Assembly: GCA_907164885.2 (NCBI GenBank)
Contig: OU015490.1
Location: 208,770,103-208,834,102 of the forward strand
Length of the DNA: 64,000 nucleotides
DNA from: Dolomedes plantarius
Taxonomy: Eukaryota; Arthropoda; Arachnida; Araneae; Dolomedidae
Direction: 5' to 3'
Part shown: one piece after another, positions 1-64,000 of the stretch
How positions within the stretch are numbered: the stretch's first letter is position 1
Layout: each line of letters begins with the position of its first letter
Position numbers and translations under genes: made by a program
The notes under the pieces: model-generated
Database searches by the model: none
What the model was told of the DNA's origin: nothing
Seen by the model: the letters and a program-made list of their open reading frames with translations, nothing else

Positions 1-1110
1 ATTTTCTTAACTTGTAACTCTATATTTTTTCTGTTAAAATTAACTTTTTGTTTTAATTTAACTTTACTATTATTTTTTTTCTTTTACCCGCGTTATTCTT
101 ACCTTAATATTTTAATTCATTACTTAAATTTTTAACTACTGAGCACTCCCACCTTGATTACATATATCTTGCTTACAGGAGATAAAGTCGACACGACCAA
201 TGCACTCCTCTTCTAAAACACAAATACGTCTGCGTCTATTTGTTATTTAAATGCAGCACATGTCAGTAGCTGTTGATAATTATAGAACGTTTACGATTGT
301 TTTCTGTTGTTTTTAAAAATAAATTTAGAAAATAGATAGGAAAAAAGGAATATAAGAACTAGAAGATTGATGCGGATATTAGATATAATCGTACGATCTA
401 TGGCTTCATCGCTAAATTTAGTTTTTCCACAACAAAGAATGTGGGCAAAATTACGAAGCTCTGTTTGGTGGGAAGAAATTGTTTTAAATTCCTGAAGTAA
501 TAAAGACTGGAAAGAAAATTTTCCAATCGATAGGTTCATTTTTTTAAATTATAAGATTAATTGCAAGATACTTATTGTTTTAATAAATCCTTTTATAAAA
601 TCAAAATGTAATTTTGATTTCAATTTTGTTTCAGTAATTTTTAATCATGTATCAATAAAAAAATCATAAATAGATATAAATAAATTTTTATCTGTGAATT
701 CTAAAATAATTAATTTATAAATAAATTTTAATGTTACATTTAATTATTGATTATACTTATTAAATTTATTAATTTTACCATAACACTTTAAATGAAAATG
801 TTATTGAAATTTTATTGAAATGAAATTTTATTTCTTATTTTACATACCAGATGGCAGTACCATTCTATTTATAATGTAATTGGGGATGGTTTTTTTTTTT
901 AAACTAGATGGGCAGAAATAAATGAAATCCTCCGGAAGAAAATAGGCACTTTTCTACTGTTTTCTTGAAAATTATGCGATCGTTAAGGGGTTCCAGATCC
1001 TTCCATCGATCATTTAGCTGCATTTTCATGGATTCACACAAGTTCAAACCCGCCATGTTATTTACTCCCAGCTTCGAAATGCATCATGGGTAATTAGCGG
1101 GTTTTATCCT
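1..1110. other. AT-rich sequence without a recognisable gene
   Basis: Low-complexity AT-rich DNA. Both strands were read for transposase motifs, Pol III boxes and terminal repeats; none was found. A short minus-strand frame at 291-539 has no recognisable domain and is probably chance. Confidence 0.5.
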
Positions 1111-1116
1111 GGGTCG

Positions 1117-1184
1117 AAGCAGGGTCGAAAATCCACCCTGCATTTTTCCCTATCGTAGGGAAAAAGTAAGAAACGACCCTGCTT
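1117..1184. repeat. nested hairpin (palindromic element core)
   Basis: The outer arms AAGCAGGGTCG (1117-1127) and CGACCCTGCTT (1174-1184) are perfect 11-bp inverted repeats. Inside lies a second perfect hairpin with arms TTTTTCCCTA and TAGGGAAAAA around TCG (1143-1165). This looks like the core of a fold-back MITE; its outer ends were not located. Confidence 0.6.
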
Positions 1185-1218
1185 TTACCCGGGTTTTTGG
1201 CACATGTAAACGGCACTT

Positions 1219-1386
1219 AAGAGGCATTTGGGTGGTCAGCACCTCGACGACCATGACGATCTCAAAACGACCGTGTTGCAGTGGTTGTCTAATCAGGTGG
1301 CAGATTTCTACGAGGATGGTATTCAAAAGCTAGTTGTACAATACAATAAGTGCCTTAATATTGGTAGGAAATATGTAGAAAACTAG
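1219..1386 (+). pseudogene. mariner transposase, C-terminal fragment
   Basis: The frame from 1219 reads through to a TAG at 1384-1386 and gives about 55 residues typical of the extreme C-terminus of mariner (Mos1/SETMAR-type) transposases. Features include KRHLGGQ at the start, an FYEDGIQKLV block, and a Y-NKCLN-GRKYVEN ending. The catalytic domain and N-terminal helix-turn-helix are missing. The following ~90 bp (AT-rich, with GGTACTTACTT near 1465) resemble a mariner 3' UTR and end. It is a 5'-truncated dead copy. The family assignment rests on motif recognition only. Confidence 0.75.
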
Positions 1387-1486
1387 ATTAAAGAATAAGC
1401 TTTCATATAAAAATAAAATTGTTAAAAAATTCTACTTGTTTTATTTATATTTCAAAATGGTACTTACTTAAAAAGCACGGCCTCGT

Positions 1487-1700
1487 ATATCTTGTGACTG
1501 GGCAAAGACGACTAAGCCTTTCATCCCTTGAGTGGGTCGATAAAATGAGGACCAAGCATGCTTGGGAACTAAACTCTGGGGGTCCCAAGTCAGGATGACC
1601 ACCTGACTGAGATATATGCTGTATGGTGCCGCATGCCCCAAGGTCAAGAAATTGGAGATGGGTACCGCCGGCCCTGGTCCACATCCAACTGTTGCACCGT
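1487..1700 (-). repeat. unclassified GC-richer dispersed-repeat-like block
   Basis: About 210 bp with clearly higher GC than its surroundings, abutting a (TA)n tract at 1706. It has paired short inverted segments but no clear A/B box pair. It could be a SINE body or an old element end; I cannot assign it. Confidence 0.3.
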
Positions 1701-1701
1701 G

Positions 1702-1705
<4 letters not shown>

Positions 1706-1738
<33 letters not shown>
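1706..1738. repeat. (TA)n microsatellite
   Basis: Uninterrupted TA dinucleotide tract of about 33 bp. Confidence 0.95.
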
Positions 1739-1740
<2 letters not shown>

Positions 1741-1741
<1 letters not shown>

Positions 1742-2279
1742 TGCACCATAGTATGGACGAGTGAGCTAAAATCTCGACATAGTCCTTCTCATTCAATCTC
1801 CATTTTAGGGTTACAATAGGGCCTGAAGAAAACCATGAGATGCCATCCCAAACTCTGATAAATCTACATCATTAATTTACAGTTGAGATTAGACAGCCAT
1901 AATCTTACGCTTGTGTAGGTGTTCTCCAGACATACGCACTTCCTGTTGCGAGGAACAATATGAACAATGACTCGTCGGACCAAATGCCGTTTTCCGACAT
2001 ATTACCCTACCAGAATTTGCGCTCGGGGCACCATTGTAGACGATATTTTGTATTGGCATCTATTACGAGTGGCCTGGGAATAACAAATCTGCCGTATCTG
2101 CTTTGTTTGTGAAGTTCCCTTCTAACTTTAATGTTTGATATTAGAACATACTGATGCCAACTGCATGTTCTGAGCATAGTGAAGTATTCATGGTAAATAG
2201 GTGTTATGTAAGGCAGTAAACTCATTATATGGCTGTATTTCTCTCTTGTTATAGGTCTTGAAGTTTTATACAGTGACAA
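1741..2279 (-). pseudogene. Tc1-like transposase fragment
   Basis: Reading the minus strand from about 2279, one frame gives a Tc1-type catalytic region start: an RRELHKQS-YGR stretch, IPRPLV, then a W-SDES motif (first catalytic D, coded near 1972) and a VWRTP-like strand. After several frameshifts a VMVWAAIS-like and a KW-LNEKDYVEIL-like piece follow towards 1741. The N-terminal helix-turn-helix and the second D and E blocks are absent. It is truncated and frameshifted, so it is dead. It differs from the Tc1-like copies at 13 and 62 kb. Confidence 0.6.
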
Positions 2280-2349
2280 TATAGTAATTTTGCTGAGGTG
2301 TTTAGGTCTCCCTTTTTTTCAAAATAAAAACAAAACGTTTTACATAGAT

Positions 2350-3560
2350 AATTTTCTTCCATACTAGTTTTGTAAAAAAATTTGTGCGGTTCATCCCTTT
2401 TAAACCTCATCCAACATATTTTGAGTCAGTTTAAAATTTCTCCATCCGTATTTTTTTCCTATTTAATATTACCTCTTCTAGAGATATGGTTGAGACAGAA
2501 TCTTGTCATTTCATTTCATACAAAATAAAGCTACTTTTTTGGCAAGCCTTTATTGCATTTTAATAGTCTTGAGGAGAATATAATTAATCTTTTTTCTTTA
2601 ATGCTATTTTCACAACTCCAAAATCTCTGGCGTTTGGAAGAAATGAATGGCCCGACAATAGAAATTTGTGGTCAAAAACATTTATGTTATTATCAGCTGA
2701 TTAAACAATCCTTAATCACATCAATGCGAGCTTAATATTTCGATTTTGTCCGGTACGCATGTCACTGTATGCTATAATATGGGCTTGGGTTGTAACATTC
2801 TGAATATGTATTAGGCAGCAAAATGCTATTTCTTCCGCACCTCTAGATGCTGCAGTTTTCTCCCATGAATACATATGAATTCTATTTTCATGAACATTAT
2901 GAAAACCTTCATTAATAACATAAATATTTCGCTTATAGTATTCAACAGAAAATGATAATTTGGACTATGGAAGGGCCTTTTGTAGATCAAATGAAAATAC
3001 GAAATATTTATCTGGGTTCTTTGATGCTAAGCTTTGATCTTCTTTTAAAATTTTTAATTATTAGGAATGGACTTATTCCGCTTTAAAAAAAAAAACGATT
3101 TTTGCGATAACATTTTATAGCTAAAATTATTTTATTTACATTATGAAAAAATCGTACTCCTTTGAATGCATGATTATAAATATGAAGAAAAGGTGTCTAT
3201 ATCTTACTAAAATTACCGGTAACTTTTTCTTTTTTGCAAAGTGGACTTATATCCCTTTCAAAAATTAAAGCTCAAATAACTGTGCACAGTAAAAAAGTCA
3301 TTTAAAACTTTTATTTTTAAATTATCAAACATTATGATGCTTAAAACTGTTATTTTTACTTTTTGAAGCATTATGATGGTACAAAAGATGATAAATGTGG
3401 CACTGCAAGTGAAGAAGAAAACAATCTGATTTGCATAAACATACGAATTCAAAGTGAATTATGGGTATAAAAATGACGAAATCGAGTCAGTATCTCTGTT
3501 TCTGTTACGCTGGCAATTAAATTATAAGAACGTGCATTATTCGTAAAACTTTTTTTTAAT
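2350..3560. other. AT-rich sequence, nothing recognised
   Basis: About 1.2 kb without coding motifs, TIRs or RNA genes that I can support. Short frames at 2553-2735 (+) and 3258-3452 (-) look like chance in AT-rich DNA. Confidence 0.45.
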
Positions 3561-3564
3561 CAAA

Positions 3565-4647
3565 ACCAGGGAAATGGTGTTGAAGCTCTTCGTGAATTGC
3601 GTCGGGGTCCAATGTCTCCAAAAGGTGTAAGAGACATGATATCTCGATTTGAAAACACTGGGTGTTTAAGCGTTCAACGTGGCAGAGGGCGAAAGCCTAT
3701 CAGGGTAGAAGTCATTTCAGGAGTATCAACGGTTGTTGTCGAGTAGTCACTGACAAATGAACACTGAGTCAGCAGTGCTCGTGCAGTGTCACGACAATTA
3801 GACGTACCGTATAGCACAGTGCAGAAGATCATGAGAAAAATATTGAATTTATTGCGTATAAGACCTGTCACAACCAGCAACTGCTTCTTACCGACAATGA
3901 CCGTCGCTTATCTTTTTCCCTGACTTTTCTTGTCCGAATGGAAGTCGAAGACTCCTGGCTGTGGAACATTCTCTGGAAGGAAGAGGCTCATTTTTATCTG
4001 AACGGAACAGTGAACACACAAAATTGTCGAATTTGGGCCTTGGAAAATCCACTTGCCTTCTCAACAATTCCGCAAAACTCGCCTAAAGTTACTGTCTAGT
4101 GTGGATTAACTTCTCAATTTATCCTTGGACCATTCTTTTTCGAAGAACTTAAAGATAATGGCCCTGTCACACGTTCTGTAATCAGATATCGTAATATCGC
4201 AGTATCGTAATATCGTAATATGATAATCGCAGTTTCGTTTTACCTTAACTCCAGCAGCGACATTGCCTTGAGTCTATTACTTTTATGCAGGACGGTTCCC
4301 CTCCACATAATGGACTCTTTGTGCATAGGTTTTTTGTTACAACATTTTACGGATAACACGGAGATTAGCCGATTATTTAATATTCTTTGGCTTGCCCGTT
4401 CTCCCGATATCACTAGATGTGATTTTTTGTTATGGAGCCATTTAAAGAACGTTGTTTATAGGGGGAATACTACAACTTTGGCTGACCTGGAGGACCGCAT
4501 AACATTGTCTGTTGAACATATTACTGGCCACCAGCTGCGGTCCGCTGTTGAACACGCTGTTCATCACCTTCACATTTTGCATTCTAATGAGGGAACCCAC
4601 ATTGAAAATTTTCTTTGCATCGCTAAAAACTGTGTAACAAATAAATT
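3565..4647 (+). pseudogene. mariner-like (DDxD) transposase pseudogene
   Basis: A degraded plus-strand gene. The N-terminal part reads VEALRELRRGPMSPKGVRDM and continues to a GRGRKPI linker, typical of a helix-turn-helix mariner-like family common in arthropods. The middle retains an RMEVEDSW-W-ILW--EAHF block and an NCRIWALENP block. FMQDGSPPH (second catalytic D, coded at 4291-4293) is readable in another frame. The C-terminal part (SPD-TRCDFLLW, then NVVYRG, LADLEDRI, RSAVEHAV) is open to 4660. The third residue lies in CDF, so the family is DDxD. At least six stops or frameshifts make it non-functional. Confidence 0.75.
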
Positions 4648-4834
4648 ATGCTTGAATTGAAATTTGTAGCTTGTTTAAATTATTTCCATGTAATGCGCCC
4701 TCTTTTTAAAAACTTTCTTTAAAATATGTCAGTGCATCTTTTGAATTGTCTACCTTCAAAATTTCAGCTCAATCCGCCTTTTAGCTATAGCTATAGAGGG
4801 CTCTGATAGGCCAAGTTTAATTCTGATCACCTGG

Positions 4835-4840
<6 letters not shown>

Positions 4841-4868
<28 letters not shown>
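4841..4868. repeat. (TA)n microsatellite
   Basis: Short TA tract bounded by GTGTATA and TACACAC. Confidence 0.9.
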
Positions 4869-4869
<1 letters not shown>

Positions 4870-4875
<6 letters not shown>

Positions 4876-5428
4876 TATGACATTACTCTAATAGTGTTTG
4901 TTTTGCTGAAGACAACATTTTCTTGGTAAAAATTTAATATAGGAGGAAATCTAAGACAACATATCTGTAGATTGATTTTTACAGAATGTACAACTGCGAT
5001 TAACTAGTCTAATATGTAAAAGAAAAGTTTCAATAATGACTTAGAAAGAATAGATAAAAGAAATTACATTTGTTTACTTTTATTAGAATGTTGCGTGTCG
5101 AATAGCTAAATATGAAAAATATACAGGGAACGTATAATTCGATAAATTTCTCAGACGAAAAATTATTACTAACAGTAATGACAGTAACAGAGCGTGGATA
5201 AAATATATATTAAAAAAGTGCATTTAATGTCCAGGAAAAAACATATAAATAATCAGGAAACATGTCTACCCGGCCACAACTATTCGAATGTCAGCCCTTT
5301 AAACTGCCATATTTTGTTTAGAACTGATTAGACTCGACACATCCGATACTATGGAAGATACGTCTTCTAAGCGGCTACCCCTCAAAACGGTCACTTTGTT
5401 TCTGAACCATTACTGTCGGCAATAGAAA

Positions 5429-5431
<3 letters not shown>
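4870..5431. other. unassigned sequence
   Basis: AT-rich, with no supported gene, TIR or RNA. It ends at the long TA tract starting at 5432. Confidence 0.4.

Positions 5432-5522
<91 letters not shown>
5432..5522. repeat. long (TA)n microsatellite
   Basis: About 90 bp of pure TA. It directly precedes a dispersed repeat that has copies near 22.3 and 10.5 kb, each next to TA tracts. Confidence 0.95.
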
Positions 5523-5914
<392 letters not shown>

Positions 5915-6336
5915 AGGTGTTTGTAAACTGTTTCCAAAAAAATATGAGGGGTGATAGTACTTATCAACACGAACAAAGCATCCTAGGGTCGCATTCCCCT
6001 CAGTGTGTCATAAAAGGGTAAAGTTCAATACCCAAGTTGAACGTTCCTAAAATGTGAATTAAAACATCCATAATTTGAAAAATCCTCAAGATACTGACCC
6101 TCGTAAACACCAGCAAAGGATTTATGGAAGCATCCCGAGTAGGTATCTTTGATGTTTGGCTGGTGGGACGGTATCGCTTGCCATAACGTCTGACCGGCGC
6201 AACATACCGTGTCCTTCTGGAACAAGTCCTGGTTTCTTGCAATATCTACCGCTCATCACACAGACAAACGTGATCGTGCATAAACAGGTGCACACAACGG
6301 TCATGTACATTTATGCACACGTACATTAATGCACAC

Positions 6337-6745
6337 AATGGTTATGTTTCTGCATGATGGAGCTACAAGACACTTTAGCAACGCCACCCACCACTTCCTT
6401 AATTCCACATATCTTGCAAGGTGAATTGGACGGGGAAGACCTGTGACTAGGTCTTCACGGACCTAAATCCATTAAGCTTCTTCCTTTGCTGAAAAATGAA
6501 ATCATTGGTGTACGAGACTCCCGTGGTTTCCGTGGAAGATATAACCGTGAGAATCGTTATTGAAGCGGACATGATTAACAAGGAGTGTATGAGAGGGCGC
6601 ACCAGTCTTTCATTCGTCGGAGAGAATTGTGTAATGACACCATTGGAGGGCAAATTTTGAGTCTCTCTCTGATTTGAATAGTGTTGCGCAACTTATGATT
6701 TGGTCTATAATTTTTCTTTTCAGTGCCGAAAGTTCAACTTGGACA
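6337..6745 (+). pseudogene. mariner-like (DDxD) transposase, 3' fragment
   Basis: From about 6337 the plus strand reads MVMFLHDGATRHFSN (second catalytic D in HDGA), then TYLARWIGRGRPV, a TSMDF-type region in which the sequence is frameshifted, and a VYETPVVSVEDITVRI-like helix. It ends with a QSF-RR--NCVMTPLEGKF-like tail. This is the C-terminal half of an arthropod mariner-like family different from the copy at 3.5-4.6 kb. The upstream part at about 5920-6300 probably belongs to the same element but is too decayed to read. Several frameshifts are present, so it is dead. Confidence 0.6.
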
Positions 6746-6865
6746 CTGAAATTTACAATTGTCTAGCACATTGAGTCGAATGTGGACCTGGGTAGAATTG
6801 TACATATTGTTCCTCTTGATGAGTACTACCACCACTCTTACTTTGTCTACAACTTTAGGATCATC

Positions 6866-7150
<285 letters not shown>

Positions 7151-7159
7151 ACTCTAGAT

Positions 7160-8562
7160 TTGTGTGCACGGCCGCCATCTTGGATTTTTCCTCCAGGGTT
7201 TGGCGCATTTCGCATGGCGATAATTATTGCGTTCTGGTAAAAATAACCCATTGTCAAATTCTCTAATTTTAAGATCAAACAGTTATTTCTGATGTGATCT
7301 TTTAATTACAGTATAATAATTTTAGGTCAGATCTTGGCATTGACCTGGAAATGAGTCAAATTGACTATACTCAAAAGAGTAAATTATTTTTAAAACTAAG
7401 AGTCTTTTTGTTGAAAATTTTTGAATCCATTATCAGTTTTTAGTTAACTTATTAATTTTAAGTTGCTTTTAATTTTGTTTATCGATTGTCAATTAGTATA
7501 CTATAATGATACACCATTTCATTTATTTGAAGTAAAAATTATCTGCCATCATTTTTTCGTAAAATGTAAAATACTGTATACATTTTAAATACAATATATT
7601 TTAAAATATTTTATAATTCCAAGTTGTAGTGGATTACAAATAAATTTAAATAACTGAAGTTCAACTTCTCTCTCCCCAGGAACCTAAGTTAAAAAGTTAG
7701 TTAAGGTTAAAATTGGTTTAGGAAAAGGTTTTTTTTTCCTTATTTCCAACACAGCAGGAAAAATGGTCAAATAATCCGTGTCCCAATTTTATTGTATGCA
7801 CCAAATATTTGGTTAAGGTCAAATCTGAAGTAAAATTTCATTACTACAATGCCCTAATAATAATAAATAAATTTTAAAAAAAAGAGAGAGAGAGGATCTG
7901 GTTACTCACCATAAATTTATGGGTTCATAATTATTTTACATTTTTCAAAGCTGAATTTTAGATAATTTTTAAATTGCAAGTTATTTAGGTGGTACGAAAA
8001 TGCTGTATTTTTTTTCTAATTAACAATATATTGGCATAATATTTTAGTGATTCATTGCTATTAGTCAAAGAGTTAGGGCAAACTGAATAGATGGCATTGA
8101 AATTTTATCTGTAAGTAAAATTCATTTGACCAAATTCTGCATATGGATCATAATTTGAAAAGGTAGTTTTTAATTAAAAATGACAAAAAATAAATCTCAG
8201 TCCAACGATTAAATTATTTTTCAAAGATATTTCTAAGTTTCACAATTTAAAAAGGTCGTTTTTATTAAAAAAGCTAAAAGAAAAACTCAAAATTTCCAAT
8301 ATTTGAGAATGATTTTTTCAAAAATGTGGTTTTTATAAAAAACCCAAAAATAAATCTAAGTCCAACGTTTAAATGATTTTTCAAAAATTTTTCTAAGTTT
8401 CATAATTTAAACAGGTGGTTTTTATTAAAAAAGCTAAAAAAAGTCCAGCCTTTTGAAAACACCGCTTAAAACACATTGGCGAGAAATTTTCCACTCCTCA
8501 AAACACGGTAAAATCGCAAAGTTGGCGCAAAAAAAAATCCAAGATGGCGGCCGTGCACACAA
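7160..8562. mobile_element. non-autonomous DNA transposon with ~30-bp TIRs
   Basis: The left end (7160-7188) reads TGTGTGCACGGCCGCCATCT and continues TTGGATTTTT. The right end (8534-8562) is its inverted complement over about 29 bp. The interior (~1.4 kb) has no coding frame. It contains a ~160-bp tandem repeat (marker AAATCTCAGTCCAACG near 8191 and 8351). No clean target duplication could be assigned, so the superfamily is unknown. It appears inserted into the Helitron-like region, whose 5' module resumes afterwards. Confidence 0.75.
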
Positions 8563-8567
8563 TTATT

Positions 8568-9600
8568 AAGTAACGTAATATTAATTTGAATATTATTTTA
8601 GGTGCTTAAAATAATTAAAAAAACATTCTTTACTTAAAATCTTTTTTTTATTTTTTTATTTTTATTTCATCTCTTACTCTAATTTTGAGATACCAATGTG
8701 TATCTATACTTCTATAATCTATACTTATATATAAAGAGAGAGCGATTTTGTACGTGGAGGGTAATCTCCAGAACCACTGCACCTATTTGAAAAATTATTT
8801 CACTGTTTGAAAGGTACATTATTCCAGATGGACATAGGCTATATATTATGTATATCTGATCAGTAGAAATAAAGTTAGGGGCTTAATCCTAACAATTTCC
8901 ATTGTTACCGCTATTGCCCTCTACTGCTTTTTGTGCCGAAGTTTTCAACGATCCTTATCGCGGTGCTATCGCGGTGGGCTTCTGTTCTGACGTTAGCGGT
9001 TCGAATCTAGCCGTTCTCCGGCACGCCTTTTTCTTTTAAAAAATTAACTTTAATTATTAACTAACGTAATATTAATTTGAATATTATTTTAAGAATATTA
9101 TTTTTTTAAAAATTGAATATTTAAAAAAACATTCTTTACTTAAAATCCTTTTTTTATTTTTGTATTTTTATTTCATCTCTTAACCTCTCTCTTTTAAAAA
9201 ATTAACTTTAATTTATAACTAACGTAATATAAATTTGAATACTATTTTAGGTGCTTAAAATAATCAAAAAAACATTCTTTACTTAAAATCCTTTTTTTTA
9301 TTTTTGAATAAAACTACGGTCTCAAGCACACCTCTTTCTTTTAAAAAAATAACTTTAATTAATAACTAACGTAATATTAAATTGAATACTATTTTTGGTG
9401 TTTAAAGGAATTAAAAAAAACATTCTTTACTTAAAATCCTTTTTCATTTTTGAATAAAACTACGGTCTCAAGCACACCTCTTTCTTTAAAAAATTAACTT
9501 TAATTAATAAATAACGTAATATTAATTTGAATATTATTTTAGGTGCTTAAAATAATTTTAAAAAATTCTTTACTTAAAATGTTTTTTTTTATTATTTTAT
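8568..9600 (+). repeat. ~150-bp minisatellite-like array, interrupted
   Basis: A unit beginning TAACGTAATATTAATTTGAA and ending ATTCTTTACTTAAAAT recurs at about 8571, 9062, 9219, 9367 and 9512, a spacing of about 145-158 bp in the last four. Units share a CTTTTAAAAAATTAACTTTA leader. The Helitron-like 5' module and a block with a tRNA-like GGTTCGAATC motif (8880-9030) interrupt the first and second units. Confidence 0.7.
8698..8878 (+). repeat. Helitron-like 5' module, copy 2
   Basis: Near-identical to 6977-7150. Its left flank (ATACCAATGTGTATCTATAC) is repeated at about 9630-9655 in front of the next element, so the region contains nested or tandem Helitron-like units. Confidence 0.55.
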
Positions 9601-9639
9601 TTTTATTTCATCTCTTATTCTAATTTTGGGATACCAATG

Positions 9640-10511
9640 TGTATCTATACTTCTATAATAATATGTAAAAAGAGAGAGGAGATTTTTATGTGGTGGGTAA
9701 TGTACAACTTTTGTACATTAAAATGTACCTTACATCTTTTCCTTTGTCAACCACAGTCAAGTAATCATAGCAACACCCTTTAGCTTACGGGGTCCGTTTT
9801 TCGAATTCGCTCTTTACAACGGGAAAATGTTATCTATTTTCTATCCCCATTTTACGTGGGGGACATTCAGCGTCGGGGGTCAGGGAGTAGACCCAGTGGG
9901 GGACCAAAGAGTGGTTAATTGTTTTCTTATTGCTTTCTTACTATTGAAGAAGAATTTCAATAGTAGTTCATCGGCACTCCGTAACTCTTTCATCTCTGAA
10001 AAGGTAGAAAATGGATGAACCGCGGGTGAACCGCCCTTCTGATGTCTCTCGCCTGAAAAGAAATAGCCTCTAGCTAGAACGACAAAAGATTATTATTCAG
10101 TCCTTTTCAGCAAGTTTCACCCTCCGTTCCCAGAATGTCACCCAATTGTTCTTTGGGGGCAAAGCCGTTTGGAAAGTCACAACGAAGTGGAATTCGAGAC
10201 TATATCTATGCCGACATCACACCGTATTTTTCGAGAGTATGTGCTTCGGATATATGCTATCCCACCCCGTAAGGAACAGGTTTAATATTTTTAAGATTCA
10301 AGTAGAGGAGGTATTGATAAATACAAAAAGGATTTTTAAAACTGGCAACGTTAAAGGGTTTATTGAAGAAAACTACATTTGGAACTACGCTTTTTATTGA
10401 ACATTTAAGGTAAAAAAAGATTTACAATTATTAGCTATCAACTGGAAATTTATAGGTATAATATTTTGTTCAACCCGGACAAAGTCGGGACGGGCCGCTA
10501 GTATATATATA
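9640..10511 (+). mobile_element. non-autonomous Helitron/Helentron-like element
   Basis: The 5' side starts TATCTATACTTCTATAATAA followed by AAAAAGAGAGAGG. The 3' side has a CCCGGACAAAGTCGGG hairpin (about 10474-10489) followed by ACGGGCCGCTAGT, the arrangement typical of Helitron-type 3' termini (hairpin a few bases before a CTAGT-like end). No replication initiator or helicase is coded. Frames at 9827-10018 and 10146-10400 have no recognisable domain. No target duplication is expected for this class. Confidence 0.6.
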
Positions 10512-10717
10512 TAAATTTTCACCCCCTCTAATCACCTGTAATCCGAGTTCTATCTCTCTATGGTAACCTTTCCGTCCTTTACCAGTACTAACCTACCTCG
10601 CCAATTGCTGGCAATACGTTTACAGCTACTTGTACATTGCTGGAATAATTCAAATTCGAATCATATTGTGTTCGGCAATGACGTGCGTGCTTACATCAGG
10701 AGATGACCATTCGGGTC

Positions 10718-10722
<5 letters not shown>
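10512..10722 (+). repeat. TA-tract-associated dispersed repeat, diverged copy 3
   Basis: This shares the order of motifs with 5523-5815 and 22264-22568 (CTGTAATC, TCTCTATGGTAACC, ACTAACCT-CCTCGCCAATT-CTGGCAA, a final GTCATTTCATATATA), but is more diverged. It is again followed by (TA)n. Confidence 0.55.

Positions 10723-10791
<69 letters not shown>
10723..10791. repeat. (TA)n microsatellite
   Basis: About 69 bp of TA between the dispersed repeat and an LTR-like block. Confidence 0.95.
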
Positions 10792-10794
<3 letters not shown>

Positions 10795-10797
<3 letters not shown>

Positions 10798-11290
10798 AGG
10801 AGTTAATCAAGCTAAAATTACAGGGGGCTTCAGAATATTTTAATATTTGGCACCGAGTGCCATCATTTTCACAGATTTAATTGAAATGCTTCGAGTGAGT
10901 TGGGAAAAAGGATCCCTTTTTGAGATGTGGCCTTGACGTGTCTGCGGTCTGGCGCGAGTGTATTTTTAGAAGCAGGCATTTGGCGTTCGAGGAGTGAACT
11001 ATTACATAATATGAATTCGTCTCGGAACATTCTATGGACATCACGGAGCATGCGCATAGTTTATCCGCTTGAATATGAACAGAGGATTTAGCAGAGCGTC
11101 TTTGGGATTTCGAACTGACAGGTTGTCTTTGTCAGCCGAGATGAGAGATCGAAAATGGCACAGATTGAATCGGGGAAATTAATAAGAATTTAAATAAAGG
11201 ATTTAGATGTAACTAATTGTCTTTAATTCCACAGGCCTACGATTGTTCTGACTGCATATTATTAGAGTAAGTATTAAGAGGGGAACGAAT
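10795..11290 (+). repeat. LTR-like block, member A
   Basis: It starts TGTAAGGAGTTAATC and resembles 23177-23600 in motif order: a GGGGGCTT segment, a hairpin (TGGCACCGAGTGCCA here, TGGCG-AATTCGCCA there), a GCATGCGC motif, GATTGAATC, and an AATAAA-type signal followed by ACTAATTGTCTTTAATT. The length and order fit a solo LTR. No PBS, PPT or pol sequence adjoins it. The class is uncertain. Confidence 0.4.
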
Positions 11291-11315
11291 TAAGAGGGAG
11301 TACGAGTCTTAAGCT

Positions 11316-11453
<138 letters not shown>

Positions 11454-11712
11454 AGAGAAAGGGAGTGATTATGAATTTAAAAATATTACGAAAGAGATTC
11501 AAAGTTGAGGTTTAACATTTAATTATTCACTACTTTTTTAAAATGGATTAAATTTCATGTAAATTGAAAATTTCCATTGCATAATTCTTATTTTAAACTA
11601 ATCATTATTCAGCATTTAAAACAATTTATTTCAAACGCAATATAATAGTTGTTTAAAATGTATGTTCAAGCCATTATTTTCAATGAAATTCGGCTAATAA
11701 ATTTCAATATAA

Positions 11713-11905
11713 ACTTTCATAATTAGAGTATCTAACATTTTCTGCAATAAAGAATTCAACTTTGATTTATCTTTAAAAATGTGTATTCCCAAAATTTTAT
11801 GGCTCCCCATATATTTTCGTCATTATCACGAGCTATTTTTTTAGCTCCGAAACTAACCACGTCAGTTTTTATTTTTAAAGCATTTCTTAATATCTTTCGG
11901 CATAC
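11713..11905 (+). repeat. dispersed repeat, direct copy of 57625-57790
   Basis: Shared stretches include TTTTCTGCAA, ATTCAACTTTGAT, AAATTTTAT and AACTAACCACGTCAG followed by TTTTTAAAGC. The pair is diverged and carries no coding frame. It probably belongs to an unclassified high-copy element. The flanks 11451-11712 and 11906-12370 show nothing else I can name. Confidence 0.6.
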
Positions 11906-12369
11906 CTTCCTTTTTTTTTCATACTACTGTTTAAACAGTGCTTTCATATTTTTTTTTACCGCCAAGAAGGACGTAAAATATTATTTTTAATAAATATTCA
12001 GTTAACTGACGGTGGTACATATTAGTTTTAGCCATCAATTATCTCTCATCTATACACCTTTGACTTCTTTAATATTTAATGGAATTTTTGAGATACTTTC
12101 TGAAAATGGTATTTATTTCAGTAATATAGGTGTCGGGGGGAAATTTATCGTGTTAAAATTCCACTTTTTTTTGGCGCACATAATAATGTTAGGGATCAAT
12201 AAAGGAAGGCGCATAAATTATCCTGGTTTCCTCATTATGACGGAAATATACGTGATTTTATCACTGAAAAACGAAATATTATGATGCATTAAGAAACATT
12301 TTAAATACGTTAGAAAGTAAGTATACCAACATCATATATGAATTGATAATGGCAAGAATTCCATTTAAT

Positions 12370-12370
<1 letters not shown>

Positions 12371-12415
<45 letters not shown>
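12371..12415. repeat. (TA)n microsatellite
   Basis: About 45 bp of TA. Confidence 0.9.
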
Positions 12416-12420
<5 letters not shown>

Positions 12421-12962
12421 AAAATGCCAGAAAAATTAAGATACCTGTTTCTGACGTTGCTAGATATCATTTAATAAAGTCGATATCATGCAATGAAAGT
12501 TGCACATTCCCCACGTTTTGTTAGTAGTGGTGACATCATTGGACTTCGGTCATTCAAAGGCCACACTATTGCAGTAGGTTCGATGTTTTACCGGATTTTT
12601 TTCTAATTCAGGTACACTCTTTCAATGGTGGAAGCAGAAAATCAAATATTTGCCTGTAAGTCCAAAAGGCCATGACCCATTGCACGAGAACCAAATATCA
12701 TACCTCGTTGAAATTAACCTAAATCATGATCGCCTGCCATACGTACTGTTTTCAGTCATCTTTTTAGAAATCCACAAATATTTGTTGCTGTATAAAAGCT
12801 GCATGCGGACGATAGATTGAGTATTGCTACATATTTCGAAAGTGATCGTCTATCCCAGTTATATATATAACTGGCTGAAATCTCGCACTTCACTACGGAG
12901 TACATTCAAATTAAATACAACGGTCATTGTATGCAATTAATGCCAAAAAAATAATATATATA
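12416..12962. other. unassigned sequence with a perfect palindrome
   Basis: No gene was recognised. A perfect 20-bp palindrome CCAGTTATATATATAACTGG lies at about 12856-12875. A TATAAAAG motif lies at about 12791, but nothing coding follows it. Confidence 0.4.
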
Positions 12963-12964
12963 TA

Positions 12965-14372
12965 CACTGCTGGCCACCCAAATTGCAACACCAAGAAAGA
13001 CAAGAGATATCACAACAAAATTTATTTTGTAGATAACATGTTGACCAAGTATCAAATGATTAAATTTATAGACTTCTGTGAAGTGTGGTTCCTGCCAAAA
13101 TCAGTAGCCAGAGTAGCCGCCATTGTTGGAGATCACCGCTGCCACACGCCTCGGCATTGATTCAAAGAGACTTTGGGTGAGTTCTTGGGGTACAGCAGAC
13201 CAAGCAGCTTCCACACGTTGCCAAAGTTGATCTGCTGTGGCAGCTGGGGATGGAATCTGGGTCAATCGTAGAGCAACCACGGACCACATGTTTTCTATCG
13301 GCGAAAGATCCGGAGAGCAAGGCGGCCAGGGAAGCAATTCAATCTGGCGATTGAGGAAGAACCGTTGGACAATGCGTGTCAAGTGTGGTCGCGCATTATC
13401 CTGTTGAAATATGGCTGTGGGCAAGCCCTGAAGGTAAGGAAGGACAACTGGCTCCAACACCTCAGAGATGTATCGCTGGCTGTTTAAAGTACCGGCAATG
13501 CGTACTAGAGGTATGCGAGAGTGATATCCAATACCACCCCATACCATAATACCTGGTGCAGGACCAGTGTGGCGGTGCATAACGCAGCTGTTCAGCATCC
13601 TCTCTTCACGGTGTCTCCAGACTCGAATGCGACCATCGTGGTGTTGCAGACAGAAGCGTGACTCGTCAGTAAAGCAATTTCATTCCATTCTGCCGTCCAC
13701 ATCCTTCTGTCATCGCACCATTGGCGGCGGAGACATCTGTGGTTCTGCGTCAAGGGTAGACAAAGCAATGGACGTCTTGCGGACAGACCACTCTGCTGTA
13801 AACGACGTCGAATGGTACGCGCAGACACTGGATGATGCGTTACAGACTGCATGTGCTGTGCTATGGTTCGTGATGTGCCTGAGCGATCCGTCACTACCAT
13901 GCGCACAATTTGCCTGTCATCACGTGAAGTGGTGTGCTGAGGTGGATGCGATCGAACACGCCGGTCCGTCGTACCCTCCTGAATCCAACGATCACATATC
14001 CGCATTACAGTTTTTTGGTTTCGTCCAACACGACTACCGATTTCCCTGAAAGATAATCCACAATCTCAGTAGGCCACTATCCTTCCTCTGTCGAACTCGG
14101 ATACTTGATCAAAAGATGATCGCTGTTTTCGACGAGGCATAATTGATCGTTTTTTTTAAAAAACCACAAGAAAAACATAATTGCCGAACTTGAAATCGTC
14201 GAAATCTCCAAGCCTTAAATAGCGCTTTGAAGTGGCGCCACAGGCGCGCGTGATGTGCGTCTGCGCTGAAATTCTAATCATTTGCATATCTCACCTCCGC
14301 TAATGCATGTTGTAAATTTCATGTTATTTGCATGTTTCCTTCAGGGTGTTGCATTTACAGTGGGCAGCAGTG
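12965..14372 (-). mobile_element. Tc1-like DD34E transposon, complete ends, copy 1
   Basis: This 1408-bp element has both termini and TA dinucleotides on each side (12963-12964, 14373-14374). Both ends begin CACTGCTG and share a second block TGCAACACC about 20 bp in, giving imperfect TIRs of roughly 28 bp. It carries one minus-strand transposase gene. A second copy on the plus strand starts at 62609. Confidence 0.93.
13101..14140 (-). pseudogene. Tc1-like DD34E transposase (broken)
   Basis: The start is the ATG at 14140 (MPRRKQRSSFDQVS), giving a family length of about 346 residues. Domains in order are an N-terminal paired-like helix-turn-helix (FREIGSRVGRNQ), a GTTDR-RS-PP linker, a second helix-turn-helix (HPVSARTIRRRL), and the DDE core. 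The core shows FTDESRF (readable after the frameshift), FQQDNARPH, and SPDLSPIENMW with 34 residues between the second D and E. Lesions are an in-frame TGA at 14066-14068 (codon 25, where the other copy has CGA) and a 1-bp deletion near 13674 just before the first catalytic D. All three catalytic residues are otherwise intact. The protein would cut and paste its element at TA sites, but this copy cannot make it. Confidence 0.93.
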
Positions 14373-14374
14373 TA

Positions 14375-14949
14375 TATTTATAATAAATGCGACAATCAAT
14401 GTATAAAATTGATGTAAAAAAACAAAAAGATATAATTAAAAAAATCGTAAGGGATATTTTTATAGACAAAATAATGTAGAAGAAAATATTCAAATTAAAT
14501 GTAATAGGGCATACTAAAGAATATAGTACAGTTAATATAGTGCAGTTTGAGAAACATGATATCTTTTATGGTATTTTAATATTTTTTTGGATAATGCCCA
14601 ATCGTCTGCGGCATTAGCAAGAAAATTATATATTTTTTGTCTATTTAGTTGCTATGCACCTGACGATAAATTTATTTAAAGTACCAGAAAAATAAATCTC
14701 GTGATCAGCATTTAATAATCTAAATACTAAAATTTAATCTTTAAAAAATCACCAAAAATCAGAAAATGGAGGTAAAGATTCGAAATAGATCTCACGTTAA
14801 AGGAAATTTTATGATCTTTCTTGTGATATAAATTTTATAACAATGAAATTATTATTTTAAATGCAAACTTAAAAAAGTTACTAAAACAGCTTAATAATTT
14901 AATTTAAAAAAATTTAAGAAATTTTTTTCAAAAATCTGTCTTAGTGCAC
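14375..14949. other. AT-rich sequence, nothing recognised
   Basis: No coding motif, TIR or RNA gene seen. It borders the hAT-like element at its CCCTACAC target duplication. Confidence 0.4.
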
Positions 14950-14957
14950 CCCTACAC

Positions 14958-16436
14958 TAGGACTGGGCGATTTAGAGATTTCTTAAATCGATTTATCAGC
15001 ATTCTAACATCGCGATTTAGTGATAAATCGATTTAACTCCGCTGTAGAATATGTCCCTATCTTGCCCCCCCCCCCCGCACTTATATGTTTTTAAGCTGAA
15101 GATGTTAGCCATCTTTTATAATAAAGGCAATATAAATAAATTAATTTTATTAATTAAACTTAGTTGGAGAAATTTCATTTGAAATATAATAAAGATTAGA
15201 AAAATTACTTTCTCTGAATTAAACTATTCATTGAATGAAATAATTTTAATATAATTATTCTTCTACATTACTTATGCATCAGTAATGGCAAATTTGTTGC
15301 ACATTGGCAAATTTCTTGCCAAGGTTCTACATGTCAGAAAAAAATTTGAAATTACAATAAAAATAAATAAGTTGCTTTGCTTGATATGCTCAAGTCAAAG
15401 AAAAGTGTGAATTGCCTGGAAGAAATAAGCCTCATTTTAAATAGGTGGAACAGGGATAATTTTAAAGAGCTGTTTAATACAGAATAGTTGATTATAATTA
15501 ATACCTTGAAATCAACAACATACCAACCTGATAGCAAAGATCTTGAAAGTAACATGAAATAAAAAACTTAAGTAAACTGTAACAAATCATAATAGTTTTC
15601 TTCAAATATAAGTAAGTACTATTAAAATATTTAACTATTTATTGACACTTATATATTTAATATTGTACTCTATCTCTTTAATATGTTTATCATTTATTAC
15701 AAACATACATATTTTCAATTTAGTGCTTTAATTTTGGTACTTTGATAAATTCTATTTGACATCTCTGCTATACATAATTAATAAAATTACAATTATTACT
15801 GCCTATGCGTAGCTTAAATCGAATTCTGGAGCGTGGATCGTCTTCCTAAAATCGGGATGGCGATTTAGCAAGTAGTGCCTATTACCAGCTTTAATCGTCT
15901 TCCTTAAATCGGGGTGGCGATTTAGCAAGCAGGGCGCATGCTCAGCTTACATCGAATTCTGGAGCGTGGATCGTCTTCCTTAAATCGGGGTGGCGATATA
16001 GAAATTAGTGCCTATGCTCAGCTTAAATCGTCTTCCTTAAATCGGGGTGGCGATTTAGGAAACAGGGCGCATGCGCAGCTTACATCGAATTCTGGAGCGT
16101 GGATCGTCTTCCTTAAAGCGGGGTGGCGATTTAGCAAGCAGTGCTCATGCGCAGCTAAAGTCGAATTCTGGAGCGTGGAACATCTTCCTTAAACCGGGGT
16201 GGCGATTTAGCAAGCAGGGCGCATGCGCAGCTTAAATCGATGTTGGCGCGGGGCATTTGTCTTTCGTTTTTGCATCGGAATTCCGGAATATCGCGGTCGC
16301 GGATGTCGGTGCTATATCGATTTAGTGCGTTACATCGGAATTTCGATGTTTCGCAAACGATGTTAGCTCTAAATCGCATTGTCGATATTAGTACTAAATC
16401 GATATTTGCGTTACATCGATATAAAGCCCAGTCCTA
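14958..16436. mobile_element. non-autonomous hAT-like element with 8-bp target duplication
   Basis: The left end is TAGGACTGGGCGATTTAG and the right end is the inverted complement of TAGGACTGGGCTTTATATCG. A perfect 8-bp direct repeat CCCTACAC flanks it (14950-14957 and 16437-16444). An 8-bp target duplication with TAGGRCTGGGCGAT-type TIRs is characteristic of hAT elements. The subterminal regions are rich in AAATCG/CGATTT motifs, possible transposase-binding sites. No transposase is coded; the interior is AT-rich with a minisatellite at 15800-16240. Confidence 0.9.
15800..16240 (+). repeat. minisatellite inside the hAT-like element
   Basis: About seven units begin near 15811, 15879, 15943, 16020, 16078, 16153 and 16229. 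Full units (~75 bp) hold CGAATTCTGGAGCGTGG, GTCTTCCTTAAATCGGGGTG, GCGATTTAGCAAGCAG and GCATGCGCAGCTTA. Short units (~60 bp) lack the CGAATTCTGGAGCGTGG segment, giving partial long/short alternation. The reading frames here are repeat artefacts. Confidence 0.9.
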
Positions 16437-16519
16437 CCCTACACTATACGAAGAATCGCCATGCAAAATTTCAGACCAAATTTTTGCACGTCATATACGA
16501 AATTACTAATATGTATATA

Positions 16520-16694
16520 CAGTCGATTCCGGTTAATGGGCCACCGGTCAATCGGACCAGACGCTTATTCGGTCCGAATTCTTAGGAACGAATCCAGTCT
16601 TGTAACATAAGGTATGCTCGTTTAATAGGACCAGCTGGTTATTAGGACCCATATGATCACGTCTCGATGTGGTCCGATTAACCGGAATTGACTG
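16520..16694. mobile_element. pogo/Tigger-like MITE
   Basis: A 175-bp element with TIRs CAGTCGATTCCGGTTAATGG and, on the other strand, CAGTCAATTCCGGTTAATCG, followed on both sides by GGACC-type motifs. It is preceded by TA at 16518-16519; the right TA has decayed. Its CAGT-type ends and small size fit a pogo/Tigger-derived MITE. It has no coding capacity. Confidence 0.8.
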
Positions 16695-17194
16695 ATATAT
16701 CAATATATATTAGTAATATCGTACATGACTCGCAAAAATTGGGTTAGAATTATTTTCACACATAAATTGTGTGTACGTCACGACAAATTAATTTTTAATT
16801 TCGTAAAGAATGAATAACACAGCAAAAATGTAATTTAATGCATTGAAGTATAATTTTTTAATTTAAATAATAACGACATATGGAAAATTTCGCAAAAACA
16901 TTCTAGCTCACACTAGTGATCCAAACCAGTAGATTATCGTTAAAATTATCTCAAAAGTAACATATTTTGAAACATGGCATATGAAATCAATATTTAAGTT
17001 TAATGGAGTGCGGAATTCAGTACATTTTCGCTTCACAACATATAAATACGACTGTTTATTAAAAATTTAATATTAAGGCATATAGTGAAAATTTTATATC
17101 TTAATATATACCACCTGTCAAAAATTTGTTTTTCTATTTTATCGCTACATGCATTTACATAGTTAAGTTACTTTAACAACATGAATCACTGGGA

Positions 17195-17500
17195 AAAAAA
17201 TAACTTTTATTGCATTTATTTTATTTTGCAGAACCTTTTTACCTCGTGCAAATGGGAAAATGTTTCAAATTTTCAGTATTTACGCAAACATGCAAAATGT
17301 CATCTACTCCTTCAATATATCTTTTCACTAATACACTTCCAGTTTCAGAAATGATGCTATTCCGCGAAGGAAATTTTGATAATTTTTAATCGAAGGAAAT
17401 TTCTGAGAAACATTCCTTAGGTTGTATTAATTACGCTAATGGAAATACCGAATGAATATTCACCGTATCAAATGCTTAGCCTCGTAACTTATCAAATTTT
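17195..17500 (+). repeat. dispersed repeat, direct copy of 54740-55025
   Basis: Both copies share CTAATACACT, GATGCTA, AACATTCCTTAGGTTG (TTCTTCCGTTG in the other), TGTATTAATTACGCTAATG and GAATGAA. They are diverged and non-coding. The flanks 16695-17194 and 17501-17696 are AT-rich with nothing recognised. Confidence 0.6.
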
Positions 17501-17696
17501 AGAAGGAATAAAAAATGATTGATATTTTTATTACGAGTTCTGCATGCCGTGGTCGAAAATGTCTGCTACTTTTTACTCCGAAAGAAGTTTTGATGTTTAT
17601 TTAATAACTTTAAAACAAGCTTAATTATGTATAAATTAAATTTTTGCCTCTACGGCCTACATGTTTAGTGAAGATTGATATATTTATATTTAATTA

Positions 17697-17715
17697 CACA
17701 CATACACACACACAG

Positions 17716-17790
<75 letters not shown>
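17697..17790. repeat. compound (CA)n-(TA)n microsatellite
   Basis: A CA tract with minor interruptions runs directly into a TA tract. Confidence 0.95.
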
Positions 17791-17791
<1 letters not shown>

Positions 17792-17812
17792 TTCTTTATA
17801 TATATATAAGGT

Positions 17813-18945
17813 AAGGGTGTGGGAGGGGGAGTTCGGGCGGCAACAGTTAAGGGTTAAGGTGGTTTTCCTAGTTTTCAGTAAACAACATGAGTTGGTTCAC
17901 GATTACATTATCAAGGCGTTTTTTTTAAACAACGATTCTTTAACACAGGGTATATAAGATGCGCTTCGAGTTGTATGCACCTGATGCCGTTTGGTATTGA
18001 AACACAATCTTGGTATGGCTTTCAAACGTTAGAGCAAGTGGATCTCCATTACCATGAAAACCAATTGGCCATCCTCGGAACATTAGAACACCTGAAATTT
18101 TGGAACGAGTCTAGAAGTCCGCTATTTCTGAGGAATTTGCCTTCACTCCCCCATACATGACTAACAGTGTAATGGTAAATTTTAGAGAACAGTCTCGGGA
18201 GCTTATCGCAAATAACGGGCGCCACCTGGCTAATGTTATTTTCAAATCCTAGTGGTAAAAAACTAGATATTTAGTTCTTTTTTTGAAAATATAACGATTT
18301 TTACTGTAAATTGCTTCGTTCGGTTTTTTTTATTTCCCTGTGGAATGTAAAAGTCCATTCCGTCGGCTCCCTGTACCAATTTTTGTCTAATGTGTTATAG
18401 ACTCTAGTCTTATAAAGTGCGAAAGCACTGTTAATGATTGTACTGTCACAAATGTTGGTAATTTGTTATAATTCTATTCTATTTGTTATAATTCGCTGAA
18501 GTTTTCTAGGTTTGGAAACTTTATTTATTTTCTTCCATGACTAAAAGCTAAATTTAAGTTAAATGTTAAGCCAAATAAAAGTGCAAATGAACGAACACTG
18601 TACTGAAAACCCCACAGATAATCGGAGCACCGTATATTGTGAGCTACAAGCATGGGAAATACTCTAGGGCACAAATTACCGCTTGAGATTGATTTATTCT
18701 ATAATGCATTGATCGAAATCAAAGTTAAGAATGTGTTGGCTATTAAAATTAACGTTCCTGTGCACCAGAGAATGGCCCCATAGTAACTTGACTGCAATGT
18801 TACTAAAAACATTGCATTTAATAGCCATATAGTTGCCTGGAGAGAGAATAACATGATATAAGCCTTGTTAAAAGGTATCAGGGAGTCTTCTTGATCAAGT
18901 ATATTTCATTTACCATCACTATTTGGATATATTTGTGTTGCTTGC
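17813..18945. other. unassigned sequence
   Basis: A G-rich segment (17815-17860), a TATATAAG motif near 17951 and a 61-codon frame at 17975-18160 are present. The frame has no recognisable domain. No TIR or RNA gene could be supported. Confidence 0.35.
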
Positions 18946-18951
18946 CTTTAA

Positions 18952-19606
18952 CCCTTCAGCGGGCTCGCCCGTGTACAGTGCTTCATTTTCACAATCTTGA
19001 ATGGTTTGTGTTTGCATGTAAGTTTTGATTGTTCAAAGCAGTTTCTATTTATAGGTACACCCTTTCTTACGCAGGACTGATTTTCTTACCCTTGTATTCC
19101 TTTCCATTCATTGTTAATCGTGATTAAACCGTGGTAAACCAGCGATTATACTGGATTACAATACGACAAAAGCAGGAGTTGAAGGAGTCGATGAAATGTG
19201 CAGCTATTTCCCGGTATCCCGCAAATCACGAAAATCTACAGTCTTATTGTTTTTTATGACAAGATGTGTGGGTACAGATATTTATCATTTCAAATACGTG
19301 TTCAAATTTCAGAAAAAGGGTTTCAAGGTATTTCAATTACATATTTTTGGACATAATAGGAATCAATTCGCAAATTGCCCTTAGATACAATAAACCGGAG
19401 AGTTTTCAAATAAGGCGATAGTATCTTTGATCTTTAATTATAACTATATCTTAATATTATCAACATTTTATATCTTGTCATAAAACGCAGAATTATTATT
19501 TTCAATTTGAAAAAGAATGTTTATACGAAAGGAATAATCAAAGTCGAAAGAGACGTTGCACCTTGGTCCTGTTGGTGTTCCAAAAATTGGCACGCCCTCT
19601 GAAGGG
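18952..19606. mobile_element. piggyBac-like MITE, copy 1
   Basis: Both ends abut TTAA (18948-18951 and 19607-19610). Both begin CCCTTCAG followed by GGGC, so a 13-bp TIR starting CCC next to TTAA, the piggyBac hallmark. A second copy in opposite orientation lies at 40685-41627 and matches through much of the interior (TTCCTTTCC, GTGCAGCTATT, GGTATCCCGCA). There is no transposase. An 80-bp interior segment (19262-19350) also recurs at 20195-20275. Confidence 0.88.
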
Positions 19607-19739
19607 TTAAAAAAGTCAGTTGAATTTGCTTAGGAAGCATTATCTGCAGTCGCGGCTCCATTAGCGCCTACCTAGTACTTCTGGAGTTCAGAAATTTCCT
19701 ACTGCAGGTCTATAAAACACCGTACTTCGATAAATCAAG

Positions 19740-20650
19740 AAGAAGTAAATATGTATGTCTCTTGCATTACATAACTAATTTTCTAAAAATGAATTTTATT
19801 AATTCCCCTTGCGATTGAACTTGTAAAATTCATTTTGGATAATTTAATCGATTTTATTTCTTTATTTTATTACCAAACATTGTTTAAATTTTAAATCGTG
19901 TGATCTGTTTATAAAGATTTTATGATTTTTAATATGAAAAATAATTTCCATCAAGAAGCATTAAAAAAATAGTAATTTACCGTTCTTCAAAACATGGTAA
20001 TTAACAAAGAGAGAAAAGTATCGAGATTTTTAAGCTTTATGCATGGAATAATACATACCTTAGGGCAAAGACTATTATAATCGTAATAATTCTACTAAAT
20101 GCAAATGCATGGAAAAAAACAAATCAATTAAAATTTAAAGTAATATATAAAATTTATATTGAAGCAACAGAAATAGATAATTAATTTATTATCATGTGTG
20201 GGTACAGATATTTATCCTTTCAAATACGTGTTCAAATTTCAGAAAAGTGCTTCAAGGTATTTCAATTACATATTTTAATTACGTGCGGAAAATAAATTAA
20301 ATGAAGGTTTTCAGGAAAGAAAAATTTGAAAAGCATTCACTAATTTTTTTTTTAACTTTATATTAATTTTTTAGGTATTGAACTCTGTGATTTTCATTGT
20401 TCAACTTTTTTTAAAATATGTAGTAGTGGAATTGTTTAATGTTAACCTTCCAAAATTTCTTCAATATTTATTGCTATTAGACCTTGAGGGTGTAAGAGGG
20501 ATTTATTTAAATATTATGACTTACAATAACTGTAGGTTTATACATATTCAAGATTTCAAAATTTCAAACTTCGTTATCAAACATTTCCTCAAAACAATGC
20601 CTCTATGTATTCATGGAAACAATTGTTAATTTTAATAACTAAATATATTT
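19740..20650. other. AT-rich sequence with an 80-bp dispersed repeat
   Basis: The only recognised feature is 20195-20275, which repeats 19262-19350 (TGTGTGGGTACAGATATTTA at its start). The frame at 20378-20629 has no recognisable domain. Confidence 0.45.
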
Positions 20651-20689
20651 ACTTTTTTAGCTATTGTGGATTTATAAAAAAATTATTTG

Positions 20690-21740
20690 GCACGATTTTT
20701 AATTTTATAGATCATATATACTTACATTCATAATTACTGAGGATTTATTGAAGACATTCTTGGAAACAATTGTTAATTTTAATAAATTATATATACTTTC
20801 GTAGTTATCGAGGATTTATCATAATATTCTTGGTAAAAAGTGCTAATTTTGATAACAAATTGTATTTACTTTCATTGTTATTGAGGATTTAACAGGCATT
20901 CTTGAAAACAATTGTCAATTTTAGTAACAGAATATATTTTCTTTCCTACTTACTGAGGATTTATTACTCATTGTTGGAAACAATTGTTGATTTTTTAGCA
21001 CAATATAGTTGTTTTCCTAGCTATTGAGGGTTTATTTAACATTCTTGGAAACGATTGTTAATTGACATAAAAAAATACACTTGCTTCCATAGTTATTGAG
21101 GGTTTTTTAGACATTCTTGGAAACAATTGTTAATTTTAATGTCACAATATTCTTACTTTCATAGTTATTGAGAATTTATCATAATATTCTTTGAAAAAAT
21201 TTTAATTTTGAAAACAAATTGTATTTACTTTCATTGTTATTGAAGATTTAACAGGCATTCTTGAAAACAATTATTATTATTTTTTAACAAAATATAGTTG
21301 TTTTCATATCTATTGAGGGTTTATTTGGCATTATTTGAAACGATTGTTAATTTTAATGCCAAAAATATATTTATTGAGGGTTTATCAGACAATCTTGGAA
21401 ACAATTGTTAATTTTAATGCCAAAAATATATTTATTGAAGGTTTATTAGACATTCTTGGAAACAATAGTTAATTTTAATATCAATATATTTGTTGAGGAT
21501 TTATCAGACATTCTTGGAAACAATTGTTAATTTTAATGCCAAAATATATTTATTGACGATTTATCAGACATTCTTGGAAACAATTGATAATTTTAATGCT
21601 AAAATATATTTATTGAGGGTTTATCAGACATTCTTGGAAACAATTGTTAATTTTAATGCCAAAATATATTTAATGAGGATTTATGAGACATTCTTCGAAA
21701 CAATTGATAATTTCAATAACTAAATATATTTACTCTCTCA
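20690..21740 (+). repeat. minisatellite with two higher-order unit lengths
   Basis: A unit with ATTGAGGATTTATCAGACAT, TCTTGGAAACAATTGTTAAT and TTTAATGCCAAAATATATTT is repeated about 14 times. In the 5' part units are ~85-90 bp because they carry an extra TACTTTCATAGTT segment; in the 3' part (21360-21720) they are ~60 bp and more alike. The 60-bp period keeps one frame open (21490-21723), giving a repetitive peptide that is surely an artefact. Confidence 0.92.
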
Positions 21741-21949
21741 GGAATTGAAGATTTATTTTATCACCTTAAACAAGAGATGAATAAATTTACAGATCATAAA
21801 GGAAGTTTAGTGTTGAGCATTGAATAAAAATATATGCATCGCTTATATACTTCACTTTAATACACCCAGCCAATCGCAAACAGATTCTGATTTCGCTTCT
21901 ACATGTAGAATCGCTAAAAGTGTCGCATCGGGAATTTTACCCGAAACGT

Positions 21950-22225
21950 TAGCCATAAACTGACTACAATATTGTTTTCCGTATCGCCTTAAAGCAGCTA
22001 AATAAAGAAAAGCATTCTAAGAATGTAAGCACTTAGGAACTCTAGATTTGAACGTGTACAATAATGCTGGAAATAAAAACAGAAGCACGGAAAGGTACAT
22101 GATCTTTCGGCATTATTGCGAAGTAGTTTTATTGTGATTTCGATGCTTTTATTCCGTGAAAAATATACTTGTTATCAGAGAAATACTTAGGCAACTGAAA
22201 AATAATAGATATATTGTATAGCTAA
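21950..22225 (+). repeat. dispersed repeat pair with 24128-24395
   Basis: Shared landmarks are AGCCATAAAC-GACT, AGCTAAATAAA, CACTTAGG, GGCAT followed by AAGTAGTTTTATTG, CTTTTATTC, and CAGA-AAATACTTAGGCAACTG. Direct orientation, diverged, non-coding. Confidence 0.7.
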
Positions 22226-22263
22226 ATTAGCTGCCTAGAGGAGATGTAAATATATATATATAT

Positions 22264-22564
22264 ATGATAATATTACTAACTACCTATAATCGCCCATTCT
22301 GTACTTCATCTCTGCCATGGTAACCCGTCATTCTTGTCTTGACGTAAACGCTTCGCCTTCCCACATACTAACTTCCTCCGCCAATTCTGGCAACCTCTTT
22401 GACCACATTCTATTTTGGCGCTTTTTTGCGGGAGACGCTGGACTGACTCGAAGCGAGTAAGATGTGTTGCTTTACTGTTTAATAAATTAGTTTGTTCCTG
22501 AAGGCGACTATATTATTTTCCGGCCACGATGCAAGATACAATTTCATGAGATGTCCATCCGGAC

Positions 22565-22568
<4 letters not shown>
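22264..22568 (+). repeat. TA-tract-associated dispersed repeat, copy 2
   Basis: Near-identical to 5523-5815 in its first ~190 bp and ends in the same ATGTCC-ATCC-GGACATTTCATATA hairpin. (TA)n flanks both sides. It contains TTAATAAATT followed by GTTCCTGAAGGCGAC, which could be the U5/primer-site area of a small LTR element; that reading is speculative. Confidence 0.7.

Positions 22569-22640
<72 letters not shown>
22569..22640. repeat. (TA)n microsatellite
   Basis: About 72 bp of TA at the 3' hairpin of the dispersed repeat. Confidence 0.95.
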
Positions 22641-23176
<536 letters not shown>

Positions 23177-23177
<1 letters not shown>

Positions 23178-23600
23178 TCAAGGATTTAGTGGGAAAAGAA
23201 TGATTATTCTAAATTTAAAGGGGGCTTAGTAATTAATTTATTGTTGTGGCGTAATTCGCCACTATTCTCATATCTTGGTTCGAAATGCATCGAGAGAAAT
23301 CGGGGAAATTCCCTTTGGATTGATTGACATCTGTGGTCACGCCCATGGTTCATCTCCGGTGTATGCGTCACAGAGATCATGTGGGCATGCGCGGTGGCTT
23401 TGGATGGCAGAAAAACAATAGTGTTTAATCAGAAAGCGGGAAATTCTTGATGGAGATAGTCACGCGCCGCGTGGGATCTTGATGACTCTTGCATTTAATT
23501 TATCAGATTGAATCAGGTAGCTTAAGATTTTGGAAATAAACGATGTTTGAACAAGTCACTCGTTCAGTTAATTATTAATTCTAATATTGAGTTTTTGTAA
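23177..23600 (+). repeat. LTR-like block, member B
   Basis: It starts TGTCAAGGATTTAGT and shares motif order with 10795-11290 (GGGGGCTTAG, a GTGGCG-AATTCGCCAC hairpin, GCATGCGC, GATTGAATCAGG, AATAAA). Probably a solo LTR of a related retrotransposon. Confidence 0.4.
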
Positions 23601-23619
23601 GGGATTTCATCTCTTTATT

Positions 23620-24060
23620 ACCATGTTTTTATTAACTCGCTTTCTTGTTTGTTTGTGTGTTTGTATTTTTGTCTCGTACAAATCTTCATAACGATTTTTA
23701 ACTAACTTACCGACAAGCTAGTCCTTTGAAACTTTTAGAATAGCTCAGAACACGATGATCATGCATTATTTTAATACTTTTAGCCATCTTTAAAGATAAT
23801 TAAATTCATTTTCAGTTATTTTCAGTTAATTTTGTTTTGTAGACTTCTGCAGCCATCTATTGGCCGAGACAGGAACGAAAAGTTAAACGCAAATTAACTT
23901 CTAATTAACTTCATTTTCTTGCAAGTTGATGGGATAATTCATCAAATTTATTTATGTTAAAGTATGTATTAATACATAGAATTGTTAAGTTTATATGATT
24001 TAACAGAAAATTTAAAAACATGGTATATAAAAAGTTCTTTTTATCTTGTAATTATTTTCC
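23620..24060 (-). repeat. inverted copy of the hAT-like element interior (42895-43335)
   Basis: About 440 bp matches 42895-43335 in reverse complement: CCATGTTTTTATTAAC, TTGTTTGTTTGTGTGTTTG, AGCTCAGAACACGATGATCA (diverged in the other copy), TTTAGCCATCTTTAA, TTTTGTTTTGTAGAC, and GTTGATGGGATAATT. The other copy sits inside a TIR-bounded hAT-like element, so this is likely a second, end-decayed copy of that family. Confidence 0.75.
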
Positions 24061-24127
24061 TTACGTTTAAGAGGTTTGCGGAGTCAAAAACTCCAGAATA
24101 ATGCATTAATTTTCAATGCATTATAAT

Positions 24128-24395
24128 ACATAGCCATAAACCGACTCCAATATTTTTCACCCTATCGGGTGAAAGTAGCTAAATAAAATAAAGCGGTGTA
24201 AAGACACTTAGGTACACCTGATTTAAACTTGTACTATAGTACTGAAAAAAAAAGAAGAACGTAATGCTATACGATATTTTGGCATAAATGCTAAGTAGTT
24301 TTATTGATGTTTCTAAGCTTTTATTCGAATGGGAAAATTACCGGTTTTCAGATAAATACTTAGGCAACTGTTAATTTATTTAGCTAAACTAGCTG
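24128..24395 (+). repeat. dispersed repeat pair with 21950-22225
   Basis: See the matching copy. Here a CACCCTATCGGGTG palindrome replaces the CGTATCGCCTTAAAG region of the other copy. Confidence 0.7.
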
Positions 24396-24399
24396 CATA

Positions 24400-25655
24400 A
24401 TGAAAATCTAAATTGGGTTTCAGGCACAAAATTACGGTCATACTTGCAAAACCTTTTTTTCGGCGAAAAGTGTTAAATTTCACGCTGAAAGCTTGTCTTA
24501 TTTTCAACATTCTTGTTCACCTGCGGGCCGCGATCTCTAGAAGATACGCGGTGATACATAAGTTGGGGAGGTGGGAGGGTTATGGAATAATTAAAACTGA
24601 GTTCGTAACAGTTTAGTCGCTCGTTAATTATTATTATTATTAATGCAGTTAATTATTATTAATGATATTAAGTTTTGATTTGGAGTGTGTGTGAAGGGTT
24701 CATTTTATTTTTCTTACGTTTAGGGGGTAGAGAGGGAAGAGACATGGAGGTAAAAACTGGTGTTTTTAGATTTTTTATTTATTATCATTTTTTTTACGCT
24801 GAATTGTAAACTATGTATTTATTGAGAATGGAGTGTAATGTGCGAGAATTTATCAAACAAGTAAGGAAGAAAAACAATGATATAATGAATCAGATTTTAA
24901 AGCTGTATAAAAATAAAAATTTGCCATTCTAACTGATGTTTTTCGGGGTGCAGTAGACATAGAAAGAATAATATTTTAAATATTTTTTAAAGGGGAGGAG
25001 AGAAGAGAGTTTCATAATTTTTTTAATTACTAGGAATATTATAATCGTAGTATTTTCTACGGATGACAATCAATCTTGAATTCTAGAGATATTCTTTTTA
25101 ATATCAGTAAAAATTACTCCTTTACGCTGACACTATAAGAACACTACATAAAAATACATATAATATAGATATGATGATTAACATATGAGCATCTTTCAGA
25201 ATAATTTCAGACATAATTTCAGAAAATAATACTAATATCTTTAGCAGGTATTTACACCTTGAAACAGGGAAAATTTTGATGCGGAAAATTTCCATGAAGT
25301 TATCATTCTTTTCACATAACAAACAGGATTTTCATGGGATGTCTGATTTACATCATGATAAAAGTAGGATTAGAGCCATTTACCCTTCTTGTCGGGTTTT
25401 TCAGGATTAGTAATAAAGCAATGCACTGGGATTTAAAAAAGAATCTTAGAAAATAAATGCCTTACTGATTCCGTTAACCCGGAATCATTTAGGCTGCTTC
25501 CTCAAACGAAAATGTATGTTGTCCGTAAGTCATACAGGCCGTTATTAAACCATACATCAGGGTATCCCAAACCGGGCGATACTACCCCTCAGGGACCGCT
25601 GGAGATAATTCAAAGGATCGGAAAATTTAAATTAAAGCTCAACTATATAAATTTA
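24400..25655. other. unassigned sequence
   Basis: AT-rich, with short frames at 24413-24616 (+), 25122-25322 (-) and 25512-25766 (+, ends in TA repeat). None has recognisable domains. No TIR or RNA gene was supported. Confidence 0.35.
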
Positions 25656-26475
<820 letters not shown>

Positions 26476-26882
26476 CTTTAAAAATAATTTCAATAATTTT
26501 CTTATGCCTTAATATAACTAATAGACAAATAGTTCGGAATGAAAGTTATGTGTCGATATGGTTCTCTTTTTAAAGATCTTTTCCTCCCACTGCTTAAAAA
26601 ACCCCAAAACTCTAAAAGATTTATCTTATATGATTTCACGGAATAAGTACTAATTCAAATACATATCGTATGTTAACTCTGTTTCGCGAACTTAGGGGAA
26701 AAAACCTGTAGCACTCATAATCTTCTTCCCATTTTATGATCCTCAAAGAATTAATATATTTAGATCAACAGAAGGCTTCCAAAAACTGGTCATGGGATAA
26801 ACTTTTTTTTTTATCTTCCTTTTTCTAAGAATTTTATTAAGTTCTATTAGTTTGAACGCCATTGTCTAAAATTGTCTAAAAC

Positions 26883-26907
26883 AGCGATTCTCAACCTTTT
26901 TAAAGAC
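26883..26907 (+). repeat. hAT-like terminal inverted repeat (solo end)
   Basis: CAGCGATTCTCAACCTTTTT is close to the CAGTGGTTCTCAACC-type termini of hAT elements. It abuts the C-terminal end of the integrase pseudogene. The opposite end was not found. Confidence 0.45.
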
Positions 26908-28670
26908 TCATGACTCCACTAAACGTAAGAAAAATGAAATAAACACTTCGTGGTACAAACATGGTAGGCTTGAATGACATTTTAAATTACGTTTCATTAC
27001 ATTTTTCACGCAAAGACATTTCATACTTTGGCACTTTGTTTTACACATGCATTTGACGAATCCTTGGCCGCTTCCACTAGACTGAGCAATTGCAACTGAC
27101 CGGAGAGGAATTTCGTGGTCAGGAATATCTTCAATTCTAAGCAAGTTCTTATGGCATAGATTGAATTGTTATCTCGCATATAGTTGTTTTAAAATTCCCT
27201 AAGAAGTTCCAAGTCGGTAGAAATCATCGTCTGTCACACTCATTACAACTTCCAATATATTACGCGAATCACCTCGCCTCTTGTCGACGTCAGGAATAGG
27301 AACTAGAACAGTAGTTCCCAAAATAGCAGGGGGAAGTTTTTTTTTCCGAATTCATTTTCATTTTTTTGGCTTGTAGTATTTCCAGATTGATTTTAGAATT
27401 TATTTTACCTTCAATGGGATTTTCAGTTTTGAAACAAAGGGTGCACAAAATATCCATTTCATCATCTTTACTAGCATGGACACAGAAGGTATAAATTTTT
27501 TGGACGACACTTTTTGCATGCAAGTGCATCACTCTTTTCTTTTAAACACTCACAACATGTATCAGAAACGAAAATCTCTTCGGTAAGCATGTCTTCATCA
27601 TGTTGGTTTAATCCACTATCGACTATAATCTAATCCATGCTTTTTGGAACAGGCTCTTTTTCTTGCCTAATATGATTTGTTTCTCTTTTTTCCATTGTTT
27701 GGACGATTTCTATTACTTTTTCTAGCTGCTCCTATGTATTTGTCTTTTAAAACATCTTCGGGTAGAAAAGACGTTGTAAGCCCTACTTTAGGTTTGCAGC
27801 CAAAGAGAGCTTCGTATGGTGTTCTTTTGATCCCTGAATAAGCTCTATTATTCCCAAATTAAACAAAACGCAGTCCTCAACTCCATCGGTCAGATTTGTT
27901 GTCCTGCATCCAAGTACAGAGCATATTTTCGATATCTTGATTATATCTTTTGATACTACCCTGGCTTTGAGGCGAGGCTTCCCATGGACGGTCTTCAGTG
28001 CTGGCCAAAACTCCTTTAAGTTGCACACCACATTATAGGAAAATTACCTACCATTGTCATACTGCAATATAGATGGCGCTCCAAGTAACGAGAATATGTC
28101 CACTAGGTTGTAGGCTACTTCTTCAGCTCTCTTTGACGTTAGAGATTTGAGAATCACAAATTTTGTGAAATGATCTTCGAACACCATAATAAATTTGTAT
28201 TCTCTATCTGGCTGAGACTGAAAGTGAATAAGATTTACACTATAACGGGAATTAATTTCGGAAAATATCATAGGTTTCACAACTAGGTCCTTTTTAATTC
28301 CTTTCTGTTTTTTTTTTTGGCAAGGTTCACAAAGATGGATGTGCAGTTCAATATCATGACGTGTAACGTTTTTGTATTTCGTTGAAAGTTCTTTCAACAT
28401 TCTATCATGTCCTCCGTGTCCAATAGCCAAATGAGCTTCATGAAGTACGAGAGATAACTCAGAGTCCGTGACGTAATACTGTATAGTACTGATGCCTTCT
28501 TTAACAGGATAAATGAGTTTACTTTTTTTTTCTACAATCACCACATCATAGCGATTCAGCCACCAATAGTCCCTGCGTTCCTTCTTAGTACTCATTTTGG
28601 CTTTTTGTACATCATTTATTAACTTCTGGTAAGTAGTTTCGGTTAAGACTGAACTGTTTTTTTGCAGCAT
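26908..28670 (-). pseudogene. KRBA2-type (Ginger-like) integrase pseudogene, copy 1
   Basis: Read from 28670 downward: an open stretch (28670-28044) has the N-terminal region, an H2C2 zinc-binding module (HEAHLAIGHGGHDRML then CEPCQKKK), and the rve core with the first acidic site (NLIHFQS, where copy 3 has DLIDFQS) and second site LQYDNGR. After a stop, a frameshifted stretch gives FWPALKTVHGKP and QGSIKRYNQDIENML. The catalytic E of copy 3 (GSVE) is K here. Further down are PYEALFGCKPKVGL, a partial zinc finger (near 27450-27490) and a Cys-rich tail (GQGFVKCMCKTKC, CHSSLPC). Several stops and frameshifts are present. Related domesticated vertebrate genes include KRBA2; the transposon superfamily name is inference. 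Confidence 0.85.
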
Positions 28671-28671
28671 T

Positions 28672-28846
28672 AGCGTCCTTTACACGTACGCTCTTTCACG
28701 AGTGCTTAGAGCATACGGGATTGAGCGCGGGAAAACTTGCAGTACACTCCAAAGCAGCTTTTACTTCCTCTACGACACCTTCGCACGTTCACTCAATCAC
28801 GTTATGGTTTCACGCGATAAAGAGCGTAAGTGTAAAGGACGCTAAT
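28672..28846. repeat. 175-bp inverted repeat at the 5' side of integrase copy 1
   Basis: TTAGCGTCCTTTACACGTAC (28674 on) and its inverted counterpart (GTAAGTGTAAAGGACGCTAA, ending near 28846) form ~30-bp arms around ~110 bp. The arms contain TTTACAC, echoing the CACTTTAACG motif in the terminal hairpins of the complete element at 55089-57572. It may be that element's subterminal hairpin or a separate small MITE. Confidence 0.6.
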
Positions 28847-28924
28847 AACTCTAATTTTGGACAGTTCATCGTCGAATCGTTGTTTCATGTCTATAGACCA
28901 TGACTTCTGTCACCGTAATATATT

Positions 28925-30490
28925 TATTAGTTATAATATTAGTGGTAGTACGAGTAATTAGAGAGTGATGCTCATATGTATAGATCCAAATCAATTTACG
29001 AAACCAATCATAAAACATATACAAGCAACATTATTCATTGAAGATTTCCGAATTTCTATTTCATTAACACCATATATCTATATATACATTTCAAATTATC
29101 TTTCTTCCTATATCTTATCAATACATTAATTCTGATTATTTATCTAACCTTCATTCTCATCAATATCAACTACTAACATTTTTATCTACTCCCTAACATT
29201 GTTAGATTATCCTACATTCTTAATGGATATACATAAACACATTACAAAATTATTGCAAGATACTACTTCAATTAATATGGATATACACAAGCACTATTTT
29301 ATGATAGATATTCTATGCATAAATGTAAAGATTTCACCTAATCTGCCCTATCTAATTAACTGCGCTCTCTAGTAGGCATTGGGCATTGCTAGGATAAGTC
29401 AAAATACTCTCCTACCTTTTCTGACGACACATCGACATCACAAGCCTTGCTGGGGGAAACATAGGGCTTTTTCGGGCATCGGGCTGTCAGGTCCGGGGGA
29501 ACGGCGGTCACTATCTGTTGCGGCGGCCTCAGGGCGCACGTCTCCGAGAATACCCTCGCGTCGGGGGAGCGTTCGTAAATCCGAAGGTCCGTACCTCATC
29601 ACAAGCATGGCTGGGGGGTCATCGGGCTCTCTGGTCCAGAGGAACTGCTGCAATCATCGGCCTGCGGCGGACTCAGGGTGCTCGTTTCCGCATCTAAGCA
29701 TTTGCTTCGGGGGCGCGTTGGTCCAGAGGAACGGCTGCAATCATCGGCATGCGTCGGACTCAGGGTGCTCGTCTCCGCATCTATCTTATATCGGTTTGCT
29801 TTTCGGGTACCGAGGACATGGCTTGTCTCTCCGGCCTTAAGTTAGCAGCTCGTCATCTCCTTCTCTCTTCCTTCGCCGTTTACAGGGGCTTATGTGTTCT
29901 TAGTGAAAAATCTCAAATCATTCTGCCCTCTCTAAAAACTTTTTCTCTCGAGCTCAACTTCCATCATTATTTATTCAGGCCCTCATTGGTGGCCACCTTC
30001 TGTCCTATAGGTCGATCCGGGGCCCCTTTATTGGCCGATCCCCCATTTTATATTCCTATTTTCTCCAATCAATATTGACGGGGGCGTTCGCCCTTGCACC
30101 TGTCTGGGGTTTCTTACATTTTTAACTTCTCACGCTCTCGTCTGGGTCTCCTGTGGTTTTTCTAACGCTGGTCAACCTCGTAAATTGCCTCACCCCTTTT
30201 CTTCTCCTAACTGTGACTCCGTTTTCAGATTTTCCTCAGCTCATTATCACCAGCTGGGCCCTTCGTTAAACGCAGCTGGTGACCGTTTTCTCATTTCAAT
30301 TGCCCCCTCTCAACTTGTTATCTCTCCCTGCCATTCGCATACGCAGTACATTATCCCGCTGTTCAAGGCATCTCTTTTGTCTGATTCTTTGAATTACATT
30401 CTCTATCACCCCTTTTCTGAACATAGCTCCCCTTTTCTGAACACATGTCGTGTCTCCACGACAACTTCTTCTCCAACACTACAGCTTGTT
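28925..30490 (-). repeat. LTR-like block with GC-rich centre
   Basis: On the minus strand the order is purine-rich with CCAAT motifs (~30.0-30.5 kb), a GC- and CpG-rich middle (29430-29800), then AT-rich (~28.9-29.35 kb). This matches the order seen in the blocks at 35.3-37.3 kb and 60.7-62.0 kb. That layout fits U3-R-U5 of long LTRs. Termini and target duplication were not identified. Long plus-strand frames across it lack domains. Confidence 0.35.
29432..29790 (+). repeat. GC-rich tandem repeats within the LTR-like block
   Basis: CATCACAAGCCTTGCTGGGG (29432) recurs as CATCACAAGCATGGCTGGGG (29598). A ~76-bp unit with TGGTCCAGAGGAAC-GCTGCA, ATCATCGGC and ACTCAGGGTGCTCGT occurs at about 29633 and 29709, with a more diverged unit near 29490. 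It is strikingly CpG-rich against the AT-rich window. Confidence 0.8.
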
Positions 30491-30689
30491 CCTCCATTTT
30501 CATGCAGCACAATAAAAAACTAATTTTTTGTTGAACAAATTTAAGTAAAATTGCGTATTTTGACACTCCCGAACAAACCGCAAAGGGCAATTAACAAATT
30601 CTGAGCCAGAGGCGCACATTAAAAGTCGAGTGCCTTGCCACGGGATATTCGAAACGAATCGGAGATGTATCTCAAACTTTGCCGGTTTC

Positions 30690-30824
30690 TCATTTGCCAT
30701 TTTATAGAATGCCTAGGAAATGTGTGAAATATGAATCGTTTCATACATTGGCGGCTAGTTTTAGGCATTATATACAATGCCTAGGCATTCTATAGAATGC
30801 CGGATTTCACACTTTCCCGGGAAC
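30690..30824 (+). repeat. isolated terminus of the integrase element family
   Basis: Two adjacent palindromes, GGCATTATATACAATGCC and GGCATTCTATAGAATGCC, are followed by GGATTTCACACTTTCCCGGG then AACG. This is the same layout and near the same sequence as the right end of 55089-57572 (GGATTTCATACTTTAACGGT then AACA). No integrase coding adjoins it. The frame 30500-30700 (-) lies just inside and has no recognisable domain. Confidence 0.65.
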
Positions 30825-30825
30825 G

Positions 30826-30975
<150 letters not shown>

Positions 30976-31039
30976 ATCGGCCCACCATGAATTTGCAGTC
31001 GCGGCCTTCGGTATTTAAACCGAACATGACTTCTTGGAT

Positions 31040-32084
31040 GTTCAGTTAAATGGAATGAGAATTCTTTTCTAGCCCTATAGGCCCTCTCTGCGATTTTGAC
31101 AACATGGGTGGTAAGAACATCGTGTCCTGTTCTTCCTTAACACTTGTGCTTTCTCTATACGGATATTATTGGAAACCTCGTGATCGATTAAGAATTAGGC
31201 TTTTTTTTGCGTGATCTCCTTTCTTTTGTGTATCGCATTTTTTTCTCTATATACCAGAGGTCTTTCTCCACATGTTATCTGTATTGGAAATAAAAAATAC
31301 AATGTTGAATTAGTTTTGACAAAAAAGAAATGAATGTAAAAAAAATCCATGTTCTTAATGTTACTTTAATATTTTATATATTTTAAAATAATTGGCTAAG
31401 TAATGTTTAAGCTCTCCCTCTACAAAGGATAATTTAGAGATGCCTGAAATTTTCTGCTGGTTTAACTTTATCTTATAGAGACAATCCAGGGAATATAAGA
31501 TTGATTACGTAGTTCAGTGACCTATGTACATGGCATGAAAACTTTGAGTTAAAAGACTCTGAGAATAAAGTTAATATACATAGAATATCAATAATTATCT
31601 TCCCACATAATCGAAGTAGTTTTATAACGTAAACTTTAATGGATCTTTTTATCATACATCTAATGAGGTTATATTTTCCAGGATTACAATGGGACAAATG
31701 GCGTCTCTAAAATTCTTCTTTCATCCATAGTTTATAATATTTACTAGTCGAATATTTTTATAATGTTATTTTATGGGAATTTTATGTTCTTTCCACACAA
31801 AGTTGAATCGATCATTTTGAAAAGGATTCATGTCCATTTTTATTTTAAAATTTTCACGAGAAGCATGAAACTATAGCTGGCTTCATGCATTATTAGATAG
31901 ATTAAATTTAGTATTTATTATGTTTATAAGGCATCAATCCTGATGCAAAAATATAAGTTATGAATATTTTGGGAAACTTGAGGGGGCCACAGAAAAGTTG
32001 GAGAAAAGTGGAGATGAGTGTTTGAAAAGTGAAGATGACTCCTTTTCAAAATAACCGATTCAGTTATTGATAATACTTTATACT
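31040..32084. other. unassigned sequence
   Basis: AT-rich. Minus-strand frames at 31473-31697 and 31924-32124 have no recognisable domains. Nothing else could be supported. Confidence 0.35.
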
Positions 32085-32560
32085 GAGCGTTTGAAGTGGT
32101 GTTTATGTACGTTACTAAATTCATACAGTCATAATTATATTTATAATTTCATTAAAACATAGATATTAACTGTAAATTAGTCTTTTAAATTTGTTTGCTG
32201 TTGTTTTTTCTAGTGCGAAGGCACTTTGTTAAGGGGCATTCTACTTTATTATGGGAATGTCTACTTTATTATGGGAACAGCATATAGGTGAACTAGCATT
32301 GATCCCTATATGGGGGGCCGATACGGAAACGACCAGGTGTTTATTCGGGATTTGAAAGCAAGCCCACTGCTTGCAGCCAAGAATGCTAACCACTACAACA
32401 TGTGGGCGGCTAGATTTTCAGATTTAAATCACTGGATTCTTTAAACAATACCTCTAGATTACTCGTTAAATATTGAACTTCTTAAATCATTTTAAGTTCT
32501 TCACATAGATATCGTTTCAGTTCTTTATTGAATATATTGGAAAACAGTAAGAAAGGAATT
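32085..32560 (+). repeat. dispersed repeat interrupted by a SINE; pair with 37675-37890
   Basis: Before (32085-32190) and after (32430-32560) the SINE, the sequence matches 37675-37890 in order: AGCGTTTG-AGT, GTTACTA, TATAATTTCATT-AAA-CATA, then TCTGGATT, TAAGTTCTT and CATATTGGAAAA-type motifs. The other copy lacks the intervening ~240 bp. Confidence 0.55.
32210..32418 (-). mobile_element. tRNA-derived SINE (minus strand)
   Basis: On the minus strand, GTTGTAGTGGTTAGCATTCT is an A-box-like segment and CTTTCAAATCC a B-box-like segment about 40 nt later, the spacing of a tRNA-type Pol III promoter. The 3' tail holds a tandem CCCATAATAAAGTAGA repeat (two units) near 32240-32275. The homologous repeat at 37675-37890 lacks the insert. 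It is not a functional tRNA, since the acceptor and T stems do not close. Confidence 0.65.
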
Positions 32561-32561
32561 T

Positions 32562-32935
32562 ATATAACGACGACACTATGAAAAAGCTCCTTTCGTTTTC
32601 TTCATCGGATAATTCATGAAGAATGCGGGGAAAATCAGCTGGTTGTATAACTTATTTTTGCCATTTAAACCGATATAAAATTTATAGAATCGACTGTATA
32701 AAAATTAAAATAATACATGTAAATTACTAACACAAAATTACAAAAAACTTGAGAACGAAATATTTTCTGGGGTTTTCACCCACGACCACGCGCGTGTCGT
32801 AAATTTTACGAACAAGCTACCACGTAACACAGAAGTGATTTCCTGTTCGCGCATTCCACGATCTGGGGAAGGTTTAAAAAGGAGGAATAGAAATTACCTT
32901 CAGATGTCCCAGTTGAGACAAGCAAAAAAATTGCA
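32562..32935. other. unassigned sequence
   Basis: Nothing recognised up to the TTAA that bounds the piggyBac-like element. Confidence 0.35.
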
Positions 32936-32939
32936 TTAA

Positions 32940-35168
32940 CCCATTAGTGCCTAGCGTCCTTTTAAAAGGACGCTTACATAATAAGCTCTAAATCACTGAA
33001 TTTTTTATTTTTTTCTATCCAAATAGCAGAATATCATGATAAAGTGTTGTATTTCTTATTTTCTATCAGTTGGTAGCACTACATTAATGTTCTATTTCTG
33101 CTTTGAGGGTCTAAAGTCAGAGTTAGTTGTTTTTTAGGTTTTCAAAAGAGCGTCACGCAAAAAGTAAGTTTATTTTATTATTTTTCAATGTTACGAAAAT
33201 ATTTTATGCTGTTATCACAGTCAATACTCTTTTCTTAAATACGTATCTTTCAAAATTGTTAAAATTATTTTTTAACACTGTTTTATTTTCTTTTGCGTAG
33301 CGTTCTATATATAGGACGCTAGGCACGAATGGGTACATGTTTTTCTGACCTGTTCCGCTATACGAATGCGTCTTTTTTTTTCTCAATTTATGATGTTTGA
33401 TTACCATAGAGAAAAAGAAATGCTATTTATATTTTGAAAAATGATGTTATAAATTATTTTTATAGATAAAGATTATTGAGTATTCCTTATTTATGAAAAT
33501 AATTTAAAAATAAATGTTCTGTTGATTAAGGAATGATTAAAAAAAATTATTATTTAAGAGAAATATTAGCCTCTTGATAATGTAATGAACGTATTAACAA
33601 ATTAGCCTCTTAAATACAAAAATTTTAATCAAAGGATGTGTTCTGTATTTAGTGATTTTAAAAAATAAAGAAAAATTACGAATTACATAAGTAATTGTCT
33701 GGATTTTTTAAAAATATGTGTATTTTAAATGTCTATAATTTAATAAATTTTAAGAATTTTGTCTTTTAATCCAAATTATATGTGATCTAAATATACTGAA
33801 ATGAGCAATCGATAAGTTTTAAAGCTCTTATTTATATTTTAGTTTATATTTTAAGATTGACTGTGGAGAGGCATTAGCTTTAATGGCAGAGTTATCTGAT
33901 ATTGATACATTCCATGAAGCGGATATTTATTTGGACCCACCATCTAATGAAGTTACCGATGACTGGCACCATACGGGTTAATAGAACTAAAAAATGTCCA
34001 CTTGGAGATATTAAATCTGTTAAAAAGAAGAGTAGGGGAAGTTTTGATTTTCAGAACAGCAAAAATTTTAAAATGGTTCGGTGGAATGACAATAGTGTCG
34101 TTACTTTGGCGTCTAACCATTATGGTATTGAACCTGTAGCTCAGGCCAAACGCTGGTCAAATATTGATAAAAGATTTGTAGAGATTGACCAACCGTATAT
34201 TGTGTCTCAATATAATAAATTTATGGGAGGCACCGATCAAATGGATCAAAATCTGGCACAATACCAGTGTTCCATACGGTCTAAAAAAATAGTGGTGGCC
34301 ATTGTTTTTGTTTAGCTTAGAAGCATCAATCCAAAATACGTGGCTATTGTACAGATTATGACCTTCTACTGACAGTAACAGAATGGATCTCCTCCACTTT
34401 AGAAGAGAAATCTGTCAGACATATTTTTCTAAGTACAGTAAGAGACCAAATAACAGTCTGGCTGCTGGGAAACGAAAAAAAACTTTCAAAAAGAGTGTCT
34501 GGTAATGTCCGGTATGGCGAAAAGATCATTTAATCGTTGTGAATCCAAAACAGATAAGATGCCCCTACTGTGGCAAAAAATCCACAAGAAAATGCAATAA
34601 ATGTTTAGTTGGACTGCATGATAAATGCTTTGAAATCTTTCGCACAAAATAGCTTGTATATAAATTGTGTAAAAAAAAAATTTCGAATAGTTTTTTCATT
34701 ATTTTGTATTTTAATAAGCCCCTTTTATATGTAAATTTAAATATAAAAGTGTGTAAAATTTATCATAAGACATAATTTATTAAATTTGTGCCTTTTAAGC
34801 TATTATTTTTGACATTTTCAGCTTTTTAAATTGTTTTGATTTCTTTTAAATGATTAAAATACAATTTAAAAACCTTGTTTTTATTTTATTATGCATTTTT
34901 TCGCAGAGTTCCATTGGGTTCATGCGTTTATTTATCTAAAAACGACATTAAAAGGAATAGTTTTAGAAAATCTAAGGGTTGAAGTGTTTGTGTAAAACCT
35001 GTACCCTCCCGTGCCTAGCGTCCTTTTTATAGGACGGTAACATTATTTTGAATAAAAATTAAAATTTTAATGCAGGAATTTTTTTATTATTTTTTCAGTT
35101 CATTTTGAACCTGTACGAACATAATTAGGTAAAGAAAATTAAAGAATTCGATGTTGGGCATTAATGGG
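32940..35168 (+). mobile_element. piggyBac-like element, internally deleted
   Basis: This 2229-bp element is bounded by TTAA on both sides (32936-32939, 35169-35172), with 12-bp TIRs CCCATTAGTGCC / CCCATTAATGCC (11/12). A subterminal motif GTGCCTAGCGTCCT followed by WWWWWAGGACG occurs three times: near 32947, inverted near 33300-33327, and near 35013. TTAA insertion with CCC ends defines piggyBac. It carries a transposase gene with the core removed. Confidence 0.92.
33870..34652 (+). pseudogene. piggyBac-like transposase, core-deleted
   Basis: The N-terminal part reads GEALALMAELSDIDTFHEAD then a DPPSNEV acidic segment typical of piggyBac N-termini. It jumps, near GACTGGCACC (33960-33970), straight into GTIRVNRTKKCPLGD from the late catalytic domain. 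Then come KMVRWNDNSVVTLASNHYG and MGGTDQMDQN (third catalytic D region). A frameshift follows at ~34290. Further decayed sequence leads to a C-terminal cysteine domain (CPYCGKKSTRKCNKC, then CF) ending at the TAG at 34650. The first two catalytic aspartates are deleted, so it cannot transpose itself. Confidence 0.88.
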
Positions 35169-35596
35169 TTAAAAATCGAATTTGTCGTAAAATTTTCCCG
35201 TGCTGGAATGTTAAAAAAAAAACATAAAATGTAAAATAGTGTGTCATTGTGCATATCATAAGGCATATCTAGATACGGCAGATATTTTTAAAATTTCTGT
35301 GTCTAGGCCGGATGTAGGTGTGAGGGGGATATTTATTTGGGAAGTATTTATTTAAATAAATCATTTAATTATTAATATAAATGATCAAAGCTATCATTAT
35401 ATCCATATATTTCGGATAATCAAGATAATCACGATCATCCTCTTTTCGTATAGTGTTAGTACATTGCAAGGATTAAATTAGAATTTTTTGTGACCTTAAC
35501 GATTGAAAATAATTCGACTGACTTTAACGATTGAAATCTTGATTTATTGAATAGACATATCACGTAAATTACACACTATAAATCTCATTCAAGTCG

Positions 35597-35740
35597 TTCA
35601 AATCATCAATACACTCTTACTCAATAATTATTATAAAATCATATTCAAATCATCAAAACACTTTACTTAATGATTAGTATTAAATAATATTCAAATCATC
35701 AAAACACTCCACTTAAGGATTATTATCAAAACATATAAAA
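35597..35740 (+). repeat. 47-bp tandem repeat, three units
   Basis: Units starting TTCAAATCATCAAAACACT occur at 35597, 35644 and 35690 with a TTACTTAATGATTATTAT core. A small array within the AT-rich part of the LTR-like block. Confidence 0.85.
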
Positions 35741-36368
35741 ATCAACAATTCGCTCTACTATAACTCCTCGTATACGTTATATTATATATTAACCTATCCA
35801 ACATAGTTCATTGTCGCGCACTACGTTATTAAATTGCATTCATTCTGACACTTAAGTAAAGTAATGATTTTATAAGAGGGAAATAAAGGCACTACCTTCT
35901 TTGGTGATCATCAAATGCACCTCGAGAGCTGAATACGCATCACTGGCGTTGCATTGCAGGCTTACTGGCACCGCTGTGGGTGTTGGCAAAGATTGCACAC
36001 CTCCATTAATGTCCAAAAGTTCATTAAATAGTTCGTAAGGTTATCGGGTTCGTCACGGGGGGGGCACACGGGGGGGTATGGTGGATCACACTTTGTAGAA
36101 AACTGGCTTCAATCGCCTGCGCTCATCAGAAGTTATGTCATCAGAAGTTCTGGACGCATGGACTTGGGAATTGGTGATCGGTGATCATCATTCTTCAAAC
36201 ATCATGGAAGTTGGGAACTGGATATGGGGCTCATCGATCGTCTGCAAACTCATAGTTAGAGACTAGAACTCGGCCTCGGCCAACTACTCATGGCGAATCT
36301 CTTCTTACGGGGAAAACTGCAAACTCTTTTAGTGACATCAAATATTAGACTTTCTTTTGTTAACATTT

Positions 36369-37148
36369 TTCTTTTACTCTGTACCATATCTCATTATTAA
36401 TTCCTAGACACGCCTCTTCCAATCTCATTGGCCATATTATCCTAATCTCTTCTCATTTCTTCTTCTTTATTGGCTGGGGATGTTCCCTCTATATTCACTT
36501 CCAACCATTCTCAGAGTGCGCGTTCTATTCGACGCTACAGCTGCTTCCCTGCTTTTTCTCGTGGTTAGTTCACGTTTCTTCTACAATGGATATACCCCTT
36601 TATTAGCCCTCATAAATTCATTTCTGTCTTCTCTGTGCTTCGCCCTTGTATTGAAGAACTCTACTTTTATTATTTCACAGCCTTCTTTTGCCTCTAATCT
36701 CATTTTTATCTCTGCACTTATTTTCAACATCTGGTCTTTTCTATACCGTAGTTTAGACTCTGTTCTTTTACTCTGTACCATATCTCATTATTAATTCCTA
36801 GACACGCCTCTTCCAATCTCATTGGCCATATTATCCTAATCTCTTCTCATTTCTTCTTCTTTATTGGCTGGGGATGTTCCCTCTATATTCACTTCCAACC
36901 ATTCTCAGAGTGCGCGTTCTATTCGACGCTACAGCTGCTTCCCTGCTTTTTCTCGTGGTTAGTTCACGTTTCTTCTACAATGGATATACCCCTTTATTAG
37001 CCCTCATAAATTCATTTCTGTCTTCTCTGTGCTTCGCCCTTGTATTGAAGAACTCTACTTTTATTATTTCACAGCCTTCTTTTGCCTCTAATCTCATTTT
37101 TATCTCTGCACTTATTTTCAACATCTGGTCTTTTCTATACCGTAGTTT
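36369..37148. repeat. 386-bp tandem duplication, apparently 100% identical
   Basis: 36369-36754 is repeated at 36763-37148 (offset 394) with an 8-bp spacer AGACTCTG. I saw no mismatch between the copies. The duplicated segment belongs to the purine/pyrimidine-skewed part of the LTR-like block. It duplicates the frame beginning at 36480 and 36874. Confidence 0.93.
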
Positions 37149-37286
37149 CGGTTCATTGTTAGCTTTCCTCCCATCTTTCTTTTCTACTCCTAGTATTCTT
37201 ATTTCTTCGTTATCTTCATTTCTTATCTACTGCAATTATTTTAATTTTCCCTCTAACTTTTCAACTTTCAGAATCCAATTACAATT

Positions 37287-37590
37287 CCTCGCCATGTCCC
37301 TGTGACAATAGGCCTGTTAAACCAGAAAGACCCTCTGTAAGGTTAGACAGGGTCTTTCTGGTTTAACGGACTCAGCCCGTTAAACCAGAAAGATACCCCA
37401 ATTATATATACGCCCAAATGTCGCCCGATTTTGCTCTGTCAAAATTGGGTTGGCACCAGGCTAAATCGGACTCTGACCTTGTGGTGCCGTTATAAACAGG
37501 AACCGCACCACAGGATCACTAGCCTCTATAGAACTGGTCTGAAATGCTTCCAGCCAGAGGCGTTAGAAACTAAAACAGCAACAACAACAA
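37287..37590 (+). mobile_element. SINE-like 304-bp insertion with 10-bp target duplication
   Basis: AATTACAATT occurs exactly at 37277-37286 and 37591-37600, flanking this segment. The 3' end is ACAGCAACAACAACAA, an A-rich simple tail. The 5' part contains a 19-bp perfect hairpin (37316-37367) and a third copy of its arm at 37379. It ends the LTR-like block and is most likely a retroposed SINE-type sequence. Confidence 0.6.
37316..37367. repeat. perfect 19-bp hairpin plus third arm copy
   Basis: GTTAAACCAGAAAGACCCT and its exact inverse AGGGTCTTTCTGGTTTAAC are separated by 14 bp. GTTAAACCAGAAAGA recurs at 37379. Confidence 0.9.
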
Positions 37591-37999
37591 AATTACAATT
37601 GATTCAATTGTAATTATTGGTTACCTATTCCTTACGATTTTTTCTCATAAAGTCACCTGAAATATCTTACACATAGCGTTTGGAGTCATGTTCATGTAGG
37701 TTACTAGATACGTACATAAGCATTTCTATTCATAATTTCATTTAAAGCATAAATGTTATTTGCAATTTAGGCTTTCAAGGATTCGGTAGCTGGATTTTTT
37801 AATTATATCTCCAGATATTTTGCAGAATATAAAAATTTGGAAATCCTTTCAAGTTCTTACCATACACATCGTGTTATATTCCTGGTCAATATGCTGAAAA
37901 ATGTTAAAAAATATATATGCTATTCTATCATCTTGATTATGACAAAAATTTTAAAAAGTAAAATAGCGTTTATTATAGACATTATAAGGTCTATCTGGT

Positions 38000-39194
<1,195 letters not shown>

Positions 39195-39720
39195 ACCGAC
39201 CACCATCCGGATCACAGAATAGTGTTTTAGGCACTGATTATTAAACGAAATGGCTCCGACCGTGGCTATTTCGGTTACCAGAAATTTTATATTTTACGAA
39301 AATGCATCTCAGTCCATCCATTTCAATAGATAACTTCTCTGTATATGTAATAATATGTGTTTAAATTCCTACTTTGTCTAAAAGTAAGTTACACATGCGA
39401 CTCACTTTTGTAGAACCATTGTCTGAGATTATTGATGTATCTTGCAATAAAAGACCGTGATACACGAGGATTTGAAGGATCGGCCACGAAGAGGAAGACC
39501 CTCGTTGGCTGAGCCTCTTCCACTTCGTTATGCTAAGAATACTTATTTATTATATCCTTATCTCATCAAAAGATTTATTTGTAAATACCTATAGTAAGTT
39601 GGCATTAGGTGTTAATAAAACTTATAATTTTTTATATTTTATTAATCATTGTAGCAAATTTTATAACTTTCTAAATGCTCGCACCCGTAATATTTTATAA
39701 GATTATGGGATAAAAGAGAC

Positions 39721-39723
<3 letters not shown>
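39195..39723 (+). other. unassigned sequence with a possible transposase HTH-linker scrap
   Basis: A short frame at about 39450-39534 reads HEDLKDRPRRGRPSLAEP, resembling the linker behind the helix-turn-helix of mariner/Tc1 transposases. It is too short to be sure. Nothing else was recognised. Confidence 0.3.

Positions 39724-39814
<91 letters not shown>
39724..39814. repeat. (TA)n microsatellite
   Basis: About 91 bp of TA. Confidence 0.95.
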
Positions 39815-39818
<4 letters not shown>

Positions 39819-40680
39819 AGATCCCCTCTTCCCCCATCCCGAAAGAAGTTCCCACAGCGGCCATGCTGTCGGGGGATCGACGCTGAAAAAAAATATGTGT
39901 GGTTCGACGGGGACTATGTTGAGACGTGCTTGTAGTTTCAGATTCTTCAGTAGTGCTTCAGAGATATAAAACAAAGTAGGAGGACTTAGAACTTGAATCC
40001 ACCTCGTAACTGTTCTGAAATTTTAAGTAACTGGTATGGCTTAACTCCAGTGATTGAGCACAATTCACCTTCTAGAGCTGTTACGTAAATACTAAATCTT
40101 GTTCATATAGATTCATATATAATATTCAGTATGTTCTTCCCCAAAAAGCTAATTTTAATATAAAAATTCTGTTGTATAGATTTTTTACAAAAATATTCTT
40201 AAGCTGGCGATAAAAATCCGCCTACTTTAGCATTTTCTTCTATTCCCTAAAGATAGATTCATCTCTCTTTACATACTGCGAAGGATATTAGAGTAATCTT
40301 TTGAGAATGAAAAGGAAATTCACATATTTCTCACCGTGAGGCAATTAATGTATATTTTCACTACCGCCCGATTCTTCGGCCTCATAACTTTTTGGTTCTT
40401 TTATTTTATTCACTTTTTGTATTGGGCTCACTGAAATTTTTATTTTAGATAAAAATTTTATGACGAGTACCACATTCATAATCTGTTAATTATTTGAATG
40501 AAGTCAAAAGCACTCTGCATTTCATTTGCTTACGAATTTTACAAGCTTAGAATTTGAATCCTTTAGTTATAATAGTATAAAATGGTAGTACGAAAAAAGG
40601 AAGTATTTCGATAAGTTTCTGCCTGGAGATAAACATATGTCATACGCCAATTAACGATGAATCAACATGGAGAAATTTTA
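39815..40680. other. unassigned sequence
   Basis: AT-rich, without a supported gene or terminal repeat, up to the TTAA of the piggyBac-like MITE at 40681. Confidence 0.35.
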
Positions 40681-40843
40681 TTAACCCTTCAGTTGGCGCG
40701 CTAATTTTTGGAACACCAGCAGGCGCTCGTGGCACAAAGTCCAACGTCTCTTTGAACCTTGATTATTGCTTTTGTAATACACTTTTTTTGAGATTGAAAA
40801 TAATAATTCTGTGTTTTATCACAAGCTATAAAATGTTAATAAT

Positions 40844-41040
<197 letters not shown>

Positions 41041-41140
41041 GGCCAAAGAATGAAGATACAATCGCCTTATTTCAGAACTGCCCAGTTTATTGGATCTAAG
41101 GACAACTTCCAAATTCATTACTATTATGTCCAAAAACCTA

Positions 41141-41327
41141 GGAGCCGGACGTTGGCCGAATGTCTAGGGCTTTGGCATTCGGAAACAAAGTCTGTGGGTT
41201 CGAATCCCAAGCTTGGCATGGACGTCTGTATCTGTTCGGAATCGGCTTTAAGGAGTAAGTCCCGGTCTAATTAGCCCTTGTGTAGCAAAAGTTGACAGTA
41301 GTGCTCCAAACAAAACAAAACCAAACG
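41141..41327 (+). mobile_element. tRNA-derived SINE with 9-bp target duplication
   Basis: AAAAACCTA at 41132-41140 and 41328-41336 flanks the insertion. Inside are an A-box-like TGGCCGAATGTCTAGGG and a B-box GGGTTCGAATCCC. A tRNA-like first ~75 nt (GAGCCGGACG..) is followed by an unrelated body and a CAAACAAAACAAAACC tail. The homologous MITE at 18952-19606 lacks it. Confidence 0.88.
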
Positions 41328-41714
41328 AAAAACCTAAAAAAATGAGATTCTCCATCTTCGTGATATGCGGGATACCGTCTAATAGCTGCACATTTGATCG
41401 ACTACAACAACACCTTATATTATCGTATTGTTATGCAGTATAATAGCGGGTTTACCTTGGTTAAATCACGACTAGAAATGAACGGAAAGGAATACAATGA
41501 TCAGAAAATCATACCTGCGTTAGACAGGGTGTAAACTGCTTAGAACATTCAAAACTTACATGGAAAAACAAACCATTCAAAATTACGAAGATGTTGCACT
41601 TTGTACACGGGTGCGTCCGCTGAAGGTTTAAGGAGAAGATATGAAGTCTATTACGTCTTCTTGTATTTTCAACTTCCTAGTGTATGTGCTCTTCAAGGGG
41701 AAAAAAAAAAGGAT

Positions 41715-42318
41715 TCCTTAGAACTTGAATGCTCTTCGTACTAATTTGTCCAGTGTTTAGGATTTCAAGTATAATATTTTGAATGTATAATTCAAGTGGC
41801 ATTGCAATATTCGAATATATCAAGTATATTTAGGATTTCAAGTATAATATCAACTATAATATTTTGAATATAAATTAATTCATATATAACCATAGCGGTC
41901 CGTTTTATAGTAGTTGGCAGAACAAGTTGCCACTACGTGGATGTGTGCCAAAGTTTCACTATGTACACGTATGTTTCTGTACTAATCCAGGTAGGGAATA
42001 ATGTTTGTTCACCCAAAGGGGTTTCCCTTAGTAGAACAAACAATGTCAGTACTGGCGAATGTCCTTTGGATAAATGTGTAGGTGTGCACTAAAAACACAC
42101 TTACGTAAGTATATAAATCGTTTAACGCTCCTGCAAACTTCTAGAATTTAGACAGATATTAATGGAACACCACATAGTTAGCGTGTAAGAAAGAAAAAAT
42201 ATAGTTTCCATTAATTTCATATGTAAGCTGAAGTACAATCATCCAGTCTTTTGTATTGAATACTCAATTTCAAAATATCAACGTTTAGGAAATCAGAAAT
42301 TCTTATTTTAGTCTATAG
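41715..42318 (+). repeat. inverted duplication, left arm part 2
   Basis: Matches 45705-46785 in reverse complement, minus the two insertions found there. Landmarks are ACTAATTTGTCCAGTGTTTAG, GAATATAAATTAATTCATAT, ACGTATGTTTCTGTACT, ACTTCTAGAATTTA, AGCTGAAGTACA and TAGTCTATA. It is interrupted at 42319 by a hAT-like element and resumes at about 43450. Confidence 0.85.
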
Positions 42319-43426
<1,108 letters not shown>

Positions 43427-43449
43427 GTCTAAAAGGACCAGTAGATCTT

Positions 43450-43635
43450 AGACACCCTCTTAGACACTGAGACCGATTTATACATTACCTACTTTCATCT
43501 TAAACTGTGATTAGTCCATCGGCTAATTTTGCGTTTAAATGCGTATGAAAAGGTGTTTCGCACGTCGTTTTGTTACAAACCTAGAGGCTGGTATCATTCT
43601 TTGCAATAATCTAAGATCTCTGGAATATTTTACAA
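43450..43635 (+). repeat. inverted duplication, left arm part 3
   Basis: Matches the inverse of 45522-45715: CTAATTTTGCGTTTAAATGCGTATG, CTAGAGGCTGG, GATCTCTGGAATA (reported in pieces of at most 20 bases: CTAATTTTGCGTTTAAA, GCGTATG). Beyond 43635 the similarity stops. Confidence 0.85.
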
Positions 43636-43829
43636 CTGTGCCAGATGCCCCTGATGTGCAAACTCTGTTACTGAAAACACTGCAACCGTCAGCTTGACGC
43701 GTTATCCAGTCTGGGTGTAAAAAAAAATTGTTTATTCAAATATGTCCCTTGATGGTTTCATTTAAGAAAGAAAGTGCATGAGCTCGAGTGCTCTGCGATA
43801 TATGAATTCTGTATTCGCTCTGTAATTAA

Positions 43830-44438
43830 CCCTCTAACAATACGGTGCTTGTCGGATCCGACCCAAGGGAGTGTTTTCCCTCTCCCGTATTCTCCCCTCT
43901 CATTGCAAGTCGAGGAGGGTCGAGTTGACACGGAACCCTACCAGAGAGATCTACTAGACCCCCTACTTAAGATAGGAATAAGGAAATATGAGTGTCTTTG
44001 TTGAAAACCATTATTCAAGATCAATAGTAATTTTTAAAAAAAAATTAAGTTAGATTTTTAAATTTTTTTTATTTCTATTTTTAAGGCCAGGATTTGTCTT
44101 GTCAGTATACATTACTTTTAACATTTTTTGCTCGGAGAGTTGGTTTCACTAACTTCTAACACTAGGTAGACTAAATTATATATTCGACCTAATATATACG
44201 ACATTCTGTGTAAATGCCAAACACATTTTTTTATTTAGCAAAATTACAAATCATTGTTCATTTTTTTCTGCAAAAAGGGTTTTATTTCATGTAAAATATT
44301 ACCAGTAAATGTTATTATACAACAAATATGCTTATTGTGTACTTATTTCTACCAAAAACCTCATCAAAAAAGAGATAGGGTCGGATCAGATTCGACCGTA
44401 CCCTATATTTAATCTAAAACTACCGTACCATTAGAGGA
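43830..44438. mobile_element. piggyBac-like MITE (third family)
   Basis: TTAA at 43826-43829 precedes CCCTCTAACAATACGGTGCT. The right end is the inverse of CCTCTAATGGTACGGTAG, with a decayed TTAA. Inside both ends is a GTCGGATC-GATCCGAC-like palindrome (43851-43862 and 44388-44402). No transposase. 609 bp. Confidence 0.75.
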
Positions 44439-44648
44439 TAAATATGTTAAAATGTTAAGAATTAGTATGAATTATTGGGCCTTAGAGGGATACATTTATT
44501 AAACAACTAATAAATAGTACAAAAGCGATTCACCCAATAAGTAGACAAATGAAATATATATTCCGCACGCTTAGTAAATTACAGATTATTTTTAAAACGA
44601 AATGCATGACATAATGTACATAAAAAAAATGCTACACTGTTGGTTATA

Positions 44649-45210
44649 CAGTAGAGTCCCGATAATCCAATCTTCGGTAATCCGAAAGTCCGCTTAATCC
44701 GAAACCAAAAGTCAAAAAGAACTAAGTTTACAATAAAACTACAGTGATACTAAGTAATATAAAGTATTTTTCTGAAAATTACAAGAAAATTCAAAGTTAG
44801 ACAACATTACTATAATAAAGTAGGACATAGTAGAAAAAACAACACGTATTCATTCTAATGCTAAACTGACACTAACAGTAACGACGCACCTCTCCAACTG
44901 CCGAGCACTGTGACGTAATTGTTAGAATAACTTACACTCTACTGTACTGTACTAGGCAGCGTTCCGCTATCTTATCACCCATTTCATTCCGAGATTTCGT
45001 TATGTTTAGACAGACCTAATAAAATAAACTTTGTAATCACACGGATTTTGTAATATTTATGTAATCCTACGTAAAATGTAGTATTTATGTAATCACACGC
45101 TAATATGTAATTTTATTTTATTTTAAGAATGATTTCCCTTAATCCGAAATATTCGATAATCCGAAAAGGGCCTGGTCCCAATCATTTCGGATATTATCGG
45201 GACTCCACTG
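44649..45210. mobile_element. Tigger/pogo-like MITE
   Basis: 562 bp between TA dinucleotides (44647-44648, 45211-45212). TIRs are CAGTAGAGTCCCGATAATCC and, on the other strand, CAGTGGAGTCCCGATAATAT. Internal TAATCCGAAA repeats are typical of the Tigger/pogo group. No coding. Confidence 0.9.
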
Positions 45211-46154
45211 TACTAAGAACTCTGAATACTAGATCGTTAAACGATGACGAATTTGTTGTATTCTAATGCCGTTAATCACGATCATAAAAAAGTATTTGAA
45301 TATAATTGTGGATATACTGCAGATTCTGGAGAAAATGATGGCTGAGGATGATAACTTTTATAAATTATTCGAAATTCGGCGCTAAAATAGCAAACAATGT
45401 AGCATTTTTCTTGATAAACATTCTATTATATACTTTATTTTCACGACTAACTGTAATTTACTAAGCGCGAAACATATTATTTAACCTATCTACATTTAAC
45501 GTAAACCGCTTTTACACTATTTATTATTTGTAATGTATTCCAGAGATCACACATTATTGCAGGGGATTATTCCAGCCTCTAGTTTTGTTAGAAAACGATG
45601 AGCCAATGACCATACGCTTTTAAACGCAAAATTAGGAGATGGACTAAGCCAGGGCTAAGCTGAAAGTGAGTAACGTATAAATCCGCCTCAAGCACTAAGA
45701 GGATTAGTATAGACTATAACTGGAATGTCTGGTTTGCGAAATGTTGAAATTAAGTATTAATGTTTAGAAATTAAGTATTTGGCGTAAAATACTGAATGGC
45801 TGTACTTCAGCTTAGAGAGGAAATTAATTAAACGGATTTCTTCCTTACACACTAACTCAACATGTTTTCAATTAATTTATGCTTAAATTCTAGAAGTACA
45901 CGCTACCGTTAATCGATTTGTATACTCATATGTGTATGTGTGTGTGTATTTAATCACTTATCCTAACGATTTTTGCCTAAATTCTCCGCTATACGTCGTC
46001 CTTTACTATAGGAGAACCCACTGCGTTAAATAACAGTACTCAATATGAGGTACAGTACAGAAACATGCGTGCATATGGCGTGACTCGAACACACATGCAC
46101 GAGTTGGCAATTTGCGACGCCATGTATAATATAACTTTGGCCGCTATACAAATA

Positions 46155-46402
46155 CGAAGGCCTTATTTGAATAGTGGCCCAACTGCATTCTTGTTCATTT
46201 TGAGATACAAAGCCTTAAAGTCTAATGAGTGCTGAGAAATGACTGCTGATGTTTCATTTGAAATGTCCTCTGTTGGCTGTAGAAATAAGCTGGCGGAGTA
46301 CCAGTTTAAAAATAAGATAGAAATTACTTGTATGGTCATGAAAGTGAGGCTAACTCCATATTTTTAAAGTGAAGTTGGACCACTATTCAAATAAGTCCTT
46401 CA
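46155..46402. mobile_element. mariner-like MITE with empty site in the other arm
   Basis: 248 bp between TA dinucleotides. TIRs are CGAAGGCCTTATTTGAATAG and, inverse, TGAAGGACTTATTTGAATAG, extending about 28 bp. The left arm keeps the uninterrupted site (AATTCATATATAACC near 41880), showing insertion at one TA that became two. Confidence 0.9.
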
Positions 46403-46430
46403 TATATGAATTAATTTATATTCCTAAATA

Positions 46431-46690
46431 GGGTCTGAGACAACCTGGGGGTAACGCGTTGGTCTTCAAACGGAGGGTACTCCGTTCAAATCCCGACAAG
46501 AGCTAATAAAGCTTACGTGTCTATGCCAGATATCGGCACGTTAAATCCTCAAACTGGAAATTCGCTCCATGTATTTAGAGGGGCGGAGTAGGGTACGAAC
46601 ACCTAAATAACCAGCCTGAGTGTGCTTGGGAAAAATTGAGGTTGAACCAGGAAGAACCTGTTGGTGCTGCAGATAAATAGTACTCAACAC
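46431..46690 (+). mobile_element. tRNA-derived SINE
   Basis: A-box-like GGGGGTAACGCGTTGG and B-box-like CCGTTCAAATCCC lie about 35 nt apart. A ~180-nt body and an AAATAGTACTC end follow. Absent from the homologous left arm at about 41790-41860, which supports insertion. A different tRNA ancestor from the SINE at 41141. Confidence 0.7.
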
Positions 46691-47757
46691 TTTTACCCGT
46701 TATATTGTTCGAATGCCTCTCGACCAGTGTCTACGCATTAAAATAATTTCAAAGTATCCTTGAATACCCTAAACACTAGATTAGTATGAATAATAGTAGA
46801 TCCATAATTTTGTCATATTCGTCTTAACAAGCAGACTGTTTGAAATACTCTCGAAAATAATGTCTTCTAAAAATTTAATTATGAATTCTTAAATTAGGCT
46901 TCATTCGCAGAACGAAATTATACAAGAATGAGAAATTTCCATTATCCTTTGTCATCGTGCACATATTCTGATTTTAAATTTCTATGACATAGACGAGAGG
47001 TTTTACTTAAAAATTCAATAACTGATGTCGAATTTTAAGCTGCGCTCTTGGTTAAATGATGCTAAAAATTTAAATCATTACCATGGACTGCTCGTTGTTT
47101 TGTTCTGTTGGGGAGTCATATGAATTAAGTACTGCATTATCTCATTTATTTGTCTTTCAGAACATCATGAACAATTACCACCTTCTTACTGTCGTAAACG
47201 TTATTTATCGGTAACAGATTATTGTTGAAGGGGAATTTTACATATCTGCAAGCTTAATTAAGAAGCTATTGTTCCCTTCGAGAGCCAAAGATGGATAACT
47301 CCAACAAATTAGAAGTTATGTATGAGATTCTCAGCAACTTCCATTATTATGCAGATTGAGAAATTTAATTAATTCGGATACCTCTTTGTACGTTCTCGTA
47401 ATATTTCATTATTTTACAGTTATTGATTTCGCTTTGAAGCTACGTTAGCAATTTTGATGTATCCTGTTGTTTGTTACATTATATTTAAAATATATTATAT
47501 GCTATAAATAGATAAATCAAGTAAATACGTTATGAAATTATTATAAAAATTGCAGTTTCAACTGCTCACTTAAGAAACTGACGTTTTTGATTTATTTGGC
47601 AGGGTACTGTTTTTTTATGAATATGGAAAATAAGCTTGGAATTTTGTCCCATTATATATGCCTAAGGTTGGTAAAAAATTCTTAATATTATACCAAATAG
47701 ATAAAAACAGAATTGAAGCAATCAAAATTATCTCTTATGCAATCATATATGCAAAAA

Positions 47758-47953
47758 ATATATGCACCCAGAAAGAATAGAGCTACTATCACGAAACTTG
47801 GCAGGAAAGTAGTCTGGTAAGAGAAATGGAAATGATTAAAATTTCGACGCAAATGAGACAAGGGTAGGAGCGCCATGCGCATGTGATATACGCAGCTGGG
47901 AGAGTATAAAATCATGATTGCTGATGCCATAGGGTTATTCAAACAAATCTGTC
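47758..47953 (-). repeat. dispersed repeat pair with 62268-62473 (inverted)
   Basis: Both read, in the same relative orientation, TTTGTTTGAATAACCC, ATGCGCAT, GTCTCAT, TACCAGACTAC, and TTTCTGGGTGCATATATTTT. Their short frames translate alike (start MNNPM, end FLGAYIF), which more likely reflects recent common origin than coding. The copy at 62 kb continues to GTGACAGAGTGTA, a plausible Tc1-type end. Confidence 0.7.
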
Positions 47954-47959
47954 AACGTC

Positions 47960-48440
47960 GATGGAAGGTATTGTGAGTTGTATAGCCCCCGGAGGTAGGG
48001 AATAATATCTGGGGGACACGATAGTCAATTGTAACATACGACTATCATGCCGTAGCGTGTTCAGAAATAAATACAAGCTTAAACTTAAATAAGTTTAATC
48101 GTCAAAATAAAACTATAACTAAATACATAAAAACATAGTACAACTTTCACAACTTGGAAAGGATAATTTAAATTATTCCTGATTCCTGCAGGAAAAGAGA
48201 GCGTGTGTAACGAGCTAAAAACAAACTGGCTTTATAAATTGGTGTTCACCTTCTGGCAAAATAAGGCATGCGCAGAAATGCTTATTACGTTGCTTTTACA
48301 GCGAAAATTAGAGTACAGAAAATTTGCATAAAATCGCAAATATGCGATTCAGTGAAAATATTTTTGCCCGAGAACACGGCGACACCTCACCACTCCCCGT
48401 GCAGAAAAAGGGTAAAAATAAGAAAAGATTATTTTTTAGA
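47960..48440 (-). other. possible 3' LTR region of the gypsy remnant
   Basis: Downstream (minus strand) of the integrase end, beginning near GGGGAGTGGTGAGGTGTCGC. It includes a TATAAAGCC motif near 48230. No second LTR was recognised, so this is tentative. Confidence 0.3.
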
Positions 48441-49190
48441 CTTTAAATTTTTCTCACGGGTTTTGAAACTCTGACGGATTTGGTAATCACTAATTCTTTA
48501 TTGGAAATATGTGGGATGTCACCAGTGACCTCAGGCTGAAAAATTAAAGCTGGCTTGACTCTATCAATCGAAACTGTTTGATGTTTACCATTAACAACAA
48601 TTTTAAACAGTTTTTCCGTTCTCGAAACAACAGGAAAAGGCCCTGGATAACGAGGGACTTATGGCCTCCTCACGTTGTCAGTCCTCAAAAAAATATAACC
48701 ACATTTGCTCAAATCCTTTGAGACTCATAGATTAGGTTTGGAATGACTTTGTGTAGGAATCTCTCGAATCTTACTGATACACCTTTGAAATTTTTCAATT
48801 AGGTTAGGAGAAATGCTTTTAAGGTGATGTCCTTCGAACAATTCACCGGGCAATCTAAGCGTGCTTCCGTAAACTAATTTCGTGGGGGAAGCTTTCAGAT
48901 CCTCGCGAACCGCTGAACGTATGTAAAGAAGCAGGAGGGGGATAGTATCGGTCCAGTGAATCCAGTCAACCGCCATAATCGCCCCTTCAATACTCGATGA
49001 AATTTTTCAACAATACGATTCTCTTCAGGATGATAAGCTCTTGTCCGTTTTCATACAGTTCCAGACAAATCGCTGCGGTAAAATCGCAGCGGGGCTTTAT
49101 TTCCAGGATGGGAAAGATTGTGCATAGAGTCAAAAATCTGTCTCCTCCAATTTATCCGGTAAGACTCGCGGGTGCCATTTTATGACCCCA
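48440..49190 (-). pseudogene. Ty3/gypsy integrase remnant
   Basis: Read downward from 49190: an H2C2-type piece (RRQIFDSMHNLSHPGNKAPL) jumps directly to the end of the integrase core (TRAYHPEENRIVEKFHR with the catalytic E). The D-containing middle is therefore deleted. After a frameshift come WTDTIPLLLLYIR, EDLKASPTKLVYG, TLRLPGELF (48725-48976). The C-terminal module follows: a GPFPVVSRTEKLFKIVVNGK piece, then VSIDRVKPA. Several stops are present. Order and motifs are those of gypsy pol. Non-functional. Confidence 0.88.
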
Positions 49191-49339
49191 CGTCTACCAA
49201 GAATACCAATTTCAAGAAATCTAGAACCTAACATTCCTTTCTTATCAGTTGTTAGTGAGTATAACACGACCTTCTTCCTTTTGTAACTGATTAGAAGGAA
49301 TTCCAGGCATTATTCATTCCTTAGTAAACATTGTGTCTG

Positions 49340-50342
49340 TTTCTGGGGTCATTCAAGGACCCCGCGCGTCTAAACGTTTCTCTCACAGACTCGGTGCCTT
49401 CTTGTTATCGACACGTATCGCTTGTCGCTTTTAGTTCAGTTTATTGCCTGTTGCTAAAAAAGCCCACTCCTTATGAAAAAGAAATGGAACGTTTACGGAA
49501 ACTTCTTGATGAAGTGAAAGTATGAAAATTCGGATATGGGCGATTATGACAATGTAATTGAAACTCTTGAAGATAGCCTTTCTGATCACGAAAGTTTTAG
49601 CGAATACGATACAGAATCAGAAGAACATAGGGACACTGAAAGTGGAGGAGAAGCAAATAACTCTGAATTTATTTTAGCAAAAGATGGTGGGAAGTGGAAG
49701 AAAGAAAAATTCAGGCAGAATGTTCGAACACGGCATCACAATATTGTGATTACATATTAGTGATTACGGAAAGAAGCGATTGGAAGTATATCTGATGGAT
49801 TACGAACGGAAATAGAAAAAAACTATCCTCCAGGTGATGAACCAGAAAACAAAAACAGTTTCAAAAGGAAGGTGTAAGTTTTGTTAGTGAAATCGGGTAT
49901 AAAAACAACTGGCACATGCCAAATGTGTAACACTTTTGTTTGCAAGGGACACCTATTTTGTGTATGCAACGCATGTATGCAAACAGAAAAAGAATGATTC
50001 GATATTATTGTTATATAACTTCATATTTCTTTTAAATTTAATTAAATATTATGTTAATAGTGTAGCACTATTGTTATCTCTTTGAATTATTTTTATAGTT
50101 TTTTTAACAGATTTGACTGCTAACTGTAAAAAGAAGGAAATGAAATTATTTTACTATTTCGTAACTGAAAACAATTGAATAAGACTTTGATTAATTGGCA
50201 ATATAATCTAAATGGCTAAAAAAATGAAAAGCCATATCTGGTTCTGATAAAAATAAAATATTTAAATCACTTATAAGTTTGGGGTCATTGTATAACCCCC
50301 GCGCGTCATTCTGTTCATCTAGGAGGCGCGCATCCTGCCGGG
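49340..50342 (+). mobile_element. piggyBac-like element remnant within the gypsy remnant
   Basis: The right end CCTGCCGGG abuts TTAA at 50343-50346. A subterminal palindromic motif GGGGTCATT-AA-GACCCC followed by CGCGCGTC appears at about 49349 and again (decayed) at 50281. A left TTAA/TIR was not found. It splits gypsy sequence at 48.4-49.2 and 50.8-51.4 kb, so it inserted later. Confidence 0.7.
49536..49997 (+). pseudogene. piggyBac-like transposase, N- and C-terminal scraps
   Basis: The frame 49536-49760 gives an acidic N-terminus (LEDSLSDHESFSEYDTESEE) followed by KWKKEKFRQNVRTR, as in PGBD4-like transposases. After a stop a short late segment leads to a C-terminal cysteine cluster (TGTCQMCNTFVCKGHLFC, then CNACMQTEKE and TGA at 49995). 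The whole catalytic domain with its aspartates is missing: a deletion derivative, inactive. Confidence 0.82.
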
Positions 50343-50809
50343 TTAACTGGAATAAATGTCCAAATAATATCATTAGAATCATCACAATCAATTTTGTTTT
50401 TGTAAGAGGGAAATGTCATAAGCTTTAGGTCTAGACCTACAGAATTTTTATTTTCTAAATATTCTTTTACATCAGGATCAATAACCTGATCCGTAGCTAA
50501 CTGATACGGATTCAATACAGTGAGTTAATAACCTGATTTTTATTATGGTTTGATTTTCAGTATTAGGATTAAAAAGTTGTGGAAATTTGGCTATAATCCC
50601 ATCACATGGCCATCTAGTGGATTAAGACATAAATCTGAGAACCATATATATAGAACGTATAATTGAAAGTGACATCTCACTCTCTTGAATATGTATATTC
50701 TTCATATCTATACATATAGGAAAATGTTCTAAAAAATAGGCACTCAAGATAGGTTTATTAAAATCAGCCACTATAAGATTCCACGTAAAATTTCGCCTAA
50801 GTCCGAAAT

Positions 50810-51412
50810 CGAGTTCTCATCGTATTACGTCATATGTCTTTATCACAGTACCATTGGTAGCATACAAATTAAGTTCAGCGGGAGCCTTCCGAAAAGTAAG
50901 CTTTTTTGGAAAACAGCTAATAGAAGCGCCGGAACCAACTAAACATTTTGTGCGAGTAAAACGCTCGTATATAAAGAGTCGGCTACCAGCACAAACATCG
51001 TCTATGGCCGACACAGCAGACGTGCTTAACAGTTTTCCGTACACACTTACGAGCATCATTTTTAAATTTGCAATGATACCAGCAATACTTTTTAATTTTA
51101 GAAGGTGACTTAGCTGTAGCACTGTCATTTTGAAAACCATGATATCTTTTGCGAAAATTGTGAACCACTGGTTTACGAGACATTTCCTCTACCTTAAGTT
51201 TTAAATCGGCAATTTCTTTTTTAAGTGTTTGAAATAGGGAACTTTCCATATGTGTATCAGAAGCCGCGATGATGTTAACAGAACTCTCATAAATGAAAAG
51301 GCGAATTAGACTTCAACTTCTGCAAACCAAATTTCTGCATCAGCTTCCCAAAATTTTGGCTCTTGAAATGCTACGCTACAAATATCATGAGAAACAGTAT
51401 CCCCATCCATTA
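50810..51412 (-). pseudogene. Ty3/gypsy gag-protease remnant
   Basis: From 51412 the minus strand reads a gag start (FQEPKFWEADAEIWFAEVE), then a stop. Next come a coiled LKKEIADLKLKVEEMSRK segment and the CWYH-KF--DARKC motif seen at the gag end of spider/arthropod gypsy elements. A frame change leads to the protease region: SRLFI-ER, then CLVGSGASISCFPKKL where an aspartic protease should read D-[ST]-G, so the catalytic Asp is lost. The reverse transcriptase is not seen between here and the integrase part. Confidence 0.82.
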
Positions 51413-51779
51413 TTCAAAACGAGACTGGTTTAAAATTGTATAACACAGCAAGGGTACCCATAAATCACTGTTTCCCCCTATAATTCGCTCCTCTTTCGCG
51501 AAAGTGTATTCGCGGTGTAAGAGGTTAGCTCGTAATAAAAGCGAAAGCGTGGAAAATGCGGCGAAAAGATCAAAAATCAACGAATAAGATTTAATTTTTC
51601 AGTTCAGCTTTTCTCTACCTCTTTCGCCAGCATCTTCAAGTCTGATTTCCAAGGTAAATGTTGTATATTACACTTCATATAACAGGTTTATTGCTGTAAA
51701 TTCTATTGTACTGCATTTTTATACAACGTTCATCATTTATAAGAAAATTTTTCTTATTTAAAAACATGTAACCAAAAAT

Positions 51780-52018
<239 letters not shown>

Positions 52019-52089
52019 CGGGCAACTGTGTGACCACGGTCCACATCAGGGACTTATATTCAAGCTATATATCATAGCGCAAACGGTAT

Positions 52090-53252
<1,163 letters not shown>

Positions 53253-53259
53253 TGGTGCA

Positions 53260-54739
53260 GTCAATAGCAGGAGAATAATAGATATGTAAATAAAATATGT
53301 AATTTTGCCTTTTCCTGAAACGAAGTCTTGTAAGTTTGCTTGATTGTAAAATTAAAGGCACCAAAATCATTTTAAAGAGTGGAACAGTGAAGAAAAGAAT
53401 CCCAATCCACTAACACTGTCCTAATACAACATATACGGGATTAAAAATATTTCGGAACCAAGATTTTTTTTCCACAAACTTTGCCCAGATTTACTGAAAT
53501 GAATAAATGCTATACTGCCAAATCAGATTATATTTTTACTGTAACACCATCAATATAAATCTGCATTAAAAGAAACAGAAGAAAATAAGAAAGAAATTGT
53601 AAACTGTCATTTTTCTCTGAAGCTCATTACAGTTCATTTTTTGTTTATATCGCCAATATACAGATAATATAGCAAAGTAAATTAGCCAGGTAGTTAACTA
53701 GGTATTTTTCTGAATACATATGATTTTTTAATCGAAATAAAAGCATAGAAATAACATTTCATCGCTTAGCAATATTGCCAAAAGAGTATGTTGTATTATG
53801 TTTCTCTGTTTTCCTCAGAATTATTATACGTGTTTAAATCTCGAGTGCCTAAGTGCATAAATTCTATTAGGGCTTCATATAATTTTGTTGCTTTCAGCCT
53901 ATATGAAAATATTGGTGAAAATTATGGCTAACGTTACAGGAAAATTCCCAAATCGACACTTCTGGCGATGCCACACGCAAGAGCATAATCAAAATCCGTT
54001 TATGACCGTTCACTCTTTTTTTTATCTATAAGCTTTTGGTGTTGTAGCCTACCACCGGGAGTGTTATCCGGATAGAAACACATGTTTAACCGGGAATGGG
54101 GGGTCACAACTCCCTCCAGTCATCAACTGTAACACCACCATTTCCTTTCTGTTTTAGTACTTTTCTATTTTACCTTATTGATATCTGGGTTTACTGTATT
54201 ATTATGTCACATCATCCCCCAATTGTTTCTCATTTTTCAACTATCAAATATATATATATATATATATATCCTTTCACAGATCTGGATTTTTGATAAGACA
54301 TTTCAAGCGGAAATTAAAAATTGTCTAAAAAAATATTTCAGGTAGTGTCTTCTAACGAAACTAACGCGAGATATTAACGCAGGATTACTTATCGTTGCTT
54401 ACCTCTTTTTTTACACATTTTGGTACTTTTCTGTTTAAGTGTTTTACTGCAACAGGGTATAGCGCCCTGCCAAGATTATAACTCGTGACAACGCTGCAAT
54501 TTTGCTTTCGCAGGACCGTTATTGAGGAACGTAATCTTACGTTTAGTTTAAAATTGCAAAATGTAGTCACATTTTCTTTACATAAGATAATAATTTAGTC
54601 AATTTTAGTCACTCTTTCACCTACATTCTTTATAAAAGATTCAATAGAGCATCAGAAAACCCTTATTTTTAATTTTTTTGGTCCATACAATTGTCATTAT
54701 GTTTGCTTACCCACATTCATCGCTAGAAAAAATTCATTA
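53260..54739. other. unassigned sequence
   Basis: AT-rich, with a short TA tract at about 54247-54269 and frames without recognisable domains. Nothing supportable. Confidence 0.35.
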
Positions 54740-55025
54740 TTGCCATATTATTGTACAGAAACTTTATATCTCGTGCTAATGTGAAAATGTCTAAATATTT
54801 CTGTCTTTAGAGAAACCTCAAAATATCAACTTCTCTTATAATATATCTTTCACTAATACACTGCAAGTTTTTAAAAATGATGCTAGTCCTCGAACGAAGC
54901 TTCCATTATTTTTAATTGCAGACAAATTTCGAGGAAACATTTCTTCCGTTGTATTAATTACGCTAATGAATATAATGAATGAAAATTTTCGGCAAATTTT
55001 TCTCAGCCTAACTATCTAACAAAGT
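54740..55025 (+). repeat. dispersed repeat, direct copy of 17195-17500
   Basis: See the matching copy. It lies just left of the complete integrase element. Confidence 0.6.
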
Positions 55026-55088
55026 TCACAATGACAAAAATACGATTATATTTGAAATAGTTAAATTATTCTTTTCTCTAAGCGAAAA

Positions 55089-57572
55089 TGTTACCGTTAA
55101 AGTATATAATGCAGTTATTTCATAGAATACCTAGTTATTCTATAAAATAACTGATCGTGTCCGTTAAAGTGTGTAATATGTTATTAATTTGGCACTTTAA
55201 CTAGTTATTCTATGAAATAACTAGGTATTCTATAAATTAACTAATGAGAGACAGTTAAAGTGTAAAATAAACAATTTATCTAAAATGAAATTAAACTAAT
55301 GATAGACAATTAAAATGAAAAAGAAGCAATTTATCTAAATTATGCAGCGTATAAATGGTATTTATGGAATCGTACCATAAAATCATTTGTTACAACAAGG
55401 ATTACTAAAATGACACTTGGAATTACAAAGAACATTATTTCTAAAACTAAAACATTTTTTGTTGACACACTGGATTTTACACGAACATTTTTTAAATCCC
55501 TGACCAGTACCTAAACTTTGAGCTGTAGCAACCGACCGGAGCGATATTTCTACATCCGGTACTTCTTCGATTTTAATTAATTTTTGTTCGCAGACACTGA
55601 ACTGGAATCGGGAATATAATTGTTTTATGCGGCCGTTTCTTGTGCCCAATTGGAAAAATCCTTCTTCGGTTATTTTTATGATGATAGCTAAAATAGATTT
55701 GGCATCACCTTTTCCTCTGTCAACTTCAGGCACTGGGATACGGACAGTAAACCCCACAGATGCTTCAGAAAGAGATTTATCCGACATTAATTTCATCTTT
55801 TTCGCTTGAATTTCTAAACATTTTTTAGACTTTTCTCTTTCTCTTTGAACATTAAGTTCATTAAAACACAATTTGAAGATTTGCTGCTCAACTTCATCCT
55901 CTGAAACATAATCTTCCAAACATGATATATGGACAGGCTCCATACATTTGAAGCAAACTATATCTTCACTGCATTCTTTTAAACAGACAACACATACTTT
56001 CGTAATGGGATTATTTAATACTGTTTGTTCAACTACTTTTTCATTATCAGGTTGAGAAGAAACATTCATTGCAGTCAAAGTATTTTGTAATTGATCTTCG
56101 TCGACCAACGAATTAAGTGCTTCCTTCGGAATGGCAGTTGTTGACAGTCCAACTCTAGCTGCGCAACCAAACATAGCCTCTTAGGGGGACCTTTTAATAC
56201 CTGAATGGAACGCTCTGTTCTTCATAAACTGGATAAATTTTAACCCGTTACTCCACGAAGTTGAGTGGTTGTCTTGCATCCAAGTCGTCAACATATTTTC
56301 TATGTCCTGATTGGCTCTTCAACACTGCCTTGGCTTTGGCTATGTCTTGGTTTGTCATGCACGATCTTAAGCTCTGGCCAAGTTACTTTTAAGTCATCAA
56401 TGAGTTTGTTACAAAATTCTCTTCCATTGTCCGACTGCAATATACATGGGGCTCCAAACAACAGGAATATATCAAGCAACTGTCCTGCAACTTCTTCTGC
56501 TCTCTTTGTTTGAAGAGGTCTTAAAACCACGAACTTTGTAAGGTGATCTTGATAAACTAAAATAAATTTATAGTTTCCATCAGGTTGTGATTGAAAATCT
56601 ATGAGGTCAACCTGACATCTTGAATTCATATGTGAAAAAATCATGGGCTTAATAACAACACCTTTTTCTGCCCGCTTTGCGTTTTTGTTGACAAGATTCA
56701 CAAAAATTCAGGAAAATCTTAATATCATTTTGCGTAATATTTTTGTAACGACGATTAAGTTCTTTTATCATTCGGTCTCTACCACCGTGCCCAATAGATA
56801 AATGAGTTTCGTACAAAATGTTAAACAAAGAATCACTTGAGCAATAAAACATTACATCTGGTGTTGCATTTGTTACTGGGACTATTAATTTTTCTACTCC
56901 TTGAACTTCAAGGACATCGTAATGTTGAAGTAACCAATAATCACGTGGCACTTTCTTATCTGATGTTTTAGATTTCTGTACATCAGCTATCAAAACTTAA
57001 TAATTTTTCACGGGTGAGCAAAGAACTGTTCTCTTTCACATCACGCTTATTTAGTAAAGATTCAAACTTTTCTTTCATTGCAGCTTTTTTTTCGTTATCA
57101 CTTAAAGAATTCATTGTTCAAGGCAATTTAAGGTCTTAAAAATAATTGCACTTTAACGTAAGCAAACTAAATTAACGGAATAACAAATGACTAAATTATA
57201 AAACTTAAAAAAATAAATGTATCTGAATACCTGATACGTGGAAATAGTATTTGACGAACAGCAGCCGGTACTGTACGTGCAAGCAATCAATTAACCGGAA
57301 TGAACTGGTGCCAACACGCTAAACAAGTTCTCTCCCTATGGCCTGGAATAGTTCATAAATGCAGTAGGGGTGGAAGGTAAATGTATTTGTCGTGCGAGAT
57401 ATATGATATGCATTATTTTACACTTTAACGGGCTGCAGATCGTTATTCTATGAAGTAACTAGTTAAACCATGAAATACAAGAGAGTTTTACACTTTAACG
57501 GACACGATCAGTTATTTCATGGAATAACTAGGTATTCTATAAAATAACGGATTTCATACTTTAACGGTAACA
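55089..57572 (-). mobile_element. near-complete Ginger-like integrase DNA transposon with long hairpin TIRs
   Basis: 2484 bp. The ends 55089-55172 and 57489-57572 are inverted repeats of about 84 bp beginning TGTTACCGTTAAAGTAT. Each TIR contains its own fold-back (AGTTATTTCATAGAATA paired with TATTCTATAAAATAACT). Further inside, TTAAAGTG/CACTTTAA motifs recur, and two ~65-bp subterminal repeats (AACTAATGA-AGACA--TAAA, CAATTTATCTAAA) lie at 55240-55345. It codes one integrase on the minus strand. Integrase plus TGT-type TIRs without RT fits Ginger-like DNA transposons; no clean target duplication was seen. Confidence 0.88.
55383..57114 (-). pseudogene. KRBA2-type integrase, nearly full length, four lesions
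   Basis: Start ATG at 57114 (MNSLSDNEKKAAMKEKFESL). Domains in order: N-terminal helix; H2C2 zinc module (HLSIGHGGRDRM, then CESCQQKR); rve core with DLIDFQS, LQSDNGREF and GSVE (about 36 residues between second D and E), so the triad is intact. Then ANQDIENMLTTWMQDN, FMKNRAFHSGIKRSP, MFGCAARVGL, a Cys-rich finger (CVVCLKEC, CFKC, HISC) and a C-terminal Cys tail (GQGFKKCSCKIQC, CNSKCH). Lesions: frameshifts near 56990, 56670 and 56310, and TAA at 56178-56180 where copy 1 has Tyr. Role: integration of its own element. Resembles arthropod proteins named after vertebrate KRBA2. Confidence 0.9.
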
Positions 57573-57574
57573 TA

Positions 57575-57575
<1 letters not shown>

Positions 57576-57624
<49 letters not shown>
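57576..57624. repeat. (TA)n microsatellite
   Basis: About 48 bp of TA immediately outside the right TIR of the integrase element. Confidence 0.95.
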
Positions 57625-57627
<3 letters not shown>

Positions 57628-57790
57628 CAATTAGATTATTTAAAATTTTCTGCAAAAAATTATTCAACTTTGATATGTCTTTAAAATTGGGTTTACTAAA
57701 ATTTTATACCTTCCCATACATTTTCATCAAAATCTGGAGATTTGTTTAACTAACCACGTCAGATTTATTTTTAAAGCCTTTATTAATATA
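57625..57790 (+). repeat. dispersed repeat, direct copy of 11713-11905
   Basis: Same landmarks as the 11.7-kb copy. It is interrupted at 57791 by the Tc1-like element. Confidence 0.6.
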
Positions 57791-59295
57791 CGCTAGTTAT
57801 CAAAAATTAAGGAAAAATCACAAAAAGAAGATAGCACGTTCAAAACTAGTCCAATCTGTTGAAAATTGGAATATGTAATTAATTAAAAGGTGCTGAGCAA
57901 TAATACATTATGCAAAAAGGTGGCGCTGCAGTCGGAATACGTCATTTGCGAGGAGCATAAAAGTGCATGTCTCAGAGCAAGGCCACAATTGTCGCTTCGA
58001 GGCTGAGATCAGACATCTGGCATAGCCAAATTGTAACAATGACATCCAGACATAATTTGACCAAAGAACTGCGATGGCGAGCTATTGGGAGAGTAGAGGT
58101 AGGACAAATTCAGACAGAAGTGGACAGATGGCTAAATGTGAGACCGTCTGTGGTTCATAGAATTTGGCAACAATTTCCAACCACGGATTCGGCATCCAGG
58201 AGGTTCAGCCAAGGACGGCCATATACTACGACGAATGCCGATGACCGATATTTGTCATTATGGACACGAAGGAATAGTACCGCAACTCTGTCTGCAAGAT
58301 CCGTCTGAACACATACTCCCTCGCTGCAAGCTAAGCGGTTTGGTATCAACGTCGACAGTGCATAGAAGGCTTGACGAAGGTGATCTTTATGCGGGGCGAC
58401 CAGCCATTTGTGCCCCGCTCACGCCACGCCATAGGCGGGAACGCTTGCATTGACCACACCAACGTGTCCACTGGACGCGTGATCAATGGAGAGCTGTTCT
58501 CTTTACGGATGAGTCCAGGTTTAGCCTCCAAAGCGTTAGTAGGCGTATTTTGATTTGGAGAGAACCTGGAACTCGTTTACTTCCATCACACATCCGTGAA
58601 AGATATGCATACGGATAAGGCAGTGTCTGTGTTTGGGGTGGTAGCTCTTTGGGTGGACGCACAGACCGCCATGTCTTTCCCAGTGGAAATGTGAATGCTC
58701 ACACATATAAAGATGATATCCTTGATGCTTATGTGCGCCTTTATGCCGGGGCAATAGGTGATGCTTTCGTGCTACAGGACTATAACGCGAGACCGCAGAG
58801 ATCTCGTATCGGGGATGCTTAACTTGAGCAGGAAACAATTCAGCGCATGGAGTGGCCAGCTCGATCACCGGACCTGAATCCTATCGAGCATGTTTGGGAC
58901 GCTTAAGGTCGACGTATAGCTGCTATCAATACTCCTCTTAGGGCCCTAGCCATGCTTTTAACTGCTTTGCAAAATCAATGGCTCTCACTTCGTACCGAAC
59001 TCATAGACCGCATAACTGACAGCATCACACATCGCTGTAGATGCTGTATTGCTTCTCAAAGGGATCATACGCCATATTAAAGGAACTTTTCCTATACCAA
59101 ACTGATACATCCGATTTGTTCATGGTATACTTATACAAGTTTCTATAACACCATAATTGTCTTACGATATCCTTTTATGCTATTTTATACCTACCTATGT
59201 GTTGTATAATGTGTGTAAGTGTCATTTAATTCTGCGCGTAACTTTTTGAGTAATCGCTATTTTTGTGACTTTTCCTGAATTTTTGATAACCAGTG
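57791..59295 (+). mobile_element. Tc1-like DD34E transposon (second family)
   Basis: 1505 bp. TIRs start CGCTAGTTATCAAAAATTAA and, inverse, CACTGGTTATCAAAAATTCA, and continue GGAAAA-TCACAAAAA (about 35 bp). TA lies at 57789-57790; the right TA has decayed. Contains one broken transposase gene. Confidence 0.88.
58038..59080 (+). pseudogene. Tc1-like DD34E transposase (broken, second family)
   Basis: Likely start ATG at 58038 (MTSRHNLTKELRWRAIGRVE); an upstream in-frame ATG at 57967 is less likely because the family starts at the helix-turn-helix. Seen in order: SVVHRIWQQFPTTDSASRRF, GRP, ADDRYLSL, then after frameshifts STSTVHRRLDEGDLYAGRPA, TDESRF (first D), LQDYNARP where the second catalytic D is Tyr, and RMEWPARSPDLNPIEHVW (E, 34 residues after the Y). 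It ends HRCRCCIASQRDHTPY and TAA at 59078. Multiple frameshifts plus the D-to-Y change make it dead. Confidence 0.9.
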
Positions 59296-59990
59296 TTTAT
59301 ATATATATGATTTTGCTTTTTTTAATTTTCATCCCGTGTCGCTGCATAAGATTTCAGCACTTGCGGTTTGATATATGACTCAAGCTGCGTTGCGATTTTA
59401 AATATCCAAGATTATCCAAAGTTCACTCGTGTAACTAATTGATTGTGCTATGTAGCACACACATTTTAATAATGTAAACATTACTTAACTCTCTCTAAAA
59501 CAGTCAAAATATTAAAATAACCATTAAAGTTAATGACATATTGCACACATTCTCTAGATTTTAGTCAAATATCGTTATAATTAATCATGGGGTCTATAGA
59601 AAATAATGTATTATATAGCGCAGACTTAGTTTCTTGACGTTATAAACTAAAACTATGATTTACACCAGTTTGGTTAGGCAAGTTTCTAAACACACAAACT
59701 TCAGTTATATCTATAAGATAATTTTACAAAATATTACGCAATGTTACAGAACATTACGAAATTTTATTACATTGCATCACATATGCAGTAGCATTTAAAA
59801 ATGATAATCTTTTATGCCGTACTTCACATTGAAATGACTACAGCTTCAATAGCATTAGTAAAAAACTCAATGAAATTTATCTTTATGTCATTACGAAAAT
59901 AAAATATTTATACAAAAATCACTATTCTCACCTGTCTAAAAACTGTATGGACAACAAAATAAAAACCTTGCAGTAACGAAGAAACAAATA
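59296..59990. other. unassigned sequence
   Basis: AT-rich, nothing recognised. A short TA stretch lies near 59300. Confidence 0.35.
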
Positions 59991-59999
59991 CGTAACGTG

Positions 60000-60640
60000 T
60001 TTTGGTCACAGCACCATTGATTTTAATGACCAAAAGATTCTATCTTTCATGAATATTATTAAGCTTCTGGAACAGTTCGGGACTGGTTTTGTACCATTCA
60101 TCTTCAATCGTAGATCTGTCTCTGAAGCTGAGGAAAAATTACTTCCATTTTTGTAAACTGCTCTTGTTAGACCTTCCCACAATTTCTCTATAGGGTTTAG
60201 ATCAGGACTTATGGTTAGCTATCTCAAAACTTCAATATTTTTCAACTGGGATTTTTCTTCTGTTTTGTTCTACGGGTTCTGTGGATAGGCACATTATCTT
60301 GCTGAGAAATTCTGTTTTCCCCTGCCAGAAATGTTGCAACAGGTGAAACATGGCCAGAAAGAGTTTTTAGATATGCCTTTGAATTAAATTTTCCTGAAAG
60401 AAATGCAATTGACCCCACGCCGTTAAACCAAAGGCAGCCCCCTGTCATAATAGATCCGCTATCTAATTGGAGTTTTCAGAAATTTTCATTTCTTTTCTCA
60501 AATCATGCCAATAATACTTCCAGCCATCAGGACAGTGTAAGTTCTATTTTTTTTCATCGGAAAGCAAAACAAGGAGCCATTTGTTGTCCCAAGTCATCAG
60601 TTGTCTTATAAACGGAAAACGCTGGATTTTGTGTGTCGTA
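60000..60640 (-). pseudogene. Tc1/Tc3-like transposase fragment (third family)
   Basis: Read downward from ~60600: decayed LTLSW-WLEVLLA, then GGCLWFNGVGSIAFLSGKFN, LKTLSGHVSPVATFLAGENR, and ISQQDNVPIHRTRRTK (second catalytic D in QQDN) in the frame 60242-60448. After a stop a frameshifted WP--SPDLNPIE-like area near 60200 and a C-terminal INGAVTK near 60020 follow. N-terminal domains are missing where the LTR-like block starts. Confidence 0.75.
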
Positions 60641-60659
60641 AAGAACAATGACATTGTGT

Positions 60660-61999
60660 CCGCGGGATTTCAAATTGGAAGAAGGAAGAGCAAGAATAAA
60701 CTAATTGGAGGAAACGAGTGTAAATCGTGGGAAGGTTAAGAAGCGCCAATTGTAAAGAGGGCTATAAAGATAACAGAAGGATATAAAGAAGGGATAGACA
60801 CTTACATATGGACATGAAATAAATATGCAAGAGGACGGTTTAAGTATATAGCAAGGAGAAAAGGTAAAAAAGAGGAACAAAGTTATGGCCGTAATAAAAG
60901 TAGAGCCCACACGCAAAATTCTTTAGCCCCGGGCCAGGTTGTAAAAGGGTCCAGATCCATGGAACGATGAGAGTGGGGTCACGACGAGAGATAAGCCACG
61001 AAGCCCAATGGACGAAGTAAATATTAAGGATATACCGCAACTAGTAAATATTAAGGATATACCGCCAATCATATGGTAAAAGGGAGAGACAATATAGCCA
61101 ATAGGAAAGCATTGGAGGTATGCCCGAGAATTAGAATGAGAAAGATATGGAGATGAAACAAAAGAACGAAAAGAAATAGCAACAATTTTTTTGGCTGATA
61201 GACGAAGAGATTGCTCAGTAAAACACGTCGAAACCTATAGATGTAGAGTCATATATGAGGAGGAGTGTGCTGATAGATGATAGGCAGCAGTATAGCCTAA
61301 TAGTATCGTACTGCCATTGATGTCAAAAATCGGCAATTTTTTAAGAAAGCATGATGCAACGGAGTTCCGCCATGAAGGGATGATGACGCCACATGCAAGA
61401 GAGGTTCCCGATCCTGTATGACCTGTCAGCCGAAAAGTAGTTGTTCGACACCGAATTAGTGAGTTTCTATAAAAAATCTTTGTGCCTCAATATTATGCCA
61501 TCGCCAAAGAAGGACCAACGCCCCTTCAATTTCGCATCAGCAACGAAGATACCGTGCTTCCCCTTTCCTCACATTTATGTACATAATCACTGCTTTACTC
61601 AATTAAAAATAATTTATAATAATAAGTAAACTGGTAGGGCGCCATTCCATAAAGATATATAAATGAGTGGAATTATTATAATGTCAGTAAATTGAGCCAT
61701 GTTAACATTAGTTATATTTATATAATATGATGTTATAATAAATGAATGAGTTAAATATATGTGCTGAGTGTCATAGAAAGTTAACATACTAGAGTAATGA
61801 GTTTGTAAGTGATCTATGTAAATGAATTATGAAATATATAATAGGAGTGTATTGTATAATATTATATGTGTTAAATCAATAAATTAATCTGCCATATCAA
61901 ACCAGAGTTGTTTTTAATCGTAAAAGGACACAACGGAAATCTAATATAATTCTTACAATGTGCTAACGCTATAGGAAAAGGGGATGTTCTTGAGTATAC
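60660..61999 (+). repeat. LTR-like block, same family as 35.3-37.3 kb
   Basis: Purine-rich first part with CCAAT motifs (AATATAGCCAAT near 61090), a mixed-GC middle and an AT-rich end. The last ~90 bp (61908-61999) match the inverse of 35424-35512. A 28-bp tandem duplication (AGTAAATATTAAGGATATAC, CGC) lies at about 61016-61068. Fits a solo LTR or 5' LTR plus leader; no gag/pol follows. Confidence 0.45.
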
Positions 62000-62267
62000 G
62001 GAATGTATTGGTATCTTTTCTTTTGACATGAATAATTAATTAATTAAAAAGACCCTCCTCGACGGTAGACTATATCTTCCGTGAACCCTTGTTGTCCACA
62101 CCGAGAAACTACCATATCGCTCAGACCGAGATGGGGGCCGAGACGCCTGTTCGACCAACCTGCATCTCTGAGTCCTATAAGACTCAAAGTCGGACAATTG
62201 TTCGTACTGTCACTGGTTACGTCTCAGAGGCATCTCTAGTCACAATACTGTCCATCCAAGAGGACAG

Positions 62268-62473
62268 ATTTGTTTGAATAACCCTATGCCACGAGCAATC
62301 ATGGTTAAAAACTCTCCTAGTTGCGCATCTCATATGCGCATAGCGCGCTTATCCTTGTCTCATTGCCGTCAAAATTGCCGTCAAAATATCTCTTACCAGA
62401 CTACATTCCAGCCAAATTTTGAGATAGTAGCTCGACTTTTTCTGGGTGCATATATTTTTTTGTGACAGAGTGT
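62268..62473 (+). repeat. dispersed repeat pair with 47758-47953
   Basis: See the matching copy. Ends GTGACAGAGTGTATGCATA at the next (TA)n, which may be a Tc1-type terminal repeat. Confidence 0.65.
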
Positions 62474-62475
62474 AT

Positions 62476-64000
<1,525 letters not shown>

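Follow-up and report, generated by a model that had tools for sequence, protein, structure and literature searches.

Palindromic units at a fixed distance inside the ends of Ginger2-type transposons in Dolomedes plantarius

The window analysed here, a 64,000-nucleotide stretch of the Dolomedes plantarius genome, contains a Ginger2-type transposon (copy A) with a KRBA2-like pseudogene between terminal inverted repeats (TIRs), together with copy B, from a second family, and copy C, a relative of a family that we call E. The first bases of copy A are TGTTACCG and its last bases CGGTAACA. The features, in window coordinates, are:

26956..30825, no strand assigned: copy B, second family; broken coding part within 26956-28909 (minus strand); right end at 30660-30825 with a double palindrome, axis 43 bp from the terminus
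52015..53141, no strand assigned: copy C, relative of family E; coding remnant within 52015-53098 (minus strand); right end closing CGGTAACA, with palindromic units
55089..57572, no strand assigned: copy A, whole Ginger2-type transposon, 2484 bp, flanked by AAAA on the left and TATA on the right
55089..55172, plus strand: left TIR
55094..55110, plus strand: left terminal motif 1, CCGTTAAAGTATATAAT, putative transposase site
55113..55152, no strand assigned: left double 20-bp palindrome, axis 44 bp from the terminus, 18/20 pairs
55161..55177, plus strand: left motif 2, CCGTTAAAGTGTGTAAT, 67 bp from motif 1
55203..55242, no strand assigned: left second palindromic array
55252..55268, plus strand: left motif 3, CAGTTAAAGTGTAAAAT
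55383..57114, minus strand: KRBA2-like integrase/transposase pseudogene with three frame changes and one in-frame stop
55386..55505, minus strand: C-terminal Cys-rich module, CXC (Tesmin/TSO1)-like, sub-threshold match
57415..57431, minus strand: right motif 3
57441..57477, no strand assigned: right second palindromic array, degenerate
57485..57501, minus strand: right motif 2
57489..57572, minus strand: right TIR
57510..57549, no strand assigned: right double 20-bp palindrome, axis 43 bp from the terminus, 16/20 pairs
57551..57567, minus strand: right terminal motif 1, CCGTTAAAGTATGAAAT, putative transposase site

The TIRs of copy A, which the original prediction had recognised, are real and share 91.7% identity over 84 versus 83 bp, or 82% over 133 versus 131 bp. 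No target duplication was seen at copy A, the left flank reading AAAA and the right TATA, and its left flank (window 55070-55088) lacks the TA-rich target that most other copies have; together, these two features make a later rearrangement on the left side likely. Just beyond its right end, at window 57961-58453, lie open frames that resemble a Tc1/mariner-type transposase remnant. In copy B, about 1.75 kb between the coding part and the right end (window 28910-30660) has no blastn match to copy A. The window has two further features. At 36369-37148 a 394-bp unit is followed directly by a second copy with 100% identity, so either the duplication is very recent or the assembly is at fault here. 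Nested inverted arms at 25802-26454, the inner pair 81 bp long at 90% and separated by 394 bp, the outer pair 45 bp long at 93%, mark a candidate small inverted-repeat element.

The pseudogene of copy A encodes, in order, an N-terminal part, an H2C2 zinc finger, a D-D-E core, a Cys-rich module, a C-terminal domain and a CXC-like tail. The integrase had been predicted to be nearly complete; its domains are indeed present, but the three frame changes and the in-frame stop break it. The predicted D, D and E are all legible, spread over its pieces, and both predicted Cys-rich C-terminal modules are there, the first occupying the Znf_SCAND3 position of relatives. The closest relative of the read-through query is P0001 (complete, 576 aa; 97% identical), to which the C-terminal piece is 97% and the catalytic piece 89% identical; its triad is D169, D228 and E265, spaced by 58 and 36 residues. 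The second-best relative, named after the spider Argiope bruennichi, shows 91% identity over 65% of the query. Many protein matches are named KRAB-A domain-containing protein 2-like and one SCAN domain-containing protein 3-like. The original prediction of an integrase-type DNA transposon with a KRBA2-like protein was right. The likeness, drawn from the names of protein matches, is to the same protein type; mammalian KRBA2 and SCAND3 are listed under rve in the accessible text of PMC3257199. Unlike these mammalian genes, the sequence described here is part of a mobile element whose copies have TIRs and target duplications.

In P0001, PF17921 (H2C2) scores just over its cut-off and PF00665 (rve; E 3.9e-6) below it; at E<=5 the two are matched in 19/20 and 20/20 relatives, respectively. 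The best PDB match of the DDE core is prototype foamy virus (PFV) integrase, both by sequence (E 1.2e-14) and in a fold search (E 8.6e-18, TM-score 0.31, from a moderate model with mean pLDDT 72). Znf_SCAND3 is matched in six of the 20 relatives, P0001 not among them. The 40-residue Cys-rich tail is present in 19 relatives and absent from one. When five tail fragments were scanned, their only Pfam matches were CXC domains, all below cut-off (TCR in 4/5, E 0.016-1.3; preSET_CXC in two), and a PDB profile search with the tail as query gave no useful match. The published strict CXC superfamily consensus fits one of 16 tails; a looser pattern fits 16/16 but was derived from those very sequences and is hence circular. 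CXC domains bind DNA and contain a Zn3Cys9 cluster, and that of MSL2 is monomeric in solution, according to the accessible part of PMC3447885.

A DNA search of the 2.78-Gb, 390-contig host assembly, in which 40 of 422 candidates were scored, yielded at least 18 full-length family A copies including copy A (positions 1 to 2480 or 2484), the other 17 at 97-98%, as well as internally deleted copies that retain both ends. Ends and target-site duplications of family A were counted in the 23 both-ended copies among 30 loci (L009-L038); one-ended loci were excluded from the duplication counts. Identical 4-bp duplications flank 16 of the 23 (14 TATA, one CATA, one AATA), and all 16 have a purine (A or G) just before them and a pyrimidine (C or T) just after (R-TSD-Y). 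Five of the 16 are found away from TA repeats, which means that microsatellite alone does not explain the duplications. Locus L041 contains a paralogous empty site for the insertion at L017; the two agree at 86% across 295 aligned columns, and a single gap of 16 bases lies close to the junction. An open frame of at least 548 codons persists in five of the 23 both-ended copies, one of them encoding the full-length 576-aa protein. The cut-and-paste family is young; copy A is one of its dead elements, and some other copies keep long open frames.

More distant relatives came from a genome protein search, with 76 of 16,983 candidates scored, which gave 51 further loci at 46-63% identity. We inspected 24 of these, 20 whole and four by short flanks, and found both ends in 12 of the 20 whole loci. 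They include family D (L039-L050, L061), family E (L052-L058, L063) and the single loci F (L059) and G (L062). TGTTA ends occur in D, E, F and G, TATA adjoins many of them, and target duplications were found in 2/8 both-ended copies of family D and 3/4 of family E. The 47% relative L051 (C12:37911268-37913031), with 12 stop codons in the match, showed no recognisable ends, and a right end for F was looked for in L060 and not found. The family of copy B has at least 40 matching right ends in the genome. Six of these right ends (copies L064-L069) begin TGTTACCGGCAAA and have their axis at 43 bp in 6/6; a 4-bp insertion in the family B terminus was considered and rejected, since these copies show a clean terminus where the window copy is damaged.

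By ends, target sequence, duplication length and domains, the family fits Ginger2/Tdd as defined in the accessible text of Bao et al. 2010 (PMC2836005), which describes TGTNR termini, 4-bp duplications, RTATAY targets, TIRs of about 50-180 bp and an H2C2 finger with a DDE core, and no GPY/F or YPYY motif. The elements described here end TGTTA...TAACA, in agreement with TGTNR...YNACA, the 84-bp TIRs of copy A lie within the described length range, and the families show 4-bp duplications in RTATAY, absent at copy A itself. Likewise, their proteins combine H2C2 and DDE, and regular expressions for GPY/F and YPYY found neither motif in 20 relatives (0/20). At 2484 bp copy A is shorter than the shortest autonomous family listed in the accessible part of PMC2836005 (2751 bp). 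In the comparison with both Ginger groups called for by the original prediction, the family fits Ginger2/Tdd. Ginger1 was rejected: the duplications are TATA, CATA or AATA, not CCGG or CCGT, no OTU or Ulp1 C-terminal domain gave a Pfam match in the 20 relatives, and GPY/F is lacking. PiggyBac was rejected on the TATA rather than TTAA target and the rve and H2C2 domains.

The original prediction had each TIR fold as a whole into a palindrome; this proved too wide. Each palindrome of copy A is 40 bp long, lies inside the 84-bp TIR, of which it covers about 40 bp, and consists of two 20-bp units, each imperfectly palindromic. Because both units are palindromic in themselves, axes recur every 10 bp (33/34, 43/44 and 53/54). 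The palindromes themselves are real: none of 2000 dinucleotide shuffles matched the 18/20 pairs of 55113-55152 or the 16/20 of 57510-57549, and the share of 3000 window background pieces reaching these values was 0 and 0.0007, respectively. None of 95 interior pieces of copy A reaches 16/20 pairs, nor does any of 626 coding pieces of other copies, one of which reaches 14. A foldback element was rejected, the palindrome comprising about 40 of 84 bp with arms that do not span most of the TIR. Foldback/Galileo elements have repetitive, self-complementary ends; the ends here are likewise repetitive and self-complementary, but only some 40 bp of each array form a palindrome, in an element that is short and compact. 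A check set beforehand found palindromes in all of the 23 both-ended family A copies examined, copy A included, with single changes in a few, which rules out a rearrangement private to copy A.

We compared nine ends from families A, B, D, E and F and copy C, all from one genome. The best dyad with 20-bp arms has its axis 43-44 bp from the terminus in eight of the nine; each of the nine dyads has p <= 0.0025 against 2000 dinucleotide shuffles and p 0-0.022 against 3000 window background pieces. Arms of 9 bp alone are weaker (p 0.0005-0.04 and 0.004-0.053, respectively). In copy C the best axis lies at 33 (14/20 pairs) and the second at 43 (12/20); family E has about 1.5 units with 14-15/20 pairs. 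Where there is a single unit, its axis lies at 34 (G) or, in 7/8 such ends of family D, at 33-34. The letters of the palindromes are family-specific: a left half agrees on average in 16.1/20 positions with its own right half and in 9.0/20 with right halves from other families (62 comparisons, maximum 14), and with one end per family the true assignment alone among 120 attains the observed sum of half-matches. In contrast to these halves, the first 22 bp are conserved across families, with 15.9/22 agreement. The palindromes have been kept at a fixed distance inside the ends while their letters changed between families.

Pairing was preserved through these changes. In the nine-row alignment 83.3% of cells are paired and both sides have changed in 14/20 pairs, with 0/500 shuffles as good; the covariation score is 0.586 versus 0.196, again reached by 0/500 shuffles, and sliding the partners by 1-3 columns lowers pairing to 28-40%. 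One of five covariation measures, the number of further pair types, lay within the shuffles (123/500). Since the two ends of a family do not count as independent, the covariation rests on five families and copy C; G is absent from the alignment because it has a single unit.

The number of units varies even between close relatives. Family D coding parts are 95.5-97.9% identical, yet their ends carry two units or one, differing by exactly 20 bp; 4/10 left and 4/10 right ends have a single unit. The variants are scattered over a star-like tree with inner branches near zero, and the spacing of motifs 1 and 2 shrinks from 67 to 47 bp among those right ends that were compared. On the left side of L039-L050, two different junction letters accompany the variation. 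Such 20-bp steps, and units that look derived from the terminal motif, would suit the main rival to a binding function, namely that the palindromes are a functionless mutational byproduct, having arisen as inverted and tandem duplicates of the terminal motif whose symmetry is maintained by template switching and slippage. This account sits poorly with an axis held at 43-44 bp (33-34 for a single unit) though the halves of different families match at 9/20, and with coding parts without such dyads, and we regard it as improbable.

Within each family the ten-base half-sites tend to look like the family's terminal motif (core G-N-N-A), with G-T-T-A in A, G-G-C-A in B and G, G-C-C-A in D and G-T-G-A in E; those of F read G-C-T-A or G-T-T-A, and some half-sites deviate from the rule. 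This resemblance was spotted by eye before being tested. With one end per family, the true assignment of half-sites to terminal cores was the best of 120 in each of two sets of ends, and when six families were used, with the damaged B terminus, 2/720 assignments reached the observed match. The terminal core of family A fits the half-sites of F at 6.25/10 and those of its own family and of E at 5.50 each. The clean family B terminus, read after the test, carries GC like its half-sites, whereas the damaged window copy did not fit.

The original prediction raised the idea that the palindromes act as hairpins or cruciforms; on this reading the ends would extrude under supercoiling and the transposase would recognise or cut the extruded form. 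The copy A palindromes do fold well as single strands (left and right, -9.9 and -7.2 kcal/mol; z -6.2 and -4.1), and pairing maintained through changes on both sides would be expected of a hairpin. The unit, however, is just 20 bp with arms of 10 bp, each array has one or two such units, the copy C end folds barely beyond shuffles (z -1.8, 10/200), and the half-sites tend to carry letters of the family's terminal motif, unnecessary for a pure hairpin. That half-sites tend to repeat the terminal motif favours a paired protein-binding site over a cruciform, and we think the hairpin reading unlikely, somewhat more so than the byproduct. Binding of a host or regulatory protein (operator or insulator) in place of transposase is very improbable: dyads of this size suit any dimeric regulator and the right array lies upstream of the gene, but the palindromes occur at both ends and their letters vary between families along with the terminal motif, which a common host factor would not follow.

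We therefore favour, as the probable reading of these sequences, ordered end arrays of Ginger2/Tdd type in which the palindromic units are inverted pairs of a recognition core, bound by transposase dimers. The order from the tip inwards is the terminal motif (approximately CCGnnAAAG....AAAT, bases 6-22), one or two 20-bp palindromic units and a second motif; family A ends carry an extra array and a third motif beyond it. Motifs 1 and 2 are usually 66-67 bp apart (77 bp in the D left end), and a pattern search found no second motif in the E left end, C and G. Each palindromic unit would be an inverted pair of the core that also makes the terminal motif. We infer that the transposase, catalytically active as a dimer or tetramer like retroviral intasomes, would grip the terminal motif near its active site, while transposase dimers, possibly through the CXC-like C-terminal zinc module, would occupy the palindromes, bend the DNA and keep both ends together until the strands are transferred, 4 bp staggered, into RTATAY targets; this binding may be needed for transposition. 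It is tempting to go further and propose, tentatively and as a reading that may well be wrong, a code in two registers: a monomer site at the tip and inverted G-N-N-A core pairs centred 43 bp inside, read by dimers of the CXC-like tail, with core letters that vary with the transposase between families and unit numbers that change in steps of two helical turns.

PiggyBac is alike in outline: its end combines a terminal motif with an internal repeat that is a 19-bp palindrome, and its transposase carries a Cys-rich zinc module at the C-terminus. In the accessible text of PMC7351741, a dimer of this CRD on the internal repeat bends one end by about 40 degrees. It differs in its transposase family, TTAA targets and cross-brace finger versus the CXC-like module here, and no kinship is claimed. 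Some subterminal transposase sites of piggyBat restrict transposition, as the accessible part of PMC11707139 reports, so the palindromic units here could restrain rather than help.

The palindromes are a genuine end architecture within a known superfamily. We know of no Ginger group for which end recognition has been worked out. In the accessible text of Bao et al. (PMC2836005), the enzymatic mechanism of Ginger1 excision is stated as unknown, and palindromic units are not mentioned in its account of Ginger2/Tdd. In the literature that was searchable we did not find this end architecture described: among the matches listed, Ginger2, palindromes and terminal inverted repeats came together in one paper, on Kolobok, and KRBA2 with Ginger gave off-topic matches. 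No relatives were confirmed in the viral_contigs, genome_contigs and phages collections, and the palindrome pattern of family B had no exact match in viral_contigs.

KRBA2-type Ginger2 transposons are relatives of Gypsy and retroviral integrases. The families described here differ in core letters and offer near-identical copies as well as some long open frames, so that simple swaps could test how an integrase-type transposase recognises its ends. Should the tail module read the palindromes as that of piggyBac does, two unrelated transposase lineages would have reached the same end design.
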